This document shows, in pieces, positions 1 through 64,000 of a stretch of DNA of 64,000 nucleotides. The notes under the pieces were generated by a model. It made no database searches. It was given only the letters and a program-made list of their open reading frames with translations, and was not told where the DNA came from. Position 1 is the stretch's first letter. Every line of letters begins with the position of its first letter. The stretch lies in the NCBI GenBank assembly GCA_944332505.1, contig CALVKC010000002.1, forward strand, positions 144,276 through 208,275, read 5' to 3'. The translations under genes were made by a program, and so were the position numbers. Origin of the DNA: an uncultured Bacilli bacterium (lineage in GTDB: Bacteria > Bacillota_I > Bacilli_A > RF39 > UBA660).

Positions 1-1394
1 TGTAGTATCATTTTTGTAAATTCTTTTGCATTATCTTCTTCTATATCTTCTACAAAATGTTGTTCTTGATAATATGTATCATCTAATAATGTATATTCTA
101 AACCATCTTCATCAGTATATACTTTATCTGGGTCTATATCTACTACTCTAATATCAAATGGACTAAATGTATCTCCTTCTTTACCAAAATAAGTATCATC
201 TGCTATAAAGTAATTACCATCTTTCAATTTTCCTGTATATACATATATTCCACCACCTGTATAATTTGGTGTTACATATTCTATATTTAGTTTACTTGAA
301 TTATCTGTTTTTGCTTCTTCTAAATTATCTTCTTCATAATATAATTTATGTAGTTTCTCATATAATTCATCACCGGGTCCATATGTATCTACATTGTGTT
401 GTTCAAAAAATTCATTAAATGCTTCTTCTCTTGCTTCTGCTGGTAGTTCATCTTCATCTGCATATAATATCTCTAATAGTTCATCTGGTTCACAATCATA
501 TGTTTCTACTAAATCCATTTCAGTATAATATACAAAGTATGTTCCATCAGATAATTTACCATATACAGTATCAGCATTATTAACATACCCACCATCTGTA
601 ACATTGTATGCAACTATATCTGGTGTTTTATCAAGATTTTCATCTAATATTTCTTCTACCTCATCATCAGCAAAATATCTATTGTGTAGTTCTTGAACTA
701 ATGGACCACTATATAATGATTTAATTAAATGCTCATCTTGATATTCTTGCACTAATCTTTGATACTCATCATCTAAAAGTTCATCTTCATTTTCTGAATT
801 ATAAAATAATATGTGTAATAATTCTATTGGAACTTCATCATATATAGTAACTGTATCTGTTTCAGGTTCATAAATATAACCTGTATTATCAGATAATTTA
901 CCATATACAGTATCTTGATTATTTCCATAACTACCATTTGTAAGATTATAAGATACAATACTTGGTGTATCATCTTCTTCTAACTTTTTAGGTATTTTAT
1001 TATATACTTCTTCTACTTTTTCATATGCTGCACCTAAACCTTGTGCTAGTAGTTCTGCTACCATATCACTAGCCTGTTCTTCACTATCTACTGTATCATA
1101 TAAAGTAGTATTATATACACCATCTTCACCACTAGTTACATATATATTGTATTTAGGTTTTTCTAAATTCATTACACCATCATATAATACGTCTACCCAG
1201 TCTTCTTCCCAATCTTCTGTTTCATCATTCCATACATATGTCTTTTTTATACATTGTTCTACTTGGTCTAATTCATTATTATCTTTTAATTCTTGAAAAT
1301 ACTCTTTATATTCATTTTCATCTTCTGTATAAAAATCTTCTTTATCAGAAGTCATTGAAAATAATATTTGCCATTCAGTTACTATTTTTTCCAT
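1..1394 (-). CDS. Acidic repeat protein, C-terminus cut off by window edge
   Basis: An open frame runs from ATG at 1394 through the window edge (464 codons visible, no stop). The product is very rich in Asp, Glu and Tyr. It contains an internal repeat: a block reading YNLTNGSYGNNQDTVYGKLS, then about 100 residues later YNVTDGGYVNNADTVYGKLS, and a third, more diverged copy with GKLKDGNYFIADD. Each is followed by an acidic stretch, so the protein looks built of repeated small domains. No family recognised. It lies 3 bases after the preceding gene and is probably cotranscribed with it. Function unknown; the acidity would suit a virion, scaffold or DNA-mimic protein, but that is only a guess. Confidence 0.75.
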   Translation of the reverse strand, partial: MEKIVTEWQILFSMTSDKEDFYTEDENEYKEYFQELKDNNELDQVEQCIKKTYVWNDETEDWEEDWVDVLYDGVMNLEKPKYNIYVTSGEDGVYNTTLYDTVDSEEQASDMVAELLAQGLGAAYEKVEEVYNKIPKKLEEDDTPSIVSYNLTNGSYGNNQDTVYGKLSDNTGYIYEPETDTVTIYDEVPIELLHILFYNSENEDELLDDEYQRLVQEYQDEHLIKSLYSGPLVQELHNRYFADDEVEEILDENLDKTPDIVAYNVTDGGYVNNADTVYGKLSDGTYFVYYTEMDLVETYDCEPDELLEILYADEDELPAEAREEAFNEFFEQHNVDTYGPGDELYEKLHKLYYEEDNLEEAKTDNSSKLNIEYVTPNYTGGGIYVYTGKLKDGNYFIADDTYFGKEGDTFSPFDIRVVDIDPDKVYTDEDGLEYTLLDDTYYQEQHFVEDIEEDNAKEFTKMIL

Positions 1395-1397
1395 ATC

Positions 1398-1733
1398 TTA
1401 AACTCCTTTCTTAACTATTTCTTTATTACTTTGTGGACCATAGTCTGTCATTATTTGTTTTGAATTATCAGCTTTAAATCCATTTTGTTTAAGATACTCT
1501 TTTATATGTCTTAATGTTGTTTGAGAATATGTATCATATACAACTGGTACTCCATCTTGTATTTCTGCTACTAGTGTTCCATATGAATATAGCTTTGAAT
1601 TATTTTTATCTATTTCATCTACTTTTGCTTTTCCATAGAAACTATTTCTAGTATCAAATTGTGGTTCTAATTTATATATATCTTCATTTTTAACTTGTTT
1701 TGTTTTAAACTCTGTTAATGATTTATTTACCAT
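1398..1733 (-). CDS. Small phage protein of unknown function (DUF8033-like)
   Basis: 111-residue product. An upstream in-frame ATG at 1757 exists, but the AAAGGAG ribosome site lies downstream of it, so the ATG at 1733 (MVNKSLTEF) is preferred. The core SFYGKAKVDE...LYSYGTLVAEI...YSQTTLRHIKEYLKQNGF recalls a small family common in Firmicute gut phages in which a short beta-rich segment precedes a helix with T-x-R-H. From memory this matches DUF8033-type proteins; not verified. Forms an operon with the acidic repeat gene that follows. Confidence 0.7.
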   Translation of the reverse strand: MVNKSLTEFKTKQVKNEDIYKLEPQFDTRNSFYGKAKVDEIDKNNSKLYSYGTLVAEIQDGVPVVYDTYSQTTLRHIKEYLKQNGFKADNSKQIMTDYGPQSNKEIVKKGV

Positions 1734-1830
1734 AATATATCTAATATCTCCTTTCATTTTCTATTATATATAGTATTTGGGCACACTTTTTCCAGTATAG
1801 TTTATACCCTATACAATAGTCTATCTTATC

Positions 1831-1847
1831 AATAATATTTTACTAAA
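1831..1847 (-). promoter_or_regulatory. GTAAAATATTAT repeated motif (candidate class III promoter)
   Basis: On the minus strand this reads GTTTAGTAAAATATTATT. The same core GTAAAATATTA(T) recurs in four other gaps (11371, 11471, 12691, 15423), always upstream of a gene start. It lacks a sigma-A -35 and may be a promoter for another polymerase or sigma factor; inference from recurrence only. Confidence 0.35.
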
Positions 1848-1857
1848 CTTTTATATA

Positions 1858-1900
1858 TAATAAAAAATCTATGATACTATTACTATAATATCATAGATTT
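1858..1900 (-). terminator. Hairpin terminator overlapping a -10 box
   Basis: Perfect 12-bp inverted repeat (arms 1865-1876 and 1889-1900, AAATCTATGATA) with a 12-base loop, followed on the minus strand by TTTTTTATT. It ends the 1926-2507 gene. Its first-transcribed arm contains part of the -10 box of the promoter at 1885-1913. Confidence 0.65.
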
Positions 1901-1913
1901 AAACTTTTGTAAA
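1885..1913 (-). promoter_or_regulatory. Sigma-A-type promoter
   Basis: -35 TTTACA at 1908-1913, 17-base spacer, -10 TATTAT at 1885-1890. The spacer carries the TTTAAATCTATGA segment shared by other promoters in the window. It would drive the 1398-1733 gene and the acidic repeat gene. Confidence 0.7.
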
Positions 1914-1925
1914 TATTTTTTAAAA

Positions 1926-2507
1926 TTATTCATTAACTTTTTGTAATTGTAAATTTCTATCAATAGCTGCACTAGATAACTTATTTTTTTGAATAGCTTT
2001 TGACCTATTGTGTATTGCTGTTATTACATATGCTCTTTCTGGGAAAAATTCTACATATCTTTCTTGTAATTGATTAAATTGGTGTCTACTTAATCCATTT
2101 TGTTCTGCATATTCTCCAAATGTAAGTATATTACTATGTTTATCATACCCCTCAATTATTTCTTTTACTTCTTCTGCTGAAAACTTTTTAGTATCTACAT
2201 AATATTTATCTTCTCTTTCTTTTAATTGATTATCTCTATATTCTTGTAAATCAAATCTATGTTTTTCAGCTTCTTTTATATTTTCTTTATTCTTTCTACA
2301 TTCCATACATAAAAATGTAATTAAATTTGGATTTTCTTTATTATGTAGTATTGCACTATTTTCTTTTCCACATATACAACATTTTTTATCTAGTGTTTCA
2401 TCTCTTGCTACTAAATTTGTTATTCTTACTCTTTCTTTTTGCCATTCTCTTGCTTGTTGTTTTTGTTCTGGTGTTGCTTTTTTTCTACCTCTATTCCACG
2501 TTTTCAT
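1926..2507 (-). CDS. Cys4 zinc-binding protein, basic N-terminus
   Basis: 193-residue protein. The N-terminal 30 residues are strongly basic (KTWNRGRKKATPEQKQQ). A CCICGK pair near residue 44 and a CMEC pair near residue 68 make a likely four-cysteine zinc site. The C-terminal half is helical, with a segment resembling a helix-turn-helix (FGEYAEQNGLSRHQFNQL). This fits a nucleic-acid-binding protein or HNH-like relative, but no catalytic histidine pair was found. Function unknown. Confidence 0.75.
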   Translation of the reverse strand: MKTWNRGRKKATPEQKQQAREWQKERVRITNLVARDETLDKKCCICGKENSAILHNKENPNLITFLCMECRKNKENIKEAEKHRFDLQEYRDNQLKEREDKYYVDTKKFSAEEVKEIIEGYDKHSNILTFGEYAEQNGLSRHQFNQLQERYVEFFPERAYVITAIHNRSKAIQKNKLSSAAIDRNLQLQKVNE

Positions 2508-2554
2508 ATTCTAACTGCCTCCTTTCTGCATATATTTATCAGTAAAGTTTGTAA

Positions 2555-2788
2555 TTAAAATTTTATTAATGTGGCTTTGTCTAATAGATTATTTTCTTCT
2601 AACCATTTTAGTATTTCTTTTACTGGTACGGGACTTATAAATTCTATTTCTTCCATTTGTGTATCTATTTGTATTTCAATATTTAGTTTTCCAAAAATGT
2701 CTAGTAGTCCAATGCTTGTCATTTTAATCTCTGATATTTTTGTACTATCTAGTTGATATAATTGATTTAGCTTATCTTCATTATTCAT
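2555..2788 (-). CDS. Small protein of unknown function
   Basis: 77 residues, no recognised motif. It lies directly downstream of a strong promoter at 2802-2830 with an AAGAGG ribosome site, so it is the first gene of that transcript. The sequence is mixed alpha/beta and ends in a helical segment (VKEILKWLEENNLL). Confidence 0.65.
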   Translation of the reverse strand: MNNEDKLNQLYQLDSTKISEIKMTSIGLLDIFGKLNIEIQIDTQMEEIEFISPVPVKEILKWLEENNLLDKATLIKF

Positions 2789-2801
2789 TTAAAACCTCTT
2801 A

Positions 2802-2830
2802 ATTATACTATAAATTTCAAGTATTGTAAA
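2802..2830 (-). promoter_or_regulatory. Sigma-A-type promoter
   Basis: -35 TTTACA at 2825-2830, 17-base spacer, perfect -10 TATAAT at 2802-2807. Drives the 2555-2788 gene and, by read-through, the 1926-2507 gene. Confidence 0.75.
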
Positions 2831-2836
2831 GCATAT

Positions 2837-3328
2837 TTATAAATATCTACTTAACTTATACTTATTATATAAATCATCATATTTTTGATAAAATTGTGTA
2901 TCAGATATTATATATCTTTCTTTTGTCATAGTTTTTAAATCTAACAATAATTGTTCAAAAACTTTATTTTTATTATCTGAAATTGGTTTATTATCACGTT
3001 TGGCTCTATATCTTTGTTCATATATTAATTTTCTCAAACAATCTATTTTATGATATTTTTCATCTTGTTTTATAACTTTTCTAGTTGCTTTTGTAGAGTT
3101 ATATCTACAATCATCACTACAATACTGTTGAGTATTTCCAAATCCAAACTTTGGTATGAAAACATTACCACACCTTGAACATACTTTAATGGCTTTATCT
3201 ATATTTAGAAAGTCCTTTAATTTATATTCATATAAATTATCATTATACATTACATTTAAACTATTTATATGCTTTTCTATACCAGTTGCTAATAATTTAA
3301 TAGCTTCTATACTACTATCAATACTCAT
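2837..3328 (-). CDS. Cys-rich zinc-finger protein
   Basis: 163 residues. Residues about 51-75 form a zinc finger of the CSRCG...YCSDDCR type, a pattern found in many Firmicute proteins where a zinc finger precedes a basic helix. The following segment (ATRKVIKQDEKYHKIDCLRKLIYEQRYRAKRDNK) is strongly basic and helical. DNA or RNA binding is likely; no enzyme motif seen. It is 5 bases after the Thg1-like gene and shares its transcript. Confidence 0.75.
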   Translation of the reverse strand: MSIDSSIEAIKLLATGIEKHINSLNVMYNDNLYEYKLKDFLNIDKAIKVCSRCGNVFIPKFGFGNTQQYCSDDCRYNSTKATRKVIKQDEKYHKIDCLRKLIYEQRYRAKRDNKPISDNKNKVFEQLLLDLKTMTKERYIISDTQFYQKYDDLYNKYKLSRYL

Positions 3329-3333
3329 ATTTA

Positions 3334-4149
3334 CTATAAATACCTTTCTATATATTCCCTATTATCTTTAAACATTGGTATATTTATATCTAATTCAAAT
3401 TTATCACTATTTTTATTTTCTTCTGTATTATTTGTTACAATAGTAAAACCAACCTTTTGTAATTGTGTTATATCTTTATCAAAATCTACACCAAAATCTT
3501 TTTTTACCATTTCTATCTTATCTGGATTTTTTACACCTTGTAATTGTTTAGTTGGGTAATATTTTCTTGCAAATCCTGATATTGAATTTCTTAATGCGTC
3601 TTGTTGTCTAAATATAAAATAGTTTGTTACTTCATCTAATGGTAAATTAAACACTCTTGCGTCAAACATTGCTTTAAATAGTTTTTTATATAGCATATTA
3701 TATCTATTTTGCACCAATTCTCTATCAACATTATCTTTATTTAATAGCGCACTATATCTTTGTACTAATTCCAATAGGTATTTATTAAATAATAATGTTG
3801 CTTCTGAACTTATTACTGATACTATCTTTTGTACTCTATAATCATACCAAGTATCTACTCTACCACCGTCTATTTCTTTTGTATGGTCCCAGTCTGTTAA
3901 TAATAAACTTATTTCATCACTCTGTGAATATATAAATCTTACATTGTCTACACTTTTTCTTAAATCTAGTGCTACTTTTTGAAATATATCACTTAAATCA
4001 TCATCAAATGGTTTTTCAAATCCTCTTGTAAAATGACTAAATTTACGACCATCTAATCTTATTATAACTGGTAATTTCTTTATTAACTTTGTTTGTGTTT
4101 GACTTTCATACTCTTTCATTCTATCACTTAATGATAATGCCATACTCAT
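3334..4149 (-). CDS. Thg1-like protein (tRNA-His guanylyltransferase family, 3'-5' polymerase)
   Basis: Thg1-family proteins add nucleotides to the 5' end of tRNA, running polymerisation in reverse; bacterial Thg1-like proteins restore truncated tRNA 5' ends. Signatures are RLDGRKFSHFTRGF (first metal Asp) and QSDEISLLL (second metal site), then FDARVFNLP and RQQDALRNSISGFA, all in family order. An ATG at 4173 lies before the AAAGGGAG ribosome site, so ATG 4149 (MSMALSL) is the better start, giving 271 residues. It sits directly after a strong promoter. In phages it may repair tRNAs cut by host defence nucleases; here it could also act on the odd tRNA-like genes at 20.3-20.5 kb (inference). 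Confidence 0.9.
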   Translation of the reverse strand: MSMALSLSDRMKEYESQTQTKLIKKLPVIIRLDGRKFSHFTRGFEKPFDDDLSDIFQKVALDLRKSVDNVRFIYSQSDEISLLLTDWDHTKEIDGGRVDTWYDYRVQKIVSVISSEATLLFNKYLLELVQRYSALLNKDNVDRELVQNRYNMLYKKLFKAMFDARVFNLPLDEVTNYFIFRQQDALRNSISGFARKYYPTKQLQGVKNPDKIEMVKKDFGVDFDKDITQLQKVGFTIVTNNTEENKNSDKFELDINIPMFKDNREYIERYL

Positions 4150-4187
4150 AATTCTATCAACTCCCTTTATCAATAGTACCTACTTAT

Positions 4188-4216
4188 ATTATACCATATA
4201 TTTTAACTTATGTAAA
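4188..4216 (-). promoter_or_regulatory. Sigma-A-type promoter
   Basis: -35 TTTACA at 4211-4216, 17-base spacer with the shared TTAAAAT segment, perfect -10 TATAAT at 4188-4193. It drives the Thg1-like gene and the zinc-finger gene after it. Confidence 0.8.
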
Positions 4217-4222
4217 CACTTT

Positions 4223-4384
4223 TTATTTTTGTAACATATTATCATATTTTGCTCGTTTAGACATATAACATTGTGGACATAAACATTCACCATCTAACCA
4301 TATTCTGTCTCCTTCTCTAACTTTTTTACCACATTTAGGACAACTTACTATCTCATCTAACCAGTCATTATCATTATTTGACAT
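4223..4384 (-). CDS. Small zinc-ribbon protein
   Basis: 53-residue product starting at ATG 4384, which overlaps the end of the preceding gene by 11 bases (translational coupling). It contains CPKCGKK at about residue 15 and CLCPQC at about 34, a complete two-CxxC zinc ribbon. Such mini-ribbons are frequent in phages as protein- or nucleic-acid-binding accessories. Function unknown. Confidence 0.7.
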   Translation of the reverse strand: MSNNDNDWLDEIVSCPKCGKKVREGDRIWLDGECLCPQCYMSKRAKYDNMLQK

Positions 4385-4724
4385 ACTTACCTCCTAACAA
4401 TTTAATTGCTCTAATTTTCTCACTTTCAAAATCATTAGACTTTTGTATCATATCTATCATTATATCATTAGGTGTTAATCCATTTGTTAATTTATCTAAA
4501 CAAGCCTTTAATATAGTATCTAAATAAGTTGGGTAATATTTATATTGTTTTTCCCAATACTCAAAAAACTGTTTAGGTGTAAGACCAATAATGGCAACTG
4601 CATTTAATGGTCTTGACCATTTACATAGATTACCATCAATTTGTTTTGATATAATTTCATTTTCAATATATGCTAAATCTCTTTCTACCCTATGTTTAAT
4701 ATCAATTTCACTTACTTCTTCCAT
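4374..4724 (-). CDS. Protein of unknown function
   Basis: 116 residues, helical and without recognised motif. It lies between the nucleotidyltransferase/phosphoesterase gene (8 bases upstream) and the zinc-ribbon gene, so it belongs to the same RNA-repair-like operon by position only. Confidence 0.7.
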   Translation of the reverse strand: MEEVSEIDIKHRVERDLAYIENEIISKQIDGNLCKWSRPLNAVAIIGLTPKQFFEYWEKQYKYYPTYLDTILKACLDKLTNGLTPNDIMIDMIQKSNDFESEKIRAIKLLGGKYVK

Positions 4725-4732
4725 AATACCTC

Positions 4733-6163
4733 CTATATAGTTCCATTAGTGTATTCATCATTTTGAGATAATGCTTTTTTTATGGCTAACTCTAATCTTA
4801 TTGGAGTATAATTATTAATATCAGCACCAACATTATAGCTATGTCTAGGTACAGTATATGGTACACTGTGTATGTGTCCAAATAATTGAACATATGGATT
4901 TATGTCTTTATCTTTATGTTTAAATGTTTGTAGCATATAGTGCATTAATACTAATTTAACACCTTTATATGTTGTTTCTTTATAATCATATATAGCTTTG
5001 AACAAACTCTTATCAAAATTTTTATCTTCTAAATATATACAATCGTGATTTCCTTCAATTAATACCTTATCACCATTTAATTGTGTTAATATCTCACTAG
5101 TTTTTACTGCTTTGTGAAAACTAAAATCACCTAATATTAGTACTAAATCACCTGATTTAACTACTCTATTCCAATTTTCTATCAATTTATTATCGTGTTC
5201 TTCTATTGTATTTATATTTAATTTAGTATCTCTATGTTCATATTTAATTATATTATTATGACCAAAATGAGTATCAGAAGTAATAAATACATTTCTATAA
5301 TGGTCTGGACACAATTTATATGGTTGTTGTTCTACTGGAACTAACTGTTCTTTAAAATATGATTTAAGAATATCATTTTTTAACTTATTTAGTTTATTTA
5401 TTGTAGTTTCATTAATTGAATATTTTTTATCTTTCCAGATATGTTCTTTGTAATATATGTGTTTTTCTTGCATTATATTAAAATACATATCAGCTAACTT
5501 ATCAGCTTCTTCTAAACTAAATTTATTACATTTTGTATCTAATAGTAATTGTCTTTCTATATCATTAAATGCTGTCAAACTTTGCTTAAAATTACAGTCA
5601 TTCTCTAATGCTCTTAAAAAATAGTATAATCGAATTAAATGACTTAATTGTTTACCATCATAACCATATTTATTTATTTTATCTATTATAGAAGGGTATG
5701 GGTGGTGTAATGCGTGATATTTTTCACTACTCATACCAAATATACTTCTAATCAATAAATCTCTACTTATATTTGCTATATCATATTTCATTTCAAATAA
5801 TCTATTAGCATAGTTTTTGTATTTTTTATTAATAATTTTATAATCTGTAAATAATGTTTCTAAATACTGTATATTTTGTTTGCTATACAACTCAAACATA
5901 CTTCTTATATCTTTTATATTAATGTGTTCATTGTTATCTAATACTAATGTTGTTGATATTTGATGATTAAGATTAACAAAATCATCAAAACTAGGCAATA
6001 CTACTGCAAAACAATCTATATCACTAACATAATCATCTGTATATAAATCTAATCCATAATTCTGACTACCCTGCAATGATACATATACTACTTCATAGCC
6101 TTTTTCTATCAAATAATTATACTTTTGTTTTAGATTTTTAAATATTTTAGCTTCCCTATTCAA
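4733..6163 (-). CDS. RlaP-like nucleotidyltransferase fused to a calcineurin-like phosphoesterase
   Basis: 476 residues in two domains. Residues about 1-270 are a DNA-polymerase-beta-fold nucleotidyltransferase of the RlaP type: GSQNYGLD at 32-39 and VSDIDCF at about 46-52 supply the metal aspartates. Residues about 290-460 are a metallophosphoesterase with SDTHFGH (296-302), GDFSFH (345-350), GNHD (371-374) and GHIH (429-432), so the metal site is complete. RlaP proteins are known as partners of RNA ligases, and the phosphoesterase family includes enzymes that trim 2'-3' phosphates. A fused RNA end-healing enzyme is therefore a good guess, especially next to a Thg1-like gene. No RNA ligase was recognised in the window. 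Confidence 0.85.
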   Translation of the reverse strand: MNREAKIFKNLKQKYNYLIEKGYEVVYVSLQGSQNYGLDLYTDDYVSDIDCFAVVLPSFDDFVNLNHQISTTLVLDNNEHINIKDIRSMFELYSKQNIQYLETLFTDYKIINKKYKNYANRLFEMKYDIANISRDLLIRSIFGMSSEKYHALHHPYPSIIDKINKYGYDGKQLSHLIRLYYFLRALENDCNFKQSLTAFNDIERQLLLDTKCNKFSLEEADKLADMYFNIMQEKHIYYKEHIWKDKKYSINETTINKLNKLKNDILKSYFKEQLVPVEQQPYKLCPDHYRNVFITSDTHFGHNNIIKYEHRDTKLNINTIEEHDNKLIENWNRVVKSGDLVLILGDFSFHKAVKTSEILTQLNGDKVLIEGNHDCIYLEDKNFDKSLFKAIYDYKETTYKGVKLVLMHYMLQTFKHKDKDINPYVQLFGHIHSVPYTVPRHSYNVGADINNYTPIRLELAIKKALSQNDEYTNGTI

Positions 6164-6175
6164 CTACACCACCTC

Positions 6176-6889
6176 CTATTCATTTATCATATATATTATC
6201 TGCTTATTGTGTTTTTTTGCAAACTCAATTTCCTCTTTAACAATATCATTAATCTTGTTATCTATATTGATTACATATACAGTATCTGATAATAAAATTT
6301 TATCTTTATGTATTTCTTTATATATTTCCATATCATCATATTCCATATTAGTTTCAAATGATATATCTATAAACACCATTTCACCATTTGTTGAAAATTC
6401 TCTATATTTATCTAATATAATATCTTTAAATTCTGGATTACCACAAATAGTGGTTATTTTTCTTGATTTATTCTTAATAAACTGCACTAAATCATTATTC
6501 ATTGTATTAATATGTTGTTTATAAATCCTATCATAATCATATCTATCTAATGTAATACCCACACTCTTTAATTGTTCTTCATAATCTTGTGGTTTATATT
6601 CACCAGTTCTATATAAATCAATAGTAACAAATAAATCTCCCATAAAATCAGCAATATCATTTTTATCTATTTTAGTTTCTTCACTAAAATATAAAGCATA
6701 TGCAACAGCAACCATTATAGTATCAACAGAATTTGCTAATTCAAGTGAATATATTATATCTAATTGTCTTTTTAAGTCTTGACTTATCTGTTGCTCTAAT
6801 CTATCTGCCCATTCTAATAAATGTTTTTTATCTTTTTCTCTTGCTGCTTTTTCTAATCTTCTAATTTCATTTCGATTTATCAAACTCAT
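6176..6889 (-). CDS. Protein with a C-terminal nucleoside deoxyribosyltransferase-like domain
   Basis: 237 residues. The N-terminal 130 residues are helical and resemble a domain seen in other Firmicute phage proteins. The C-terminal 100 residues (KITTICGN..., then HKDKILLSDTVYVINID, then KEEIEFAKKHNKQIIYM) match the pattern of nucleoside 2-deoxyribosyltransferase-like folds, where a 'K..L.D.vyVin' strand is followed by EI..A. This would fit with the ThyX and FolD genes just upstream in a nucleotide-metabolism operon. Activity cannot be judged from the sequence alone. Confidence 0.6.
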   Translation of the reverse strand: MSLINRNEIRRLEKAAREKDKKHLLEWADRLEQQISQDLKRQLDIIYSLELANSVDTIMVAVAYALYFSEETKIDKNDIADFMGDLFVTIDLYRTGEYKPQDYEEQLKSVGITLDRYDYDRIYKQHINTMNNDLVQFIKNKSRKITTICGNPEFKDIILDKYREFSTNGEMVFIDISFETNMEYDDMEIYKEIHKDKILLSDTVYVINIDNKINDIVKEEIEFAKKHNKQIIYMINE

Positions 6890-6912
6890 ATCATTATACC
6901 TCTTTTACTCTT

Positions 6913-7578
6913 TTAAATAATTTTTATTTCTGCATATTTATTTTTATCAAAATCCTCATTATATTGTATTTCATCAAATAATTCAGGCATTTGCTCTTTA
7001 AAATATAATAATGTTGGTATCATTACTTGTTGTACTGCTGGGTGTGTTTCTTTTTGTGCCCTTAAACTAAATATATGTCGCCATTCACGCATATTTGCTG
7101 TCATATATATTTCAGCAGCTGTACTATGTGGTAATAATAATCGCAATTGGTCTGGTTTACAACCTAATCTAGCCATCTCATTATAAGTTTTCTCTATTAT
7201 GTTCATCAAATTAAACCATTGTGCATATTCAGTTGTACCATTTTCTATATTACAAGGTTCTATAAAAGTTATTTCATTACCGAATTTATCTTTTGAATAG
7301 TTACAGTATCTGGTGCTTTCAATTGAAAAACTTGCGTGTCTATGTCTAGTTAAATCTTTATACACACCTATATCACAACACATACGTATTGATACTTTCT
7401 CGTGTTCAATTACACTTTCGTGCCCCCTATTTATGCAATTTCTTAAAAAATGTTTATAACTATCTTCTGTAATGTTACTTTGTGTTCTGTAACATTGTTT
7501 TGCTGCTAATTCTAAATTTTTCATCATCTGAACACCATCAAATTGTTTTATTTCTACCCAAGGTTTAACTATTTTCAT
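6913..7578 (-). CDS. thyX: Flavin-dependent thymidylate synthase
   Basis: 221 residues, normal for ThyX. The signature RHRxxSxxxxSxR is present as RHRHASFSIESTR at 78-90. ThyX methylates dUMP to dTMP using methylene-tetrahydrofolate, FAD and NADPH. The stop of folD and the start of thyX share a base, so both are translated together, and FolD would supply the one-carbon donor. Phages use this to secure thymine for a very AT-rich genome. Confidence 0.95.
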   Translation of the reverse strand: MKIVKPWVEIKQFDGVQMMKNLELAAKQCYRTQSNITEDSYKHFLRNCINRGHESVIEHEKVSIRMCCDIGVYKDLTRHRHASFSIESTRYCNYSKDKFGNEITFIEPCNIENGTTEYAQWFNLMNIIEKTYNEMARLGCKPDQLRLLLPHSTAAEIYMTANMREWRHIFSLRAQKETHPAVQQVMIPTLLYFKEQMPELFDEIQYNEDFDKNKYAEIKII

Positions 7579-8474
7579 TATATACTTCCTCCTACTAATG
7601 TATTTATAATATTATTACAATATGCTATATTTGTATTTTTAATTAATGAATATACTGTCATAGGTCCAACACCACCTGGAACAGGTGTTATATATCTGGT
7701 CATATCATCATTAATACTGTCCCAATAACTAATAACATTTGTATAGTCTACGTCACCACATAATTTATTATTCTTATCTCTATTCATTCCAACGTCTATA
7801 ACACACATACATTTTGAAGTGAGATAATCTCTATGAATAAATTTAGGTTTACCTATTGCTGTAATTAATATATCAGCAGTACCTGTAATAATATCTAAAT
7901 TTTCTGTATAAGAATTACAACTAGTTACTGTTGCATTTTTACTTAATAACATACCTATTAGTGGCTTACCAACTATATTACTTCTACCAACAATAACTAC
8001 GTGTTTTCCACATAAATCAATAGAATTAAAATGCAATAATTCCATAATTCCATTTGGAGTACAAGCAGGTATATGTTCATAATTATTTAATGTACCACCT
8101 AAATTATAAGTAGTAAATCCATCAACGTCTTTTTTAGGGTCAACTAGTTGTTCTATTCCTTTAAACTTCTCTGGAACTGGCTGTTGCACAATAACACCAT
8201 CTACACTTGTATCTGCATTTAATGACTTAATTATATTAGTAACGTTATTGATATTAGTATTTTCATCTATAACTAAATGTTCAAATTGTATATCACATTT
8301 TTCACAGGCACGTTTCTTATTTTTAATATATACATTAGAAGCGTCATCATTACCTATTGTTATTACAACTAAATGTGGTCTCCTTAAATCTCCATAATTA
8401 TCTAAATATAATTTTTGAGTTTCTAATAATTCTTCTGATAATCTTTTACCATCTATAATTTGTATATTACTCAT
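7578..8474 (-). CDS. folD: Methylene-tetrahydrofolate dehydrogenase/cyclohydrolase FolD
   Basis: 298 residues, full length for FolD. Family features: YIKNKKRACEK (catalytic Tyr/Lys region), QQPVPEK, DVDGFTTYNLGG, the Rossmann segment VVIVGRSNIVGKPL, and TPVPGGVGPMT. It interconverts methylene-, methenyl- and formyl-tetrahydrofolate. An ATG at 8489 precedes the GGGGG ribosome site, so ATG 8474 (MSNIQIID) is the likely start. Overlaps thyX by one base; first gene of the transcript from the promoter at 8490-8518. FolD in a phage next to ThyX suggests a dedicated dTMP route. Confidence 0.95.
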   Translation of the reverse strand: MSNIQIIDGKRLSEELLETQKLYLDNYGDLRRPHLVVITIGNDDASNVYIKNKKRACEKCDIQFEHLVIDENTNINNVTNIIKSLNADTSVDGVIVQQPVPEKFKGIEQLVDPKKDVDGFTTYNLGGTLNNYEHIPACTPNGIMELLHFNSIDLCGKHVVIVGRSNIVGKPLIGMLLSKNATVTSCNSYTENLDIITGTADILITAIGKPKFIHRDYLTSKCMCVIDVGMNRDKNNKLCGDVDYTNVISYWDSINDDMTRYITPVPGGVGPMTVYSLIKNTNIAYCNNIINTLVGGSI

Positions 8475-8489
8475 ATCAATTACCCCCAT

Positions 8490-8518
8490 ATTATATCACA
8501 TATTTTAAATTGTGTAAA
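8490..8518 (-). promoter_or_regulatory. Sigma-A-type promoter of folD-thyX
   Basis: -35 TTTACA at 8513-8518, 17-base spacer, TG plus perfect -10 TATAAT at 8490-8495 (extended -10). Transcription would begin within about 10 bases of the GGGGG ribosome site of folD, giving a very short leader. Confidence 0.8.
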
Positions 8519-8524
8519 GTTTTT

Positions 8525-8571
8525 TTATAATAAAATAGGTGATACTTATTATATAATATATCACCTATTTT
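8525..8571 (-). terminator. Hairpin terminator of the 8589-10253 gene
   Basis: Perfect 13-bp inverted repeat, arms 8532-8544 and 8559-8571 (AAAATAGGTGATA), with the last arm ending in TTTT followed by ATTAT. It insulates the upstream genes from the folD promoter immediately after it. The arm sequence resembles the AGGTGATA promoter box. Confidence 0.6.
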
Positions 8572-8588
8572 AAACTTAAATATTCAAT

Positions 8589-10253
8589 TTACATATCTTC
8601 ATCATCTATACCATTTATCTTATCTTGACGTACCTGATTATTTGCCACAATATCATCTAACCACCTAGCACCAACTTGCATTTTATAAAATGGTAAATTA
8701 CCTAATTGTGACCAATTATCTAAATCAATAGCAACAAATTTTAAACTATCAGGGTAAGCATTTTTTTCAGTTAGACCATACATTCTATTCATTGTACGAC
8801 CATCAAATACATAAAAATGTACTGGTAGTATAATATTTGTATTTTGTTTTAAATCTTCCACAATAGCTTTTAAATTTTCTGGGTCTGTACTCATACCTGT
8901 CCAAGTAAATGCACTATTATTAGCTAATTCTTTTATCTTATCTTCAAATACTAACTCTAATGTATAATCATCTTCATCAGTTTCTTTTTGAACTGTGTCA
9001 TTGTCTTCTTCTGGGTCTTTCTTTTCAGTTAAACTTATATATTTACCAGTTTTCAATAAACTTTGTATATAATCATCAAATGAAACATTATTATCTTTAT
9101 TAGAATTATACATATCTTGTAATTCTTTATATGTATATGACTTATTAGTTTCTCTATCTTTTATCAAAGCTTGATTAATTCTAGTTTCAGTTAATTTATT
9201 ACCAGAAGCTAATTCTTTTGAGGCAGCTAATGGTTCTCGTCTTTGTCTAGCACCTCTTACTCTTGTTGGTCTTTCTTGTGGTTCTGTTACTGGTTCACTT
9301 TCTTCTTCACTTGGTTCAGTATTAACTTCATTATTAGTTTGTTCAGTATCATTCCCTAATTCATCTACATTTTGAACTTCTGGAAAATTAGGAGTTTCAG
9401 TAGAGTTATTATCAACTAAACCATTATCTTCTGCAACCTCTTCTTCTGCTTGTAATTTTCCAACCATAACAAATGCTTCTGGTGTTTCATAACATATAGG
9501 ACAGGCTGTACCTGGTTCTAATATATGGTCTTCTACAAATGAACCACCACAAATTGGACATAATTGCAAATATTCTCCTAAATAAGTTGGGTCTAATGGT
9601 ATATCTCCTTCCGGTGTTTCTTCTACAATTTCCTCTGCACGCTCAATAACTTCATTATATTCATCTGTTGTAATTTCAGGGTCTGTAACAACTAATACGT
9701 CATCTACTAAACCTTCAACGTCATTAATTTCTGTATCATCTTTTAGGCCATCATATAATGCTTTAATTGTAGCTTCTTGCAAATTCATTTTACTCTCCTT
9801 TGAACTTTCACATTTTTTTAATTTTTTATTTTCATCTAAACCATTTAGGTAGTTTTTCAACTTATCAAAAAAATCTTTACTAACATAATCTTCTAGGCCA
9901 CTTACTACTCCATTAAGTAACATATCTAATGTGTACTTTGAACAATAAAATGTTTCATTTTCATAGTCACTACCATAACCACAAACTGGACAACTTTCAA
10001 CCTCAGTATTATAAGTTACAGTTTTTTGTTCAGGTGTTTCTCTATTATAATCCCAATAGTCCTCTGTACCAGTCATTTCTACTTCATCTCTCACAATATC
10101 TTCTTCTGAAAATACAGAATTACAATGGTCACATACAACTAAATCATCTATGTCTAAATCATATTTACAATTAATTAGGTCATCAAAGTTTTCACTAGTT
10201 AGATAATCTATTCGTATATTTTTCATTTTATCAAATTTATTTTCTTTTTCCAT
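8589..10253 (-). CDS. Acidic multi-zinc-ribbon protein of unknown function
   Basis: 554 residues. Three paired cysteine motifs occur: CDHC near residue 40, CPVCGYG near 88 and CPICGG...CPICYE near 232-255, giving two zinc ribbons. Residues about 260-330 are a long Glu/Asn/Thr linker ending in the basic run RVRGARQRREP. The C-terminal 200 residues form a folded domain with aromatic motifs (FTWTGMSTDPENL, LPVHFYVFDGRTMNRMYG). No family recognised. It follows another acidic protein (10267-11352) and may belong to a late or virion-associated set, which is an inference from the promoter motif shared by these genes. Confidence 0.75.
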   Translation of the reverse strand: MEKENKFDKMKNIRIDYLTSENFDDLINCKYDLDIDDLVVCDHCNSVFSEEDIVRDEVEMTGTEDYWDYNRETPEQKTVTYNTEVESCPVCGYGSDYENETFYCSKYTLDMLLNGVVSGLEDYVSKDFFDKLKNYLNGLDENKKLKKCESSKESKMNLQEATIKALYDGLKDDTEINDVEGLVDDVLVVTDPEITTDEYNEVIERAEEIVEETPEGDIPLDPTYLGEYLQLCPICGGSFVEDHILEPGTACPICYETPEAFVMVGKLQAEEEVAEDNGLVDNNSTETPNFPEVQNVDELGNDTEQTNNEVNTEPSEEESEPVTEPQERPTRVRGARQRREPLAASKELASGNKLTETRINQALIKDRETNKSYTYKELQDMYNSNKDNNVSFDDYIQSLLKTGKYISLTEKKDPEEDNDTVQKETDEDDYTLELVFEDKIKELANNSAFTWTGMSTDPENLKAIVEDLKQNTNIILPVHFYVFDGRTMNRMYGLTEKNAYPDSLKFVAIDLDNWSQLGNLPFYKMQVGARWLDDIVANNQVRQDKINGIDDEDM

Positions 10254-10266
10254 TTTACAACACCCC

Positions 10267-11352
10267 CTATAATGTACTTATTTGTTCTTTAATATCTGTT
10301 AATATCTGTAAATTATCATCATTTATCTCAAAATTACCACTTGAAAATGCACGTAATGGTTGATTTGTATCAGTAATAGTTATAACCACTTGACCACCTT
10401 GTTGACCTAATAAAATTGTATTTGTACTTTCACCATTATCAAATGCAACTTGTACGTCATAACCTTTATCACTTAGTGCATTAAATAGTTCAGAAGTTCT
10501 CATTACAATTTGTCCAGCTTTGCTATCACTATCAAAGTCATCAGCTTGAAACATTTGACTTATTAAATTAGCACTTTTATTATTTTCTTCTTTTAATCTT
10601 CTTTTATAATCCTCATTTAATTTAGTTTCGTTTATTTCACCAACATTTTCAGTTTTTACTTCTTCTTTTTTCTCATCAATATATGTATAATACTCTAAAC
10701 ACCTAGCAATATCTTCTGCGGTACTTTCATTTGCTCTTGAACTAACATAATAACATACATAAAAGTCATCACCAGTTTCATCAAAACCGTGTTGTGTTAG
10801 TTTAGATAAATTAGTGTTATTACTCTCAAAATACAATTCATCTACATTATCTTGACTTGTAGAAATTTCTATTATTTTTTCATCTTTTACAAAATGATTA
10901 TTTTCAAATGTCCAACCTCTTTTTTCTAAAACTGTTCCCAACATATTTAAAAAGTCCATAGTTTGTGCATATATGTCAAAACTTTCACTATCATCACCTA
11001 GACTATACCCTTCATTTTTTAAAACTTTGCTCTTATATGCTTCTATACCATCTACAACTGGTTTATCTTTAAACTTTGTTACTAATGAACTACTGTATGC
11101 AATTCTATAATCTGCTAGTGCTTCTTGTACCCAAATATCAATAGCGTCCTCAATACCAACCGCACCATCTCCAATATATGAATTAACTTCCTTAACAATT
11201 TCTTTTACAGCACTTTCTACTGGTTCCCCATATTCATCTAATTTATAATAATGTGATGGATTTCCCCAAGTAGGGTCAGTTTTTTGTGTAAACCATAAAT
11301 CCTCATCTTTTAATTTACAAATAACTAAACTAATAATTTCATTACTTTCCAT
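10267..11352 (-). CDS. Acidic protein of unknown function
   Basis: 361 residues, acidic, no recognised motif. An N-terminal folded region (residues 1-220) is followed by a charged linker and a C-terminal part rich in Gly/Gln (ILLGQQGGQVVITITDTNQPL) that looks beta-stranded. It starts after an AAGGAGG ribosome site with a GTAAAATATTA motif just upstream. First gene of a two-gene unit with 8589-10253. Confidence 0.7.
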   Translation of the reverse strand: MESNEIISLVICKLKDEDLWFTQKTDPTWGNPSHYYKLDEYGEPVESAVKEIVKEVNSYIGDGAVGIEDAIDIWVQEALADYRIAYSSSLVTKFKDKPVVDGIEAYKSKVLKNEGYSLGDDSESFDIYAQTMDFLNMLGTVLEKRGWTFENNHFVKDEKIIEISTSQDNVDELYFESNNTNLSKLTQHGFDETGDDFYVCYYVSSRANESTAEDIARCLEYYTYIDEKKEEVKTENVGEINETKLNEDYKRRLKEENNKSANLISQMFQADDFDSDSKAGQIVMRTSELFNALSDKGYDVQVAFDNGESTNTILLGQQGGQVVITITDTNQPLRAFSSGNFEINDDNLQILTDIKEQISTL

Positions 11353-11370
11353 TATTATTCCTCCTTACTA

Positions 11371-11385
11371 CTAATATTTTACTTA
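11371..11385 (-). promoter_or_regulatory. GTAAAATATTA motif immediately before a gene
   Basis: Minus strand TATTAAGTAAAATATTAGTAG (first 15 bases given by the coordinates), ending about 10 bases before the AAGGAGG ribosome site of the 11352 gene. Shares TATTAAGTAAAATATTA exactly with the copy at 11471. Candidate phage-specific promoter. Confidence 0.4.
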
Positions 11386-11424
11386 ATAAATAAAGGTACA
11401 ACAACAATTAAATGTTATTGCACC
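11385..11424 (-). terminator. Hairpin terminator
   Basis: Stem from GGTGCAA (11424 side) to TTGTACC (11395 side) with inner CAATAAC/GTTGTTG-like pairing, then TTTATTTATT on the minus strand. It separates the 11515-11805 gene from the 10267-11352 gene. Confidence 0.5.
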
Positions 11425-11470
11425 TCAAAGGTATATGATAGAATTTATAAATAGATATAAAATCTATTCT

Positions 11471-11488
11471 ATAATATTTTACTTAATA
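11471..11488 (-). promoter_or_regulatory. GTAAAATATTAT motif, second copy in this gap
   Basis: Minus strand TATTAAGTAAAATATTAT, about 120 bases upstream of the 11352 start and before the terminator hairpin. Identical over 17 bases to the copy at 11371. Confidence 0.35.
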
Positions 11489-11514
11489 TAAAGTACAATA
11501 TCATAATTATTGTT

Positions 11515-11805
11515 TTATCTATTTAACCTAGTTACCCAAGTATATAACCAATTAGATAATGAACCTGTTACAGTTTTTGGGTATTGCTTTAACATTATGT
11601 TAGTTTTAACTGCAAATTCCATATTCCAGAAATTATAACCAATACAATAAGTTTGGTCTTTACAAAAAGCAACTTTAATAAATTCACCTTTTCTACCGAA
11701 ATTTATTAATACATAATCGTTACTATTTCTAGCACTTTTTACTTTTTGTTCTAAATCACTTAAACTTAATTTTTCCTTTGGTTTCAAATTTATAATGCTT
11801 TTCAT
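11515..11805 (-). CDS. Protein of unknown function
   Basis: 96 residues. Basic, with aromatic segments (YCIGYNFWNMEFAVKTN, SNWLYTWVTRL). No known domain. Two bases after the preceding acidic protein gene, so cotranslated with it. Confidence 0.7.
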   Translation of the reverse strand: MKSIINLKPKEKLSLSDLEQKVKSARNSNDYVLINFGRKGEFIKVAFCKDQTYCIGYNFWNMEFAVKTNIMLKQYPKTVTGSLSNWLYTWVTRLNR

Positions 11806-11807
11806 AC

Positions 11808-12662
11808 CTATTCACCACTTTCTACTTTTGCATTAGTTAATTCAACTATACCATTTTCCATATCAATTATATCAAAACTTATGACATATGTAATATCATC
11901 ATCAGTTATATCAATATTTTGTGTTCTATCTAAATCCATACTACTTAAATCACTTGCCAATAAAAATAATTTATTTGGTTGTCCTAATACATTTTGTAAT
12001 AATTTATTTAATTCTGCTACACTAAATTGTTGTCCAACTCTATCATTTAATGTTTCTAAAATATCATCAGAATTATCAGTACTATTATCAATATCATCAT
12101 CTTCAACATTTTCACTAGTATCTTTTACAATATCACTTTTTATTTTATTATCTTCAATATTAGTATGCTTATCATTATCAATTACAGTTGCTTCTGTTAA
12201 ACTCTCTTGTTTTTGACCATACTCTTTATTAATATACTTAATTAGAGTATCAACTTTATTATTCAATGGCATAAACCTATTATTTCTAAAAAGTTGTCTT
12301 ATATTAGTTGTCATATCTGTATCTAAATTTTTATTTTGTTCCATATCATCTAATACATTTAATAAGTCTTTATCATTTGAAGCATTTTCTAAATCAGGAA
12401 TATAATCCTGAATAGAATTATATGACATTGTATTATCATCTATATCTAAACTTTCATTTAATTCATCTAAATGTATATCTAATAAATCACTTGTTATTAA
12501 AGAATATGCTTCTTCTACACTAACATTATCATCTTCACATTCCTCAATTAATTGTTCTACTGCAACACGCAAATCATCATCTATAATATATGAAGCAGCG
12601 TCATATAAATCCATATAATCTACTGCATTTTCCATTTTAGTTATTATTTCTTCAAAACCCAT
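11808..12662 (-). CDS. Highly acidic protein of unknown function
   Basis: 284 residues, dominated by Asp, Glu, Asn and Ser; the segment about 160-205 is nearly all Asp/Asn/Ser and is likely disordered. Helical ends on both sides. It carries a QESLTEATV segment resembling LQEATIK in the 554-residue protein at 8589-10253. No function recognised; its composition fits a scaffold, inhibitor or DNA-mimic role without proof. Confidence 0.7.
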   Translation of the reverse strand: MGFEEIITKMENAVDYMDLYDAASYIIDDDLRVAVEQLIEECEDDNVSVEEAYSLITSDLLDIHLDELNESLDIDDNTMSYNSIQDYIPDLENASNDKDLLNVLDDMEQNKNLDTDMTTNIRQLFRNNRFMPLNNKVDTLIKYINKEYGQKQESLTEATVIDNDKHTNIEDNKIKSDIVKDTSENVEDDDIDNSTDNSDDILETLNDRVGQQFSVAELNKLLQNVLGQPNKLFLLASDLSSMDLDRTQNIDITDDDITYVISFDIIDMENGIVELTNAKVESGE

Positions 12663-12690
12663 TAATATAACCCCTTTCCATATTCTAATA

Positions 12691-12707
12691 TCTAATAATA
12701 TTTTACA
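12691..12707 (-). promoter_or_regulatory. GTAAAATATTATTAG motif
   Basis: Minus strand TGTAAAATATTATTAGA, 30 bases upstream of the 12662 start and directly after the SNF2 gene. The 15-base TGTAAAATATTATTA matches the copy at 15423-15436 exactly. Confidence 0.4.
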
Positions 12708-12709
12708 TA

Positions 12710-14458
12710 CTAGAATAATTTTGTTAAGTCTGGTGCTTTACCATCATTAAACTCTATTCCCATTTTTCTAAACATTTCTTGTATTTCAGGGGTAATTTTA
12801 CCATCTATTAATGCGTCACTCATTGCACCTTTACCGTGTAATTTTAAATAAATTAGTTCATCATAACTGTCTTTAATTAATAAATCAATTATTTGAACTG
12901 TTTTCTTTTGTCCAATTCTGTGTATTCTATCACAACATTGGTCATAAGTTGCCTTATTCCAAGGAGGTGTTAAAAACACACAAATTTCAGTATTTGTTAA
13001 AGTAAATCCAGCACCAAGTGTAGCTTCTTGTGCAAATATAACACTAAATCCATTTGTATTCTCGTGAGTATCTATTGTTTCTTGTACTTTTGAACCCATA
13101 CCACCACATATAAGTTTTGGTTTATATTCTGCACAATACTTTAATCCTAACTTTAATGCTTCTGTAAATTGACAGAACACTAATACCTTTTGACCATTTA
13201 ATCTGGCTTCCTCTAATATATCATTTAATCTTGAAAATTTAGTACTATAATTACATTTACTTGATAATAGTTCACAAGCAGTAGTTGCCTGACGCATACG
13301 AGTTAATTTTGCAAACATATCAAAAGGTGGTTCAATTTTATCTAATAAACTCATATTTCCATTTCCAGTAACAGCGTCAAATATTATCTGTTCTTCATTA
13401 CTAAATTCTAACCACTCTTGTTTAAACATTTTTGGTGGTAAATCTAATAAATCTTTTGTTCTTCTTAAACTACTTTTATACAATATTTCGTGTAATTCAT
13501 TCATATTTTGATAACCCATTGGTTTGCCCCAATCATCTTTAATTACGAATTTCTGTTCAAATACCCACTTTGTATAGTTAATTAATCCTGTAAATAACAT
13601 TGGTGTATATAAGTCATATGGGTTATTAACTAGTAGTGTTCCTGTCATACCAATTCTATCAGCACTACTATTAAATGCCATTAATCCTTTTCCTTGCTGA
13701 CTTTGTGGATTTTTACATTTATGAATTTCATCTACTACAACCATACCTAAATTTCCTAATTCTATTTGTTTATTAAAATAGTTTACAATTCCAGTACCTG
13801 CTTTTTTATCTTCATCTGAAAGTCGTATTTTTTCAATATTTATAATCCAAAAAAATTCAGGTGGACAACTTTCTATTTGTTGTTTGGTTTCCTCAATAGT
13901 CATATTAACTATTTTCCCTTTTGTATTTAATCTTGTACCCAAAACCACTGCACTTTCATCTTTACAAAATTTATTAACTTCCTTCACCCAATTGAACTTT
14001 AAAGAATTTAATCCACATATAATTAAGCAATGCTTTAAATTTCTATGCTTTTTCTTATATCTAGCTAATGTCAATAATTGTAATGTCTTACCTAAACCTT
14101 GTTCATCTAATAATAAAAAATTATGATGATTTAAACCAAATCTAACACCCTCTAATTGATAATCATACAAATTAAATCCATTAAAATCTAATCCATTTAA
14201 TATATCATCATCTGTAACGAATTTAGCTTTTGGTGGTTCATTTATATATTGTATGTATGTATTAGCATATAACTCTTTTATTTCTTGCCAACAACTAAAT
14301 GGTACTTCCCACTCTTTACTTGATTTTAAATATTTTCTATTCCAAAATTTTTTAATTTTATCAACATTATCTTTAAAATCTGGTCCAACAAATCTTAAAA
14401 ATAAACTATTACTATCTAATGTTAATTGTTCTGCTTTTCCAAATTCAATAATAACCAT
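12710..14458 (-). CDS. SNF2-family DNA translocase with HARP-like N-terminus
   Basis: 582 residues. The N-terminal ~75 residues (NRKYLKSSKEWEVPFSCW) resemble the HARP-like domain of SMARCAL1-type annealing helicases. Then come the SF2 motifs: DEQGLGKT (Walker A), VVDEIHKCKN (DEAH box), GMTGT, VFCQF, and IGQKKTVQIIDLL (motif VI, with DRIHRIGQ). These ATPases move along double-stranded DNA and remodel branched or protein-bound DNA, so a role in replication-fork or recombination support is likely. It starts just after an 18-base-spacer promoter and stands largely alone. Confidence 0.9.
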   Translation of the reverse strand: MVIIEFGKAEQLTLDSNSLFLRFVGPDFKDNVDKIKKFWNRKYLKSSKEWEVPFSCWQEIKELYANTYIQYINEPPKAKFVTDDDILNGLDFNGFNLYDYQLEGVRFGLNHHNFLLLDEQGLGKTLQLLTLARYKKKHRNLKHCLIICGLNSLKFNWVKEVNKFCKDESAVVLGTRLNTKGKIVNMTIEETKQQIESCPPEFFWIINIEKIRLSDEDKKAGTGIVNYFNKQIELGNLGMVVVDEIHKCKNPQSQQGKGLMAFNSSADRIGMTGTLLVNNPYDLYTPMLFTGLINYTKWVFEQKFVIKDDWGKPMGYQNMNELHEILYKSSLRRTKDLLDLPPKMFKQEWLEFSNEEQIIFDAVTGNGNMSLLDKIEPPFDMFAKLTRMRQATTACELLSSKCNYSTKFSRLNDILEEARLNGQKVLVFCQFTEALKLGLKYCAEYKPKLICGGMGSKVQETIDTHENTNGFSVIFAQEATLGAGFTLTNTEICVFLTPPWNKATYDQCCDRIHRIGQKKTVQIIDLLIKDSYDELIYLKLHGKGAMSDALIDGKITPEIQEMFRKMGIEFNDGKAPDLTKLF

Positions 14459-14486
14459 AATAATACTCCTATATTGTTTATAATAT

Positions 14487-14516
14487 AGTATATCACCTTA
14501 TTTTAACTTTTGTAAA
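14487..14516 (-). promoter_or_regulatory. Sigma-A-type promoter, 18-base spacer
   Basis: -35 TTTACA at 14511-14516, spacer of 18 ending in AGGTGA, -10 TATACT at 14487-14492 preceded by TG. It combines the -35 of class I with the AGGTGATA box of class II and drives the SNF2 gene. Confidence 0.7.
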
Positions 14517-14519
14517 TGG

Positions 14520-14771
14520 TTAATCTCTTTCTTTTTCACTTTCTTTCTGTAATTGTTCTAGTTTTACAATTAAATCTTTTAAATCACTAATAATCTTTTT
14601 TACAACAATATCATTATCTTCCATATCAAAATAATTTTTTGATATTTGTACTTGATACATAGGGTATTGTTTTGTAGTATCTATAATTTGTGTAACACCA
14701 TCATCTTGTAATTTAGTCTTATTATACCAAGACTTATTTATACCTATTTGTAATCCATTTATATTTAACAT
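14520..14771 (-). CDS. Small protein of unknown function
   Basis: 83 residues; beta-rich N-terminus and a coiled-coil-like C-terminus (KKIISDLKDLIVKLEQLQKESEKERD). Good AGGTGG ribosome site. No recognised family. Confidence 0.7.
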   Translation of the reverse strand: MLNINGLQIGINKSWYNKTKLQDDGVTQIIDTTKQYPMYQVQISKNYFDMEDNDIVVKKIISDLKDLIVKLEQLQKESEKERD

Positions 14772-14784
14772 ATTTATACCACCT

Positions 14785-14818
14785 CAAAAATATAAGAGTA
14801 TATTAAAATACTCTTATA
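14785..14818 (-). terminator. Intrinsic terminator
   Basis: Perfect 11-bp stem (TATAAGAGTAT, arms 14791-14801 and 14808-14818) with a 6-base loop and a following T5 tract. It ends the 14814-15188 gene and its stop codon lies in the first arm. Confidence 0.75.
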
Positions 14819-15188
14819 TATCTAATCTTAATAATATTACTAATTCTTCATCTGATACTTTAACTGTTATATTATCTGATGACTTAAAACGAGTAGCAAT
14901 AGTATCAAATAATCTTTTATATATTGTTATATCTCTTGTTGAAAAAGACTTTTTATCATTAATCATATTTTGCAGTGAACTTAATAGTGAACTTACATTC
15001 CCTGAAAACTGTTTTATAGGTTCACTGTTATTTTTATAATCATCTAATTCAAATAATTTATTATATACGTCATCAGCATTTTTTGGTTTAGTGCCAAATA
15101 TATCAATCTTTCCAGCGTCTACATTACCAACTTGTGTGACACCACCAGATACTGCTGTACCTTCACCATCTTCTCTTAAATAGTTCAT
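14814..15188 (-). CDS. Protein of unknown function
   Basis: 124 residues. The N-terminus is Gly-rich and probably unfolded (REDGEGTAVSGGVTQVGNVDAG); the rest is helical. No known motif. Its start overlaps the stop of the 15188-15412 gene by one base, so the two are coupled. Confidence 0.7.
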   Translation of the reverse strand: MNYLREDGEGTAVSGGVTQVGNVDAGKIDIFGTKPKNADDVYNKLFELDDYKNNSEPIKQFSGNVSSLLSSLQNMINDKKSFSTRDITIYKRLFDTIATRFKSSDNITVKVSDEELVILLRLDI

Positions 15189-15412
15189 TACTCATTACCC
15201 CCTATAATTTCATCATAATCTACTGTGTCAATATAATTATCTAAACCTTGTGTTATATAAATAAGTGGTTTAGATATTGGTTTGTGGTCTATTAGGTTCT
15301 CTATATCTAAACACTTTTGTTTTAATTTATCATCACCACAACATATAAGTTTTTTATTACGCATATGACCACGCTTATCATAATAATCATAAAAAATTGT
15401 ATAAAAGTTCAT
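15188..15412 (-). CDS. Small protein of unknown function
   Basis: 74 residues from ATG 15412, chosen because AGGTGATATAT lies directly before it; an in-frame GTG at 15421 falls inside that ribosome site. It contains two adjacent cysteines (LICCGDDK) and one more. No family recognised. Confidence 0.65.
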   Translation of the reverse strand: MNFYTIFYDYYDKRGHMRNKKLICCGDDKLKQKCLDIENLIDHKPISKPLIYITQGLDNYIDTVDYDEIIGGNE

Positions 15413-15422
15413 ATATATCACC

Positions 15423-15436
15423 TAATAATATTTTAC
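15423..15436 (-). promoter_or_regulatory. GTAAAATATTATTAG motif overlapping a ribosome binding site
   Basis: Minus strand TTGTAAAATATTATTAGGTGATATATATG: the motif ends where the AGGTGA ribosome site begins. If it is a promoter, the leader would be almost nil. Same 15-base core as at 12691. Confidence 0.35.
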
Positions 15437-15473
15437 AATAAAAAATAAGGTATAAATAACTTATACCTTATTT
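15436..15473 (-). terminator. Intrinsic terminator
   Basis: Perfect 13-bp stem (AAATAAGGTATAA, arms 15443-15455 and 15461-15473), 5-base loop, then TTTATT. It overlaps the end of the 15468-15989 gene. Confidence 0.7.
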
Positions 15474-15989
15474 AATCTTATATTTAATATTTCCTTTAAC
15501 TTGTTTAGTAATCATATATTTTTGATACATTTCTGTATCTGGACCATAATCTTTCTCAAAAGTTGCAGTGTCAAAATCCTTTTTAGAGTATGGTAATGTT
15601 ATAGTTACTTTTACGTCTTTATTTTCAAGATTAGCATTTGGTACTTTAATTGCACTTTCATACAAATAACCCTTTCTTGCTATATCTAAATCTTTTGAAA
15701 TACTATCTAACTTTTCTAATAATTTAATGTATCTTTGCAATTCTTCATTTTCCTTATTTAACATTGCTAACTCTTTTAATTCAGTTTGAACTTTTTTATA
15801 TTTTCTAATTAATTTTGTAAATTTATTAAAATCTGATAATAATTGTTCTTTATCATCATTATTTACTTGTATATCATCTTCATCTATATTAGTATATAAT
15901 TCTTCATTCATTGCAGATTTTAATTGTTCTATTAAATCATCTTTTGACATTTCTTTTAATTCCTTTATATTATTTTCCACAACTATCAC
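15468..15989 (-). CDS. Coiled-coil protein of unknown function
   Basis: 173 residues. Residues 1-110 are strongly helical with heptad-like repeats (LIRKYKKVQTELKELAMLNKENEELQRYIKLLEKL), followed by a beta-rich C-terminal part (VKVTITLPYSKKDFD). No family recognised. First gene after the promoter at 16101-16129, with a 110-base leader containing a TCTAAAA/TTTTAGA hairpin. Confidence 0.7.
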   Translation of the reverse strand: MIVVENNIKELKEMSKDDLIEQLKSAMNEELYTNIDEDDIQVNNDDKEQLLSDFNKFTKLIRKYKKVQTELKELAMLNKENEELQRYIKLLEKLDSISKDLDIARKGYLYESAIKVPNANLENKDVKVTITLPYSKKDFDTATFEKDYGPDTEMYQKYMITKQVKGNIKYKIK

Positions 15990-16100
15990 CTCTCAATACA
16001 ATTTTTATTTCTATATAATTTAGTACTACTCTAAAACCTCAATTTTAGATTTATATACTTTTGCAATTTCTTGCTAGGTCCATAAAATCAACCTAACTTA

Positions 16101-16129
16101 ATTATAGCATAGATTTTAACATTTGTAAA
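16101..16129 (-). promoter_or_regulatory. Sigma-A-type promoter
   Basis: -35 TTTACA at 16124-16129, 17-base spacer AATGTTAAAATCTATGC, perfect -10 TATAAT at 16101-16106. The cleanest member of the class I set, with the conserved TTAAAATCTATG segment. Confidence 0.85.
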
Positions 16130-16137
16130 TAGTTTTT

Positions 16138-16169
16138 ATAAAAAATAGTACACATTTAATGTGTACTAT
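16138..16169 (-). terminator. Intrinsic terminator
   Basis: Near-palindrome ATAGTACACATT (arms 16145-16156 and 16158-16169) followed by T5 AT. It ends the 16174-16782 gene, 16 bases ahead of the next promoter's -35 box. Confidence 0.75.
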
Positions 16170-16173
16170 CTCT

Positions 16174-16782
16174 CTACATATCATCAATATTCAAATCCCT
16201 AAATTTAAAATTTTTATCTTTATCACATATACCAATTTTTATATCTTTTTGTAACACTTTATCATATATATAAAATCGATAACCTTCCCAAATGTGCATT
16301 ACCATACTATGCACATAATATCTATCATCATTAGATAAAATATTTTTTAATTTAGATATATATGTATCTAAACTTTTTCTATCAACATTATCATAATAAC
16401 TAGCAAATTTATCTTCTTGCTTTTTTCTTTTGATATTATTTAGTTCTCTTTTTAAGACACTAATTTCATCTTCTTTATCATTTATTTTCTTTTGTATAAT
16501 TTCTTCATCAGAATATTGTATAGGGTGTGTTTTTCTATAACTACCACCCTTTTGAAATTTGTAAAATTCTTTTAGAAATTCATCTTTATCTTGCATAGTT
16601 TCAATACCATAACCTAAATGACCTTCAATATAACAATATTTAAAGCCTTCATCACTTTCACTATAACAATATAAATCTATTTTATATCTTGTAGGATTTC
16701 CAACTAATTGGTATGTCACAGTATATTGCTTTCCATATTGATTTCCTGCACTATCTTTATCTACTATTATATACTTACTCAT
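16174..16782 (-). CDS. Protein of unknown function
   Basis: 202 residues. N-terminal beta-rich part, central basic coiled-coil (DEEIIQKKINDKEDEISVLKRELNNIKRKKQED) and a C-terminal folded part with WEGYRFYIYD. No known domain. It begins 2 bases after the spoVS-like gene and is in the same operon. Confidence 0.7.
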   Translation of the reverse strand: MSKYIIVDKDSAGNQYGKQYTVTYQLVGNPTRYKIDLYCYSESDEGFKYCYIEGHLGYGIETMQDKDEFLKEFYKFQKGGSYRKTHPIQYSDEEIIQKKINDKEDEISVLKRELNNIKRKKQEDKFASYYDNVDRKSLDTYISKLKNILSNDDRYYVHSMVMHIWEGYRFYIYDKVLQKDIKIGICDKDKNFKFRDLNIDDM

Positions 16783-16783
16783 A

Positions 16784-17053
16784 TTATTTATCAGTCAATA
16801 TTATAAATTTAATTGCAGACCTTTCATCATCACCAAACTTAACAGTTGTAAATGCAGGAATACAACTTAAATTTATTCCAGTTGGTGCAACAAATCCACG
16901 TGCTATTGCTATTGATTTTACTGCCTGATTAACAGCACCAGCCCCAATAGCTTGTAATTCTACCTTTAAACCATCATCTAAACTATGTACTATGGCACTT
17001 GCCACTTTTGATACCTCTGACTTACTAGATACTTTAATTTGCATTAATTCCAT
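16784..17053 (-). CDS. spoVS: SpoVS-like protein (Alba-fold, sporulation-associated)
   Basis: About 89 residues, the size of SpoVS. The central stretch VELQAIGAGAVNQAVKSIAIARGFVAPTG and then CIPAFTTVKF...ERSAIKFI matches the B. subtilis SpoVS consensus almost residue for residue. SpoVS is a small Alba-like protein that affects entry into and progress of sporulation and probably binds nucleic acid. ATG 17053 follows an AAGGA site; an in-frame GTG at 17062 is less likely. A phage copy could block or redirect host sporulation, or compact nucleic acid. Its start lies inside the end of the upstream membrane-protein gene. Confidence 0.92.
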   Translation of the reverse strand: MELMQIKVSSKSEVSKVASAIVHSLDDGLKVELQAIGAGAVNQAVKSIAIARGFVAPTGINLSCIPAFTTVKFGDDERSAIKFIILTDK

Positions 17054-17219
17054 TTCTATCACATTCCTTTTCTATTATATTTTGCTGTATTTTTAGTTGC
17101 TCTGTTTGTTCCTTAATAGTTTCTTCTTTAACTAAATAATGTAAGAAAATTCCACAAAGTAAAACAAACAAAGCAAATCCAATTATACTACTTTCAATTT
17201 CAAACTTACCAAATCTCAC
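17034..17219 (-). CDS. Small single-span membrane protein
   Basis: 61 residues. Residues about 11-30 (SSIIGFALFVLLCGIFLHYL) form one membrane helix; the rest is a charged helix (VKEETIKEQTEQLKIQQNII) probably in the cytoplasm. No signal peptidase site. The start shares a base with the stop of the 673-residue protein. Function unknown. Confidence 0.7.
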   Translation of the reverse strand: MRFGKFEIESSIIGFALFVLLCGIFLHYLVKEETIKEQTEQLKIQQNIIEKECDRNGINAN

Positions 17220-19240
17220 TATTTTATCTCTCCTAACAAACTAATAAATGTTTCTTTTGTAATATTATCATAAGATAAATCATAATCTACTGGTGTTACT
17301 ATTTTTTTATAAAGTGTTTCATTATCTACTACAACTTCTTCCATTGTTTCAATATTTTTATCTCTTGTGATAATAGCACCACTATCAGCAAGTAACTCAT
17401 TTAGAGATAATTGAGTTTTATTATATAAGTTTGTATAATCATATACCATTTTATTAACTTCATCAGGTTTGTTTACCCTACCCTTAATGGTTTCAAAGTT
17501 TTTAAAACTAATGTCTATTGAATTTTTAGTTATCTCCACATACCCCAATGTCAATGTTGGTGTAACCTTTTGTTTGTCAGTATTTTCAAATTTATTATGT
17601 AATAACAATTCTACTTTATTTGGGTCAACTATATAATGTTTATCAACTGTATCATCTGGAAATTTAGCAACAAATAATTCAAATGGTATTTCCTCTTTAC
17701 ATTGAGTAAAATCATTTAAAGTCAATAAAAATGCTCTATTATTTACTGATTGTGTAACTAAGAATACCTCTGTTGCACCATATGGTAATGGTGCGTCAGT
17801 TAAATCACCACTAAACACAATATCACCACTACCAGAATAGTATGACGCATTCCAACCAAAATGCTCATTTTTATTCATTAGTTTTAAATCTAAATCTACT
17901 CTATGGTCTGATAAATTATTCCAGTGAACACCAACTACCATATTACTATTTCTTGAAATACTAACACTTGACCCCTCTGGCATATTTCCTACAAATTGTT
18001 TTTCAGATGAAGGTGCCATATAAGTAACATTATCTGGAATACATACAGTTTTATTTTCAAATTTTTCAGATAATCTTGCAATTAAATGATTATATATTAA
18101 ATTAACTAATGTCTGCATTGCTACTGGCTGTCTTACACCTTCTAAATGATTAAATTTTGTAGCATATGCTTTACCATTTCTTACTCTATATACAATACTG
18201 TCAACATTATTACCAGCTTTTGACGCACTTATTCTATATCTTAATCCATTAATAATTCTAATTTCTCTAAAAATAGTAATTTTATCTAATTCATTTATTA
18301 TACTAGACCTATTACTTTCTAAATCTTTTAAAGATTTTATACTACTTAAATTGTCTAATATATTTTGTTTTAATGGTTGATGATATTTTGGTGCATATTT
18401 ACTTATCTTGTTTATTATAGTATTTAACTCTTTTTCATATTTATGGTTTGGTGTACTCGTTTTAAATGCCAAGAACATATTTTTATTTCTTAAAAAGATT
18501 TTAGCTAATTCTTCATAACCTTTATTTTTTGACACATAGTTCTTAAAATAATTATATGGTTCATATTTATCAGATTTTTTAATACTATAAATCATATCAT
18601 TACTTTGAATATATAATGTAGAATTAGTTGTTTTATAAACAACATATCTTAAAAATTCCATATTATTTTTTGGAACAATATTATATTTATCATATAATGC
18701 TATTCTAATTTCTTTATTTTTAATTTCATCAAGATTATCTTTATCTAAATAATCTGATAAGGTCATTATATCACTTATTGTTTGTTTTGATAATGCAATT
18801 CCACTAGTTAATAATGTCATTAGTTTATCTTGTAATTCTTGTTCTGATATATTTCTAATTACTTTTAATTCTATATCATTTTCTAATTCAGGTATCTCCA
18901 AATTTTCGTGTGGTACATATACCAAATCACTATTATATAAGTTTATTGCTTCCATACCATATGTAGTAAAATAATGTATTATTTGTTGTGCTATTAATGT
19001 TTCTATTGGTGTATCTAATACTGTTTGAAAAGATTTATGAAATGTATTATTCCATTCTTCTGGTTTTAAACCATACATTTTTTCAGCTTCTTCTTTAATA
19101 CTATCAGGTATATCTCTTGTATAAATTATACCCTTATCTAATGATGATAATTTAGTATTTTTCATACTATCTAATTCATCATTAAGTGTAAATGCTTTAA
19201 ATAACCTTAACTCAGCAATTATTTCTTGTAAATTCATCAT
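17219..19240 (-). CDS. Large protein with a possible TerD-like beta domain
   Basis: 673 residues. The N-terminal ~300 residues are helical and unrecognised. Residues about 385-505 contain MPEGSSVSISRNSNMVVGVHW, DHRVDLDLKLMN, GWNASYYSGSGDIVFSGDLTDAPLPYGATEVF. The 'DLDL ... SGD.T' pattern resembles the calcium-binding TerD fold of stress-response proteins, though this assignment is from memory. The C-terminus is mixed. A good ribosome site (AGGGAAAG) precedes ATG 19240. Role unknown. Confidence 0.7.
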   Translation of the reverse strand: MMNLQEIIAELRLFKAFTLNDELDSMKNTKLSSLDKGIIYTRDIPDSIKEEAEKMYGLKPEEWNNTFHKSFQTVLDTPIETLIAQQIIHYFTTYGMEAINLYNSDLVYVPHENLEIPELENDIELKVIRNISEQELQDKLMTLLTSGIALSKQTISDIMTLSDYLDKDNLDEIKNKEIRIALYDKYNIVPKNNMEFLRYVVYKTTNSTLYIQSNDMIYSIKKSDKYEPYNYFKNYVSKNKGYEELAKIFLRNKNMFLAFKTSTPNHKYEKELNTIINKISKYAPKYHQPLKQNILDNLSSIKSLKDLESNRSSIINELDKITIFREIRIINGLRYRISASKAGNNVDSIVYRVRNGKAYATKFNHLEGVRQPVAMQTLVNLIYNHLIARLSEKFENKTVCIPDNVTYMAPSSEKQFVGNMPEGSSVSISRNSNMVVGVHWNNLSDHRVDLDLKLMNKNEHFGWNASYYSGSGDIVFSGDLTDAPLPYGATEVFLVTQSVNNRAFLLTLNDFTQCKEEIPFELFVAKFPDDTVDKHYIVDPNKVELLLHNKFENTDKQKVTPTLTLGYVEITKNSIDISFKNFETIKGRVNKPDEVNKMVYDYTNLYNKTQLSLNELLADSGAIITRDKNIETMEEVVVDNETLYKKIVTPVDYDLSYDNITKETFISLLGEIK

Positions 19241-19252
19241 ATACTTTCCCTC

Positions 19253-19603
19253 CTACTTTAATCTAATCTGTATTTTATATACATTTATTATATTAGTTAT
19301 TTCATCTTTTGGTATGTCACTCTTATGTATATCAATTTTAAAATTTATAATTTTTTGAATATTATCTAATACTTCTATATCATTGTTTTTCTGTGCTTCT
19401 AATAAATACACTAAATACAATATAATATCTCTATCTGTTGGGTTCACTAGATTAATACTATCTGTATCTTTAACTTGCAATTTCTCTAAATACTTTTGTA
19501 TATTAGCACGCATTGTTATATTTAAAGTATCATTATCGCAATTATATTGTTGCATTTCCTTTATTTTATTTTTCATAATTTTATAAACTATTTTTTCTAT
19601 CAT
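19253..19603 (-). CDS. Protein of unknown function
   Basis: 116 residues, helical, no motif recognised. It lies between the 161- and 673-residue protein genes with 12- and 23-base gaps, so likely in the same operon. Confidence 0.65.
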   Translation of the reverse strand: MIEKIVYKIMKNKIKEMQQYNCDNDTLNITMRANIQKYLEKLQVKDTDSINLVNPTDRDIILYLVYLLEAQKNNDIEVLDNIQKIINFKIDIHKSDIPKDEITNIINVYKIQIRLK

Positions 19604-19626
19604 TATATATTTCCTTTACATTTATA

Positions 19627-20112
19627 TCAAAAGTTTAAGTTTTCATCTAAATCTATATAAGCATATACATATATATTATCTTTAATTATCTCTAATGCTT
19701 TTAATGTATCTCTCAATGTTGTTCCTGCTTTCACAAATGTTACATTATCATTTCTACCCTTTATAGTTAGCCAAGGTACAATACCTTTATTTATATCTTC
19801 AACACTATATGGAGAATTATTTGTACCAGTTCTTGGTGTTGCTATATCATACCCACCAGTAATTACTAATTTATATATAGAAATTTCAGGGTATATACCT
19901 ACACCATTTTTGACACCTTGTTCTGGTTGTGAATAATCATTTTCGTATGGTTCACCTGCATTATGTTCATATGGTCTATCATTCCAGTCATCTCCCCATT
20001 GTTCAGTAACGTCATCTAACTCTGTAAAATATAAAGTAATTGGGTCTCCTGCCCATTCTTCACTATCAACAAAACATAATTTATAATTCATAAACTTTTC
20101 ATCTATTTTCAC
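19627..20112 (-). CDS. Phage protein of unknown function, GTG start
   Basis: 161 residues. Starts at GTG 20112 after a clear GAGGTGG site. Contains the acidic, aromatic stretch WGDDWNDRPYEHNAGEPYE, a pattern I have seen in many uncharacterised Firmicute phage proteins, then a beta-rich C-terminus. First gene after the permuted tRNA-like locus. Confidence 0.75.
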   Translation of the reverse strand: MKIDEKFMNYKLCFVDSEEWAGDPITLYFTELDDVTEQWGDDWNDRPYEHNAGEPYENDYSQPEQGVKNGVGIYPEISIYKLVITGGYDIATPRTGTNNSPYSVEDINKGIVPWLTIKGRNDNVTFVKAGTTLRDTLKALEIIKDNIYVYAYIDLDENLNF

Positions 20113-20130
20113 TTAAACCACCTCAATTAT

Positions 20131-20226
20131 AAATAAAATAAAGCTAGTTGAAATGTATTATTTTCTTGCTTATCAGGCAAGTCCAAAAATGGCGGACTTA
20201 AAATAGGAACATTTTATAACTAGCTT
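20131..20226 (-). ncRNA. Branched RNA element ending the RNA locus (possible terminator)
   Basis: Outer 9-bp stem AAGCTAGTT/AACTAGCTT (20218-20226 with 20141-20149), inner AAATGT/ACATTT and TATTTT/AAAATA pairs, then two hairpins: AAGTCC-GGACTT and CTTGC-GCAAG. Followed by TATTTTATTT on the minus strand, so it may also terminate the RNA transcript. It lies directly after the 5' half of the permuted tRNA. Not a known riboswitch as far as I can tell. Confidence 0.5.
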
Positions 20227-20264
20227 CTTCAATAATATTAGTAGTGGGTAGTAAATACATTTAA

Positions 20265-20350
20265 ACCTCTGCTCTACCAACTGAGCTATATACTCTCCCA
20301 TTTGGTACAAACGAGTATAGTTGGATTTGAACCAACGACCTAAGGTGGAC
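20265..20350 (-). tRNA. Circularly permuted tRNA gene (3' half before 5' half)
   Basis: On the minus strand the 3' half comes first: ACCTT (anticodon stem, 20346-20342), AGGTC variable loop, GTTGG-TTCAAAT-CCAAC T arm, TATACTC acceptor (20319-20313), G73. A 16-base linker follows, then the 5' half: GAGTATA acceptor (20295-20289), TA, D arm GCTC-AGTTGGTA-GAGC, A26, GAGGT (20269-20265). Acceptor pairing is 7/7 and anticodon-stem pairing 5/5 (one G.U), so the body is canonical only if the halves are swapped. No CCA is encoded. The anticodon cannot be fixed because the junction in the loop is unknown. GGTAGT at 20372-20367 pairs with ACTACC at 20252-20247, extending the anticodon helix. Confidence 0.7.
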
Positions 20351-20470
20351 CTATCTTTTTATAGGAACTACCTATACCACATATAATAAACTTGTGTGAC
20401 GGAGAGTAAACTACTTACAACCCCAATTTGTATGGTTTTCCACCTAAATAAGGAACTCTCTATGTCACAA

Positions 20471-20565
20471 TATTATTGGCGAAGACTAACCATTGTATTC
20501 CCCAAATGGAGAATTTCAGGATTTGAACCTAAATAAACCAGTTATTAGGAAGTCTTTATGCCTTA
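20471..20565 (-). ncRNA. Permuted tRNA-like RNA, two-piece tmRNA-like layout
   Basis: The 3' part comes first: GGC-ATA-AAGACT (20562-20551), T arm TTAGG-TTCAAAT-CCTGA, acceptor ATTCTCC (20514-20508), A73. Only three bases later the 5' part begins: GGGGAAT (20503-20497), ACAATGGTT in place of a D arm, AGTCTT-C-GCC (20487-20478). The acceptor pairs 7/7 with G3.U70, and with A73 this is the alanine identity set used by tRNA-Ala and tmRNA. AGTCTT/AAGACT and GCC/GGC form a long helix where an anticodon arm would be. There is no D stem and no anticodon arm, as in tmRNA. One extra base lies between T and acceptor stems. No convincing tag reading frame; a short frame TSLLYVV-stop lies at 20372-20395. 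Confidence 0.5.
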
Positions 20566-20571
20566 TAATAT

Positions 20572-20590
20572 ACTATATCACCTTTATACT
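20572..20590 (-). promoter_or_regulatory. Extended -10 promoter of the RNA locus
   Basis: Minus strand AAGGTGATATAGT, with TG-A-TATAGT at 20579-20572. Transcription would start near 20565, at the first base pair of the tRNA-like element's long helix. There is no TTTACA -35. It is one of the AGGTGATATAAT class. Confidence 0.5.
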
Positions 20591-20642
20591 AATTTCTTTA
20601 TGTTACATTTTATGATTTCTTATTAAATTCATAATAATCAAC

Positions 20643-21020
20643 TTATTGATTTCCTCTATATTTCCAATTTGGAAATTCATTTAAAATAAAATTTTGCAAT
20701 TCTTCTTTTTGTTTAAGTTTAAATTCCAATATTTTATTAAGATTTTCTATATCTATGTTTAACTGATTAAGTTCATCTTCAAAATAAATCTTATCTAAAC
20801 ATTTATTACAATAATAAGTACGTTCATTATCTATATTACTCAATGTTACTTTATAATCTTTTGATATATTGGTGTCATCATATTCTACCATATTTCTTTG
20901 AGCTGAACGTCTATAATAAATAGACTTCACTCTACATTTAACAAACCTATATTTTTTAATATAATTATTAGGTGATAACACTAAATATACTTCTGTACCA
21001 ATTTCCAATCTTCTATTCAT
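20643..21020 (-). CDS. Protein of unknown function
   Basis: 125 residues. N-terminal SH3-like basic beta region (IGTEVYLVLSPNNYIKKYRFVKCRVKSIYYRR), a CNKC pair, and a coiled-coil C-terminus. Overlaps the previous gene by 8 bases (translational coupling), and with it forms a pair of beta-barrel-like small proteins. The gap after it (20113-20642) holds the RNA locus and no coding gene. Confidence 0.65.
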   Translation of the reverse strand: MNRRLEIGTEVYLVLSPNNYIKKYRFVKCRVKSIYYRRSAQRNMVEYDDTNISKDYKVTLSNIDNERTYYCNKCLDKIYFEDELNQLNIDIENLNKILEFKLKQKEELQNFILNEFPNWKYRGNQ

Positions 21021-21237
21021 CTTTAATTATTTCCCAACTATATTTATTATATGGAATTGTTATTTCTTTATTAGATTTTATATCTAATAACACAAAATCA
21101 ACACTAACTATTGTTTTTTTATCAGCTGAATATGTGTGTAATATATCTAAAATTTTATACTTACTATCTGTATTTTCTATTTTTATAATATCATCTATCA
21201 TATATGGAACAAATAATTCATATGCTTGTATTTCCAT
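21013..21237 (-). CDS. Small beta-rich protein of unknown function
   Basis: 74 residues. Short beta strands around YKILDILHTYSADKKTIVSVDFVLLD suggest an SH3- or Tudor-like barrel. AAAGGAGAGATATT ribosome site. No family recognised. Confidence 0.65.
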   Translation of the reverse strand: MEIQAYELFVPYMIDDIIKIENTDSKYKILDILHTYSADKKTIVSVDFVLLDIKSNKEITIPYNKYSWEIIKDE

Positions 21238-21259
21238 TTAATATCTCTCCTTTAAAATG

Positions 21260-22774
21260 TTATTCTGATTTTACTGGTCCTACATTTAATTCTATTACGT
21301 CTAAATCAGTCCAATACATACCCTTTCTTGTAGACGCTAATTGATTTAATGTATTTGTTGCATATGCCAGTGCTGTTTTTGAACTAGTACACTCATAATC
21401 TCTATACCATTCTTTGAAAACACCATAGCCACCACCAGATATTTTGCAAGACACTCTAAATACCTTCAATGCTCGTCTCATTTTAGAATTTAACTGGCTT
21501 GTAGGTGGTGTTTTTTCTGGTACACCTATTCTAGTTACAGGTCTACCGTTATTATCTGATTTTGTAAATGTCATAGGATTATAGTGTATAATAGATATAT
21601 TTGATTTATTTGAGGACAAATCCATTGATTTTGCCCAATCATATTTATCTACCATTGTTGTATCAACAAGTGGTTTAAATACAGGTTTATCTATATATGT
21701 TTTATTTTTCTTTAATGCGTCTAAAACCTTTTGCATTGTATCTATATCTAATAACTCTAAAAATGGTTTTAATATTGAAACATTTTTATAATCACTTTCA
21801 TAATATCTTCGATACTTTCTCAAAATGTGCATTTTATCACTTAAATAAGTATTGCCATCTTCTAATATAGCATTTTCTACTTCGTGAAGTGCGTCACTTT
21901 GATATGCGTTCATAATATTTTGTTGACTTCTTCTATTTTTTATAATAGTATCTCTATTAGATTTTAAATATATTAACATTTCTATCATATTAATATAATC
22001 ATCAGTAGTATAATCTTTTTCTATACTACAATTCATTCTTCTAAATTTAATATTTAATAAATTATCTATTTCTTCTCTTACTGGTTTAAATCTCTCTGGT
22101 TCATCACATTGTAACTGACTAGTTTGTTTAGTTATTTCTAATGTGTCAATATTTGAATTTGATACCTCATCTTCTTGATTACATTTAATCTCATTATTTT
22201 CAAGATTATCTAATTGTGTATCATCTTCTAACTCTATTTCATTATCTAAATTTAACTCATTGTCAGCATTACTATCTACAATATTTTTAGCCTTTCTACC
22301 TCTTGCAGATGAATGTACTATATTATGCCTATTTATTATATTGTTTAAATTAGAACTTGTTAAATTAAGTTCTGGGTGTAATCCTTTTAATATACCCAAT
22401 AACTGTGAAGGTGTAATATTTTCATTAGCAATGGTCTTAATTTCCTCAATAATTTCCGGAGTATATATTGATTTTCTACCCGCTTTATTTTTCTCATTAT
22501 TACTACCATTTAATACTTCCATTTTTGATACCTCTTTTATACTACTTTTTTTAGATTTCCTTTTAGCATAACTACTTTTCTTTACAGCTCTTTGGTGTGT
22601 AATTCTTGCTTTTTCGTCATCTGGTAAATCTTTAAACATAACATATTTATAACCATTTGCATTTGCCACAGTTTCCCTACGATAACAAGACATACATTTA
22701 CCAAAATTAGCAAATCTTGTTTCAGAAATATAGTCTACTAAACAATCAGGACAAAGAATATCTTTCTTTTCCAT
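21260..22774 (-). CDS. Zinc-ribbon protein with helix-turn-helix, likely DNA-binding
   Basis: 504 residues from ATG 22774 (the ATG at 22780 is too close to the GGAG site). Residues about 7-35 form a zinc ribbon (CPDC...CMSC). Residues about 55-85 are a basic patch (KKSSYAKRKSKKSS). AGRKSIYTPEIIEEIKTIA...PSQLLGILKG is a candidate helix-turn-helix, followed by an AT-hook-like RGRK, an acidic linker, and a large helical C-terminal region. This fits a DNA-binding regulator or a protein that organises phage DNA. It is the sole large gene of the transcript from the 22810 promoter. Confidence 0.7.
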   Translation of the reverse strand: MEKKDILCPDCLVDYISETRFANFGKCMSCYRRETVANANGYKYVMFKDLPDDEKARITHQRAVKKSSYAKRKSKKSSIKEVSKMEVLNGSNNEKNKAGRKSIYTPEIIEEIKTIANENITPSQLLGILKGLHPELNLTSSNLNNIINRHNIVHSSARGRKAKNIVDSNADNELNLDNEIELEDDTQLDNLENNEIKCNQEDEVSNSNIDTLEITKQTSQLQCDEPERFKPVREEIDNLLNIKFRRMNCSIEKDYTTDDYINMIEMLIYLKSNRDTIIKNRRSQQNIMNAYQSDALHEVENAILEDGNTYLSDKMHILRKYRRYYESDYKNVSILKPFLELLDIDTMQKVLDALKKNKTYIDKPVFKPLVDTTMVDKYDWAKSMDLSSNKSNISIIHYNPMTFTKSDNNGRPVTRIGVPEKTPPTSQLNSKMRRALKVFRVSCKISGGGYGVFKEWYRDYECTSSKTALAYATNTLNQLASTRKGMYWTDLDVIELNVGPVKSE

Positions 22775-22809
22775 AACCATACTCCTCTCTTTAATATTAA
22801 ATTAGCATT

Positions 22810-22838
22810 AATATATCACAAATTTAAACACTTGTAAA
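22810..22838 (-). promoter_or_regulatory. Sigma-A-type promoter
   Basis: -35 TTTACA at 22833-22838, 17-base spacer with GTTTAAATTTGTGA, -10 TATATT at 22810-22815 preceded by TG. Drives the zinc-ribbon/HTH gene. Confidence 0.7.
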
Positions 22839-22876
22839 TAATTTTTATAAAAAATTTAATTATTTTTATATAATGT

Positions 22877-23044
22877 CTATATCATATTAATTAATCTATT
22901 TTGAACAATATCAAGCATTTCATCAAAAGTTAGTTGTATATTAGGAAAACTAACTTTAATTTGTTCATACATATTATCATAATCAAAATGTAACTTTAAC
23001 ATATTATCTATTATTATATATAGTTTATCTGGGTATTTATTCAT
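22877..23044 (-). CDS. Small protein of unknown function
   Basis: 55 residues (MNKYPDKLYIIIDNML...), helical, starting at ATG 23044 after a GGGGTGATATGAT site. It ends just before an AT-rich stretch that leads into the next promoter. No family recognised. Confidence 0.55.
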   Translation of the reverse strand: MNKYPDKLYIIIDNMLKLHFDYDNMYEQIKVSFPNIQLTFDEMLDIVQNRLINMI

Positions 23045-23056
23045 ATCATATCACCC

Positions 23057-23323
23057 CTACTTAAATTTCTCCTTATATTGTTCTATTTCATCTTTATTAT
23101 TTTCTGCATATGCTATATCATATTCATCAAAAGATAAATCTTTTTTACTCACATAATAATGTGTATTATTCCATATAACTTCACACCAATTACCATACAA
23201 ATTCACATAATTTTCATTGATAACTTCTACGATAGAATTAACTGGAATATTTGAATACCCCCTAGCTAATTGTGTTTTCCAATCTTGGTCTGCTAATGTT
23301 GTTAATGCAACCGCCTTTTTCAT
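23057..23323 (-). CDS. SH3-like small protein
   Basis: 88 residues. The middle part (NSIVEVINENYVNLYGNWCEVIWNNTHYYVSKKDL) has the strand pattern of a bacterial SH3 domain, which in phages often binds peptidoglycan or nucleic acid. Its start overlaps the preceding stop by 4 bases. Confidence 0.6.
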   Translation of the reverse strand: MKKAVALTTLADQDWKTQLARGYSNIPVNSIVEVINENYVNLYGNWCEVIWNNTHYYVSKKDLSFDEYDIAYAENNKDEIEQYKEKFK

Positions 23324-24300
23324 TTCATCAACTCCTTAACATTAGTGTATATAATATTACCCACATAGTTTTTATCATCTTGCAATTCTATAATAGATTT
23401 AATTATATCTTGAAATCTAACATTTAAACTCTCATCTTCTTTTAAATCATCACTTGTTATATCATCACACATAATATCAACTTCATACACATTTAATGAT
23501 ATATGATTAAACCATCTATCATCAAATTTCTCCAATTTAATCCAGTCTTTATTATATTGTTTTGTATTAATTTCCTTATTGCGTCTCATATATATTGATA
23601 ATCTAGGTGTCCAACTAGAACCTCTATCTTCAACAATATATTGAAATGATTTTAAACTTCTTACAAAATGTTTGGTAACTAATTTGTGTACTTTACAACT
23701 AATCCCATATTTAAGTTCATATTTCCAATGATAGTACCAATCCTTTACCCATTGAAAAAATATATTAAATCCACTTCTACTATCTTCCCAAATATATTTT
23801 AATTCTGCTCCTGCATATTCAGCACTCCTAATTGGGTGCTTTTTCATAAACTCTAATATTTTCTGTAATTCAAAATCACGCCAGTCCTCAACAATTTTAA
23901 TATGTTCACTATCAGGACCTTCTTCCCATACTTCTCTATATAATCCAGTAACAAATCCACTTCTACTAGGCTTAAATTTATCTAAATCTCTTTCATATTG
24001 AGTAAAAAATACAAGTTCTGAAAAAGGACTAATCTCTAAACTATCTGCCCAAGTATGTCCTACTCCATTATGTTTTAATTGATATTCAATACTATCAAAT
24101 CTACTAATATGCCATAATCCAAATAAAAATCCTGGAATTTCTTTTATATGAAAATGACATATACTATTATCATCACCCTCAAATAAAAAATAACAGTTTC
24201 CAAACTTTTTATCTTTAATATGATAACCATAACTTTCAATTTTACTTAATAGGCTTTCCATTAGTTCCAAATTAGTTTTTTTACTCACTTTCATTACCAT
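23320..24300 (-). CDS. Protein of unknown function, Trp-rich
   Basis: 326 residues, unusually rich in Trp and Tyr in the central part (FQWVKDWYYHWKYELKYG). No known motif. Its start overlaps the previous gene by 20 bases, indicating translational coupling without a separate ribosome site. Confidence 0.7.
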   Translation of the reverse strand: MVMKVSKKTNLELMESLLSKIESYGYHIKDKKFGNCYFLFEGDDNSICHFHIKEIPGFLFGLWHISRFDSIEYQLKHNGVGHTWADSLEISPFSELVFFTQYERDLDKFKPSRSGFVTGLYREVWEEGPDSEHIKIVEDWRDFELQKILEFMKKHPIRSAEYAGAELKYIWEDSRSGFNIFFQWVKDWYYHWKYELKYGISCKVHKLVTKHFVRSLKSFQYIVEDRGSSWTPRLSIYMRRNKEINTKQYNKDWIKLEKFDDRWFNHISLNVYEVDIMCDDITSDDLKEDESLNVRFQDIIKSIIELQDDKNYVGNIIYTNVKELMK

Positions 24301-24583
24301 AATTTTTTCTCACCTCTGCTATGTGATTTAATTCCTCTATTGCTTCCTTATAATGTTCATCATCTGGTCTAATTACTATTTCAAATCCAAGTGGTTCATC
24401 TATACCTATAACATAATCATCTTTATCATTATTAAGTGCTAAACATATGTCAGTTTCTAATCCATACAATTCCTTTTCCTCATCACTACACTTTTGTACC
24501 ACCCAATAGTCACCAATACCTTTTGCATTTAAAACAATATCTCCAATTTTATATTCCACACCATTACTATCTTTATATGACAT
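24281..24583 (-). CDS. Small SH3-like protein of unknown function
   Basis: 100 residues. The N-terminal half (YKIGDIVLNAKGIGDYWVVQKCSDEE) looks like a small beta barrel; the rest is acidic and helical. Good AAGGAG site. Common type in Firmicute phages, function unknown. Confidence 0.65.
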   Translation of the reverse strand: MSYKDSNGVEYKIGDIVLNAKGIGDYWVVQKCSDEEKELYGLETDICLALNNDKDDYVIGIDEPLGFEIVIRPDDEHYKEAIEELNHIAEVRKNYGNESE

Positions 24584-24587
24584 AATA

Positions 24588-25031
24588 TTACTCCTTATCT
24601 AAATTAGAAAAATCTTGTTCAGTTATTTCAACTAGTTCTTTTAATGTTTCTGTTTTAGTATTTTCTCTCAAAAGTTTTACTAATTCAACAATACATTTAT
24701 TTCTTTCTTTTGCTTGTTTCCAAGTTTTATCGTGTATATGATTACTAATCAATACAACAATAAGTAATATTGTTGTTATTATACTTAATGAAATACCTAT
24801 ACGCACATTAAATATTAAAGCAATAAAACTAGCCATTACACATAACCACTGTATTAAAATTATAATAAAATTTAATTTATAACAACTGTTACTATGTTGC
24901 TCATATACTGTGTCACTTAATTCTAACTCTATCATCATATTAATTGTATCTGTATCTAAACTTGGTCCATATTTTTCTATATAATCATTTAATTTTTCTA
25001 TATATAATGCTTCTGCTTTATCTGTTTTCAT
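24588..25031 (-). CDS. Membrane protein with two helices
   Basis: 147 residues from ATG 25031, chosen because AAAGGTGG lies before it. Two hydrophobic helices in the middle (FIIILIQWLCVMASFIALIF and ISLSIITTILLIVVLIS) separated by a short basic turn form a hairpin, with both ends in the cytoplasm. N- and C-terminal parts are helical. Layout is like SLATT-type pore or sensor proteins, but similarity is only architectural. Confidence 0.65.
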   Translation of the reverse strand: MKTDKAEALYIEKLNDYIEKYGPSLDTDTINMMIELELSDTVYEQHSNSCYKLNFIIILIQWLCVMASFIALIFNVRIGISLSIITTILLIVVLISNHIHDKTWKQAKERNKCIVELVKLLRENTKTETLKELVEITEQDFSNLDKE

Positions 25032-25033
25032 TT

Positions 25034-25873
25034 TTATATTTCCACCTTTCCTGTATAATGTATATTCCAACTTAATAATTTATATAATGGGTATAATTGT
25101 GTGAATATATCAATAATAGTTTTTACTATATTATCTTTATTAATTCTTTCATCATATCTAGGAAAATGTACTAGCATTGAAGAATAACACCCATCTCTAT
25201 CATTTTTGTTATACCAAGTTAAGAAATCTTCTGTATTTTCTATATCAAACTTATATATTTTTTCTGGGTAATTTATACCACCAAAATTAGGTAGTTCTGT
25301 TCCCTCTAAATTAGTGTCCCAAATATTCCATTCAAACCCATACCCCTTTAAGTTTTGTATTTCATTTACTATTTGATTTAATAATTCCGTATCATTTTTA
25401 TTGATATGTTCGTGTAAGTATAATCTATCAACTGCACCATCAGGAACTGCGTGAAATATACCAATATCAATACCACTATAACCAACATTTACTTGCATAC
25501 AGGCGTGTTTTTGAAAAGTATATTTAGGGTCCTTATCATCTCTATATGTTTTGTGACCAAATGTCATTCTCTTATTCAAATCTTTAATATCAGCAGGGTG
25601 CTTACCGTATCTCACACCAAGCCAATTTACTTTACCTCTATTGTAGCAACAAGGAAAAATCAATGAAGTTATATTTGAAGGATTTGCGTGATTAAATAAT
25701 TGCAACTTATTATTTTTAATTTCCTCCAAAATAGACATATTCAACTCTAATAATTTTTCTTGTATCTCTTTTCTAACACTTTCAAGATATTGAGTTCTTT
25801 GATTTTGATATTTTTCTGCAAATATATCAAACTCCTCATCTGTAATAAACAAATTAGTACTTTTATTTATCAT
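25034..25873 (-). CDS. Protein of unknown function
   Basis: 279 residues from ATG 25873, which follows a GGAGTAG site; two upstream in-frame ATGs lie before it. A mixed alpha/beta protein with a Cys/His-containing centre (HKTYRDDKDPKYTFQKHACMQVNVGYSG). No family recognised. Confidence 0.7.
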   Translation of the reverse strand: MINKSTNLFITDEEFDIFAEKYQNQRTQYLESVRKEIQEKLLELNMSILEEIKNNKLQLFNHANPSNITSLIFPCCYNRGKVNWLGVRYGKHPADIKDLNKRMTFGHKTYRDDKDPKYTFQKHACMQVNVGYSGIDIGIFHAVPDGAVDRLYLHEHINKNDTELLNQIVNEIQNLKGYGFEWNIWDTNLEGTELPNFGGINYPEKIYKFDIENTEDFLTWYNKNDRDGCYSSMLVHFPRYDERINKDNIVKTIIDIFTQLYPLYKLLSWNIHYTGKVEI

Positions 25874-25886
25874 AACTACTACTCCT

Positions 25887-26420
25887 TTATTCAACAATTC
25901 TTTTATCATAATAATCATCTAACTCATATAAATGTCTAATATTGTAATTTTTACATATGCCTAGAATTATTGCCACTAAATTACTATATTGAACTTTATC
26001 TGATTTATAAATTTTGTATAGTTTATATGGTTCAATAGCTATTAAATCTTTAAACCTTATTATGTTATATCTTTTTAATACTTTATTTGTTTTATAAATA
26101 AATGGTTCAGCATATTCTAATTTTCGTAATAAATCTTCAATAGTTGTATCTAATATTATGAGTTGTTTATTTTCATTAGAACTAGTTTCTATACTCCTAT
26201 TATTAATAGCATTATCTTGATATATAATTTCCTCACCTGATAAATACTTATGTCTTACCATATATCTTTCCATTTGACTTTCTTTATATGTTCTAATTTC
26301 ACTAAAATATCTAACATATACGTCGTGAGTAATTTCATTATCTAATGAACACCAGTCCTTAACAATAACACCAATTAAATTATCTTCTACTATTACAATA
26401 TCACCAAAACAAAATTTCAT
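25887..26420 (-). CDS. Protein of unknown function
   Basis: 177 residues from ATG 26420 (AAAGGTG site lies between this and the earlier in-frame ATG 26438). N-terminal barrel-like region (FGDIVIVEDNLIGVIVKDW) and a helical C-terminus (LLRKLEYAEPFIYKTNKVLKRYNIIRFKDL) that resembles a helix-hairpin-helix or RNA polymerase alpha C-terminal-like fold. Could bind DNA; unproven. First gene after the 26453 promoter. Confidence 0.65.
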   Translation of the reverse strand: MKFCFGDIVIVEDNLIGVIVKDWCSLDNEITHDVYVRYFSEIRTYKESQMERYMVRHKYLSGEEIIYQDNAINNRSIETSSNENKQLIILDTTIEDLLRKLEYAEPFIYKTNKVLKRYNIIRFKDLIAIEPYKLYKIYKSDKVQYSNLVAIILGICKNYNIRHLYELDDYYDKRIVE

Positions 26421-26452
26421 ATGAATACACCTTTCCATAATAATCTAGCATA

Positions 26453-26481
26453 ATTTTATCATAGATTTTGACTTTTGTAAA
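26453..26481 (-). promoter_or_regulatory. Sigma-A-type promoter
   Basis: -35 TTTACA at 26476-26481, 17-base spacer GTCAAAATCTATGA, -10 TAAAAT at 26453-26458. It lies just downstream of the methyltransferase terminator and drives the genes toward 23 kb. Confidence 0.75.
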
Positions 26482-26493
26482 GTGTTTTTATAG

Positions 26494-26525
26494 AATAAAA
26501 AATGGTAACTTTTAAGCCACCATTT
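26494..26525 (-). terminator. Intrinsic terminator after the methyltransferase genes
   Basis: Stem AAATGGTGGC/GTTACCATTT (11 bp with G.U pairs) followed by T6 ATT on the minus strand. The stem includes the end of the 26512-27558 gene. It is followed 12 bases later by a promoter. Confidence 0.75.
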
Positions 26526-27558
26526 CCCAAAATCTAAATTCGCTTAATTTAAAAATACATTCCATTAACTCTTTCCAATAACTACCTATCATACTATTTC
26601 CAGCTAATCTATATAATTCTTCATCATCAAAACCAGCTTCACGCAAACAATAGTAATAACCATCTACCAGACCCATACACCTAAATATTTCTAATGGTGT
26701 TAATAATCTCCACTTACCTGTTTTATCTCTTATAATTGGGCTATACCCTCTATGATAACCGTAATTTGCAGTAATAGTACGCATTAAAGTATTGTTGTTT
26801 TCAATAAATATATTTGTTGCCGACGTATGTTTTATATCTTCATAATAGCCATTTTCATAATATAATCTACCACCATCTTTACTTTGTGCTAATTTTACTT
26901 TTTCTATTTGTTTATCAGTTAAATAATATTTATCATCTACCTTATCAAGTAATATATCATTTATAGTTTTACGTGTTTCTACACCTTTTGGAAATTCAAA
27001 TTTATCAACTAAATTTAAACATTTTAAAAAACCAACAACACATAATCTAGTTCTATCTTGTGGTGTATTAAAATTTTTTGCATTATATTCATCTATTTTT
27101 ATAGCATACCCTAAATCTTGTAAACTGCCTAAATAATCTGATATATTATCTATTTGTTGTACTTTACTTTGTTGTAGTGTATAATCAATTATAAAACATT
27201 TTGGTTTTTTAAATTCTACAAACTTATAAACACCCATAGGCATATTATAATTACGTAATATAAAATTTTCTAACATTGGTTTTTTATAATTTCTATTACT
27301 AAAAGTATTGGAAGGAAAACTTATAGTAACCAAATCTATATTATCACATATAGTAGAAAAATCTAGTGTAACTATATCACTTTTATCAAAATTTGTTTTA
27401 TGAAAATAATTATACGCATACATACAACCCTCATTTTTGTACTCATTATCTATACAACCAACAATATTAACATTTGAACACCCAGCTGTTATAAGACAAG
27501 CCTGCGTACCAACACCTATACCAGCACCAATTTCCATAAAATTTAATCTTCTATTCAT
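26512..27558 (-). CDS. C5-cytosine methyltransferase-like protein, catalytic Cys replaced (probably inactive)
   Basis: 348 residues. SAM-binding motif I (MEIGAGIGVGT), motif VIII (TPQDRTRLCVVG), a TITANYGYHRGYSP target-side segment, motif IX region RLLTPLEIFRCMGL and motif X (LAGNSMIGSYW) are all kept. The active-site loop reads SFPSNTFS at 80-87 where active enzymes have PC; Ser83 stands in for the cysteine. Motif VI, normally ENV, reads IDY. Methyl transfer by the usual covalent route is therefore unlikely. It directly follows an intact paralogue, so it may be a regulatory or specificity partner, or a DNA-binding decoy. Confidence 0.85.
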   Translation of the reverse strand: MNRRLNFMEIGAGIGVGTQACLITAGCSNVNIVGCIDNEYKNEGCMYAYNYFHKTNFDKSDIVTLDFSTICDNIDLVTISFPSNTFSNRNYKKPMLENFILRNYNMPMGVYKFVEFKKPKCFIIDYTLQQSKVQQIDNISDYLGSLQDLGYAIKIDEYNAKNFNTPQDRTRLCVVGFLKCLNLVDKFEFPKGVETRKTINDILLDKVDDKYYLTDKQIEKVKLAQSKDGGRLYYENGYYEDIKHTSATNIFIENNNTLMRTITANYGYHRGYSPIIRDKTGKWRLLTPLEIFRCMGLVDGYYYCLREAGFDDEELYRLAGNSMIGSYWKELMECIFKLSEFRFWEMVA

Positions 27559-27595
27559 AACCTTTACCAGCTTTCTTTATTAAATTCATCAATGT

Positions 27596-28546
27596 TTAAA
27601 ATAGTTTCTTTTGTTGTAATTTATAATGCTTATCTAGTTTAACACCATATATATCGGCAATAAGTGCTTCTAACACATTAACTACAATAGAATTTCCTGC
27701 TTGTTTATAAAGTTGTGATTTTTGACATACTTTTGCTGCTTTTTCATAATCCTCGTCATCAAATCCCATAAGTCTCCAACACTCTTTTGCTGTTAATATT
27801 CTATAACCTTCTTTACATTTTATCTTCCCACTATTCCCACTTACTTTTCCGTAACTTGCTGTTATTGTAGGGTAAATATTATCTCTTACTACAAACCCAC
27901 CAAATGAATATGGTGCTCCAAAATCCTTTACCATTGTTAAATCATTTGCAGTTAAAACTACCTCATCTAAATCATAAGTATCTTCCAAATAATCAAAATA
28001 TGTTGTATCTAAAACCTGTTCTCTTGGAAATTCAAACTCTATATCATCTAAAATACTAATAGTAAATATTCTATTTCTACTTTGTGGTATGCCATAATCA
28101 CTAGAATTTAAAACTCTATAAAAATTATTATAACCAAATGACTTTAATGTATCTAAATATTTTTCATAATTATGATAGTGTCTATCACTAATAAGATTTT
28201 CTACATTTTCCCATATAACTACATTAGGGTGTAATTTATTAATAATTCTTATACTTTCATACATTAAACTAGACCTTGTATTACTATCTTTATCTCCACC
28301 CTTTTGTAATCCAGCCAAGCTAAAATCTTGACAAGGTGAGCCGTGCATTATAAAGTCTACTTCCATATTTTTATTCCATTGAGTAATATCTTGTGGCTTA
28401 AAATTAGTTCCATTTATAGCATTGTATGATTTAACTGAATATTCATTTAGTTCTACATAATCAACTACATTAAATGGTATTCCCACCTTTTTAAATGCCT
28501 TAGTACAAGCACCAATACCACCAAAAAGTTCTAATACTTTAATCAT
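27596..28546 (-). CDS. DNA C5-cytosine methyltransferase (Dcm family)
   Basis: 316 residues with all motifs: LELFGGIGACTKAF (I), HGSPCQDFSLAG with Cys72 (IV), VIWENVENL (VI), GIPQSRNRIF (VIII), RILTAKECWRLMGF (IX) and QAGNSIVVNVLEAL (X). It methylates cytosine C5 in DNA using SAM, most simply explained as protection of phage DNA from host restriction. No restriction enzyme is next to it. The target sequence cannot be told. Its start overlaps the preceding gene's stop. Confidence 0.95.
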   Translation of the reverse strand: MIKVLELFGGIGACTKAFKKVGIPFNVVDYVELNEYSVKSYNAINGTNFKPQDITQWNKNMEVDFIMHGSPCQDFSLAGLQKGGDKDSNTRSSLMYESIRIINKLHPNVVIWENVENLISDRHYHNYEKYLDTLKSFGYNNFYRVLNSSDYGIPQSRNRIFTISILDDIEFEFPREQVLDTTYFDYLEDTYDLDEVVLTANDLTMVKDFGAPYSFGGFVVRDNIYPTITASYGKVSGNSGKIKCKEGYRILTAKECWRLMGFDDEDYEKAAKVCQKSQLYKQAGNSIVVNVLEALIADIYGVKLDKHYKLQQKKLF

Positions 28547-29021
28547 TATCTACAACCTCTACATTATCAATAATTAAGTTTTTTGTATTCTCAATAGCTA
28601 ATTCAACTACTTCTTGTGGTATTGTAATTGGGTAAACATTCCCACTTCTAGCTAATCCTGCACAAGTACAATCAATTACCATTTCCATAATATCTAATAA
28701 ATTTACGTCATCTGGAACACTGTCATTTAAGTGGTGTCTTTCCATCATATGTCTATTCTTAAACCAATTCATTTCTTTAAAGTTTCTAGTACCATCATCA
28801 ATTTTTTCATTGAAATCATTATAAAATTCATCTAAATAATCTAATTTAGTATGGTCGTGTTCTACTAATTGATTTTTTAATTTATCTGCTAACCAATAAC
28901 CAACATTTTGTACGTCATTTATGTGACTTAATGTATCGTGTTCTAATTGTTCCTTTGTAACTTTGCCATTAGCACTTCTAGTGTCAGCATTACTTGATTT
29001 ATTTATTATTATATCTTTCAT
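28539..29021 (-). CDS. DUF5662-like protein
   Basis: 160 residues. HINDVQNVGYWLADKL, EHDHTKLDYLDEFYNDF, WFKNRHMMERHHLNDSVPDDVNLLDIMEMVIDC and GLARSGNVYPI follow closely a family common in Firmicute phages (DUF5662 from memory). Paired His/Asp residues (DH, HH) recall an HD-type hydrolase, but activity is unknown. Overlaps both neighbours by 4-8 bases. Confidence 0.75.
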   Translation of the reverse strand: MKDIIINKSSNADTRSANGKVTKEQLEHDTLSHINDVQNVGYWLADKLKNQLVEHDHTKLDYLDEFYNDFNEKIDDGTRNFKEMNWFKNRHMMERHHLNDSVPDDVNLLDIMEMVIDCTCAGLARSGNVYPITIPQEVVELAIENTKNLIIDNVEVVDND

Positions 29022-29314
29022 TTATCTTCCTCCATCACTTTTTTTATAAATTTTTCAGCAGTATATGCGGCTGAAATTGTATCTAAAACGTCTATTATTT
29101 CAGTTAGACACTTTTTGTCCCAAATAGTTCCTATTCCTTCTGGGTATAGACAAAATTTTCGCCAAGCACTATACCACCTAATTTGTGCTATACAAACCGC
29201 ATTATTATCAAATATAAAATAAATTGGTGTTTTTCTATTTTCATAGTTCTCTCTTGTAACAAAAAAGTATTCACCCTTATACACTATACTATCTACTAAA
29301 CTTTTATTTTCCAT
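29018..29314 (-). CDS. Small protein of unknown function
   Basis: 98 residues, beta-rich with aromatic residues (AQIRWYSAWRKFCLYPEG). No known motif. GGGAGAG ribosome site lies within the end of the ATP-grasp gene; overlaps the neighbouring genes by a few bases. Confidence 0.65.
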   Translation of the reverse strand: MENKSLVDSIVYKGEYFFVTRENYENRKTPIYFIFDNNAVCIAQIRWYSAWRKFCLYPEGIGTIWDKKCLTEIIDVLDTISAAYTAEKFIKKVMEEDK

Positions 29315-30299
29315 TTTGTTTTCTCTCCCTAATAATTTCCTGTTGTGATATATATGTTAATTTATCTATATTCCAATATGCTGACCTAAACCCTCTTGCC
29401 ATATCAATTAGATATAATTTATCAGTTTCTGCAACATACATAAAATCTATTGACCATATACCCTTTAATTGGTCATCAAATTTAAGTGTATGTATATCAT
29501 TCCATATTCTATCTTTCAAAGTATTTAATAATTCTCTATGTTGTACTTTTCTTGTTTTTACTTTATTATGAAACCAATCAAATATAATTTGGTCTGACTT
29601 TTTAGAAATATTTGGTCTACAATATTTATATTTCCAATAATCTTCAACATATTCTAGTATATCTCTGTCCATATTATAAAATACTCTAATTTCTTCTCTT
29701 AAAGGCATACCATTATATATAGTTGGTATTTCATTTAGATTTGCAGGAATTAACTCTCTTACAACTAATTCTGTTGTACCACCAGTACCATACATTGTAG
29801 ACATATAATTTATTTCCCACAATTTTCTTGCTAAATCAGATTTAGTGGCTAAACAGGTATCAAAATCAAATTTATTAGAAAAACAACCATTTTTAATATT
29901 ATATACTTTATGATTTTTCATTTTTGCAAGTGTTGGTTCTAATATTTTTTCTATACTATTCCAATCAACTTTTTCATAGTCATCTGTTGCTTCTAAAATT
30001 TGTGTTTCCTCAAATGTAAATATTTGATTTGCTATAATATCAGCGTGTTCAAATTTACCAAAATCTAAAATATGATTATACCAATTAGAGAAATTTTCTG
30101 GGTATTTTCTATCATCTTCATATGACTTTTTTGCTAACTGCAACATATATTCAGGTGTAATTCTACTACTCATATCATCAGCAATTTTTTTAAAAATATC
30201 AAATGTAGTAGAACACATTTCTTGTGATACTTTTATTCTATCTTCTACTGTATCTAACTTAATATTTGGGTCTGGTATCTTTTCTATATTACTTTCCAT
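29304..30299 (-). CDS. ATP-grasp-like protein
   Basis: 331 residues from ATG 30299, which follows GGAG at a better distance than ATG 30305. The second half has ATP-grasp traits: VVRELIPANLNEI, PLREEIRVFYNMDRDI, then GIWSIDFMYVAETDKLYLIDMARGF, matching the pattern 'R.F..D ... S.DF......LYLIDMN'. ATP-grasp enzymes join a carboxylate to an amine using ATP; phage copies are found in DNA or peptide modification. Substrate unknown. Confidence 0.65.
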   Translation of the reverse strand: MESNIEKIPDPNIKLDTVEDRIKVSQEMCSTTFDIFKKIADDMSSRITPEYMLQLAKKSYEDDRKYPENFSNWYNHILDFGKFEHADIIANQIFTFEETQILEATDDYEKVDWNSIEKILEPTLAKMKNHKVYNIKNGCFSNKFDFDTCLATKSDLARKLWEINYMSTMYGTGGTTELVVRELIPANLNEIPTIYNGMPLREEIRVFYNMDRDILEYVEDYWKYKYCRPNISKKSDQIIFDWFHNKVKTRKVQHRELLNTLKDRIWNDIHTLKFDDQLKGIWSIDFMYVAETDKLYLIDMARGFRSAYWNIDKLTYISQQEIIRERKQNGK

Positions 30300-30487
30300 T
30301 TCCATTCTCCTTCCAAACTACCTACACTAAAATAATACTCTTTATTGCATTTAGGACAAACATATATATCACTAGCAGGCATTGTTAAAACTTGTGTATT
30401 TGTATTTCTCAGTTGCACATTACAGTCATCACAGTATGGTATTTTTGCAACATAACACTCTGGAAATAAATAATGTTTCTTAATCAA
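30284..30487 (-). CDS. Small zinc-ribbon protein
   Basis: 67 residues with CDDC and CPKC pairs about 24 residues apart, a standard zinc ribbon. Overlaps the ATP-grasp gene by about 16-20 bases and the small gene upstream by 4 bases. Function unknown. Confidence 0.7.
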   Translation of the reverse strand: MIKKHYLFPECYVAKIPYCDDCNVQLRNTNTQVLTMPASDIYVCPKCNKEYYFSVGSLEGEWKWKVI

Positions 30488-30630
30488 TTTTTATCATCTC
30501 CTAAACTTAATATATAATTTAAAGCATTTATAGCTTCCATATAATCCTTTTCATAACTAACTGATGACCATACAGGGTATGCTTCACATATGGCTGTCAT
30601 TAATATTTGTTCAGCAATATCTTTATTCAT
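30484..30630 (-). CDS. Very small protein of unknown function
   Basis: 48 residues (MNKDIAEQILMTAICEAYP...), acidic and helical. Start ATG 30630 lies 2 bases after the YqeY-like gene with GGGAGTATAAAG before it; its stop overlaps the zinc-ribbon start. Compact operon placement supports expression. Confidence 0.55.
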   Translation of the reverse strand: MNKDIAEQILMTAICEAYPVWSSVSYEKDYMEAINALNYILSLGDDKN

Positions 30631-30632
30631 CT

Positions 30633-31070
30633 TTATACTCCCAATAATCTTTTAACAATGTCACTCATCAACTTACCATCAGCTCTATTACCTAATTTAG
30701 ATTTTGCAGTTCCCATTACTTGACCAAATTTACTTTTATCTGCTTGTAATTCATCAATTATTTTTACTAATTCACTTTCCAATTCTATCTCTGATAATAA
30801 TTGTGGTAAGTATCTATTAATACAAGCCAACTCTTTATATGTTTTTTCCATTAAATCTTTTCGATTACCCTTCTCAAATAATGCTAATGCTTCATATCTC
30901 TTTTTTCTTTCTTGCATTATAATATTCTCTATTTCTGTATCAGTTAAATCTATTTGTTTATCTTTTTTTGCTTTTAATATTTGTGCACGTATATATTGTA
31001 TAGTATTCTTTTCTATATCATTTCCATTTTTCATTGCTATCTTTAAATCTTCTAATAATTTATCTTCCAT
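30633..31070 (-). CDS. YqeY-like protein (GatB/YqeY family)
   Basis: 145 residues, the normal size of bacterial YqeY. LKIAMKNGNDIEKNTIQYIRAQI, ERKKRYEALALFEKGNRKDL, INRYLPQLLSE and FGQVMGTAKSKLGNRADGKLMSDIVKRLL match the family. The domain is shared with the tRNA-binding tail of GatB, the amidotransferase that makes Gln- and Asn-tRNA. A phage copy may bind tRNA; the true function of free-standing YqeY is unclear. Confidence 0.9.
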   Translation of the reverse strand: MEDKLLEDLKIAMKNGNDIEKNTIQYIRAQILKAKKDKQIDLTDTEIENIIMQERKKRYEALALFEKGNRKDLMEKTYKELACINRYLPQLLSEIELESELVKIIDELQADKSKFGQVMGTAKSKLGNRADGKLMSDIVKRLLGV

Positions 31071-31304
31071 TTAATTATTCCCCCTATAAATTTCATTATA
31101 TAATAATGTATAATACTCACTTAATGCGTCTATATTTAACCAAATCTCATTATATTCATCTTCTAAGTATTTAGTTTTTTTCTCTAATTCCTCTACTTTC
31201 ATTTCTAAAATGGCTAATCTACTAAATACACTAATAACACCATAAATTAGAATAATCAATATTATAATCACATATACCACTGGACTTATTTTTATTTTTT
31301 TCAT
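31071..31304 (-). CDS. Small membrane-anchored coiled-coil protein
   Basis: 77 residues. Residues about 7-30 form a membrane helix (ISPVVYVIIILIILIYGVIS), followed by a coiled coil (LAILEMKVEELEKKTKYLEDEYNEIW). The layout resembles phage spanin or membrane accessory proteins, but nothing specific identifies it. Coupled to the YqeY-like gene (adjacent). Confidence 0.65.
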   Translation of the reverse strand: MKKIKISPVVYVIIILIILIYGVISVFSRLAILEMKVEELEKKTKYLEDEYNEIWLNIDALSEYYTLLYNEIYRGNN

Positions 31305-31310
31305 TTAATA

Positions 31311-31565
31311 TTACTCCTTTATAAATACCTTTTTCTCTACTTTAATTAATATTGTAGGTTCAAAAGAATATGGCTCATTACTATTAATTGATATATCAAT
31401 ACCATTTAATATATCTCTAACAATATCATTTCTTTTATATTCTAGTTTATTGTTTAAATCTTCTAAACACTTATTTTTATATTCTGTATATTCTTCATTT
31501 ATAGTTTTTTCTAAATGTGCTTTAATATTATTTATTAATGCGTCTATATACTCATAATTATTCAT
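31311..31565 (-). CDS. Small charged protein of unknown function
   Basis: 84 residues from ATG 31565; GGGGGTAAG lies between it and the in-frame GTG/ATG further upstream. Helical N-terminus with coiled-coil character, Lys/Glu rich. No family recognised. Confidence 0.6.
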   Translation of the reverse strand: MNNYEYIDALINNIKAHLEKTINEEYTEYKNKCLEDLNNKLEYKRNDIVRDILNGIDISINSNEPYSFEPTILIKVEKKVFIKE

Positions 31566-31860
31566 CTTTCTTACCCCCAAATTTTATTGGTTTATTTAAA
31601 AAATCTGAAATATGGTCAATTACAAAATTACCACCTAATTTTTCCAATAATAACCACATAATTAAATATGCAACCATAATTACAAAAGTTAGTGGAAAAA
31701 ATATAATACCTAAAAATATGTCCTTTACTGTAATGGCATACTGACCACACTTACGTCTTTCATCTATAACCCCATATATTAATATTACAACAAAACTAAA
31801 AATAAACCACAAACCAAAAAACAATAATAAAAATATACCTTGCTCACTTGATAATTCCAT
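31558..31860 (-). CDS. Membrane protein with two helices
   Basis: 100 residues. Two hydrophobic helices (IFLLLFFGLWFIFSFVVILIYGV and IFLGIIFFPLTFVIMVAYLI) with a short basic loop. Overlaps the next gene by 8 bases. Function unknown. Confidence 0.65.
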   Translation of the reverse strand: MELSSEQGIFLLLFFGLWFIFSFVVILIYGVIDERRKCGQYAITVKDIFLGIIFFPLTFVIMVAYLIMWLLLEKLGGNFVIDHISDFLNKPIKFGGKKDE

Positions 31861-31862
31861 AC

Positions 31863-32411
31863 TTAATTCTCCTTTTTATACCAATACTCATCTAAATATG
31901 TCATAAATAGCATATTTAATTTTTGTCTATATGTAGTATCAGTAAGAAAATCATCTAATTTTGATTTATATTGATTAACATTTGACCTATAAAAAGTTGT
32001 TACTGCTAATTTAACATACTTAACTGTATTATCTAATATAAATGTTTTAGTAATATCAGGTTTATTTCTTAAAGTATCGTCTAATAACCATTTAAAATTT
32101 GCTATATACATTTTCTGTATTTCTTCTTCACTATATACTGGAACCATATCAGGAAATTGTAATATAAACTTTCTAATATCATCTTTATTATTTTCTAGTG
32201 TATATATATTCAACTTATTCATTTTACAAAATGTTTCAATATCTTTCTTAACCAATTCTCTTTTAACATTATCTTTACACGTAAATTCTATTGTAATACC
32301 GTCATATTTTAGAATTTCATCAAAATATTTAGATTTACTCTTTATGACTGAAATTATATTTTCCATATTATTTAATTCTTTAACTTGTGTTTTAGTACTT
32401 TTTCTAGGCAT
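31863..32411 (-). CDS. Protein of unknown function
   Basis: 182 residues, basic, helical; begins after a GGGGGAATAG site. No motif recognised. First gene of the transcript from the 32433 promoter candidate. Confidence 0.65.
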   Translation of the reverse strand: MPRKSTKTQVKELNNMENIISVIKSKSKYFDEILKYDGITIEFTCKDNVKRELVKKDIETFCKMNKLNIYTLENNKDDIRKFILQFPDMVPVYSEEEIQKMYIANFKWLLDDTLRNKPDITKTFILDNTVKYVKLAVTTFYRSNVNQYKSKLDDFLTDTTYRQKLNMLFMTYLDEYWYKKEN

Positions 32412-32432
32412 ATCTATTCCCCCTTCTTATTT

Positions 32433-32445
32433 ATTATATCACCTT
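32433..32445 (-). promoter_or_regulatory. AGGTGATATAAT extended -10 promoter
   Basis: Minus strand AAGGTGATATAAT, with TG-A-TATAAT (-10 at 32433-32438). No TTTACA -35 at the right distance. It follows a hairpin and leads directly to the GGGGG ribosome site of the 32411 gene. Confidence 0.55.
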
Positions 32446-32452
32446 ATAACTT

Positions 32453-32489
32453 AAAAGATAGTACCCATATAATATAGATACTATCTTTT
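32453..32489 (-). terminator. Hairpin after the 32494-32940 gene
   Basis: Perfect 11-bp stem AAAAGATAGTA (arms 32453-32463 and 32479-32489) with a 15-base loop. T residues are limited to the TTTT within the arm, so termination may be weak or the stem may serve in RNA stability. Confidence 0.5.
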
Positions 32490-32493
32490 TACT

Positions 32494-32940
32494 TTATTTA
32501 TTATATTCAGATTTTAGATAATCAGGAATTTCATTACCATTGTTATCTACAACATTTGCTTGTGGTATTGTATTATTTATTTTAGCAATTTCTTCTGGTG
32601 TTAATCCAGCTGCTGTTTTTTCTTGTTTTGTTTTAGTTGTATTTGTGGTAACCTTTGACTTTGTTTCTTTTTTTGGTGTATTTGTAGTATCTATTGATTT
32701 TGAATTTGTATTACTAGTAGTTGCATTATTATTTTCATCAGGTACTTTTGAAAACTTTTCTAACTGTCTATATAAAGCAGTGTAAGCACCTCTAATTTGT
32801 TCTTTACTATCTTCAAGTTGTGCTTTTCTAACTGTATAATTTTGTTCTAGTGTTGTTAATTCACTAATAACTTGATTAAATTCCTTTTCTTTAATTTCCA
32901 TTTCCTCTTTAATTGATTTTAAAATTTCATTTTCTCCCAT
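32494..32940 (-). CDS. Coiled-coil protein with low-complexity tail
   Basis: 148 residues. Residues 1-65 are a coiled coil (EEMEIKEKEFNQVISELTTLEQNYTVRKAQL). Residues 70-120 are Asn/Thr/Lys low complexity. A short conserved-looking end (LTPEEIAKINNTIPQANV) follows. 21 bases after the sigma-like gene. Function unknown. Confidence 0.7.
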   Translation of the reverse strand: MGENEILKSIKEEMEIKEKEFNQVISELTTLEQNYTVRKAQLEDSKEQIRGAYTALYRQLEKFSKVPDENNNATTSNTNSKSIDTTNTPKKETKSKVTTNTTKTKQEKTAAGLTPEEIAKINNTIPQANVVDNNGNEIPDYLKSEYNK

Positions 32941-32961
32941 TACAATTACCTCCTAAAATTT

Positions 32962-33579
32962 TTACATTATTGATAATAGCCTTTGTTGTAATTCTGTAAT
33001 TACTTGCTTTATTGTTTGTTTTGGTACAAAATCTATCATACGTGTATTTAATTTATTATCTTGTGTACTTTCTATATATACAAGATATATTAATTTTGTA
33101 ACACTACTATTTAATTTATAATCATTAGCAATATCTTCTAGTATATAAATTATATCTTCACTTAATTCTTTTACATTATTATTCTCAATAATATCATCTT
33201 CTACATTATTATCTTCATCAACTAATACGTCTGATAAACTAATATCATCAGTAACACAATTATCTTCTAAATTAAACAATATATCTGGTTGACGTTTTTG
33301 CTGTCTATCATAATCAATAAAATCCCTATTTATGATATTATAAGCCAATGTTGATAATCTATACTTATCAGGGTCCCATATTAAACAGGCTTTCCATAAT
33401 CCCATACGAGCTATTTGTAATGCTTCATCAAATTCCCAATATTTAGTCTTATAATATTTTTGTGCTATTCTATTGGCCAAATTTATATTATCATTAAATA
33501 ATTGTGTTATACGTTCAGCTTCTTCTGGTGTCTTATTCCTTAATGATATTTTTTCATAGTATGTAGACTTATGTGGCAT
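32962..33579 (-). CDS. Sigma-70-like transcription factor (region 2 present)
   Basis: 205 residues. NINLANRIAQKYYKTKYWEFDEALQIARMGLWKACLIWDPDKYRLSTLAYNIINRDFIDYDRQ follows sigma-70 region 2: the core-binding helix, the 'A..GL..A...F.p.kg.fsT.A...I' strand-opening part, and the -10 reading helix. The C-terminal part is too diverged to show region 4 clearly. It likely redirects host RNA polymerase to a subset of phage promoters. Acts together with, or in place of, the second sigma-like gene directly upstream. Confidence 0.8.
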   Translation of the reverse strand: MPHKSTYYEKISLRNKTPEEAERITQLFNDNINLANRIAQKYYKTKYWEFDEALQIARMGLWKACLIWDPDKYRLSTLAYNIINRDFIDYDRQQKRQPDILFNLEDNCVTDDISLSDVLVDEDNNVEDDIIENNNVKELSEDIIYILEDIANDYKLNSSVTKLIYLVYIESTQDNKLNTRMIDFVPKQTIKQVITELQQRLLSIM

Positions 33580-33598
33580 AAATTATCAACTCCTTTCA

Positions 33599-34420
33599 TT
33601 AATTTGCTATAAATCCTGTTGTTGCTAAATATTCTCCTATTTCTAATCTTGCTGATTTTAAATCCAAATCAGTATTAACAACATTTAATATAGACTTTAA
33701 AGTTATTTTTGTTTTCTTTGCTTTAAACTTTTTATCATCTAATTTTTTCCAATCTATTTTATCATTACTATCTAGTGTATCAAGCAATTCAATTAATTTA
33801 CTTCTATCAATTAAATCACTATTTAATAGTATCTTTTTAAATTCTAGTTCAAATGAGTTAATGCCACCAATAATGAAACCTGCTAGTATTAGTATTTCTC
33901 TAACTTCTCTATTCTTAATACTTAATACTGCATTTAAACAATCACTTTCTTCTTTCTCAATATCTTTTGCTACAATAGTATCATATACAGTCTGACTACT
34001 ATTAGAACTAACTGTATCATCTAATGACTGTCCACTCCAATATTTTTGTCTACGCATATTATCTCTACATATACTCATTGCATTAGTAACTAATCCAGCC
34101 TTTAAATGTTTATGATTTTTAAAAGTATTTAATTTAATAGACGTATTAATAAATAATGTTGACGCTAATTCTTCTGGTGTGCATATTTGTGCAAAATTAC
34201 CATTATACATTTGTCTAACAGTTGCACAACACATTTTATAATGTTCAATAGGGGTTAGCCATTCAGGGTAACATTTACCTAAATCTGGATTATCAAATTT
34301 CATTCGTAATTCCTCAACTGTTAATACCATATTATCTTCCTTAACTATTCGTCTAGCTTCTTCCTCTGATAAACCGTATTTCTCTATACAAGTATTTATT
34401 CTGTCTGTTTCTGTAATCAT
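33599..34420 (-). CDS. Divergent sigma-factor-like protein
   Basis: 273 residues. The centre has an ECF-sigma layout: LKAGLVTNAMSICRDNMRRQKYWSGQSLDDTVSSNSSQTVYDTI, where a basic helix is followed by an SLDD linker and then a helical block (LNAVLSIKNREVREILILAGFIIGG) in the place of region 4. Similarity is in pattern only. It lies next to a clear sigma-like gene and downstream of a class I promoter at 34490-34518. Confidence 0.55.
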   Translation of the reverse strand: MITETDRINTCIEKYGLSEEEARRIVKEDNMVLTVEELRMKFDNPDLGKCYPEWLTPIEHYKMCCATVRQMYNGNFAQICTPEELASTLFINTSIKLNTFKNHKHLKAGLVTNAMSICRDNMRRQKYWSGQSLDDTVSSNSSQTVYDTIVAKDIEKEESDCLNAVLSIKNREVREILILAGFIIGGINSFELEFKKILLNSDLIDRSKLIELLDTLDSNDKIDWKKLDDKKFKAKKTKITLKSILNVVNTDLDLKSARLEIGEYLATTGFIAN

Positions 34421-34489
34421 ACCATATACCCCCTATTTAATTTTAAAATTTTATTTATATTTTATTTTAGTTTTTTCACAACTGGTGTT

Positions 34490-34518
34490 AGTATATAATA
34501 AAATTTAAAAATTGTAAA
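34490..34518 (-). promoter_or_regulatory. Sigma-A-type promoter for the sigma-like genes
   Basis: -35 TTTACA at 34513-34518, 17-base spacer, -10 TATACT at 34490-34495. So the two sigma-like genes would be read by the host polymerase early. Confidence 0.7.
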
Positions 34519-34669
34519 TAGCTTATATGGTTTTTAACATAATTCCAAAAATCCAGTATTTTCAATGGTTTCAAAGCATTTTACATAACACAAATTTGCC
34601 CAAAAGTATTGATAAATAAGGATTTTAATTTTTTCAAATTTTTTTCAAATTTTTTAAATTTTTTTAATC
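34519..34669 (-). other. Non-coding stretch with phased A-tracts, possible origin region
   Basis: No gene fits here. Directly after the delta-subunit gene, 34628-34669 carries four A5-A7 tracts spaced about 10-11 bases apart (minus strand pattern AAAAAAATTTAAAAAATTTG and on), which is the arrangement of intrinsically bent DNA. The remaining part is AT-rich without clear hairpins. Bent AT-rich DNA next to replication genes is typical of origins, but this is inference. Confidence 0.35.
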
Positions 34670-35671
34670 TTATACAATATCACTGAAAAAATAATCTATT
34701 ACTTTGTCCTTTTCAATTTGACCTATTTTTATATTTGTATCTATACACGCAACTTTATATGCACACTCTAATAAATATTCATACTCATATGGTATTTGTT
34801 TTTCAAATACTCTTATGTCCTTTATTCTTGACCAAGGTAAACCATATTCATAAGCAATACTACTACCACCCTTTTCTTTTATACTTTTACCATCTTTATC
34901 TTTTACATTTTTATCAAACGCACCATATTTTTTAATTAAAGCAGCAATCAAAAAATCATTAAATATTGCAATAAGTGAACCAAAAAACTTATCTGTATCA
35001 TTTTTAATTACCTGATACCAATATGCAAAATTTTGATTTTGCTGTAATAATATATCAATCATAAATTCACTAACATTGAACTTATCAATTTTTTCCAGAA
35101 GTTGATTTTTTAAATTCAAAATTTCATATGAATTTTGCTCTGAAATTTGTTTAGCATTAGCATAAGTTTTAATCTTATTGCTTTCTAACAATATATTATT
35201 ATAATTATTTTCACAATTATATGCCAAAGATTTAGTATCATCTTCTAGTAATTTTAACTCACTTTTAACAAATTCTTGTGCAATATTATCTTGAACTACT
35301 GGAAAATATGTTATATAACTATCAAACTCTTTAAATAATGTAGAATTTTCTATTGGTTCTTCATACTCAAAGATACAAGTATAATCACGTAAATTATCTA
35401 TAAACTTTTGAATTTCTTTACTAGGTTGTTTTGCAAAATTTTCATCATTATAAACAACAACTAAACTTTTTGTATCTCCAAATAATGACTTTGTTTTACC
35501 TGATATTTTAATACTATTAAAATCATTAATATATTTTGGTTTAGAGGTAAAATATGTACTTATTTTATTTATATAATGCTTTCTAATTCCAAAGTCTTCT
35601 CCATAAAACACATAAAATTTGTTTACTTTATTATCTAATAATTCCTTTTTTAAATCTTCTAATTTTTTCAT
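34670..35671 (-). CDS. Clamp-loader delta subunit-like (HolA family)
   Basis: 333 residues, the size of HolA. The start (KLEDLKKELLDNKVNKFYVFYGEDFGIRKHYINKI) matches the delta pattern 'ylfyGee.yl....i..i', and KSLFGDTKSLVVVY fits the conserved 'lFg..rlvvv' strand. The C-terminus, with YEYLLECAYKVACIDTNIKIGQI, resembles the 'll.l..~D..iK.G' end. Opens the sliding clamp during loading. Its start overlaps the delta'-like gene by 4 bases. Confidence 0.8.
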   Translation of the reverse strand: MKKLEDLKKELLDNKVNKFYVFYGEDFGIRKHYINKISTYFTSKPKYINDFNSIKISGKTKSLFGDTKSLVVVYNDENFAKQPSKEIQKFIDNLRDYTCIFEYEEPIENSTLFKEFDSYITYFPVVQDNIAQEFVKSELKLLEDDTKSLAYNCENNYNNILLESNKIKTYANAKQISEQNSYEILNLKNQLLEKIDKFNVSEFMIDILLQQNQNFAYWYQVIKNDTDKFFGSLIAIFNDFLIAALIKKYGAFDKNVKDKDGKSIKEKGGSSIAYEYGLPWSRIKDIRVFEKQIPYEYEYLLECAYKVACIDTNIKIGQIEKDKVIDYFFSDIV

Positions 35672-36480
35672 TGATTTCCTTTCATCATCTGACTAATTGT
35701 ATATAATACTCTATACAATACAAATCTTCTATTTAAAGTGTAATCTTTTTCTAAACTTTCCTTTGCAGCAATTAATGCGTTTAGAATATCATAATAATCA
35801 TAATAAGGTTTTGTATGAAATTGATATTCTATAATATGAATTAGCATATCTAAAAATAAAATACTAGCGTCTACATTTTCATACTTTATATCAAATTGCA
35901 TTACTGCTGGAATATAATAATCTTCATTAAGATATGTTATCTTATCAAACATTTTATATGCAAAATCTAATAGAGGTATAATAGCCTCATATTTGGAATA
36001 CTTGTCTATTTTTGAAGGTGTATTTAATCCAGCCATATATAACTTTTTTTGTATGTCATAACTCTCATAATACTTTTGCATATAGCTTATCATTTCTTCT
36101 AAACTATATGCACTCATTACCAACTTTCTAGCTCTACTCTCTAATGTTTTTATTTGGGTATTTCCTGTAATAACTATATAATTTCCTACAATAGGTTCTT
36201 CTGTTATTTTTAGAAGTGCATTTTTAGCTTGTATAGACGCCTTATCAAAATCTTTAAAATGGTATATTGTATTAGAATTAGGTGTCATATATTTAATTAA
36301 TTGTCTAACGTCATTTACACCATTTTTCATCTTAACATACTTTAAGTCAAAATGTTCACACATATAAAGTACCATTGTAGTTTTACCTGTATTTCTATCA
36401 CCTTGAATAATAGTAAATGGTGGCATAGTTTCCCAAGAATTGATTAACTCTAAATTATGTTTTTGACCTACAATTTGCAT
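35668..36480 (-). CDS. Clamp-loader delta'-like AAA+ protein (HolB family)
   Basis: 270 residues from ATG 36480 (an earlier in-frame TTG lies within the dnaX end). Walker A-like GDRNTGKTTMV near residue 30, then FKDFDKASIQAKNALLKITEEP and ITGNTQIKTLESRARKL, equivalents of sensor 1 and the arginine-finger SRC region (here ESR). It acts with DnaX and delta to load the clamp. Overlaps dnaX by 13 bases. Confidence 0.85.
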   Translation of the reverse strand: MQIVGQKHNLELINSWETMPPFTIIQGDRNTGKTTMVLYMCEHFDLKYVKMKNGVNDVRQLIKYMTPNSNTIYHFKDFDKASIQAKNALLKITEEPIVGNYIVITGNTQIKTLESRARKLVMSAYSLEEMISYMQKYYESYDIQKKLYMAGLNTPSKIDKYSKYEAIIPLLDFAYKMFDKITYLNEDYYIPAVMQFDIKYENVDASILFLDMLIHIIEYQFHTKPYYDYYDILNALIAAKESLEKDYTLNRRFVLYRVLYTISQMMKGNQ

Positions 36481-37517
36481 ACTTTTACTAACCAACTTTC
36501 TATAATTATTTTTAAATCTTCTGAACTATAATTGGTTCTTATTACTAACAAACTATCTAATAAATAATTCATTTTTTCATAATATTGTTTAACCTGATTT
36601 AACCAATTTAATGTATTATCTGATAAAATAGTTATATCAGGTACATTTGTTATTAAATATTTTGAGCAATTTTGTATAAATTCAATATATAGTTTTAAAA
36701 ATAATGAAATATCAATACCACTCATATAAATATCATTAAAATACAGTATGGCTGATTTTGTATCTTTATTTAATATATATTGAGTAAGTTGTAACATTGC
36801 TTCTTCTGTAACACCACCACTTGTTACCTTTATTACATTTTCAACTGTTAAATTATCATTATAATCCAAACATTTTTCTAATGTTGTAATACTATCTCTC
36901 ATACCACCTTTTGCTAATCTTGCAATATATTTTAATGCGTCATCTTGATATAATATTTTTTGAAATCCAGTATTTTTTATAGCCTCATTATTCTCATTTT
37001 CAATTATATATTTTAATCTATTATATATTCCTTCCACACTTATTCTTTGAAAATTAAATCTTTGCACACGTGATAATACTGTTTGAATTATTTTTTGTGG
37101 GTCAGTAGTACAAAATAGAAATATAACATATGCTGGTGGTTCTTCTAATATTTTTAATAGTGAGTTCCAGGCTTGTACTGTCAACATATGACATTCATCC
37201 AGCACAAAAATCTTATACTTACTCTCTATTGGTTTTGTTTTACACTCCTCTATAATCATACGCATATCATCAACACCATTATTACTAGCACAATCTAGTT
37301 CTATTGGTTTACCCCTATGCTCATTCATCATATTTGCAATAATTCTGGCACTGGTCGTTTTACCTGTGCCCGCTCCTCCACAGAATAAATATGCGTGTTT
37401 TAAATTATTATTTTTCATTTGATTTAATAATATAGTTTTTATACTATCTTGTTCTACAACGTCATCAAATGTCTTTGGTCTATATTTATTTGCAAGTGAC
37501 ACCTTTTTCTCTACCAT
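36468..37517 (-). CDS. dnaX: Clamp-loader gamma/tau subunit DnaX
   Basis: 349 residues, the short gamma-type length. LANKYRPKTFDDVVEQ, GGAGTGKTTSARIIA (Walker A at 47-55), VLDECHMLTVQAWNSLLKILEEPP (Walker B) and TTDPQKIIQTVLSRVQRF (sensor/SRC) are all present. The usual four-cysteine zinc module is absent. It is a bacterial-type, not T4-type, clamp loader. Forms a three-gene loader operon with the delta' and delta genes. Confidence 0.93.
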   Translation of the reverse strand: MVEKKVSLANKYRPKTFDDVVEQDSIKTILLNQMKNNNLKHAYLFCGGAGTGKTTSARIIANMMNEHRGKPIELDCASNNGVDDMRMIIEECKTKPIESKYKIFVLDECHMLTVQAWNSLLKILEEPPAYVIFLFCTTDPQKIIQTVLSRVQRFNFQRISVEGIYNRLKYIIENENNEAIKNTGFQKILYQDDALKYIARLAKGGMRDSITTLEKCLDYNDNLTVENVIKVTSGGVTEEAMLQLTQYILNKDTKSAILYFNDIYMSGIDISLFLKLYIEFIQNCSKYLITNVPDITILSDNTLNWLNQVKQYYEKMNYLLDSLLVIRTNYSSEDLKIIIESWLVKVCKL

Positions 37518-37528
37518 TTTTACAACTC

Positions 37529-37858
37529 CTATTCCATATCTAGCATATCAATTATATTTTTAAATGTTTGTTCATCTAAAATATAATATCTATCTTTTTC
37601 ATCTCCAAAATCAAAACACAATGAACTATACATTTTACTTGTGGCATATTGTTCTTCTTTTAATTTTATTAACCAATCTTTTTTAATAGAAAAAGACTTT
37701 TTTGGTTGCATACAAGTTTTTGCTTCAATTAACCAATTACCTGCAACTATATCTCCCTTATCAAACTTTGTAGCACCACTATTAGGTGTTCTTTTACCAC
37801 CTATTATTTTTGCAATATTCTTTTCTTGTTTAGAACTTACACCTCTTGTAGTTTGCAT
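37529..37858 (-). CDS. PD-(D/E)XK nuclease, resolvase-like
   Basis: 109 residues. RGVSSKQEKNIAKIIGGKRTPNSGATKFDKGDIVAGNWLIEAKTCMQPKKSFSI holds a compact nuclease core: the D of KGDI and E-A-K of LIEAKT make the catalytic set. Small phage nucleases of this type are thought to resolve Holliday junctions or other branched DNA. It lies between recA and the clamp-loader genes. Confidence 0.75.
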   Translation of the reverse strand: MQTTRGVSSKQEKNIAKIIGGKRTPNSGATKFDKGDIVAGNWLIEAKTCMQPKKSFSIKKDWLIKLKEEQYATSKMYSSLCFDFGDEKDRYYILDEQTFKNIIDMLDME

Positions 37859-37870
37859 ATCTACTACCCC

Positions 37871-38197
37871 CTAGTTACTTGATTTACTTTTATTCCACAC
37901 AATATCAACACCATTCATTGTATCTAAATTTCTAATATAAGTAGTAAAATGTTCTTCATCTAACTCACTAACATAATCATTATCATTGATTTCAATTCCA
38001 GCTAATTTCATTCTCCCCACATATGCTGTTCCAAATTTCTGAATTTCAGGTAAGGATTGAATATGCTGTGATAATAAATAAGTTATTCTTTCTGGTAATT
38101 CAACTATATCTTCATCTTTTTCTAATACCCACTCTATCATTTCTGCATTAAATAATTCTCCATTTTTAGCTCTATATAATTCATATTTTATATACAT
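37871..38197 (-). CDS. Protein of unknown function
   Basis: 108 residues, acidic, alpha/beta. No motif recognised. First gene after the promoter candidate at 38226, and cotranscribed with the nuclease and clamp-loader genes. Confidence 0.65.
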   Translation of the reverse strand: MYIKYELYRAKNGELFNAEMIEWVLEKDEDIVELPERITYLLSQHIQSLPEIQKFGTAYVGRMKLAGIEINDNDYVSELDEEHFTTYIRNLDTMNGVDIVWNKSKSSN

Positions 38198-38225
38198 TTA
38201 TCGTCACTCCTTTTCCCTATACTAT

Positions 38226-38238
38226 ATTATATCACCTA
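38226..38238 (-). promoter_or_regulatory. AGGTGATATAAT extended -10 promoter
   Basis: Minus strand TTAGGTGATATAAT, -10 TATAAT at 38226-38231 with TG one base before. No good -35. It follows the recA terminator hairpins and would start the nuclease/clamp-loader operon. Confidence 0.55.
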
Positions 38239-38242
38239 AATT

Positions 38243-38299
38243 AAAAATAGCCACATATTAGTGACTATTTATTATTTTAAAGTGCAGAATTTGCACTTT
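38243..38299 (-). terminator. Two hairpins after recA
   Basis: First hairpin AAAGTGCA-GAATT loop-TGCACTTT (38279-38299) begins within the recA stop; the second, AAATAGTCAC/GTGGCTATTT with one mismatch (38245-38270), is followed by TTAATTT. The second is the likely terminator; the first may protect the 3' end. Confidence 0.6.
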
Positions 38300-39410
38300 A
38301 ATCTTCTTTACTATTTGCTACTTGTTGATTAGCCTGTGCTAATGTCTCCTCGTCAACAATTTCACTTACTTCCTTACCATCTATAATTGTGTCTATTAAT
38401 TGTAACCAATCTGTATGTTCCTCTAATAATTTCCTAAGTGCAACTTTTCCTTGTATTTTTGTATCATTTAATAATTCACCTGTTTGTGGGTCTACTATAT
38501 CAAAATAAGCACCCCTTTGATTAATCACACCCACTTGTAACCCAACTTCTATATAATCATTTAATAAATCAGGACCTGATACATATTTAATTGTATAATA
38601 ACCTACACGTCTAGTGCTAGGGAATACTTTTGATTTTAATACAACCACATTAACTAAATTTCCAGCTGGATTTTCAGCATTACTTGTAAGTTCTTTATTA
38701 TTATCATCTATAAATTTTCCCTTTCTAAACTCTAATCTTACAGAACAAGCGTGTTTAAAACCTCTACCACCTGGTGTTGTTGTACCACCAAACATACTAT
38801 TCAAATTATCTCTTACTTGATTAATACAAATAACCATAGAATTATTTTCAACTAAATATCTCTTTACTTGATTTGTGAAATTTTGTAAAGGTAATGCTAT
38901 ACCACCATAAATTTTATCTCCAACACTTCTATCTGCTAATTGGTCAGCAGGCATTGCAGCAATACTATCTAATACTGCTAAACCTACTTCTGGTGATTTC
39001 ATTGTTTCTAAAAGAGCATTTAGAACTTCACTAGCTGGCCAACCAGCCATTTTTAATCTTATTATTTTACTAGTATCAACACCAAATTTATTAGCCCAAG
39101 CATAATCAAATGTACCTTCAACGTCCATAAACACAACTTTACGTTCTTCTACACCATTTTCTTCTGCTTCTAATTTGAATTTATGTTGTGCATTTTTAAT
39201 TATATCAAATGCAGTACTAGTTTTACCACTACCTTCTGGACCACTAAATTCCATTACGTGCCCTAATGGTAAACCACCAAATGTCATATAGTTTAATCTA
39301 GGTGAACTAAATGGTATTCTATCATAGTCATTTTTCTCAACACCAGTTTCTACCACACTATCTCCATATTTTTTTGTTATTCCCTGTAAAATTACGTCTA
39401 ACTGTGACAT
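38298..39410 (-). CDS. recA: RecA-type recombinase
   Basis: 370 residues from ATG 39410 (AAAGGAG site just before; an earlier in-frame ATG at 39467 would include that site). GPEGSGKT at 57-64 (Walker A), VVFMDVEGTFDYAWANKFGVDTSKI, LAVLDSIAAM (Walker B), ICINQVRDN, and GGRGFKHACSVRL fit RecA/UvsX. It drives strand exchange for recombination-dependent replication and repair. Two nuclease genes and the clamp genes lie around it. Confidence 0.95.
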   Translation of the reverse strand: MSQLDVILQGITKKYGDSVVETGVEKNDYDRIPFSSPRLNYMTFGGLPLGHVMEFSGPEGSGKTSTAFDIIKNAQHKFKLEAEENGVEERKVVFMDVEGTFDYAWANKFGVDTSKIIRLKMAGWPASEVLNALLETMKSPEVGLAVLDSIAAMPADQLADRSVGDKIYGGIALPLQNFTNQVKRYLVENNSMVICINQVRDNLNSMFGGTTTPGGRGFKHACSVRLEFRKGKFIDDNNKELTSNAENPAGNLVNVVVLKSKVFPSTRRVGYYTIKYVSGPDLLNDYIEVGLQVGVINQRGAYFDIVDPQTGELLNDTKIQGKVALRKLLEEHTDWLQLIDTIIDGKEVSEIVDEETLAQANQQVANSKED

Positions 39411-39472
39411 TTTATTACTCCTTTCTACCATACATTGAATGGGTCTTACAAAATATAGCTTTCTCAAATTAT

Positions 39473-39973
39473 TTAAAATCTAGCACTAAATTTACCAAAA
39501 TCATAACGTTGTTGTCTTGACGCTTGTACTTTTTTTACTGCATTTAATGTTTCTTTTGCCATATCAACTTTCTGTTTAATAATCTTATATGACCTATCAT
39601 ATATAAAACTATCTAATTTATTCTCTAATGAATTAAGTTCTGCAACAGAAGTTTTGTCAGCAATAGTACCTCTTGCTACTTTATATGCTTCATTGTATGC
39701 TTCTTTATATATTTGACTTGCTAAATCTGATTGTAACCCTACAACTTCTTGGTCATCAGTAATTTCGTATAATAATATTGGCAACTGCAACATAATGTCA
39801 TCTATCTCTAAATCAGTTAATTGGTCAGTATCATCTTTTAATAATTCTCTTATCTTAAATATAACTTTATCTAATTCACCAGTATGATTAGTAACTATAT
39901 TATTAACAGCAGTAACTAATGGGTCACTTTTTTTATCTACTCTCTCTATATGACCATTTTCTTTTATCTCCAT
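39473..39973 (-). CDS. Protein of unknown function next to recA
   Basis: 166 residues, mostly helical with coiled-coil parts (YKEAYNEAYKVARGTIADKTSVAELNSLENKL). No known domain. Lies directly upstream of recA in the same operon, so a recombination accessory role is possible but unsupported by motifs. Confidence 0.7.
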   Translation of the reverse strand: MEIKENGHIERVDKKSDPLVTAVNNIVTNHTGELDKVIFKIRELLKDDTDQLTDLEIDDIMLQLPILLYEITDDQEVVGLQSDLASQIYKEAYNEAYKVARGTIADKTSVAELNSLENKLDSFIYDRSYKIIKQKVDMAKETLNAVKKVQASRQQRYDFGKFSARF

Positions 39974-39987
39974 TAATATTCTCCTAT

Positions 39988-40344
39988 CTATAAATCATTA
40001 TGTTTTTCTAACCAAAATCTATAAATTTCAACCCAATCTTCAAATAACATTGTTGCTTTCCAAGGCTTTCTATTTTTTCTATGAAATACTACGGGTATTC
40101 TTTTCTCTTTTTTTGTCTTTAAATCTCTTATAGCTTGTTCTAATGCTTCATCTATATTTAATTTCTCTACTCGCTTAACTTCTATGTGTATGCCTGGTAA
40201 ACCTTCACAGTCAGCCAATGACTGTTCCAACTTTCCATTTGTTTGTGCAGTTCTATGAACTTTATTAAATCCATATTTCTCACACTCGTGTGCAAATTCT
40301 AATTCTCCAACTTTACCCTTTTTCTTACTATTTATTCTACCCAT
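39988..40344 (-). CDS. PD-(D/E)XK nuclease, Holliday-junction-resolvase-like
   Basis: 118 residues. KKKGKVGELEFAHECEKYGF, then ADCEGLPGIHIEVKRVE, then IPVVFHRKNRKPWKATM. E (GELEF), D (SLADCEG) and E-V-K form the nuclease core typical of small phage resolvase-like proteins. Second such enzyme in this region; upstream of recA. Confidence 0.8.
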   Translation of the reverse strand: MGRINSKKKGKVGELEFAHECEKYGFNKVHRTAQTNGKLEQSLADCEGLPGIHIEVKRVEKLNIDEALEQAIRDLKTKKEKRIPVVFHRKNRKPWKATMLFEDWVEIYRFWLEKHNDL

Positions 40345-40364
40345 AGTATCTCACACCACCTTTA

Positions 40365-41777
40365 TTATTGATTATCTCCGGCTTCTCCCATAATCCACTT
40401 ATATTCATCAGCAATTATTCCTAAAACACCGTCATATCTTTCATCAAATGCTATTGCTATTTTATCAGATTTTATTGAACTTAAAATAGTTTCAAATCTA
40501 GTTAATGGTAGTTGAATATTACCTGAATATGTTGTATCATTACTTTCTACTAAAAGATTTTCTTTAATATCTGGTCTTTCTAGTGTCATCTTTATTGAAT
40601 TACCAGCAATATCAAAATTAACAAAATCTTGTTTAGCATTTTGATTAAATAATCTTAATCTCTTAATAGCAAATGTTAATTTCTTTGTTGAAATTACAAT
40701 AGTATGTGCAAATTGTGCGTTCCAGAAGTTAGTACATATTTCCTCATCAATAGGTGAATTTGGGTTTACATTACCACATATAGTTAATTTACTGTCAGAT
40801 AATGTAATAGCTCTTATATCATTATTACTATCTGTTGTAAATCCAATTCTAAATTTATCTTTATTAAAATTCAATTTTGATATTAAATCACATAATTCAT
40901 CTCCAATAAAGAATTTTTGTGTTTTTAATATTGCTTGATTATCTTGAACATATATAATGTGTCTATCTGATGATAATACTAAATTAGAAAAATATGTTCC
41001 AGAAAATGCTTCATCTAATTTTGGTATATCTCTAACTGGTTTAGATTGATTAATATTTTCAACTAATTTTTCTAAATCTAATTCAATCATATCTTCATAT
41101 TTCATTGCAAATGTTAAATTTAATTCAATAGGTTCTTGTGTTTGCAAATCTACTCTTTCTGCTAAAATAAACTCACTACCCTCTGGCATTGTAACTACTA
41201 AATCCTTATTAACTTTATTTAACTTAATAGTTTCACAGTCTAAATTATTTAACAAATCACCAAATTTTTGTATATCAACAGTTGCTTTAAATGATTTATT
41301 ATACTTAACATTTGTATCAACACACTCGTAATCTATATTACCATTACTTGCATTTACTTTAATACCAAAATCACCTAATTCTATACCAATAACTTGTGAT
41401 ACAGTTCTAATTACATTATAATCACCAACTTTTCTAGCATTTGATACAAGATTTTTTAATATTGATACTGGAACTATTGTATCTTCATATACAATAGGTT
41501 GATTATTATTTGTAACTTCTGTTGTTGTACTTGTTACTGTTGTATTTTGAGTATTTGTCATATCAATACTCATATTTGCATTATCTAAATTACCTATAAC
41601 TTGTGAGTGCATATTTTGTACCACACCAACTGGTTGACTTTTTCTTTGTATTGTTATATTTTCATTTGTGCCAGTTGTACTTGTTTGATATACAGGTGCA
41701 ACTACTGGTTCAGCATTTACATTACCACCAGTTACTACATTTCCTAAGTTCATACTTTCATTAAAATTGTTTTCCAT
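40365..41777 (-). CDS. Probable sliding clamp (beta-clamp-like) with Asn/Thr-rich N-terminus
   Basis: 470 residues. The first ~100 residues are Asn/Thr/Val low complexity. Then VSILKNLVSNARKVG...VSQVIGIELGDFGIKVNASNG and the last 100 residues (FDIAGNSIKMTLERPDIKENLLVE..., PLTRFETILSSIKSDKIAIAFDERYDGVLGI) carry the beta-clamp pattern of repeated strand-helix units. Since the genome has a DnaX-type loader and a family A polymerase, a clamp is expected. The assignment rests on pattern and context, not strict identity. The N-terminal tail is unusual for the family. Confidence 0.65.
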   Translation of the reverse strand: MENNFNESMNLGNVVTGGNVNAEPVVAPVYQTSTTGTNENITIQRKSQPVGVVQNMHSQVIGNLDNANMSIDMTNTQNTTVTSTTTEVTNNNQPIVYEDTIVPVSILKNLVSNARKVGDYNVIRTVSQVIGIELGDFGIKVNASNGNIDYECVDTNVKYNKSFKATVDIQKFGDLLNNLDCETIKLNKVNKDLVVTMPEGSEFILAERVDLQTQEPIELNLTFAMKYEDMIELDLEKLVENINQSKPVRDIPKLDEAFSGTYFSNLVLSSDRHIIYVQDNQAILKTQKFFIGDELCDLISKLNFNKDKFRIGFTTDSNNDIRAITLSDSKLTICGNVNPNSPIDEEICTNFWNAQFAHTIVISTKKLTFAIKRLRLFNQNAKQDFVNFDIAGNSIKMTLERPDIKENLLVESNDTTYSGNIQLPLTRFETILSSIKSDKIAIAFDERYDGVLGIIADEYKWIMGEAGDNQ

Positions 41778-41782
41778 AAAAA

Positions 41783-42088
41783 TTATTCCTCCTTTATTTT
41801 TCCCTTTATTTTAAGAGCATATGCTCTGGGATTAACTTTTTCAGGTAATCTTTTAGACCCTGTAAGTTCATACTTAAATTTTTTTAATTCTTGTATCATT
41901 ATTATACTATCACCTAAACTCATATTTTTTAAATGACATTTATCTTCTGAAACATTTAAACGTCTACTTATAATACCTAATAACTCTAATCTTGTTACTC
42001 CTAACCATTTCATTAAGAATATTCGGTATCTTGAAATTATAGGTAATAAAAAGTCTCGTTTTTCATCATCACTTTTAAACTCTTTCAT
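41783..42088 (-). CDS. Protein of unknown function (DUF3268-like helical domain)
   Basis: 101 residues. YRIFLMKWLGVTRLELLGIISRRLNVSEDKCHLKNMSLGDSIIMIQELKKF resembles the N-terminal part of the next protein (YLDAIWGE...YRLLSNRMNLSVDDTHVSKFNREQCKQAIKIL), a helical fold found in phage zinc-finger DUF3268-type proteins. Two adjacent genes thus share a domain. 2 bases between them. Confidence 0.65.
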   Translation of the reverse strand: MKEFKSDDEKRDFLLPIISRYRIFLMKWLGVTRLELLGIISRRLNVSEDKCHLKNMSLGDSIIMIQELKKFKYELTGSKRLPEKVNPRAYALKIKGKIKEE

Positions 42089-42090
42089 TG

Positions 42091-42678
42091 TTATTCCACC
42101 ATTTCTTCAAATGTTGCTTCTTCTTGTTTATCGTTTCTTATAGTTACCTTATAACAAGGTATTACCTGTTCATAAATAAATTTTGCTAATCTTTCTAATG
42201 TTGGCTGACAATTTAATATATCATTTAAACATTGATTATCTAAAATATTTCTTAATGCTTTTTCCATATTTGGCATATCTATAACACAACCATCAGCATT
42301 TAATGACTTACTTTTACAATATACTGTAATTTGTATATAAAAATATTTTTCTACTATTTTAGTTGCATTATTAAATCTAACCATTACAGTTGTTGAAAAT
42401 GTTTTATTGCAATAATACATTTGAACTTTTCCTTTCTTATATGTTAAATCTTGACCAAATAATTGTATATACATAGGTCTTAATATCTTTATAGCTTGTT
42501 TACACTGTTCTCTATTAAATTTTGAAACGTGTGTATCATCTACACTTAAATTCATTCTATTAGATAATAAACGATACATAGTTGTTCTTGCCTTTCGTTT
42601 ATTAGAAGCCTCACCCCATATTGCGTCTAAATATCTATGAACAGTATGCCTATAATGTTGTAAATTTTTATAGGCCAT
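42091..42678 (-). CDS. Helical domain fused to a QueD/PTPS-like domain lacking zinc histidines
   Basis: 195 residues. Residues 1-75 form a DUF3268-like helical domain. Residues about 85-190 match 6-pyruvoyl-tetrahydropterin synthase/QueD in layout: FYIQITVYCKSKSLNADGCVIDMPNMEKALRNIL, then CLNDIL and QPTLERLAKFIYEQV. In QueD the HxH of the zinc site sits where this protein has KYFYIQI, and the first His is also missing, so catalysis is unlikely. QueD makes 7-deazaguanine precursors used in tRNA and phage DNA; here a binding role is more likely. Confidence 0.55.
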   Translation of the reverse strand: MAYKNLQHYRHTVHRYLDAIWGEASNKRKARTTMYRLLSNRMNLSVDDTHVSKFNREQCKQAIKILRPMYIQLFGQDLTYKKGKVQMYYCNKTFSTTVMVRFNNATKIVEKYFYIQITVYCKSKSLNADGCVIDMPNMEKALRNILDNQCLNDILNCQPTLERLAKFIYEQVIPCYKVTIRNDKQEEATFEEMVE

Positions 42679-42692
42679 AACATATTCACTCC

Positions 42693-43092
42693 TTATTTAT
42701 CAAATTTAGTGAGATTATTTATTAATGTTACTTCTGAAAAATTTAATACTTTTCCTATGTATTCATCTATATCTGATTTTAATTTTTTATCATATATAGC
42801 AAATTCACCAAAACATACGTCAACATTAAAATGAAATCCTATTATTTTAAATCTATTTTTATCTAATCTTTCTAATACAATACCACCTCTTGTAGCTCCG
42901 AGGGTATCTAAATGCTATTTGTAATAAAGAGTTTGTAGAAAATACTTCTAAATCGTTATACAAGTAAGTACACATATATTCAGACCTTTTACTAAATAAT
43001 AGATAATTATCTATAAATTCAGTCAAAGAACATACTAAATCTCCTGACTTTTTATCATTACTCCACTTATATCTAACTATTATATCTTCCAT
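42693..43092 (-). pseudogene. Gene split by a +1 frame change near 42900
   Basis: From ATG 43092 the frame encodes MEDIIVRYKWSNDK... for about 64 residues, then ends in an atypical basic run and a stop at 42859. In the next frame, starting at ...GATRGGIVLERL near 42900, coding-like sequence continues for 66 more residues (IIGFHFNVDVCFGEFAIYD) to a stop at 42693, right before the AAGGAG site of the next gene. Joined, they make a ~127-residue protein. It may be a real indel, a sequencing error or a programmed frameshift at TACCCTCGGAG. Function unknown. Confidence 0.65.
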
Positions 43093-43108
43093 ACAAACTC
43101 CTTTATCA

Positions 43109-45460
43109 CTAATATTGTTCTCTATCTTTATATATTCCTGTTGTTACATAATCATTATATTGTTTCATTGTTATTTCATCATCTTCATTTGAAACGTCTG
43201 GACCATACCAATAAAAGAAACATTCTACGTCACATTTCATTGGAACAGATACTTTTTCTGAACCAGCTTTTATCATTAATTGGCTCATTAATTCTCCACA
43301 CCTTTTTCTATTTTCAAATGGACATTCTGCTATTATTTCGTCGTGGACGGGGAATAACATTTTAAAACCTAATGATTTTAATTCTTCATTTTGACCTATT
43401 AAAATCATTGCTCTCTTACTCATATCTGCTGCTGAACCTTGAATTACACTATTCAAACATTGTCTTAATGCTTCTGCAATAAAACTTTGATTATTATAAA
43501 TAGTAATTCCATTTTCTCTTGCTTTATCAATGATTTTTGTTCGCCAATATGAATTTTTTGCTTTTTCTAATTTATCTATATATTCATCTTTTATCTCTTG
43601 TGGAACCTCTTGATTTATTGAACCAGTATATGTAAATAATGGATTAAAATCTACCTGTCTTTTATCATTATACTTAAATTCATAAGGTTCATCTTGTATG
43701 TGTTTTAAATATCTTCTTCTACCCCAAGCAGTTGTAGTAAAACCATCTCTTTTTGCATTATTCTGAACTAACTCTGTATATTGTTTTATTGTTGGGTAAG
43801 CATTATAAAAATCATCTACTATTTTTTGTGCTTCTTCTGTTGTACTATGGATTTGTTCTGCTATGGAAGGTACTCCCCTACCATACATAATTCCTAATAA
43901 AATAGATTTTGTTGCACTTCTTCTTTTCTTTCCTTCTGGATTTGTTTTATCTGTTTTCTTACCATTTTCATCTAAATAAAATTCCATACAATCTGCATAA
44001 GGTAATTTATATATATCAGAAGCCATTGTTGCATATAAATCTTTTCCAGTCATATATGCCTCTATCATCTTTTGGTCATTTGCCAAACTTGCTAATGTTC
44101 TTGGTTCTTGCTGACTAAAATCTGAACTCATTAATATATTTCCCTTACCTGCACCAAATATTCTTCTTAACTCTTTTGCCTCACCTCTACTAGGTATTTG
44201 CTGTAAATTTGGATTACTTGAACTAAATCTACCTGTTGCTGCTCCATATTGATTTAAACTTGTATGTATTTTATCATCATATGGGTCTATTCTTTTTGGC
44301 AATGCTACTAGAAATGCGTCTATTAATTTTTCCATTTTTCTAAAATCTAACAAAGCATTGGTTAATGGTGTATTAATTTCTTGTAATTCATTTACACCAG
44401 TACCTTTTCCAGATTTAGTTTTATACCCTAATATCTGGTAAAATAGTACACTTAATTGTGCTGGACTTGATAAATTAATAGGATTGTCTAACTTTATATC
44501 ATAATGTTCTCGCCTAAACCTTGTTATTTCATCACTATATTTTTCTAATTCAGCATTAACTCTTGTTCGTGCTTCTTCCAACTTTATTGAATATTTTTCA
44601 TATAAATCATTTAACATACCTTGATTTATATTAACACCAGTTCTTTGCATATCTTCTAGTATTGGAAGTAGTGGCATTTCTATATTTTCAAACACATATT
44701 TTATTTCTTTAAATTCTAATTTGTTCATTTTCTCATATTGATAATTATATAACTCTAATGTCATATAAGCGTCCTTACCTGCATATATTGTGGCTACGTC
44801 TAATGGCACATAGTCAAAGGTAATTCCGTGAAATAAAGTATCAAACCTATTTACACCCTCATCTTCTACTGCTATATATTTATTATATTGAAACTTTAAG
44901 CTGTGTTCCTCATCTTGGTCGAATAAATATGCAGCTAACATTGTGTCCCAATAAGGGTCAGGTAACTTATACCCAAAAAAAGTTCTTAATACAGCCAAGT
45001 CGAACTTGGCATTATGGTAAATCCATCTAAATTTTCTGTTCTTAAAAACATTTCCAAATATTTCTTTAATTTTATCTGGACTTATTTGGCTTTTTAATCT
45101 TCCAGTTATAGTTGAAATATGGTTAATAGGTATATACAGAGCCTCCACACCATTACATACAGATATACCAACTAATGTGTCTGTAAAAGTGTTCAAACCT
45201 GTTGTTTCAGTATCTATACCTATTATTCCATTTTCAGGTGTTTCATCAAAAAATCTAATTAAATCTTTTTCATCTAAAACACATTTACTAGTATCTTTAT
45301 ACTTTCCTAGTTTTTCTTCAACTAATTTTCGTGCTGCAAGTATTAAAGTATCTAATGTTTCACCCTTTTTTAATTTAAAATTTACTTCTTTTGGTTTTTC
45401 AGTTACTTTATTTTTTTCTTTTTGCTCAACATATGCTTTGGGTATCTCAAATAATGCCAT
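43109..45460 (-). CDS. polA: Family A DNA polymerase with 3'-5' exonuclease domain
   Basis: 783 residues. No 5'-3' exonuclease domain. Proofreading DEDD domain: IDTETTGL (D83, E85), HNAKFDL (about 150-154), YAGKDAYMTLELY. Polymerase motif A SSDFSQQEPR (D447), motif B RRSATKSILLGIMYGRG, motif C PVHDEI. At the O-helix position of Taq Phe667 this enzyme has Leu522. It is the replicative polymerase of the phage. It sits between SSB (upstream) and the split gene, in a complete replication cluster. Confidence 0.95.
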   Translation of the reverse strand: MALFEIPKAYVEQKEKNKVTEKPKEVNFKLKKGETLDTLILAARKLVEEKLGKYKDTSKCVLDEKDLIRFFDETPENGIIGIDTETTGLNTFTDTLVGISVCNGVEALYIPINHISTITGRLKSQISPDKIKEIFGNVFKNRKFRWIYHNAKFDLAVLRTFFGYKLPDPYWDTMLAAYLFDQDEEHSLKFQYNKYIAVEDEGVNRFDTLFHGITFDYVPLDVATIYAGKDAYMTLELYNYQYEKMNKLEFKEIKYVFENIEMPLLPILEDMQRTGVNINQGMLNDLYEKYSIKLEEARTRVNAELEKYSDEITRFRREHYDIKLDNPINLSSPAQLSVLFYQILGYKTKSGKGTGVNELQEINTPLTNALLDFRKMEKLIDAFLVALPKRIDPYDDKIHTSLNQYGAATGRFSSSNPNLQQIPSRGEAKELRRIFGAGKGNILMSSDFSQQEPRTLASLANDQKMIEAYMTGKDLYATMASDIYKLPYADCMEFYLDENGKKTDKTNPEGKKRRSATKSILLGIMYGRGVPSIAEQIHSTTEEAQKIVDDFYNAYPTIKQYTELVQNNAKRDGFTTTAWGRRRYLKHIQDEPYEFKYNDKRQVDFNPLFTYTGSINQEVPQEIKDEYIDKLEKAKNSYWRTKIIDKARENGITIYNNQSFIAEALRQCLNSVIQGSAADMSKRAMILIGQNEELKSLGFKMLFPVHDEIIAECPFENRKRCGELMSQLMIKAGSEKVSVPMKCDVECFFYWYGPDVSNEDDEITMKQYNDYVTTGIYKDREQY

Positions 45461-45479
45461 TTAAGATTGCCTCCTTTTA

Positions 45480-46157
45480 CTAAAACATATCTGTTGTTCT
45501 TCTAGTACTTGTAAATGCTTGATTTCCAAATCCATTTGGAGTTCCAAAATTACCTTGATTTTGATTGCTAAATTGTTGATTTCCAAATCCATTTTGGTTA
45601 TTAGCAAAATTATTGTTATTAGTTGCAGTAACAGTATAGTTACCTGGTTTTATCATTTTTAATTCATCATTAGTTTTTAATTCCCCAAAACTTTCTCTTG
45701 TTCTACCATCATTATTACCACTTCTAATTAATTCATAATCAGTACTTGTACCACTACCAGTTCTAATAATTTTAAATACTTGACCTGCTATTGGTGCTTT
45801 ACCATTAAAATCTTCTGTATGTGCTGATAATTTTTCTTCAAATCTACCTGTTCTTACCCAATATTGAATTTCTTGTTTATCTTCATTGTATATAGGTATA
45901 ATATACCTTGCTACTAATTTTTCCCCTTTTGCACAATAGATACAATCACTTAATGGTGACTCTTCGGTTTCTCTTGCACATAATATATTTTGTGGGTATT
46001 GACTATCTGGTAATTGAACACTATGGCATATTACTGGTTCCATATCTTCCATTGTGTTGTATAAAAATCTCACCATAGCTGATTTACCTTCTTCTAATTT
46101 GAAAAATGAACTACCTCCCCCACTTAAATTTCTTGCTTGGTCTCTTGTCAACTTCAT
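45480..46157 (-). CDS. ssb: Single-stranded DNA-binding protein (phage type)
   Basis: 225 residues from ATG 46157 (AAAGGAGG site before it). Residues about 20-85 carry MVRFLYN...CHS...CARETEESPLSDCIYCAKGEK, a zinc-binding set within an OB-like domain as in T4 gp32-type and related phage proteins. From about 175 on is an Asn/Gln/Gly/Phe low-complexity tail ending in TTDMF, a short acidic-hydrophobic tip used by SSBs to contact partners. It coats single-stranded DNA at the fork. Its leader has two 18-base direct repeats. Confidence 0.85.
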   Translation of the reverse strand: MKLTRDQARNLSGGGSSFFKLEEGKSAMVRFLYNTMEDMEPVICHSVQLPDSQYPQNILCARETEESPLSDCIYCAKGEKLVARYIIPIYNEDKQEIQYWVRTGRFEEKLSAHTEDFNGKAPIAGQVFKIIRTGSGTSTDYELIRSGNNDGRTRESFGELKTNDELKMIKPGNYTVTATNNNNFANNQNGFGNQQFSNQNQGNFGTPNGFGNQAFTSTRRTTDMF

Positions 46158-46188
46158 AACCAAATTCCTCCTTTAAATTTTTAATTTT

Positions 46189-46240
46189 AGCAATTTCACT
46201 GCTATATTGAATATATTGTTTAAGCAATTTCACTGCTATA
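46189..46240 (-). repeat. Two exact 18-base direct repeats in the ssb leader
   Basis: Minus-strand TATAGCAGTGAAATTGCT at 46223-46240 and again at 46189-46206, 34 bases apart. Each has AGCA/TGCT ends that can form a small hairpin with loop GTGAAAT. The first copy lies on the expected transcription start, the second in the leader. Likely operator or RNA-binding sites controlling ssb. Confidence 0.6.
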
Positions 46241-46244
46241 ATAT

Positions 46245-46283
46245 AATATATCACCTTTATATTAAAATTATAAAAGTGATATA
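46245..46283 (-). promoter_or_regulatory. ssb promoter region with inverted repeat
   Basis: Minus strand AAGGTGATATATTAT: TG-A-TATATT (-10 at 46245-46250), no TTTACA -35. An inverted repeat (TATATCACTTTTAT/ATAAAGGTGATATA, 46270-46283 with 46247-46260) spans the -10 side and may be the terminator of the primase gene or an operator. Confidence 0.5.
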
Positions 46284-46295
46284 CTAATATTTTAT

Positions 46296-47264
46296 TTAAT
46301 TATTTTTATAAAGTTGAACCCAATTTTCATAAGGTATAACTTCCATTTGTTTAAACTGCTCATAAGACATATCATTAATATCGTGATTATTTGGAACACA
46401 AGCAACATATACTTTTTTTCTGTTATTAAATAAAAAACTTCCCAATTTTTTAGTACCTAAATGACCCGCATTATCACCATCTAGTGCTAAAACATAATCA
46501 TTACACTTGACTGTTAATAATTGTTTATATTGATACTGTGTACCTGTTCCCAATAAGGCTACTCCCGACTTATGATATTCATATAATGACCATAAATTAA
46601 ATGGACCCTCTACTACCCATAGATGATTTATAAATAATGGTAATTCATAAATACCATATAGAGGTTTAACAAATTCAAGTGGGTATATATACTGTTTTTC
46701 TTTTATAGCACGTCTACCTATACCCAAACAATTATTATATATATCTTTAATAGGAAATGTAATATGGTCATTAATATTATCATAACCTATATCATATACT
46801 TCTGCTGTATTTTTAGATATTTTTCTATTCTCTAAATATCTATGATAGGTTCTATACTGACTTAAATCATCATATGTTATATTATTTTGTTTAGTAGGTA
46901 TTTTAAAAGATATAACTGGACTTTTAATTTCTTGTATAGCAGTTTCTCTAACTAATGCTAATTTTAATCCAAATCTTGCTTCTACTTCATCTTCATTATA
47001 TTTATCACCTAATACATACTTAACCATATCAGCTAAATTAGTAGTTATATGACAAGTAAAACAATTCACTGTTCCTGCATTACTCTTTTCATCACTTACC
47101 TTTTTTATACCACAACTAGGTTTTCTTTCTTGTCCTTCCTTATGGTATGGACAACTAACCATAATATTCTTTCCAACAGTTTTTATTCTACTAAAATATC
47201 TTTTACCTGTTTTTAATAATATATAATTACTTAAATCTTGAATTAATTGTTCATCTATAACCAT
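46296..47264 (-). CDS. dnaG: DnaG-type DNA primase
   Basis: 322 residues, short form. Zinc motif CPYH...C...CFTC at about 37-70, then Toprim elements WVVEGPFNLWSL and LALDGDNAGHLG. It makes RNA primers for lagging-strand synthesis, with the DnaB helicase encoded just upstream. The C-terminal helicase-binding domain is minimal. ATG 47264 after an AAGGTAATT site. Confidence 0.9.
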   Translation of the reverse strand: MVIDEQLIQDLSNYILLKTGKRYFSRIKTVGKNIMVSCPYHKEGQERKPSCGIKKVSDEKSNAGTVNCFTCHITTNLADMVKYVLGDKYNEDEVEARFGLKLALVRETAIQEIKSPVISFKIPTKQNNITYDDLSQYRTYHRYLENRKISKNTAEVYDIGYDNINDHITFPIKDIYNNCLGIGRRAIKEKQYIYPLEFVKPLYGIYELPLFINHLWVVEGPFNLWSLYEYHKSGVALLGTGTQYQYKQLLTVKCNDYVLALDGDNAGHLGTKKLGSFLFNNRKKVYVACVPNNHDINDMSYEQFKQMEVIPYENWVQLYKNN

Positions 47265-47278
47265 ATTAATTACCTTCT

Positions 47279-48535
47279 TTAAAACTGCATACCACGTCTA
47301 AACATACTAGAACTACTATTTCTAGTTGGTGTTCTATTTACCATTTGTGGTCCAATTTCCTGAATTGGTTTGTATTTATTTTTACCATAATCAACGTCAT
47401 ATCTCTGTACCAAATTACCATTACCATATCTATTTTTTAATATATTTAAGGTAAGTACACCATTTTCATTTTTCATTGATATTACTCTTGTAGCATTTTG
47501 TGCAACTGCGTCACTTTCAGCAATATTTTCTAGGGCTGGTCCATTTTTGTTTTCTCCACCTTGCCTATTACTTTGTACTAATAAAATAATTGGTAATGAA
47601 TACTTTGATGATAAAGAAAACAAATCCATACTTATATTACCATATTGTTGACGAAGTGGTGTACCTGGCTTACAAGTGGTATCTTCCATTAAAGATAACT
47701 GGTCTATAATCACTAATGTTAATTTATTTTCAACTATAAATCTTTCTATATCAGCAACACTTGCTCTACCCCTTAGTTCTTTCTGTGTTAAAATTTTTAT
47801 TGATAGGTTATGTTCACGTATAAATGATATAGCTTCCTCTTTTGTAGAAGTATATGTTGGTTTTGCACAACATATTATTCTTTCTTGTAATTGTTCTTTA
47901 CTCATTTCACCTGAATATATGCCTACATTTTCTCCTGACAATGCTGCTGCCATTGCAAATTTTAATCCTAACCAAGATTTACCTTGTCCAGTTCTACCCA
48001 TAAATACAACTAATTCTTCACCACGCTGCCAACCCTTTAATTTATCATTAAGCTCTTTAAAACCAGTACTAATTGTTTCTTTTTCATTTCCTAATTGTTG
48101 TTCTATGTTATCAAATAAATCCACTGCTTGTGTATGATGACTTAATAACACAGTATCATTATACACATTACCAATTCGCTCTATATAACTATCTGGATTA
48201 GTCATCATTTCATCTTGATACTCATTTAATTCAGATATTCTATGTATTAAATATTCTTGTTTATATGTATCTACTAAATATTTACAAGCACTTTCATAAT
48301 CAGAAAAATTTAAACAATCTTGTAGTTCTTGGTCTGATATATTAAATCTTGCTTGTAATATAGCTAATTCTGGGTATTTACCTACATTATATTCATCTTC
48401 TATAAACTGGTATAGTTGGTGATTAGCAAAAGTAAAAAACTTTTTTTGCATATGATTTAATATCATTATATTCCAATTTTGGTTCTTTACAACCCCCAAC
48501 AACAATGCTTTTTCTATATAATCTCTACTAGCCAT
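47279..48535 (-). CDS. dnaB: DnaB-type replicative helicase
   Basis: 418 residues. N-terminal helical domain (1-110), then the RecA-like motor with GRTGQGKSW (Walker A, 180-188), YSGEMSKEQLQERI, LVIIDQLSLME (Walker B) and VQSNRQGGENKNGPALENIAESDAVAQNATRVI. Unwinds DNA at the fork. Located 14 bases before the primase gene and 8 bases after a probable loader. Confidence 0.95.
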   Translation of the reverse strand: MASRDYIEKALLLGVVKNQNWNIMILNHMQKKFFTFANHQLYQFIEDEYNVGKYPELAILQARFNISDQELQDCLNFSDYESACKYLVDTYKQEYLIHRISELNEYQDEMMTNPDSYIERIGNVYNDTVLLSHHTQAVDLFDNIEQQLGNEKETISTGFKELNDKLKGWQRGEELVVFMGRTGQGKSWLGLKFAMAAALSGENVGIYSGEMSKEQLQERIICCAKPTYTSTKEEAISFIREHNLSIKILTQKELRGRASVADIERFIVENKLTLVIIDQLSLMEDTTCKPGTPLRQQYGNISMDLFSLSSKYSLPIILLVQSNRQGGENKNGPALENIAESDAVAQNATRVISMKNENGVLTLNILKNRYGNGNLVQRYDVDYGKNKYKPIQEIGPQMVNRTPTRNSSSSMFRRGMQF

Positions 48536-48542
48536 TATTATC

Positions 48543-49229
48543 TCACTTTCTTAAACTAAAATTTTCACTTTGATAATCATATATATGATTATCGCAATTC
48601 ATTACATTTACAAATTCCTCATCTATACCTTCCATTATTTCTTTCATACTATTACCACTTACAAAAAAACAATTACCTAAACAATTTAAGTATCGACTAG
48701 TTAATACTTCATATAATTTTGATATTGTATAATCTGTTTTATTATAGTTAAATTTGTCCCAAAATATAAAGTCTGCGTCTAATAATTGATTATATATAAA
48801 ATCCAAACTATAATGTAATCTTGGTCTTAATTCATTACTTTGTGAAAGTGTTATTAATTTTCTAAAATCGTCAATTAATAAATTTGTATCTACAAATGCA
48901 ATAGATTTTATATGTTCATCACTACGCAATTTATTATATAAATATTGCTCGAATATATATGTTCCTACATAACTACTATATCTAAATGTATCAGTACGAA
49001 CCATAAAATTTTCATTTGTATCTATTAAATTTAAAAATGTACCCAAATCTCTCTTTATACCACTAGATGAGTTATTTATATCAATTCCATTTTGTAAATA
49101 ACGTTCTGGTAATTTAGAATACATAATAGCATTTTCTAATCTAGTTTGAACTAAATCTAAAAATTCGGGATTATTGTTATCAAGACTTATACAATACAAT
49201 ATTCTATCAGCCAAATACATATTATTCAT
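48543..49229 (-). CDS. Helicase-loader-like protein with degenerate ATP site
   Basis: 228 residues. The order and pattern match DnaC/DnaI loaders: a zinc-less N-terminus, then VRTDTFRYSSYVGTYIFEQYLYNKL where a loader would have GxxGxGKT, then LLDADFIFWDKFNYNKTDYTISKLYEVLTSRYLN (Walker B/sensor layout) and CFFVSGNS (sensor 1). The Walker A lysine is missing. It lies directly before dnaB. A loader that works without ATP hydrolysis, or a former loader, is the best reading. Confidence 0.5.
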   Translation of the reverse strand: MNNMYLADRILYCISLDNNNPEFLDLVQTRLENAIMYSKLPERYLQNGIDINNSSSGIKRDLGTFLNLIDTNENFMVRTDTFRYSSYVGTYIFEQYLYNKLRSDEHIKSIAFVDTNLLIDDFRKLITLSQSNELRPRLHYSLDFIYNQLLDADFIFWDKFNYNKTDYTISKLYEVLTSRYLNCLGNCFFVSGNSMKEIMEGIDEEFVNVMNCDNHIYDYQSENFSLRK

Positions 49230-49232
49230 TTT

Positions 49233-49715
49233 CTATTTCCATCTTTCCTCCCCAAAATATCTATCTAATTCATCATCAGTCATTCCTCTACTAAACTGTT
49301 TTCTTTTAGGTACATTATTTTTCACATATTTTCGTAAATCTATTTCTTTATTTTTACTCATATACAAACTATGCTTATATAATGTTCGTTTATCATTTCT
49401 ATGACGTCTTAATGCCCATTTTAATTGAAATACAATTTCATCTATATTTAATTCTGTATCTTTGGGAACAATATCTATAAATTCTTTATAACAGCAATTC
49501 TTTAATAAATCCTTTATCATATACTTAAAATATTCTAATGATAGTCCAGTTCTCCCAAAAACACTTAATCTGGTTCTTAGATATAAATAAATTGCCAATT
49601 TTGTTTTATCAGAAATATTATCTAAACTCTGACACCAAGCAAATAAATCTTGTGTATTAAAATATTTTCCACCTTTTTGTTTACTATTATCTAATTGACT
49701 TAAAGAAAATGCCAT
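49233..49715 (-). CDS. Possible replication accessory protein
   Basis: 160 residues from ATG 49715 (GAGGTGTATATA site). A helical protein with a basic middle (WALRRHRNDKRTLYKHSLYM) and an acidic C-terminal tail (DDELDRYFGEERWK). The place, just before the loader-like and helicase genes, fits a DnaD-like initiation protein, but no motif proves this. Confidence 0.6.
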   Translation of the reverse strand: MAFSLSQLDNSKQKGGKYFNTQDLFAWCQSLDNISDKTKLAIYLYLRTRLSVFGRTGLSLEYFKYMIKDLLKNCCYKEFIDIVPKDTELNIDEIVFQLKWALRRHRNDKRTLYKHSLYMSKNKEIDLRKYVKNNVPKRKQFSRGMTDDELDRYFGEERWK

Positions 49716-49727
49716 TATATACACCTC

Positions 49728-50861
49728 TTAATCTTCTAACTCTTTTTCTATTGTTAATACCTGTGCCTTGTCAGTGTTGTTTGTATCATATAATTTATAC
49801 ATTATATCACCTAAAACCTCTACTGTAATCTTTGCACCTTCATATGTTAAATACTCCTTAGATAATATATCTAAAATGTCCAATATTGTTAATTTATTAT
49901 ATCTAAATGTCTTTCTAAAATCACTTAATTTCATTAAATCTACTACATTTTCACCTGTAACAAATCTAAACTTATTATAAAAATCTTGAACTCTTTGATT
50001 ATTATGTTCATCTGAAAGTTTATCTATTGGACATATTTGTTCTTCATTATGTGGTTTTATATCATAACCAACTCTTTTTAATAGTGTGGTCAATTCTCTA
50101 ACACTAATCTCAATAGGATTTTTCTGAAATCCTAAATATGCCTCATATAATTCTGCTGCTTTTTCTTTGGAATGATTTAACATATCTTCCATATCAAAAT
50201 GTAGTATAAAATCATATAATCTATCACAATCTAAATCACAACTTAAAGAAGGTAATAATGTAAATGTTTTATATATTAAAACACCTGTATATACCTTATA
50301 TGTTGATTTTTGATGGTTTAATTCCACTAATAATATTGGTACATAATCATCATTAGCAAAATCTGTATTTTTATCATAAAATATATATTTAATTAATCCA
50401 TTTTTACCATCTTGATACCATTTTCTTGCTGAATTATCAGTAGTAAAGTCTATAACAAATTTTTGGTGTTTATCTTTAAAATCCTCTACACTACTTTCAT
50501 ATCTAAAATCTTGAATATCAACAATTTCACCTTGTGATAATGCTAAATATACAACAGTTGGTTTTGTTAATGAGAATTTTTCTTCATCTCTAACCTTATC
50601 TAAACATTTTTCTAACTGTCTATCTTTTAATTGTTTCCATATATCTTCTGACTTTTTGTATAATTCCTTACTTGTTGGTAATTTAATGTCAATTTGTTTG
50701 TGCAAATACTCTACTGCACCTTTCAATAACTCATATGACATAGTTGTATCATTTCCTAAATCTAAATCTAATCTATTTGGTGCTTTCCAAACCACACTTT
50801 TTGGTGTAACAATACTAGTAACAGCATTACCAAATAATCCTACTCTACTTTCGTCTGTCAT
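49728..50861 (-). CDS. Protein of unknown function
   Basis: 377 residues, alpha/beta. N-terminal part (VTPKSVVWKAPNRLDLDLGNDTTMSYELLKGAVEYL) recalls DUF932-type phage proteins that act in replication or recombination; weak. Upstream of the helicase genes and coupled to the 50861 gene (shared base). Confidence 0.65.
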   Translation of the reverse strand: MTDESRVGLFGNAVTSIVTPKSVVWKAPNRLDLDLGNDTTMSYELLKGAVEYLHKQIDIKLPTSKELYKKSEDIWKQLKDRQLEKCLDKVRDEEKFSLTKPTVVYLALSQGEIVDIQDFRYESSVEDFKDKHQKFVIDFTTDNSARKWYQDGKNGLIKYIFYDKNTDFANDDYVPILLVELNHQKSTYKVYTGVLIYKTFTLLPSLSCDLDCDRLYDFILHFDMEDMLNHSKEKAAELYEAYLGFQKNPIEISVRELTTLLKRVGYDIKPHNEEQICPIDKLSDEHNNQRVQDFYNKFRFVTGENVVDLMKLSDFRKTFRYNKLTILDILDILSKEYLTYEGAKITVEVLGDIMYKLYDTNNTDKAQVLTIEKELED

Positions 50862-51151
50862 TATAATTCCTCCTTATTATATAAAATATCTTCACTAAAT
50901 AGCATATCTTCTGGTGGGTGTTTATATTTTATTTGATTATAGTGCTTTGCTATTTTTAAAGCAAGTACTCTATCAACAAACTTACCATTTGCAGTAACAA
51001 ATCCCTGCTTTGCATTTACTAACTCACCTTTTGGTCTTTGTATAAAACAGTCTGCGTGAGTAAGTCCCTTATAAATAACATTATTTTTTAAAAGTGCTGC
51101 ACTAACTATTTTACCATAGCGCTTATCATACCATAAATCCACAAAAAACAT
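50861..51151 (-). CDS. Small protein of unknown function
   Basis: 96 residues. Basic, alpha/beta (NVIYKGLTHADCFIQRPKGELVNAKQGFVTANGKFVDRVLALKIA); this 'G..HADC...' and 'GFVT..G.FvdR..A..iA' arrangement is common in Firmicute phage proteins of unknown role. AAGGTGG site. First gene of the replication operon. Confidence 0.7.
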   Translation of the reverse strand: MFFVDLWYDKRYGKIVSAALLKNNVIYKGLTHADCFIQRPKGELVNAKQGFVTANGKFVDRVLALKIAKHYNQIKYKHPPEDMLFSEDILYNKEEL

Positions 51152-51191
51152 ATATTTACCACCTTATTAGATATAACAATTTTGTCATAAT

Positions 51192-51225
51192 AAAAATAGT
51201 AGGACATATTCTATTAGTCCTACTA
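51192..51225 (-). terminator. Intrinsic terminator between ligA and the helicase operon
   Basis: Perfect 9-bp stem TAGTAGGAC (arms 51197-51205 and 51217-51225) with an 11-base loop and then TTTTTATT. Its first-transcribed arm starts one base after the -10 box of the promoter at 51227. Confidence 0.75.
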
Positions 51226-51226
51226 T

Positions 51227-51239
51227 ATTATATCACCTT
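51227..51239 (-). promoter_or_regulatory. AGGTGATATAAT extended -10 promoter
   Basis: Minus strand TTAAGGTGATATAAT, -10 TATAAT at 51227-51232 with TG before. No good -35. The start site would lie inside the first arm of the terminator hairpin that follows, so new transcripts lack half the stem. Confidence 0.6.
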
Positions 51240-51246
51240 AATTCAT

Positions 51247-53196
51247 CTAATTATTTAACATATTTAAAAATTCTTGTTCTGTTATTATTTCAATACCATA
51301 CTTTTGTGCGTCTTTATTTTTACTTGAACCACTATCAGGAGTATTTGTTATCAAATATTTACATTTTTTAATACTACTACTTAATTCATAACCATATTTA
51401 GCTATATATTTTTCAAAATCTTTACGTTTCATAGAATATAATGCACCAGTAACTGCCACATATGTTATATCAGTAGTTGGTCTAGTATATATTATTCTTG
51501 TATTAGAATAGTCTTCATTAAATAAATATCTTAATACACTAAATTTATGTATATTACATAAAATAGTTTCAGTTGTAGCCTCTTTTACTAGTTCTAATAA
51601 TCTCAATTCTACCCAATCATTATCACTACCAAATATGGTAGGTTTATTATTCTCACCTAATTTAACAGTCACACCACTATATATTGGCATTATACTTAAT
51701 AGCAATAATTGATACACCAAATCAAAGTGTGCAGACAAGATTTTTGCTGTTTTCTCACCTAATCTAGGTATATTTAATCCAACAAGTGCATTTTCCATAG
51801 AAACTTGTTTAAAATACAAGGCTTCAAAAAAATCTTTAACTTTATGTTCTGTTATTGATAATTTTCTTGTATTCAAATCTTGCCACACAAAATCCTGTTT
51901 AGCATACAAAGTATCTATATCATTAATTCCATACATATCTAAATACTGTTTCATTAATGTCCATTGTAATCCGTCAGTTTTACCCACATTCTCACACCAC
52001 TGCTGTAAATCACTTAATTTAATATTGGCACAATTTGAATTATTACATTTTAAATCTACACCTTCCCACACTAAATCTTGTCCACACATAGGGCATTTAG
52101 TTGGTAATGATACTTCATAAGGCTGTAATACACTTAAAATTTGTGGTATTACCTCATTACTACGACATATCTCAATTTCAGCACCCTTTCCTAATTCCAT
52201 ATCTTGAACCCATTTAGCATTATTACAAGTAGCTCTTTCTACAATAGCACCACTTAATTCAACTGGTTCTATCACTGCAACAGGAACTAATCTTTGAGTT
52301 CTTGATAATTCCCACTCTATATTCTTTATAACAGTTGTAGTACTCTCTGCTGGAAATTTAAACGCAATCTCATCAAAAATATACCCATTTGATATATTAT
52401 CATATACAATATCAGGACTAGTTAAAACTAAACCATCTAAACCATACCCCAACTTTTTAAAATCATTAAATGTAGATAAATGATATGTTTCCCAAGATGA
52501 TTTATTTAACACAGGGTAATAATATATTGGAATACAATGTTTAAAATTTGCTTTTAACCACTGTAACATATCTTCTCGTTTTGTAAAAAAGGTTTGTTTA
52601 TTTTCTTGACCAACAACCTTATATACTACCATATCTACATATTGTATATCATCATCAAGGTCTTTCCTATTAATAATACCAGCTGCAAAATTTCTTGGTG
52701 CTATTAAATTATTATATTTTTGTTGTAATATTTTCCAATTACTTTCATTAATAATTAATTCCCCTCTTACTGCACCAGTAAATGTTTTATCAAAAATCTG
52801 ATTATCTAATATGTTTAACAATTTATTAGTTATATCTTTCCCATATTCACCATTACCTCTTGTAATACCTCTAACTAATATTCCATTTTCATAATAAGCT
52901 ACTGCTGATAATCCATCTAATTTAGGTGATATATAGATAGTTCGATTAATAAATCTTTCTGGTATATCTTCATATGATTTAGTTTTATCAAGACTTCCTA
53001 TATGTGAATATTTATGTTTAACTTTATCTCCATTAACTTCAAAACCCCAACCAGTTTGTAATACTTTTGATTTTGGGTCTAATAACCTTAATTTATCTAC
53101 CAACATATCAAATTGTTCATCAGATATTTCTGGATTTCCTTCATAATACTTTGTTGAATAATATAAAATTTGAGCTTCTAATTCTTCTTTATTCAT
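51247..53196 (-). CDS. ligA: NAD+-dependent DNA ligase
   Basis: 649 residues, full length. Adenylation lysine in SPKLDGLSAV (K92), then RGELI, EGVDLKCN zinc finger (CPMCGQDL...CNNSNC), helix-hairpin-helix repeats (NALVGLNIPRLGEKTA) and a C-terminal BRCT domain (YVAVTGALYSMKRKDFEKYIAKYG...LITNTPDSGSSKNKDAQKYG). The phage thus carries the bacterial-type ligase. Uses NAD+ to seal nicks in replicated DNA. Terminal gene of its transcript. Confidence 0.95.
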   Translation of the reverse strand: MNKEELEAQILYYSTKYYEGNPEISDEQFDMLVDKLRLLDPKSKVLQTGWGFEVNGDKVKHKYSHIGSLDKTKSYEDIPERFINRTIYISPKLDGLSAVAYYENGILVRGITRGNGEYGKDITNKLLNILDNQIFDKTFTGAVRGELIINESNWKILQQKYNNLIAPRNFAAGIINRKDLDDDIQYVDMVVYKVVGQENKQTFFTKREDMLQWLKANFKHCIPIYYYPVLNKSSWETYHLSTFNDFKKLGYGLDGLVLTSPDIVYDNISNGYIFDEIAFKFPAESTTTVIKNIEWELSRTQRLVPVAVIEPVELSGAIVERATCNNAKWVQDMELGKGAEIEICRSNEVIPQILSVLQPYEVSLPTKCPMCGQDLVWEGVDLKCNNSNCANIKLSDLQQWCENVGKTDGLQWTLMKQYLDMYGINDIDTLYAKQDFVWQDLNTRKLSITEHKVKDFFEALYFKQVSMENALVGLNIPRLGEKTAKILSAHFDLVYQLLLLSIMPIYSGVTVKLGENNKPTIFGSDNDWVELRLLELVKEATTETILCNIHKFSVLRYLFNEDYSNTRIIYTRPTTDITYVAVTGALYSMKRKDFEKYIAKYGYELSSSIKKCKYLITNTPDSGSSKNKDAQKYGIEIITEQEFLNMLNN

Positions 53197-53198
53197 AA

Positions 53199-53471
53199 TT
53201 ACACCTCATTCTCATCTAATATTAAATAATAGCAACTTATTAAATCTGCTATATACCCATATATTTCATCATAATCCTTTGTTTCAAGTACCAATTTCTT
53301 TAAACTTTCTAATGATGATACATAATTAGAATAGTCCTTATTATATAATACTTGTGACCAATTTAACCATACTAAATATTCATAAATTTCAGATAGTACT
53401 AAATCATTATTTGATATATTTATAGATGACCTAATGTGTTTTAATAGTTCTATAAACAATAAATTTGTCAT
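53199..53471 (-). CDS. Small protein of unknown function
   Basis: 90 residues, helical, acidic. No motif recognised. Two bases before ligA start, so cotranslated with it; starts after the GGGAG site downstream of the 53493 promoter candidate. Confidence 0.65.
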   Translation of the reverse strand: MTNLLFIELLKHIRSSINISNNDLVLSEIYEYLVWLNWSQVLYNKDYSNYVSSLESLKKLVLETKDYDEIYGYIADLISCYYLILDENEV

Positions 53472-53492
53472 AATACACCACTACTCCCATAT

Positions 53493-53505
53493 ATTATAAT
53501 ATCAC
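53493..53505 (-). promoter_or_regulatory. AGGTGATATTATAAT extended -10 promoter
   Basis: Minus strand TTAGGTGATATTATAAT, containing TG-A-TATTAT (53496-53501) and an overlapping TATAAT (53493-53498). It follows a terminator and drives the ligA operon. Confidence 0.5.
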
Positions 53506-53510
53506 CTAAT

Positions 53511-53539
53511 GAAAAATGAGAGTTTTTATAAACTCTCAT
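53511..53539 (-). terminator. Intrinsic terminator
   Basis: Perfect 10-bp stem ATGAGAGTTT (arms 53516-53525 and 53530-53539), 4-base loop, then TTTTTC. It includes the end of the 53526-54527 gene. Confidence 0.75.
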
Positions 53540-54527
53540 CTTCATATATATTTTTATTTCTATACTTTAAATATTTAATTGCTAGTATCTTTTCTTCACG
53601 TTGTGTCCAATTTAAACCCTCAAATAAATCATTAAATTTATCTCTATCTTTAACAGGCATAGCATAATCATCTATACGTAAATTACATAAATATGATAAT
53701 GGGTAAGATACTTCAATGCTTTTATTATTATACTTAAATCCAATAATAACATTTTTCATTTCCCAGTGCTCTTTTGCAACACTTACAATAGATTTTAATT
53801 TTTTTAATTGCGAAGAATTATCATATTTATCATTATCTATATCATTACAAATATCTTGTATTTTATCTTTTTCAATTAGTCTAAATCCTATATATTCTTT
53901 TAAAGAACATTTAATATCAGGAATACCACTATAATTACTACATACTCTATATTCTTTTTCATAATTTAATTTAAAATTTATAATATTAGTTATATATTGT
54001 TCTTTATCAATTATATAATTACAAATATCATCTAAATTAGTAGTGACTGTGTCAATAGTAAACTTTATATCATCTCCAAGTGCCACATTACCTATATAAA
54101 AATCTTTTGCTTTCTCATAAAGACTTATTATATTATTATCATAACTATAAAATTGTTCAGCAATATTCTTTGCCCAACCCTTTAAATATTCAGCATAGTC
54201 CTCTATATACTTATTATATGCTTTATTTATGTCAGTTTGTATAGTATTTTTTAAGTCAGAAAGTAAGACCTTTTTATAATTGCTATTAGTATATAAAACA
54301 TTATAGTAATCAGATACAACATATAATACTTCCTCTTTTGTGTCAAACATACCTACAAATCTAAATGTATAATTACTTATTAAATCTGTTGTAGGTGAAA
54401 TATCTCCCTCATATATTAAATGAAATCTTGATAGATACGTATATGAAACTAATCCATAAGTATGATTATACTTCTCATATGAAAAATCTCTAAAACAACC
54501 CTTTAAAAATAAATCCAAACCTTCCAT
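53526..54527 (-). CDS. Protein of unknown function
   Basis: 333 residues. Alpha/beta, Tyr- and Asn-rich, with one cysteine cluster (YRVCSNYSGIPDIKCSLKEY). No family recognised. GGGGG ribosome site. Cotranscribed with 54541-54762. Confidence 0.65.
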   Translation of the reverse strand: MEGLDLFLKGCFRDFSYEKYNHTYGLVSYTYLSRFHLIYEGDISPTTDLISNYTFRFVGMFDTKEEVLYVVSDYYNVLYTNSNYKKVLLSDLKNTIQTDINKAYNKYIEDYAEYLKGWAKNIAEQFYSYDNNIISLYEKAKDFYIGNVALGDDIKFTIDTVTTNLDDICNYIIDKEQYITNIINFKLNYEKEYRVCSNYSGIPDIKCSLKEYIGFRLIEKDKIQDICNDIDNDKYDNSSQLKKLKSIVSVAKEHWEMKNVIIGFKYNNKSIEVSYPLSYLCNLRIDDYAMPVKDRDKFNDLFEGLNWTQREEKILAIKYLKYRNKNIYEDESL

Positions 54528-54540
54528 ATATAAATTCCCC

Positions 54541-54762
54541 CTATTTATTATATAAATTTTGTAATATTTCCTGAATATGATTACTTAAATCTGCTTTATC
54601 AAGACTAATTTTAACCCCATTACCTACTACTTTAAATTGTTTTGCAAATTTATATTTTGCAGTACTAATAGCGTCTTGTATAGTTTTAGCTCGAATATCA
54701 TAATGTTTTATATATAAATTAGACCTAACAATAAGTTTATATACTTGCATTTCAACTGGCAT
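54541..54762 (-). CDS. Small protein of unknown function
   Basis: 73 residues from ATG 54762, with GGGGG just upstream (an earlier in-frame ATG at 54777 precedes that site). Basic beta-alpha-beta (MQVYKLIVRSNLYIKHYDIRAKTIQDAISTAKYKFAKQF), resembling a small double-stranded-RNA-like or ferredoxin-type fold. First gene after the 54794 promoter. Confidence 0.65.
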   Translation of the reverse strand: MPVEMQVYKLIVRSNLYIKHYDIRAKTIQDAISTAKYKFAKQFKVVGNGVKISLDKADLSNHIQEILQNLYNK

Positions 54763-54793
54763 AATAATAACCCCCATAATATAATCTACTATA

Positions 54794-54822
54794 ATTATAT
54801 CATAGATTTTAAAATATGTAAA
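54794..54822 (-). promoter_or_regulatory. Sigma-A-type promoter
   Basis: -35 TTTACA at 54817-54822, 17-base spacer TATTTTAAAATCTATGA, -10 TATAAT at 54794-54799. One of the best class I promoters, shares TTAAAATCTATGA with the copies at 1885 and 26453. Confidence 0.85.
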
Positions 54823-54835
54823 TAGTTTTTATACA

Positions 54836-54865
54836 ACAAAAAATGCTAGTTCCTATACTAGCATT
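54836..54865 (-). terminator. Intrinsic terminator
   Basis: Perfect 9-bp stem AATGCTAGT (arms 54842-54850 and 54857-54865), 6-base loop, then T4-6. It ends the exonuclease gene and lies 14 bases ahead of the next promoter. Confidence 0.8.
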
Positions 54866-54875
54866 ACTAATTACA

Positions 54876-55433
54876 TTATTCACTTTGTAACATTTCATAC
54901 AAACTTTTAATTACTCTTGCGTCATATAAAGAATTGTGCTTTTGACCACTTATTGATATATTATGACCTTCAAGTAATAATTCTCTACTATAATCAAAAG
55001 CATTTTTTTCACTTAAATTATATATTCTAGCAATATCTTGATTTATATCGTGACAACTAGCATTTACATTTTGAGGTAAGTCAAATGCAGTACCAAATAA
55101 ATCTATAAATAAAACCATATCATAATGACATACGTCTGAAACTAACTGAATATCATTAAATTGCATTAACCATTCCCTTAAATAATTAGCAATATCTTGT
55201 TTTGTACCAACATAGTAATCATTTTCAGAACTACAAATATCTAATACATTTACATTTCCATACTCAACTGTATTTAATAAAACATTTTCCTTAATCCATT
55301 CATCTATATTCTTATTATTAAAGTCAGTAATTTCTGCATAAAATTCTCTATTATCTTCACTTACTAGACCAATACTAATAAGTTGTGTATCTTTATACAA
55401 TCCTGTAAATTCAGTATCAAAAAATATTTTCAT
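54876..55433 (-). CDS. DEDDh 3'-5' exonuclease
   Basis: 185 residues. IFFDTEFTGL near the start (Asp, Glu), SDVCHYDMVLF in the middle (Asp), and HNSLYDAR near the end (His, Asp) complete the DEDDh set of RNase T/oligoribonuclease-like enzymes. It could degrade RNA or DNA ends; the close similarity to short 3'-5' exoribonucleases makes RNA the more likely target. Last gene before a terminator. Confidence 0.85.
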   Translation of the reverse strand: MKIFFDTEFTGLYKDTQLISIGLVSEDNREFYAEITDFNNKNIDEWIKENVLLNTVEYGNVNVLDICSSENDYYVGTKQDIANYLREWLMQFNDIQLVSDVCHYDMVLFIDLFGTAFDLPQNVNASCHDINQDIARIYNLSEKNAFDYSRELLLEGHNISISGQKHNSLYDARVIKSLYEMLQSE

Positions 55434-55440
55434 AACATAC

Positions 55441-55914
55441 CTACCTATCTATTTCAACAACTTCAACTACATTAGGATTTAACACTAAAATACTATCAAC
55501 GTCCCAACCATATAATTCCCAATATAATGTATTATCTGCACTAATATCTACCTCTATTGCGTCATAATTTTCTTTTAATTGCTCAAAATCCAAAATTGTA
55601 AAAGGTTTAGCAATTTCAAATATATTATCTTCTACTTGTGGTAATGATTTTAATATGTCCACATTATTAATATAAAGTAATCTAGCACTATCACATAATT
55701 TAAAATAAAACCTATCATTACCATATTTATCAAAACCTAATGTATTATTAAAATTATTATCTTTTACCCAATTTTCCCAACCATAAGAACTGTTTATAGG
55801 TGAACCCCATAAACCACCCATTGGTTTTACAAAATTTTCAATATTTTTTATATCTCTAAATAGTGATTTATCATAATTATTACTACCTATATGAACATAT
55901 ATTTTATGTTCCAT
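55441..55914 (-). CDS. Protein of unknown function
   Basis: 157 residues. KIYVHIGSNNYDKSLFRDIKN, KPMGGLWGSPINSSYGWENW and LYWELYGWDVDSILVLNPNVVEVVEI form a pattern I recall from widely spread uncharacterised bacterial and phage proteins. An ADP-ribosyltransferase-like fold is conceivable, but there is no clear catalytic motif. Seven bases from its neighbour. Confidence 0.7.
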   Translation of the reverse strand: MEHKIYVHIGSNNYDKSLFRDIKNIENFVKPMGGLWGSPINSSYGWENWVKDNNFNNTLGFDKYGNDRFYFKLCDSARLLYINNVDILKSLPQVEDNIFEIAKPFTILDFEQLKENYDAIEVDISADNTLYWELYGWDVDSILVLNPNVVEVVEIDR

Positions 55915-55915
55915 T

Positions 55916-56218
55916 TTATAACCCCTTTATTTTTTTCTTAAATTCATCAAATTCAGATTTTTTAATTACAATTTCACTTAATAAATATTCTTTACCTCTT
56001 AACATTTTCCAAGCTAGTTTTAGTCTATGACCTATTGTTCTAAATATACCTTTTTGTTTAGCACTAAATTCTCCTGTTAATATAGATAAATAATATTCTT
56101 CATCTTCTTGAACTTCTTTATCAAATGTGTATTTTTTAATTGCTATGGCTTCATCACAACCACAATTACAATTAACAATTACCATTTTTAATTCATCATC
56201 TTTATTTGAAAATATCAT
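55916..56218 (-). CDS. Small phage protein of unknown function
   Basis: 100 residues. CNCGCDEAI near the start (two or three cysteines) and the basic middle RTIGHRLKLAWKMLRGKEYLLSEIVI are typical of small Firmicute phage proteins of unknown role. First coding gene downstream of the tRNA island. Confidence 0.7.
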   Translation of the reverse strand: MIFSNKDDELKMVIVNCNCGCDEAIAIKKYTFDKEVQEDEEYYLSILTGEFSAKQKGIFRTIGHRLKLAWKMLRGKEYLLSEIVIKKSEFDEFKKKIKGL

Positions 56219-56254
56219 TTTTCGTATACCCCCACATTTTAACTAAAAAATTAT

Positions 56255-56329
56255 TGGTAGCCCGTAGCAGAATTGAACTGCTGACTTTGCCGTGAAAGGG
56301 CAATGACTTAACCTCTTGTCCAACGGGCC
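56255..56329 (-). tRNA. tRNA-Glu (anticodon TTC)
   Basis: Minus strand. Acceptor GGCCCGT/ACGGGCT, anticodon stem TTGCC/GGCAA with loop CTTTCAC (anticodon TTC), T arm GCAG-TTCAATT-CTGC, encoded CCA after A73. GAA is a favoured codon in this AT-rich genome, so the tRNA likely boosts its translation. Confidence 0.92.
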
Positions 56330-56664
56330 ATATACGTGGAGGTTTTGATTTACCTATTTAAAACAAAACTCTACCTTAAAAACAAAAGCCTTCGCATAGA
56401 CACCATATAATAACCATTTTACATTAAAACAGCTCTATATTTAGCCTACCTAAGTCTGTTTATTACGTATGTTTATCAGACCTCGTAGTGCAAATTGTAG
56501 TACCACTTTACACCGCACTCTTTCACTACAAAAGAGCCAAACTCATATGAGCGTCCATTATTTCAAATAGACACATTGTAGGTTTTATAGTGAACCTCTA
56601 ACTATAAACTCACTTATGGCTAGTTTTCAACCAACATATGTGTACAGCAGATATGTCAGCCGCT
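56330..56664 (-). ncRNA. Structured spacer between tRNA-fMet and tRNA-Glu, pseudoknots
   Basis: 335 bases without a gene. Stem TTTATAGT/ACTATAAA interlocks with AGGT/ACCT, forming an H-type pseudoknot. Further on, CTCTTT/AAAGAG holds a loop TGTAGTG that pairs with a later ACTACAA, a second pseudoknot. Other hairpins: GTCTG-CAGAC and CTCATATGAG. A frame AKYRAVLM-stop occurs near GGTAGGCTAAATATAG. The pseudoknots suggest a functional RNA, perhaps tmRNA-like, but no tRNA-like ends were found. Unknown RNA. Confidence 0.4.
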
Positions 56665-56739
56665 TGGTTGCGAAGTTGGGACTTGAACCCAAAGCATTGG
56701 GGTATGAACCCAATATGTTAGCCATTACACCACCTCGCT
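56665..56739 (-). tRNA. Initiator-type tRNA-Met (anticodon CAT)
   Basis: Minus strand. Anticodon loop TTCATAC, stem TTGGG/CCCAA, giving three consecutive G-C pairs next to the loop, the hallmark of initiator tRNA. Position 1 is A facing A72, so the first acceptor pair is unformed, as initiator tRNAs require for formylation. The other six acceptor pairs form. CCA is encoded after A73. D stem GTGT/ACAT, T stem TTGGG/CCCAA, variable loop 4 bases. So a phage-encoded tRNA-fMet. Confidence 0.85.
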
Positions 56740-56742
56740 ATA

Positions 56743-56795
56743 TAAAAAGTATCAATAAAGATAGTTACTAGTATAACAATATTTTTATTGATACT
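56743..56795 (-). terminator. Terminator-like hairpin just before tRNA-fMet
   Basis: Perfect 12-bp stem AGTATCAATAAA (arms 56748-56759 and 56784-56795), then TTTTTATA. It lies 8 bases before the 5' end of tRNA-fMet, so it may be a terminator after tRNA-Thr or a processing stem. Confidence 0.55.
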
Positions 56796-56898
56796 ATCAC
56801 TACATAATCTATATAAACTTGGCAATAGGTTGTATTATATAAAATCACATAGTGAAAAAGAAGTTTTTTATAGCTATTGTTTTAAAACAAAAAGCTAA

Positions 56899-56975
56899 TG
56901 GAGCTCACTCTCGGATTTGAACCGAGGACCTACGGTTTACAAGACCGTTGCTCTGGCCAACTGAGCTAAGCGAGC
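56899..56975 (-). tRNA. tRNA-Thr (anticodon TGT)
   Basis: Minus strand. Acceptor GCTCGCT/AGTGAGC, D arm GCTC-AGTTGGCCA-GAGC, anticodon stem ACGGT/ACCGT with loop CTTGTAA (anticodon TGT), variable loop AGGTC, T arm CTCGG-TTCAAAT-CCGAG, T73 and encoded CCA. Canonical in every arm. Confidence 0.95.
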
Positions 56976-56981
56976 ATATAT

Positions 56982-57037
56982 TGGGGTAATATTATCTTAA
57001 TATAGTAGGTGATTTCTATACATATACCTTTACCCCA
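56982..57037 (-). ncRNA. Compact three-way-junction RNA before tRNA-Thr
   Basis: Minus strand, 56 bases. Closing stem TGGGGTAA/TTACCCCA (8 bp) encloses two hairpins: AGGT...ACCT and ATATTA-AGA-TAATAT. Six bases before tRNA-Thr. It may be a degraded tRNA or a small structured leader. No known family recognised. Confidence 0.4.
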
Positions 57038-57091
57038 GATTTGTGCTTTGTTTTCTCAAAGTGGTTTTTAAAGCTGTCCTGCTTATATAAA

Positions 57092-57247
57092 TTATAATTC
57101 CTCATCAATAACTCTATCTAACAATTCAGCAATTTCATATTCTTCCAAATCTTCGATATTCATATTGAAATGTTCACAAATTGTTTGTGCTTGGTCACGA
57201 GTAATGTGAAATAAGATAGTATCTTGCTCTGGTACACTATTTTCCAT
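57092..57247 (-). CDS. Small acidic protein of unknown function
   Basis: 51 residues (MENSVPEQDTILFHITRDQAQTICEHFN...), acidic helical. Starts at ATG 57247 directly after AGGAGGTGTCAT, one of the strongest ribosome sites of the window. Reads toward the tRNA island, so it is the last coding gene before it. Confidence 0.65.
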   Translation of the reverse strand: MENSVPEQDTILFHITRDQAQTICEHFNMNIEDLEEYEIAELLDRVIDEEL

Positions 57248-57289
57248 ATGACACCTCCTGCTTATATTTTTATATAGTATTTATCTAAA

Positions 57290-58090
57290 CTAGAATGGAA
57301 GACCATCACCATAAGGTGAATAAACTTTAACTTTTTTACCCTCATAAGGTACTTCTATTATTTTTTCATCATCTACAATAGCAGTTGCTGGTGCCAATTC
57401 ATACTCTGTGCCTAATATCTTTATAACTTGTTTTTCAGGTTTATTCAATATTGCTAAACTTTCTACAATATTTTTACCTTTAAGTTTATCTATATATCTT
57501 TGTGGTCCATCATAACTTTCCATAACCATTGTAGCCTCTATATCAGCACAATGCAAAACTATTGACTGAGGACATATTCTAAATAACTTACTAACACGTC
57601 TTTCATCATCATTTGCTGTAAAACCCATATGATTAACAATCATTGCTCTTTCAACTTTTGATAATTGAACACCATATTCATTTATCAACATTACACTTTT
57701 TGCACCGTGACCTAATGGTTCTTGTTCATTCCAAGTGTAATAAGGAACAGTTACCCATTGACCATCTACTTTTGTATTTCTAGTTGAAACTTCATAACAA
57801 TTAACTTTACAAATATCGTGTAAAAGTGCTGTTATCTTGATAGTATCATCATCTAATTCAAAGAAATCCAACCAATGTTTAAAATCATACATAGCATTAT
57901 AAACATTTAATGAATGTTGTAACAATCCACCTCTAAAACTATTATGATACTGTGTAGAAGCTGGTGCATATTTAAAGTCACTTTCATCTAACCACTGTAT
58001 TAAATTTTCTATATTTGGACGCTTTGTACTTAATAATAATTCTTTGTATAAATTCCATTGTTCTTGAATTTGATTATCTTCCATATTCAT
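57290..58090 (-). CDS. HD-domain phosphohydrolase
   Basis: 266 residues. FRGGLLQHSLNVYNAM and ALLHDICKVNCYE carry the H...HD...D pattern of HD hydrolases, with a later H in GHGAKSVMLINEYG and D in LHCADIEATM. These enzymes cut phosphate esters in nucleotides or nucleic acids. The phage copies seen in Firmicutes are of unknown substrate. It starts right after a promoter. Confidence 0.85.
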   Translation of the reverse strand: MNMEDNQIQEQWNLYKELLLSTKRPNIENLIQWLDESDFKYAPASTQYHNSFRGGLLQHSLNVYNAMYDFKHWLDFFELDDDTIKITALLHDICKVNCYEVSTRNTKVDGQWVTVPYYTWNEQEPLGHGAKSVMLINEYGVQLSKVERAMIVNHMGFTANDDERRVSKLFRICPQSIVLHCADIEATMVMESYDGPQRYIDKLKGKNIVESLAILNKPEKQVIKILGTEYELAPATAIVDDEKIIEVPYEGKKVKVYSPYGDGLPF

Positions 58091-58102
58091 ATCTACCTCT
58101 CA

Positions 58103-58131
58103 ATTATATCTTAATTAATTTAATTTGTAAA
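58103..58131 (-). promoter_or_regulatory. Sigma-A-type promoter
   Basis: -35 TTTACA at 58126-58131, 17-base spacer, -10 TATAAT at 58103-58108. Drives the HD-domain gene, the small acidic gene and perhaps the tRNA island, which has no promoter of its own that I can see. Confidence 0.75.
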
Positions 58132-58158
58132 GTAAATTTTAAAATTTGTATATATTTT

Positions 58159-58527
58159 TTATATTATTAGCACCCTCCATAATTCATTTTCAAATATTCT
58201 ATAATAAGAAATATCTTGTTTTTGTATAATTAATTGTTGTGCTTTGTATTTATCATATGTTTTTTGTGTCATACAAAATATACGATTAACTTTTTCTGAT
58301 TTTGATAATTCATCACACATATTTATTATATTTGATAAATTTATATTAAAGGTTTGTGGTTTAACTAGACTAACAGATATTGATTTACCTGTTCGAGTTA
58401 AATAACTTTTACCATTTGGCATTAATAGTCCATATAAAATATACTCATTAAGTTCATTTTCATCACATACTATGGTATCTACACTATTTAATTCTTTTAG
58501 TTTATCTGTTAATTCTTTACCCTTCAA
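58159..58527 (-). CDS. Protein of unknown function, TTG start
   Basis: 122 residues from TTG 58527, chosen because AAAGGGAAC lies just before it and the upstream gene stops at 58529. Longer in-frame starts would overlap that gene by about 90 bases. Mixed alpha/beta. No known motif. Confidence 0.6.
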   Translation of the reverse strand: MKGKELTDKLKELNSVDTIVCDENELNEYILYGLLMPNGKSYLTRTGKSISVSLVKPQTFNINLSNIINMCDELSKSEKVNRIFCMTQKTYDKYKAQQLIIQKQDISYYRIFENELWRVLII

Positions 58528-58528
58528 T

Positions 58529-59251
58529 TTAGTTCCCTTTCTTAAACCAAAATTCATCATAAACTTTTTTAACATTAGGATTTGTTTGATTATAATACCA
58601 TATAGATAATTCATCATATGTAAAACTAGTTCTATCTAATTGTAACTCTCCACATACACATTTATTATCTATTTGAACAATATCTTTTTTAAAATTAAAT
58701 TCAACTGGTTTACCACATACTGAACAATATGACGCTTTCCATTTCTTTATATTATTATTTTTTACATAATCTCTAAAATAATTCCCTTTATATCTTTGAA
58801 ATTTCAATAAATCATCAACCATACGTTTATCATTAATTTGCTTTAATAACATAGTATTTTTTCTATTTGCGTCATTAAAGTAATCAACAGGAATAGTAAT
58901 AGATATACCATTTGAAAAGTTTAATATTGCATTATATAATCCAACCTGTAAAGATTTTAATGTTTGTGCTACTATTGTTTTTTTACCTTCATCTATACCT
59001 ACTAATATTGGTACCTCATAATCATAGTGTTGAACACACGCAACCTCATAATAATATAATAAAGTGCAATCTTCTTGATAATATGTAATAAACTCATTAC
59101 AATTTTCCCAATCTTTTTTTACCTTGATTTTTGGTCTATTTAAAAAAAGTTTTCTATATATTCTATATAATAACTTTTGTTTTTTCACATATATTATATC
59201 ACCTTGTTGCATATTATTTACTTGATATTGACTAGGTTGTGGTATTGCCAT
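58529..59251 (-). CDS. Protein of unknown function with C-terminal zinc ribbon
   Basis: 240 residues from ATG 59251 (GGAAAGGA site). N-terminal MAIPQPSQYQVNNMQQGDIIYVKKQK is followed by a beta-rich section and a CSVCGKPVEF...CVCGEL zinc ribbon near the C-terminus. Could be a DNA-binding or host-interaction protein. No family known. Confidence 0.65.
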   Translation of the reverse strand: MAIPQPSQYQVNNMQQGDIIYVKKQKLLYRIYRKLFLNRPKIKVKKDWENCNEFITYYQEDCTLLYYYEVACVQHYDYEVPILVGIDEGKKTIVAQTLKSLQVGLYNAILNFSNGISITIPVDYFNDANRKNTMLLKQINDKRMVDDLLKFQRYKGNYFRDYVKNNNIKKWKASYCSVCGKPVEFNFKKDIVQIDNKCVCGELQLDRTSFTYDELSIWYYNQTNPNVKKVYDEFWFKKGN

Positions 59252-60188
59252 CACTATTTTCCTTTCCATCTTCAAATACAGTGTTAGGGTCTATTACTTT
59301 ATCATATTGACCAGCTGTAAAATAATCTGCATTATCTAAAACAATTTCAGCAGCTTTACGTATTTTTTCACGTTTATCTATATCAACACGATTATCTGTT
59401 ATATTTATAATATTACTATTATCTATAATGAAAAAATTTTGTATTTTTTCATTTGTTATCAATGACATTATAAATTGATTTGTTTCACTTAATGCTTTTG
59501 CTATATAATCAGTCGTATACATTAAACTTGGTGTATCAGTAGTTTCAAGACTTTGGTCTATTCTATCTACTAATTCATCATACAATTTATCTAAAACATT
59601 ACATAACTTTAACACTGTATTTAATCTCGACTTAGCTTGTAATAACATTGCTACTTTAAATTTATTTGTTGTAGACTTTAAATCTCTAATATCAGCCTCT
59701 GTTATATCTACGTCGTGTTCAATTAATTCCTGTAATGTTAAATTTTTCTTATCAATAGCTGGTGGTGTTTCCTCTACCTTATTATCTACTACTTCCATAC
59801 TTTGTGTATCTAATTTTACCCAATCAAATTTACAACTTAAAAATTGTTCTAGTGTTTCATTAACCTTTAATACCACATTATCGTGTTTTGTAGCTAGTCC
59901 TTTAAATAATGTATATTCTTGTTTATCATTTATTCTTTGTGTATCTAATTCTGTGGGGTAAACAACTAAATAATTAATTGATAGAGTATCTAAACACAAC
60001 ACTATCTCATTTACATAAGGAATTATTACAATGTCATATTGTGCAATTTTTTCTTTTATATTTTCAATATATTCAATTAAACTTTCATTTGTTATATTAT
60101 TTGTATCAAACTGCAATATAACTATATTATTAGGGTATTTTTCTACTAATAACTTATCAATAATACCACTAAATCCTACAATAAGCAT
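59232..60188 (-). CDS. Protein of unknown function, kinase-like N-terminus
   Basis: 318 residues. MLIVGFSGIIDKLLVEKYPNNIVILQFD, then YDIVIIPYVNEIV and YLVVYPTELD, read like a P-loop nucleotide-kinase core in which the GxxxxGK motif has decayed. The C-terminal half is a long helical region (LTLQELIEHDVDITEADIRDLKSTTNKFKVAM). Inactive kinase-like protein is an inference. Confidence 0.55.
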   Translation of the reverse strand: MLIVGFSGIIDKLLVEKYPNNIVILQFDTNNITNESLIEYIENIKEKIAQYDIVIIPYVNEIVLCLDTLSINYLVVYPTELDTQRINDKQEYTLFKGLATKHDNVVLKVNETLEQFLSCKFDWVKLDTQSMEVVDNKVEETPPAIDKKNLTLQELIEHDVDITEADIRDLKSTTNKFKVAMLLQAKSRLNTVLKLCNVLDKLYDELVDRIDQSLETTDTPSLMYTTDYIAKALSETNQFIMSLITNEKIQNFFIIDNSNIINITDNRVDIDKREKIRKAAEIVLDNADYFTAGQYDKVIDPNTVFEDGKENSDGNTTT

Positions 60189-60194
60189 AATATC

Positions 60195-60488
60195 TTACTC
60201 CTTTATTAATGACAATATTCCTTTGGTTAGTGCATTTGTAACTTTTGATACAGAATACATAACCTTTGCAATACTTTCAATAGGTAAGTCTGTAAAATTG
60301 CACCTTCTTATTATAAAATTCAATATTTTATCTATTCTATGATTATATTCATCATTTAACTTATTAAGGCGGTCATTGACACATATCATAAAATATGTGT
60401 CTTTATTTGATATTCTATTTAATGAGAAATCTGCTATAATATAATCTATGGTAGATTTACTTGTTCTAAAATGTCTTCTAACTCTCAT
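60195..60488 (-). CDS. Small basic protein of unknown function
   Basis: 97 residues, basic N-terminus (MRVRRHFRTSKSTID), helical. No motif recognised. GGGGTGG site, six bases before the next gene. Confidence 0.65.
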   Translation of the reverse strand: MRVRRHFRTSKSTIDYIIADFSLNRISNKDTYFMICVNDRLNKLNDEYNHRIDKILNFIIRRCNFTDLPIESIAKVMYSVSKVTNALTKGILSLIKE

Positions 60489-60498
60489 ATAACCACCC

Positions 60499-60921
60499 CT
60501 ATTTTAATTTAGATAGCCTTTTTAATTGTTTTAATGTTATTGCACCGTCCTTTTCTAAATATTTATAAAACTTATCTATCTCATTTCTACAATATTCCTT
60601 TGTTAGACCTAATTCATATAATTTTAAATTATCATAACCTGTGTCAAAATCAACCTTATCTATTTTTACTTTTTGAAATAAATCCAGTAATCGTAATGAT
60701 TGTTTTAGTTCTTTATATGTTGGTACCTCAATAGTCTGACCCTCATAATATTTTATAAATTGTTTAAAACCCTTATAGTTATCAAATAGAAAAATTAATT
60801 CAGATAAATTATGGTACTTTTCATCATTATTCATATGTACCAATAGAATTAGACTTAATAGGAATGTTTCTTTCTCATTTAAAATTTTGTTTATACGCTT
60901 TCCTAAATCATCTCTTTTCAA
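60499..60921 (-). CDS. Protein of unknown function
   Basis: 140 residues, helical, with mixed charge. No domain recognised. AAAGGAGTT site upstream. Confidence 0.65.
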   Translation of the reverse strand: MKRDDLGKRINKILNEKETFLLSLILLVHMNNDEKYHNLSELIFLFDNYKGFKQFIKYYEGQTIEVPTYKELKQSLRLLDLFQKVKIDKVDFDTGYDNLKLYELGLTKEYCRNEIDKFYKYLEKDGAITLKQLKRLSKLK

Positions 60922-60967
60922 TTTTATCTTAACTCCTTTGCAATATATCTATATTGTGTAAGAAACA

Positions 60968-61534
60968 TTATTTATTTACTTGATATTTTTTATTTAAGAA
61001 TTTTGTATATAAAACGCTTTCACTTAAACATAATGTTTCAAAATAATTATTGCTATCACACTGTTCCCAAAATTCATTAGTTAAATCCTGACGTAACTTA
61101 ATGTGATTTTTGTATAAATCTATTGCATAATCAACTTTACTATTTAAAATTTCTCTTTTCCATTCATATCTTGGTATTTCTAAAATATACTTTACTCTTT
61201 CCCAATAATTATCTTCCAGCATAACTTGTATGCTAAATCCTAATTGTATATTTCTTAATACATAGGGGTCTGGGTATCGTTCAATTTTATCTATAAATAG
61301 TTGATTTTGTTCTATTAAAATTGTATCTACACCATATTTATCAATAAGTTCATTTATCACAAATCTTAGTCTTTTACGAATAGTGTAATAATCTGTACCT
61401 ATTCTATCTATATGTGTAGCTGTTAAAACATTTCCTGTATTATCTGTAACAATAACTGGTATATTTCTAATATTATTTGTGGTCAAAGTTATTATAATAT
61501 TTGGTTCTATTTTAGTTTTAGCCATTTTATTCAT
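60968..61534 (-). CDS. RuvC/RNase H-fold nuclease candidate
   Basis: 188 residues. ITLTTNNIRNIPVIVTDNTGNVLTATHI is strand-rich, VDTILIEQNQLF gives the second acidic residue typical of RuvC-like enzymes, and the VDYAIDLYK/ESVLY helices follow. Many large phages carry such a resolvase. Support is pattern-level only. Starts within the stop of the Cse60-like gene. Confidence 0.5.
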   Translation of the reverse strand: MNKMAKTKIEPNIIITLTTNNIRNIPVIVTDNTGNVLTATHIDRIGTDYYTIRKRLRFVINELIDKYGVDTILIEQNQLFIDKIERYPDPYVLRNIQLGFSIQVMLEDNYWERVKYILEIPRYEWKREILNSKVDYAIDLYKNHIKLRQDLTNEFWEQCDSNNYFETLCLSESVLYTKFLNKKYQVNK

Positions 61535-61695
61535 TTTCTCCTTGCTATTAAAATTGCAGAAAATGAATTGGTCATTGTTGCATATTGCATTTCAATCTCA
61601 TAAGTATCTATATAAGTATTATAAAACATTTCTAATTCCTTTTCAAATAAATCCATATCATTCTTTTTAATTACTTTTACAATGACCTTATTCAT
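61531..61695 (-). CDS. Cse60-like small protein
   Basis: 54 residues (MNKVIVKVIKKNDMDLFEKELEMFYNTY...YATMTNSFSAILIARRK). The pattern 'KV.v......DLE.E.N.f...... I...y......~SA.I.Y' resembles Cse60, a small protein known from Bacillus sporulation loci and common in Firmicute phages. Stop overlaps the next start by 4 bases (ATGA). Confidence 0.6.
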   Translation of the reverse strand: MNKVIVKVIKKNDMDLFEKELEMFYNTYIDTYEIEMQYATMTNSFSAILIARRK

Positions 61696-61720
61696 TTATC
61701 TATCACCACTTAAACATTAT

Positions 61721-61972
61721 TTATTCCTTATTATTTGAACCTAATTTTAAATAATAATCTTGTATTATATCACCTAATTTACGTAAGGTAGTAAATGGAT
61801 TACCACCTTCTGTATAATTTCTAAAATGATACTCTATCATTGACATTTTATTTTTATAATAATTATACATATCTTTTTGAGCATAATATTCGTCTTTATA
61901 ATGTTTATACTTTACATATAAATTACATATTATTATCAACAAAATCACTATAATTATAATATATACTAACAT
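61721..61972 (-). CDS. Small membrane protein
   Basis: 83 residues. N-terminal membrane helix (LVYIIIIVILLIIICNLYV) followed by a charged helical cytoplasmic or periplasmic part. Function unknown. Confidence 0.65.
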   Translation of the reverse strand: MLVYIIIIVILLIIICNLYVKYKHYKDEYYAQKDMYNYYKNKMSMIEYHFRNYTEGGNPFTTLRKLGDIIQDYYLKLGSNNKE

Positions 61973-61984
61973 AGTCTTATCTCC

Positions 61985-62158
61985 TTATTTAATAATATCT
62001 TTATTAAATTGCATACTAAATAAATCTTTTTGTACTAATTTATTTTCTTCTAAATATCTTTTATAGCAAATAGTACCATAACCACGTAACTGTGCTTCTT
62101 CTGTTTTTAATGGTCTATTGCACTTTTTACACCTAATATATTTAGTATCTTTTTTCAT
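61985..62158 (-). CDS. DUF6011-like Cys4 protein
   Basis: 57 residues from ATG 62158. CKKCNRPLKTEEAQLRGYGTICYKRY matches a short family with C..CgrpL....s...GyGp.C, found in Actinobacteria and Firmicutes as a zinc-binding domain (DUF6011 from memory). Function unknown. Confidence 0.65.
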   Translation of the reverse strand: MKKDTKYIRCKKCNRPLKTEEAQLRGYGTICYKRYLEENKLVQKDLFSMQFNKDIIK

Positions 62159-62196
62159 ATCATTCTACCTCTTAGTTATAATTAATTGACAATAAA

Positions 62197-63813
62197 TTAT
62201 CTAAGTCCTAATGGTGCTTGTAGTTGTAAGACATTTTGTTCAGGTTCATTTTCTTCAACAATACTACCACCCATTGTAATTACTGTTGAAGCTACACTAG
62301 TTGCATTTAACAAACTATATCTATCAACTTTTACAGAATTTATTACACCTGTCTCTATTAAGTTTTCATATAGACCAGATATTGCATTATACCCCAACTT
62401 TTTATTTACACACTCACTAACAACATTATCACCATTTAATCCACTATTTTCAGCAATTTGTCTAGTTACAGCTAATAAAGAATTATAAACTATACGTTCA
62501 CCCAATGTAACTTCTTTATTCATACAATTCATATATGCTTGTAAGAAACTATAACCACCACCTGCAACAATTCCTTCTTCTATTGCTGCTTGAACAGAAT
62601 TTATAGCGTCCTCTATTCTTAATTTCTTATCTTTTATCTCAATTTCAGAATTACCACCAATTTCTAATACTGAAACCCCACTTATCAAATTAGATATTCT
62701 TCTATTATATTGTTCAATTTGGTCATTACCTACATTATGAGATTGTTCTTTTAATTCTGCAACACGTTCTTGTCTAGCACCTAATAGATTTTTACCAGTA
62801 GAGGTTATATCTTTAAATTTTAAAATAGTATCATCATTTGTAATTATTGCTTGTTCTACTTCACCTAAATAATCCACTTCAAAATCTCTTAAAGTTCTAC
62901 CCAAATCTCTACCCATTAATGTTGCACCTGTTGCAATACAAATATCTTCAATTAAACTTTCTCTTAGTTCCCCAAATCCTGGTAATCTTATTATACCAAT
63001 ATTAGATATTCTACCTTGTGCTCTATTTCCTAATACCATATTTAAAGGTTCAAATTCTATATCTTCACAAATAATTAATAATTTTTTACCTAATGGAACA
63101 CATTTATCTAAAACACCAAATAAGTCTGTAACACTATCAATTTTATCTTTTGTTATTAATACACTCATATCAACTATATCTGATTTTAAATTAACTCTAT
63201 CATTTAATAAATATGGTGTAACACTACCATTAGTTAATTTCATTCCTTGTATAGATACTAAATTATCATTACCTGTTTTACTATCTTCTACAATTACACT
63301 TCCATATTCACCAGCTTGTTCAAATGCTTGTGCTATTAATTTTCCTATATCTGCATTGCCACTTGAAATTGTGGCAACTCTTTCTATACCTGCATTATCT
63401 TCTACTGGTACAGAAATTGATAATAAAAATTGATTAATGTCATCACTAGCTTTTAACATTTCTTTTTGTGTTTGTACCACATTTATATCATCTAAATTTT
63501 CATCAAAGAATTTATGTATCATTTCTTGTGCTAAAATTGTAGTTGTAGTTGTTCCATCTCCTGCAACAATGTTTGTTTTATTTGCTGCTTGAATAATTAA
63601 TTGTGCACCTGCGTCTTCGGTATTATCTTTTAGTTCAATAGCTTTTGCTATTGTAACACCATCATTAGTGATAATTGGAGCACTAATATTATTTCTAATT
63701 AATACATTTCTACCCTTTGGACCTACTGTTGTTTTAACAATATCTGCAACCTTATCAATACCACTAATAATATTATCTCTTGCTTCTGCACCAACTTTTA
63801 TATCTTTACTCAT
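62197..63813 (-). CDS. groL: GroEL-type chaperonin (60 kDa)
   Basis: 538 residues, full length. TTVGPKGRNVLI, TNDGVTIAKAIEL, AGDGTTTTTILAQ (ATP site), the apical part LLIICEDIEFEPLNMVL, LRDFEVDYLG and the terminal EGIVAGGGYSF/NSGLNGDNVV are GroEL hallmarks. The Gly-Gly-Met tail of host GroEL is missing; it ends in LQAPLGLR. Large phages use such chaperonins to fold capsid or replication proteins. No GroES partner was found in the window. Overlaps the upstream gene's stop by 8 bases. Confidence 0.95.
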   Translation of the reverse strand: MSKDIKVGAEARDNIISGIDKVADIVKTTVGPKGRNVLIRNNISAPIITNDGVTIAKAIELKDNTEDAGAQLIIQAANKTNIVAGDGTTTTTILAQEMIHKFFDENLDDINVVQTQKEMLKASDDINQFLLSISVPVEDNAGIERVATISSGNADIGKLIAQAFEQAGEYGSVIVEDSKTGNDNLVSIQGMKLTNGSVTPYLLNDRVNLKSDIVDMSVLITKDKIDSVTDLFGVLDKCVPLGKKLLIICEDIEFEPLNMVLGNRAQGRISNIGIIRLPGFGELRESLIEDICIATGATLMGRDLGRTLRDFEVDYLGEVEQAIITNDDTILKFKDITSTGKNLLGARQERVAELKEQSHNVGNDQIEQYNRRISNLISGVSVLEIGGNSEIEIKDKKLRIEDAINSVQAAIEEGIVAGGGYSFLQAYMNCMNKEVTLGERIVYNSLLAVTRQIAENSGLNGDNVVSECVNKKLGYNAISGLYENLIETGVINSVKVDRYSLLNATSVASTVITMGGSIVEENEPEQNVLQLQAPLGLR

Positions 63814-64000
63814 TAATATTGTCCCCCTTTATATCATTATCATAAACTTTATAAACTTCACTTTCTAAATACTCTCTAAATTCTTTATTTGATGGGTGAA
63901 CTAAATCTGTATATGTATTTACTTCTGAATATTCACCATTTTCCATAACATATTTTTTTGTTTTCTTATTTGGGAAACTTAATAATCGTTTTCCATTTGT
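63806..64000 (-). CDS. C-terminal part of a protein of unknown function
   Basis: The final 64 codons before a TAA at 63806-63808, open to the window edge. Contains KRLLSFPNKKTKKYVMENGEY and a helical end (HPSNKEFREYLESEVYKVYDND). Its last codons overlap the start of groL, implying translational coupling; GGGGGAC serves as the ribosome site for groL. Could be a GroES-like partner by position, but the visible part shows no GroES motif. Confidence 0.6.
   Translation of the reverse strand, partial: TNGKRLLSFPNKKTKKYVMENGEYSEVNTYTDLVHPSNKEFREYLESEVYKVYDNDIKGDNINE

Follow-up and report, generated by a model that had tools for sequence, protein, structure and literature searches.

Introduction

Circularly permuted tRNA genes occur in red and green algae and in some archaea. 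Y RNAs are said to have been found near Ro60 in many bacteria and phages by Chen and colleagues in 2014 (in RNA). YrlA is described as an RNA of 90-150 nt that has a tRNA-like domain and a stem made by its two ends (PMC8394870), and the bacterial Y RNA 6CU1 can be superposed on tRNA once a circular permutation is allowed for (PMC11472068). YrlA is reported to be left uncut by the Salmonella anticodon nuclease, of which it was suggested to be a possible competitive inhibitor (PMC7790460). A TROVE protein is described in a small subset of jumbo phages, and in cells it forms an RNA-repair platform with a tRNA-like partner (PMC7824862).

The window analyzed here, a stretch of 64,000 nucleotides, comes from a phage-like genome with genes for PolA, an NAD ligase, a chaperonin, and a DnaB helicase. 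The chaperonin (Cpn60/TCP-1, Pfam E 2.4e-45) is encoded at 62197-63813 on the minus strand, and two adjoining C-5 cytosine DNA methylase genes lie on the same strand at 26512-27558 and 27596-28546 (Pfam E 1.3e-28 and 2.9e-61).

An earlier note on this DNA had proposed a circularly permuted tRNA gene within the window. Our analysis favors, at a probability of roughly 0.7, a phage noncoding RNA of the Y-RNA (YrlA) type that forms a tRNA-mimic ribonucleoprotein (RNP) with a 673-aa partner protein.

Results

Two tRNA halves lie in swapped order inside a predicted 146-nt RNA

The predicted RNA that holds the tRNA halves, here RNA #3 (20238-20383, minus strand, 146 nt), was recognized by a stem descriptor, by reading of the letters, and by its Rfam YrlA score, and consists of a Y-type stem around a circularly permuted tRNA domain. 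Along the minus strand, the tRNA 3' half comes first (ACCTT AGGTC GTTGG-TTCAAAT-CCAAC TATACTC G, 20346-20312), with the anticodon-stem 3' strand, the variable region, the T arm, the acceptor 3' strand, and G73. A 16-nt spacer (20311-20296) forms the loop linking the two acceptor strands and leads to the 5' half (GAGTATA TA GCTC-AGTTGGTA-GAGC A GAGGT, 20295-20265), which holds the acceptor 5' strand, TA, the D arm, A26, and the anticodon-stem 5' strand. Once the halves are put in order, the acceptor (7/7), D (4/4), and T (5/5) stems are entirely Watson-Crick, and the anticodon stem has 5/5 pairs, including one G-U; the letters thus bear out the full set of stems that had been claimed. The anticodon loop is absent, and a hairpin, CCTAT-AAAAAG-ATAGG (20365-20350), stands in its place, on the side where a tRNA would carry that loop. 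The 17-nt stretch counted from G73 has no CCA at positions 74-76, and ARAGORN called no tRNA in the region of 20265-20350. Each half occurs only once in the window, so that, as the earlier note required, no normal-order copy built of the same halves is present there; the closest of the three tRNAs in the window, tRNA-Thr (56975-56899), is alike only in part.

When the window was dinucleotide-shuffled 6,101 times, the strict permuted core (7/7, 5/5, and 4/4 pairs) was matched 41 times, and only once if a 5/5 anticodon stem was also demanded. A loose descriptor (6/7, 4/5, and 3-4 pairs) was not significant, with one real match versus 1.98 per shuffle. In the unconstrained minimum-energy fold of RNA #3, the closing stem and T arm appeared, whereas the acceptor and D arms did not; 20 of 200 shuffles were as stable (z -1.38).

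The whole RNA is closed by a long stem formed, as predicted from sequence, from its 5' and 3' ends. The 5' strand of this stem comprises S1 (20383-20376), ATA, and S2 (GGTAGT, 20372-20367), and the 3' strand comprises S2' (ACTACC, 20252-20247), C, and S1' (20245-20238); both were defined by the descriptor and the letters, and S1 is imperfect. GGTAGT and ACTACC had earlier been taken to pair and to close an intron around the anticodon. The pairing stands; the intron does not, as the two strands are the inner half of the stem that closes all 146 nt. A permuted intron-exon arrangement, with the tRNA flanked by the parts of a split self-splicing intron (group I-type or other) that forms a circle, would suit flanks that pair and a break near the anticodon as in intron-bearing tRNAs. 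However, Rfam group I and group II introns were absent at gathering score from the window and at E<=5 from the region, and the flanks form a short stem that also surrounds tips without any tRNA. The group I form had been the first idea and was dropped on these two grounds, the stem of relatives being placed around non-tRNA tips; such an arrangement is very improbable.

Four tandem RNAs share one stem

RNA #3 is one of four stem RNAs arranged in tandem (20571-20142, minus strand) upstream of the gene for the 673-aa protein. RNA #1 (20470-20571, minus strand; S2 AAGACT/AGTCTT) was read by eye, as the stem descriptor did not find it. Inside it are a T arm at 20533-20515 and, at 20514-20497, an acceptor-like hairpin of 7 bp; it is without a D stem, which makes it a degenerate permuted domain (fold z -2.42). 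RNA #2 (20393-20471) and RNA #4 (20142-20225), both on the minus strand and both defined by the descriptor and the letters, carry the common stem around anticodon-like hairpins, TACAA-ATTGGGG-TTGTA (20432-20416) and CTTGC-CTGATAA-GCAAG (20181-20165; anticodon GAU), respectively. The first open reading frame (ORF) downstream of the array encodes 161 aa (19627-20112, minus strand) and had no PHROG match at E<=0.01. A promoter and terminator scan was uninformative.

The constant part of the RNA family is a bipartite stem from the RNA ends, and the tip is variable. The stem follows the plan S1 (8 positions) - AWA - S2 (6 bp) - TCC ... S2' - C - S1', with the family consensus GGC AWA RRAAGT TCCT ... 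T ACTTYY C GCC. An exact motif scan and a blastn search against phages found no relatives. A generic T-arm/D-arm pattern matched at least 120 stretches (L001-L120), which do not enter the counts given here. A relative, G002, was reached via its DNA polymerase: this 208,728-base viral record has four tandem RNAs with one common closing stem, tRNA halves in two of them, and the array placed just upstream of the gene for a relative of the 673-aa protein.

The candidate partner is a TerD-like protein without detectable Ro60 homology

The gene for the candidate partner (17219-19240, minus strand) was singled out by structure and conserved linkage. The protein has a helical N-terminal part and, when examined as a possible TerD-domain protein, showed a TerD-like fold at residues ~423-585. 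Among 7,996 candidates scored, 1,482 relatives were found at E<=0.001, and none of the 120 listed has a precomputed Pfam domain. The protein itself gave no Pfam match below E 0.05 and no PHROG match at E<=1, and its relative in Phass-1 matches phrog_33734, of unknown function, at E 3e-5. Against the NCBIfam model NF041916 (RING_SCO0854), residues 374-493 matched at E 8.6e-10, with 37.4 bits versus a cut-off of 600. Around the TerD-like region, the partner family is distantly akin to the bacterial RING_SCO0854 proteins (L235-L239). A search of 77 genomes from one phylum found such cellular cousins in 3 (E<=1e-20), and in the phylum of a Coriobacteriia metagenome-assembled genome (MAG) they were present in 1 of 198 genomes, namely the starting genome itself; cousin loci from three genomes held no credible stem RNA.

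A TROVE domain was found at E<=10 neither in the 673-aa protein nor in four related records, and among the 23 window ORFs of at least 300 aa (to which the search was confined) none matched at E<=0.01. Profile comparison with Ro60/TROVE gave a probability of 0.1-0.3%. For 32 partner relatives, Pfam at E<=1 returned scattered weak matches (best E 0.0025), with TROVE and TerD both absent among the 25 of 32 families listed. Foldseek and VIA showed no Ro60 fold among the matches listed, a result that covers mostly residues 426-573 and excludes nothing; a single-sequence fold of the protein was uninformative (pLDDT 31). At the level of sequence or profile, the partner thus has no detectable homology to Ro60, so any label of "Y RNA" rests on the layout of the RNAs.

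The stem RNAs go with one protein family

Searching 50,697 phage records by tblastn with the 673-aa protein returned 5 records, and single-sequence scans of viral contigs with this protein or with its 506-aa neighbor found no relatives. An alignment of 32 sequences (A1) used as the query yielded 50 viral loci and 35 loci in genome contigs, the latter nearly all titled as MAGs and the last few being weak matches. The 77 distinct 700-nt regions examined upstream of partner genes contained 124 stem matches, with at least one in 60 regions, against a mean of 1.38 and a maximum of 4 in 50 dinucleotide shuffles and 2 on the opposite strand. The motif was missing from 17 of the 77 regions; in 5 of these it lies downstream or farther upstream, and in 2 (L201 and L175) the stem is a variant.

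The converse search, for stem RNAs in viral contigs, gave 19 stretches, of which 13 hold the protein gene, on the same strand in 13/13. Five of these 13 were contigs that the protein search had already found; among the new contigs the gene was present in 8 of 14. In the remaining 6 of 19, the gene was absent from the DNA available (L247, L248, L249, L251, L253, and L256), which past the RNA runs on for just 335 bases in L249 and 700 in L256. Small genes that by eye are of the HNH/zinc-finger homing type lie near the stem RNAs in L248, L249, L251, and L256, and L251, L253, and L256 have a D arm followed by an anticodon hairpin.

Across 88 sources, with the gene strand only and identical RNAs dropped, we kept 186 stem matches, 160 of them near the gene, although a few of the 160 look spurious (e.g., L142, L206, and L135 3670-3889); 68 of the 88 sources have a match near the gene. 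Base-pair exchange was seen in both parts of the stem, with 1121/1376 S1 cells paired versus 735 with shuffled partners and 434/450 versus 301 for S2, but these matches were chosen for pairing, so the upstream-region shuffle is the cleaner control. The family was seen in gut and aquatic phage contigs and in one isolated cyanophage, S-CRM01 (HQ615693), which infects Synechococcus LC16 and in which five stem RNAs surround a gene, g174, annotated "conserved hypothetical protein." The five lie at L130 4538-4632, 4638-4763 (the tRNA-like one), 4769-4833, 4837-4904, and 6850-6907. In S-CBWM1 (L131), which has a protein relative, no stem of this type was found. At 15 relative loci, no Rfam family except tRNA and tmRNA reached gathering score. 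The tmRNA genes in stem-RNA phage contigs are at L132 8641-9079, L182 331-754, and L137 613-1036. Altogether, the stem-RNA family goes with one protein family, as shown by conserved linkage rather than by binding.

The stem carries permuted tRNAs, whole tRNAs, and bare hairpins

Permuted tRNA domains were present in 18 of the 186 stem matches, in 13 sources. The parser, which requires both halves and was run on the gene strand only with identical RNAs dropped, missed some visible domains (e.g., L182 3811-3954, L196 3335-3457, and L196 3717-3861), so that 18 is a lower bound. For 17 of the 18 (alignment A3, without L199 1733-1861, which is near-identical to L182 3671-3799), RNAalifold recovered all three arms (T, acceptor, and D) from the MAFFT alignment alone, and at 12 of 14 pairs some sequence had both bases exchanged. 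Covariation of both halves in relatives, by which the earlier note had proposed to check its claim, was thus seen. That note had also reckoned with relatives that conserve only one half, and this applies in part: both halves are kept in the 18 RNAs, and others hold only some of the domain, such as window RNA #1, which lacks the D stem, and L134 219-299, L251, L253, and L256, all four with only a D arm and an anticodon hairpin.

An intact anticodon hairpin lies inside the 5' piece in 6 of the 18 domains. When rejoined between positions 28 and 29, with 27-28 of the 3' piece placed ahead of 29 of the 5' piece, these six were called by ARAGORN as complete tRNAs, Thr(GGU), Asn(GUU) twice, Ser(UGA), Ile(GAU), and Lys(UUU); their 27/28-42/43 pairs are Watson-Crick in 12/12 cases and their 7-nt loops read C-U-NNN-A-A. 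Complete circularly permuted tRNA sequences therefore occur in phage DNA. This result fits true permuted tRNA genes, whose transcript would be cut at the stem, ligated at 28/29, and trimmed of the acceptor loop to give a working tRNA, as do the CCA encoded right after position 73 in 4 of 18 domains and the presence in the window of a Thg1-like gene and a below-cut-off RlaP-like gene, both of tRNA-repair type. Several observations argue against such genes. The window copy has no anticodon loop, CCA is absent from 14 of 18 domains, and a UUCG cap closes the acceptor stem in 3 of 18. The loops joining the acceptor strands measure 4-8 nt without CCA in 11 of 18 domains, and 12 of 18 have loops of 4 to 9 nt. 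In L135, L140, and L169, bases just upstream in the 5' piece can close the anticodon stem past position 29 (4-5 pairs), so that no single break point is dictated there. Nor is the common stem a splicing element specific to tRNA, since it also surrounds tRNAs in normal order, hairpins on their own, and degenerate domains. Normal-order tRNAs lie whole inside the stem in L140 2791-2914, L195 2682-2805, and L163 3640-3765 (56.8-66.9 bits). ARAGORN also calls L140 2654-2725, inside the permuted RNA L140 2653-2779, as a normal-order tRNA-Ser, and Rfam scores part of the permuted RNA L169 3663-3791 as tRNA (33.5 bits); for both RNAs we prefer the permuted reading because the acceptor and D arm then pair. 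On balance, true permuted tRNA genes seem an unlikely explanation of the family. A working tRNA from the window copy is unlikely, since it has neither anticodon loop nor CCA, whereas maturation is possible for the six relatives, because they are complete permuted tRNAs with canonical anticodon loops.

Most tips are not recognizably tRNA-derived, and most short tips have no anticodon-like hairpin. With a descriptor chosen after inspection of the sequences, a 5-bp hairpin whose 7-nt loop includes U33 and R37 was seen in 16 of 123 short tips, versus 0.74 expected (maximum 3 in 300 shuffles). Allowing any 7-nt loop gave 20 versus 4.9 expected, and allowing 3-bp stems gave 36 versus 10.2 (maximum 20); the enrichment among short tips also extends to hairpins whose loops are of other sizes (4 to 9 nt).

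This range of tips also bears on whether RNA #3 is a relic, that is, what is left of tandem tRNA genes without their outer halves, a nonfunctional permuted fragment in a repeat-like hairpin array. A gradation from complete tRNA to degenerate tips (RNAs #1 and #2 of the window) would be expected of relics, and the CCA and AT-rich spacer in L137, L139, and L199 resemble a tandem tRNA gene junction. Against decay, acceptor pairing is kept across distant phages with exchanges on both sides (110/112 cells paired, in domains that were selected for at least 6/7 acceptor pairs, versus 55 with shuffled partners), and the stem motif is conserved in many phages, mostly adjoining the same gene. We find a relic quite unlikely.

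Discussion

The permuted domain described in the earlier note is real in that it recurs and covaries in relatives, but its reading as a tRNA gene with an intron is not the best one. The pair on its flanks belongs to a stem present throughout the family, also around RNAs without a tRNA body. RNA #3 is probably a tRNA look-alike that works with a partner protein, not the gene for a working tRNA, as it is one of four Y-like RNAs and such RNAs recur beside one protein gene. In the Y-type RNP that we favor, the constant stem would hold up a variable tip, which in RNA #3 is made of the permuted T, acceptor, and D arms. The partner protein may bind the stem, and the RNP may thereby display tRNA-like tips. 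Other proteins, e.g., tRNA-modifying or tRNA-cutting enzymes, would recognize the tip as tRNA, and the tip would not be processed into a decoding tRNA. Most likely it would act as bait, gate, or sensor when the phage deals with damage to tRNA in the course of infection.

The anticodon-hairpin tips, together with genes of tRNA-repair type in the same window, point to tRNA-cutting defenses, and a role as decoy or sensor against them has, in our estimate, about one chance in three. The window encodes a Thg1-like tRNA guanylyltransferase (3334-4173, minus strand; Pfam E 6.9e-29) and a metallophosphatase with a below-cut-off match to RlaP, an RNA-repair nucleotidyltransferase (4733-6163, minus strand). 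It is possible that these two genes form a tRNA-repair set in the same phage.

Tentatively, the loci may represent a widespread, undescribed phage RNP made of a TerD-domain protein and arrays of Y-like RNAs with captured tRNA parts, which would serve as decoy or sensor for host defenses that cut tRNA and might in some phages even release working tRNAs. The captured parts would extend from anticodon hairpins alone (Asn, Lys, Ile, Pro, Leu, and others) up to whole permuted tRNAs. The RNAs described here look like the partners of a second protein family that goes with Y-type RNAs and is apparently not of the Ro60 kind. In this family tRNA mimicry is explicit and modular, with anticodon hairpins, permuted tRNAs, and whole tRNAs set on one standard stem, so that a connection among tRNA mimicry, phage defenses directed at tRNA, and RNA repair can be put to the test.

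Comparison with known systems

Among the open-access matches listed, the portions of text available held no description of the stem family, of the protein-RNA pair, or of phage permuted tRNAs, and the available parts of PMC9964418 and PMC10085705 hold nothing on this RNA.

Like algal and archaeal permuted tRNA genes, the phage domains have the 3' half before the 5' half, and six relatives rejoin to complete tRNAs. They differ in the break, which falls at 28/29 or in the anticodon stem, in the family-wide stem, in the frequent absence of CCA, and in the capped acceptor.

Listeria phage CKA15 offers a parallel in layout, since three small, highly active transcripts are reported from the DNA upstream of CKA15_055, the gene of an RNA-binding protein (PMC12282133). 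The protein matches Rsr by HHpred, and Y RNAs are one explanation that the authors offer. However, its counterpart in phage P100, gp165 (by position and size only), is a DUF7788/DUF2828 protein, unlike the TerD-type partner. In Listeria phage P100 (L244), three similar hairpin RNAs with CAGCAATTACTA-like loops lie at about 39435-39170, upstream of gp165, and they are possibly the abundant RNAs reported for CKA15. Related to the partner family by profile comparison (87.5%) is orf166 of Lactobacillus phage LpeD, a "cytoplasmic protein"; Foldseek matched a 746-aa LpeD protein of that name (E 1.8e-13). Unlike the partner genes, orf166 has no match to this stem motif upstream, and two stem RNAs of similar plan were seen there by eye only.

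The closest described RNA is YrlA (RF02553). RNA #3 scored 32.3 bits against it (E 5.6e-5), short of the gathering score of 69, and two G002 RNAs (36.1 and 33.6 bits) and the best RNA of Mycobacterium phage Myrna (40.3 bits) also stayed below it. A plain tandem tRNA-Lys gene pair in Myrna reached 31.7 bits, and 13 of 14 control genomes gave matches at E<=1. For these reasons the match by itself proves little, and the score was dropped as proof of a Y RNA. As a positive control we took the Ro-gene RNA of Myrna, which has a T arm, a 7-bp acceptor hairpin, and a D arm in permuted order with an outer stem. Myrna has two Y RNAs upstream of the Ro gene, which were absent among the YrlA matches listed at E<=1; the Myrna Y RNA loci lie at L230 about 2010-2270, L187 about 1456-1590, and L189 about 1475-1610. 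Two further Y-like RNAs of this phage (40.3 and 27.0 bits) sit between tRNA genes in its tRNA cluster and share GTCGGTTATC. Unlike the phage stem RNAs of this study, the Myrna Y RNAs have the GTCGGTTATC stretch in common instead.

The likeness to YrlA lies in the outer stem formed by the RNA ends and in the T, acceptor, and D arms, which in RNA #3 are permuted relative to tRNA. It extends to the presence of several Y RNAs per locus (two beside the Myrna Ro gene), to a place adjoining the gene of a protein partner, and to occurrence in phages. The stem RNAs differ from YrlA in their AWA / C internal loop and TCC, in their array of four, and in a sub-gathering Rfam score. They adjoin the gene of a partner with a TerD-like domain and no detectable TROVE homology, not a Ro60/Rsr (TROVE) gene, and their tips, unlike those of YrlA, also take the form of anticodon-like hairpins and complete tRNAs.
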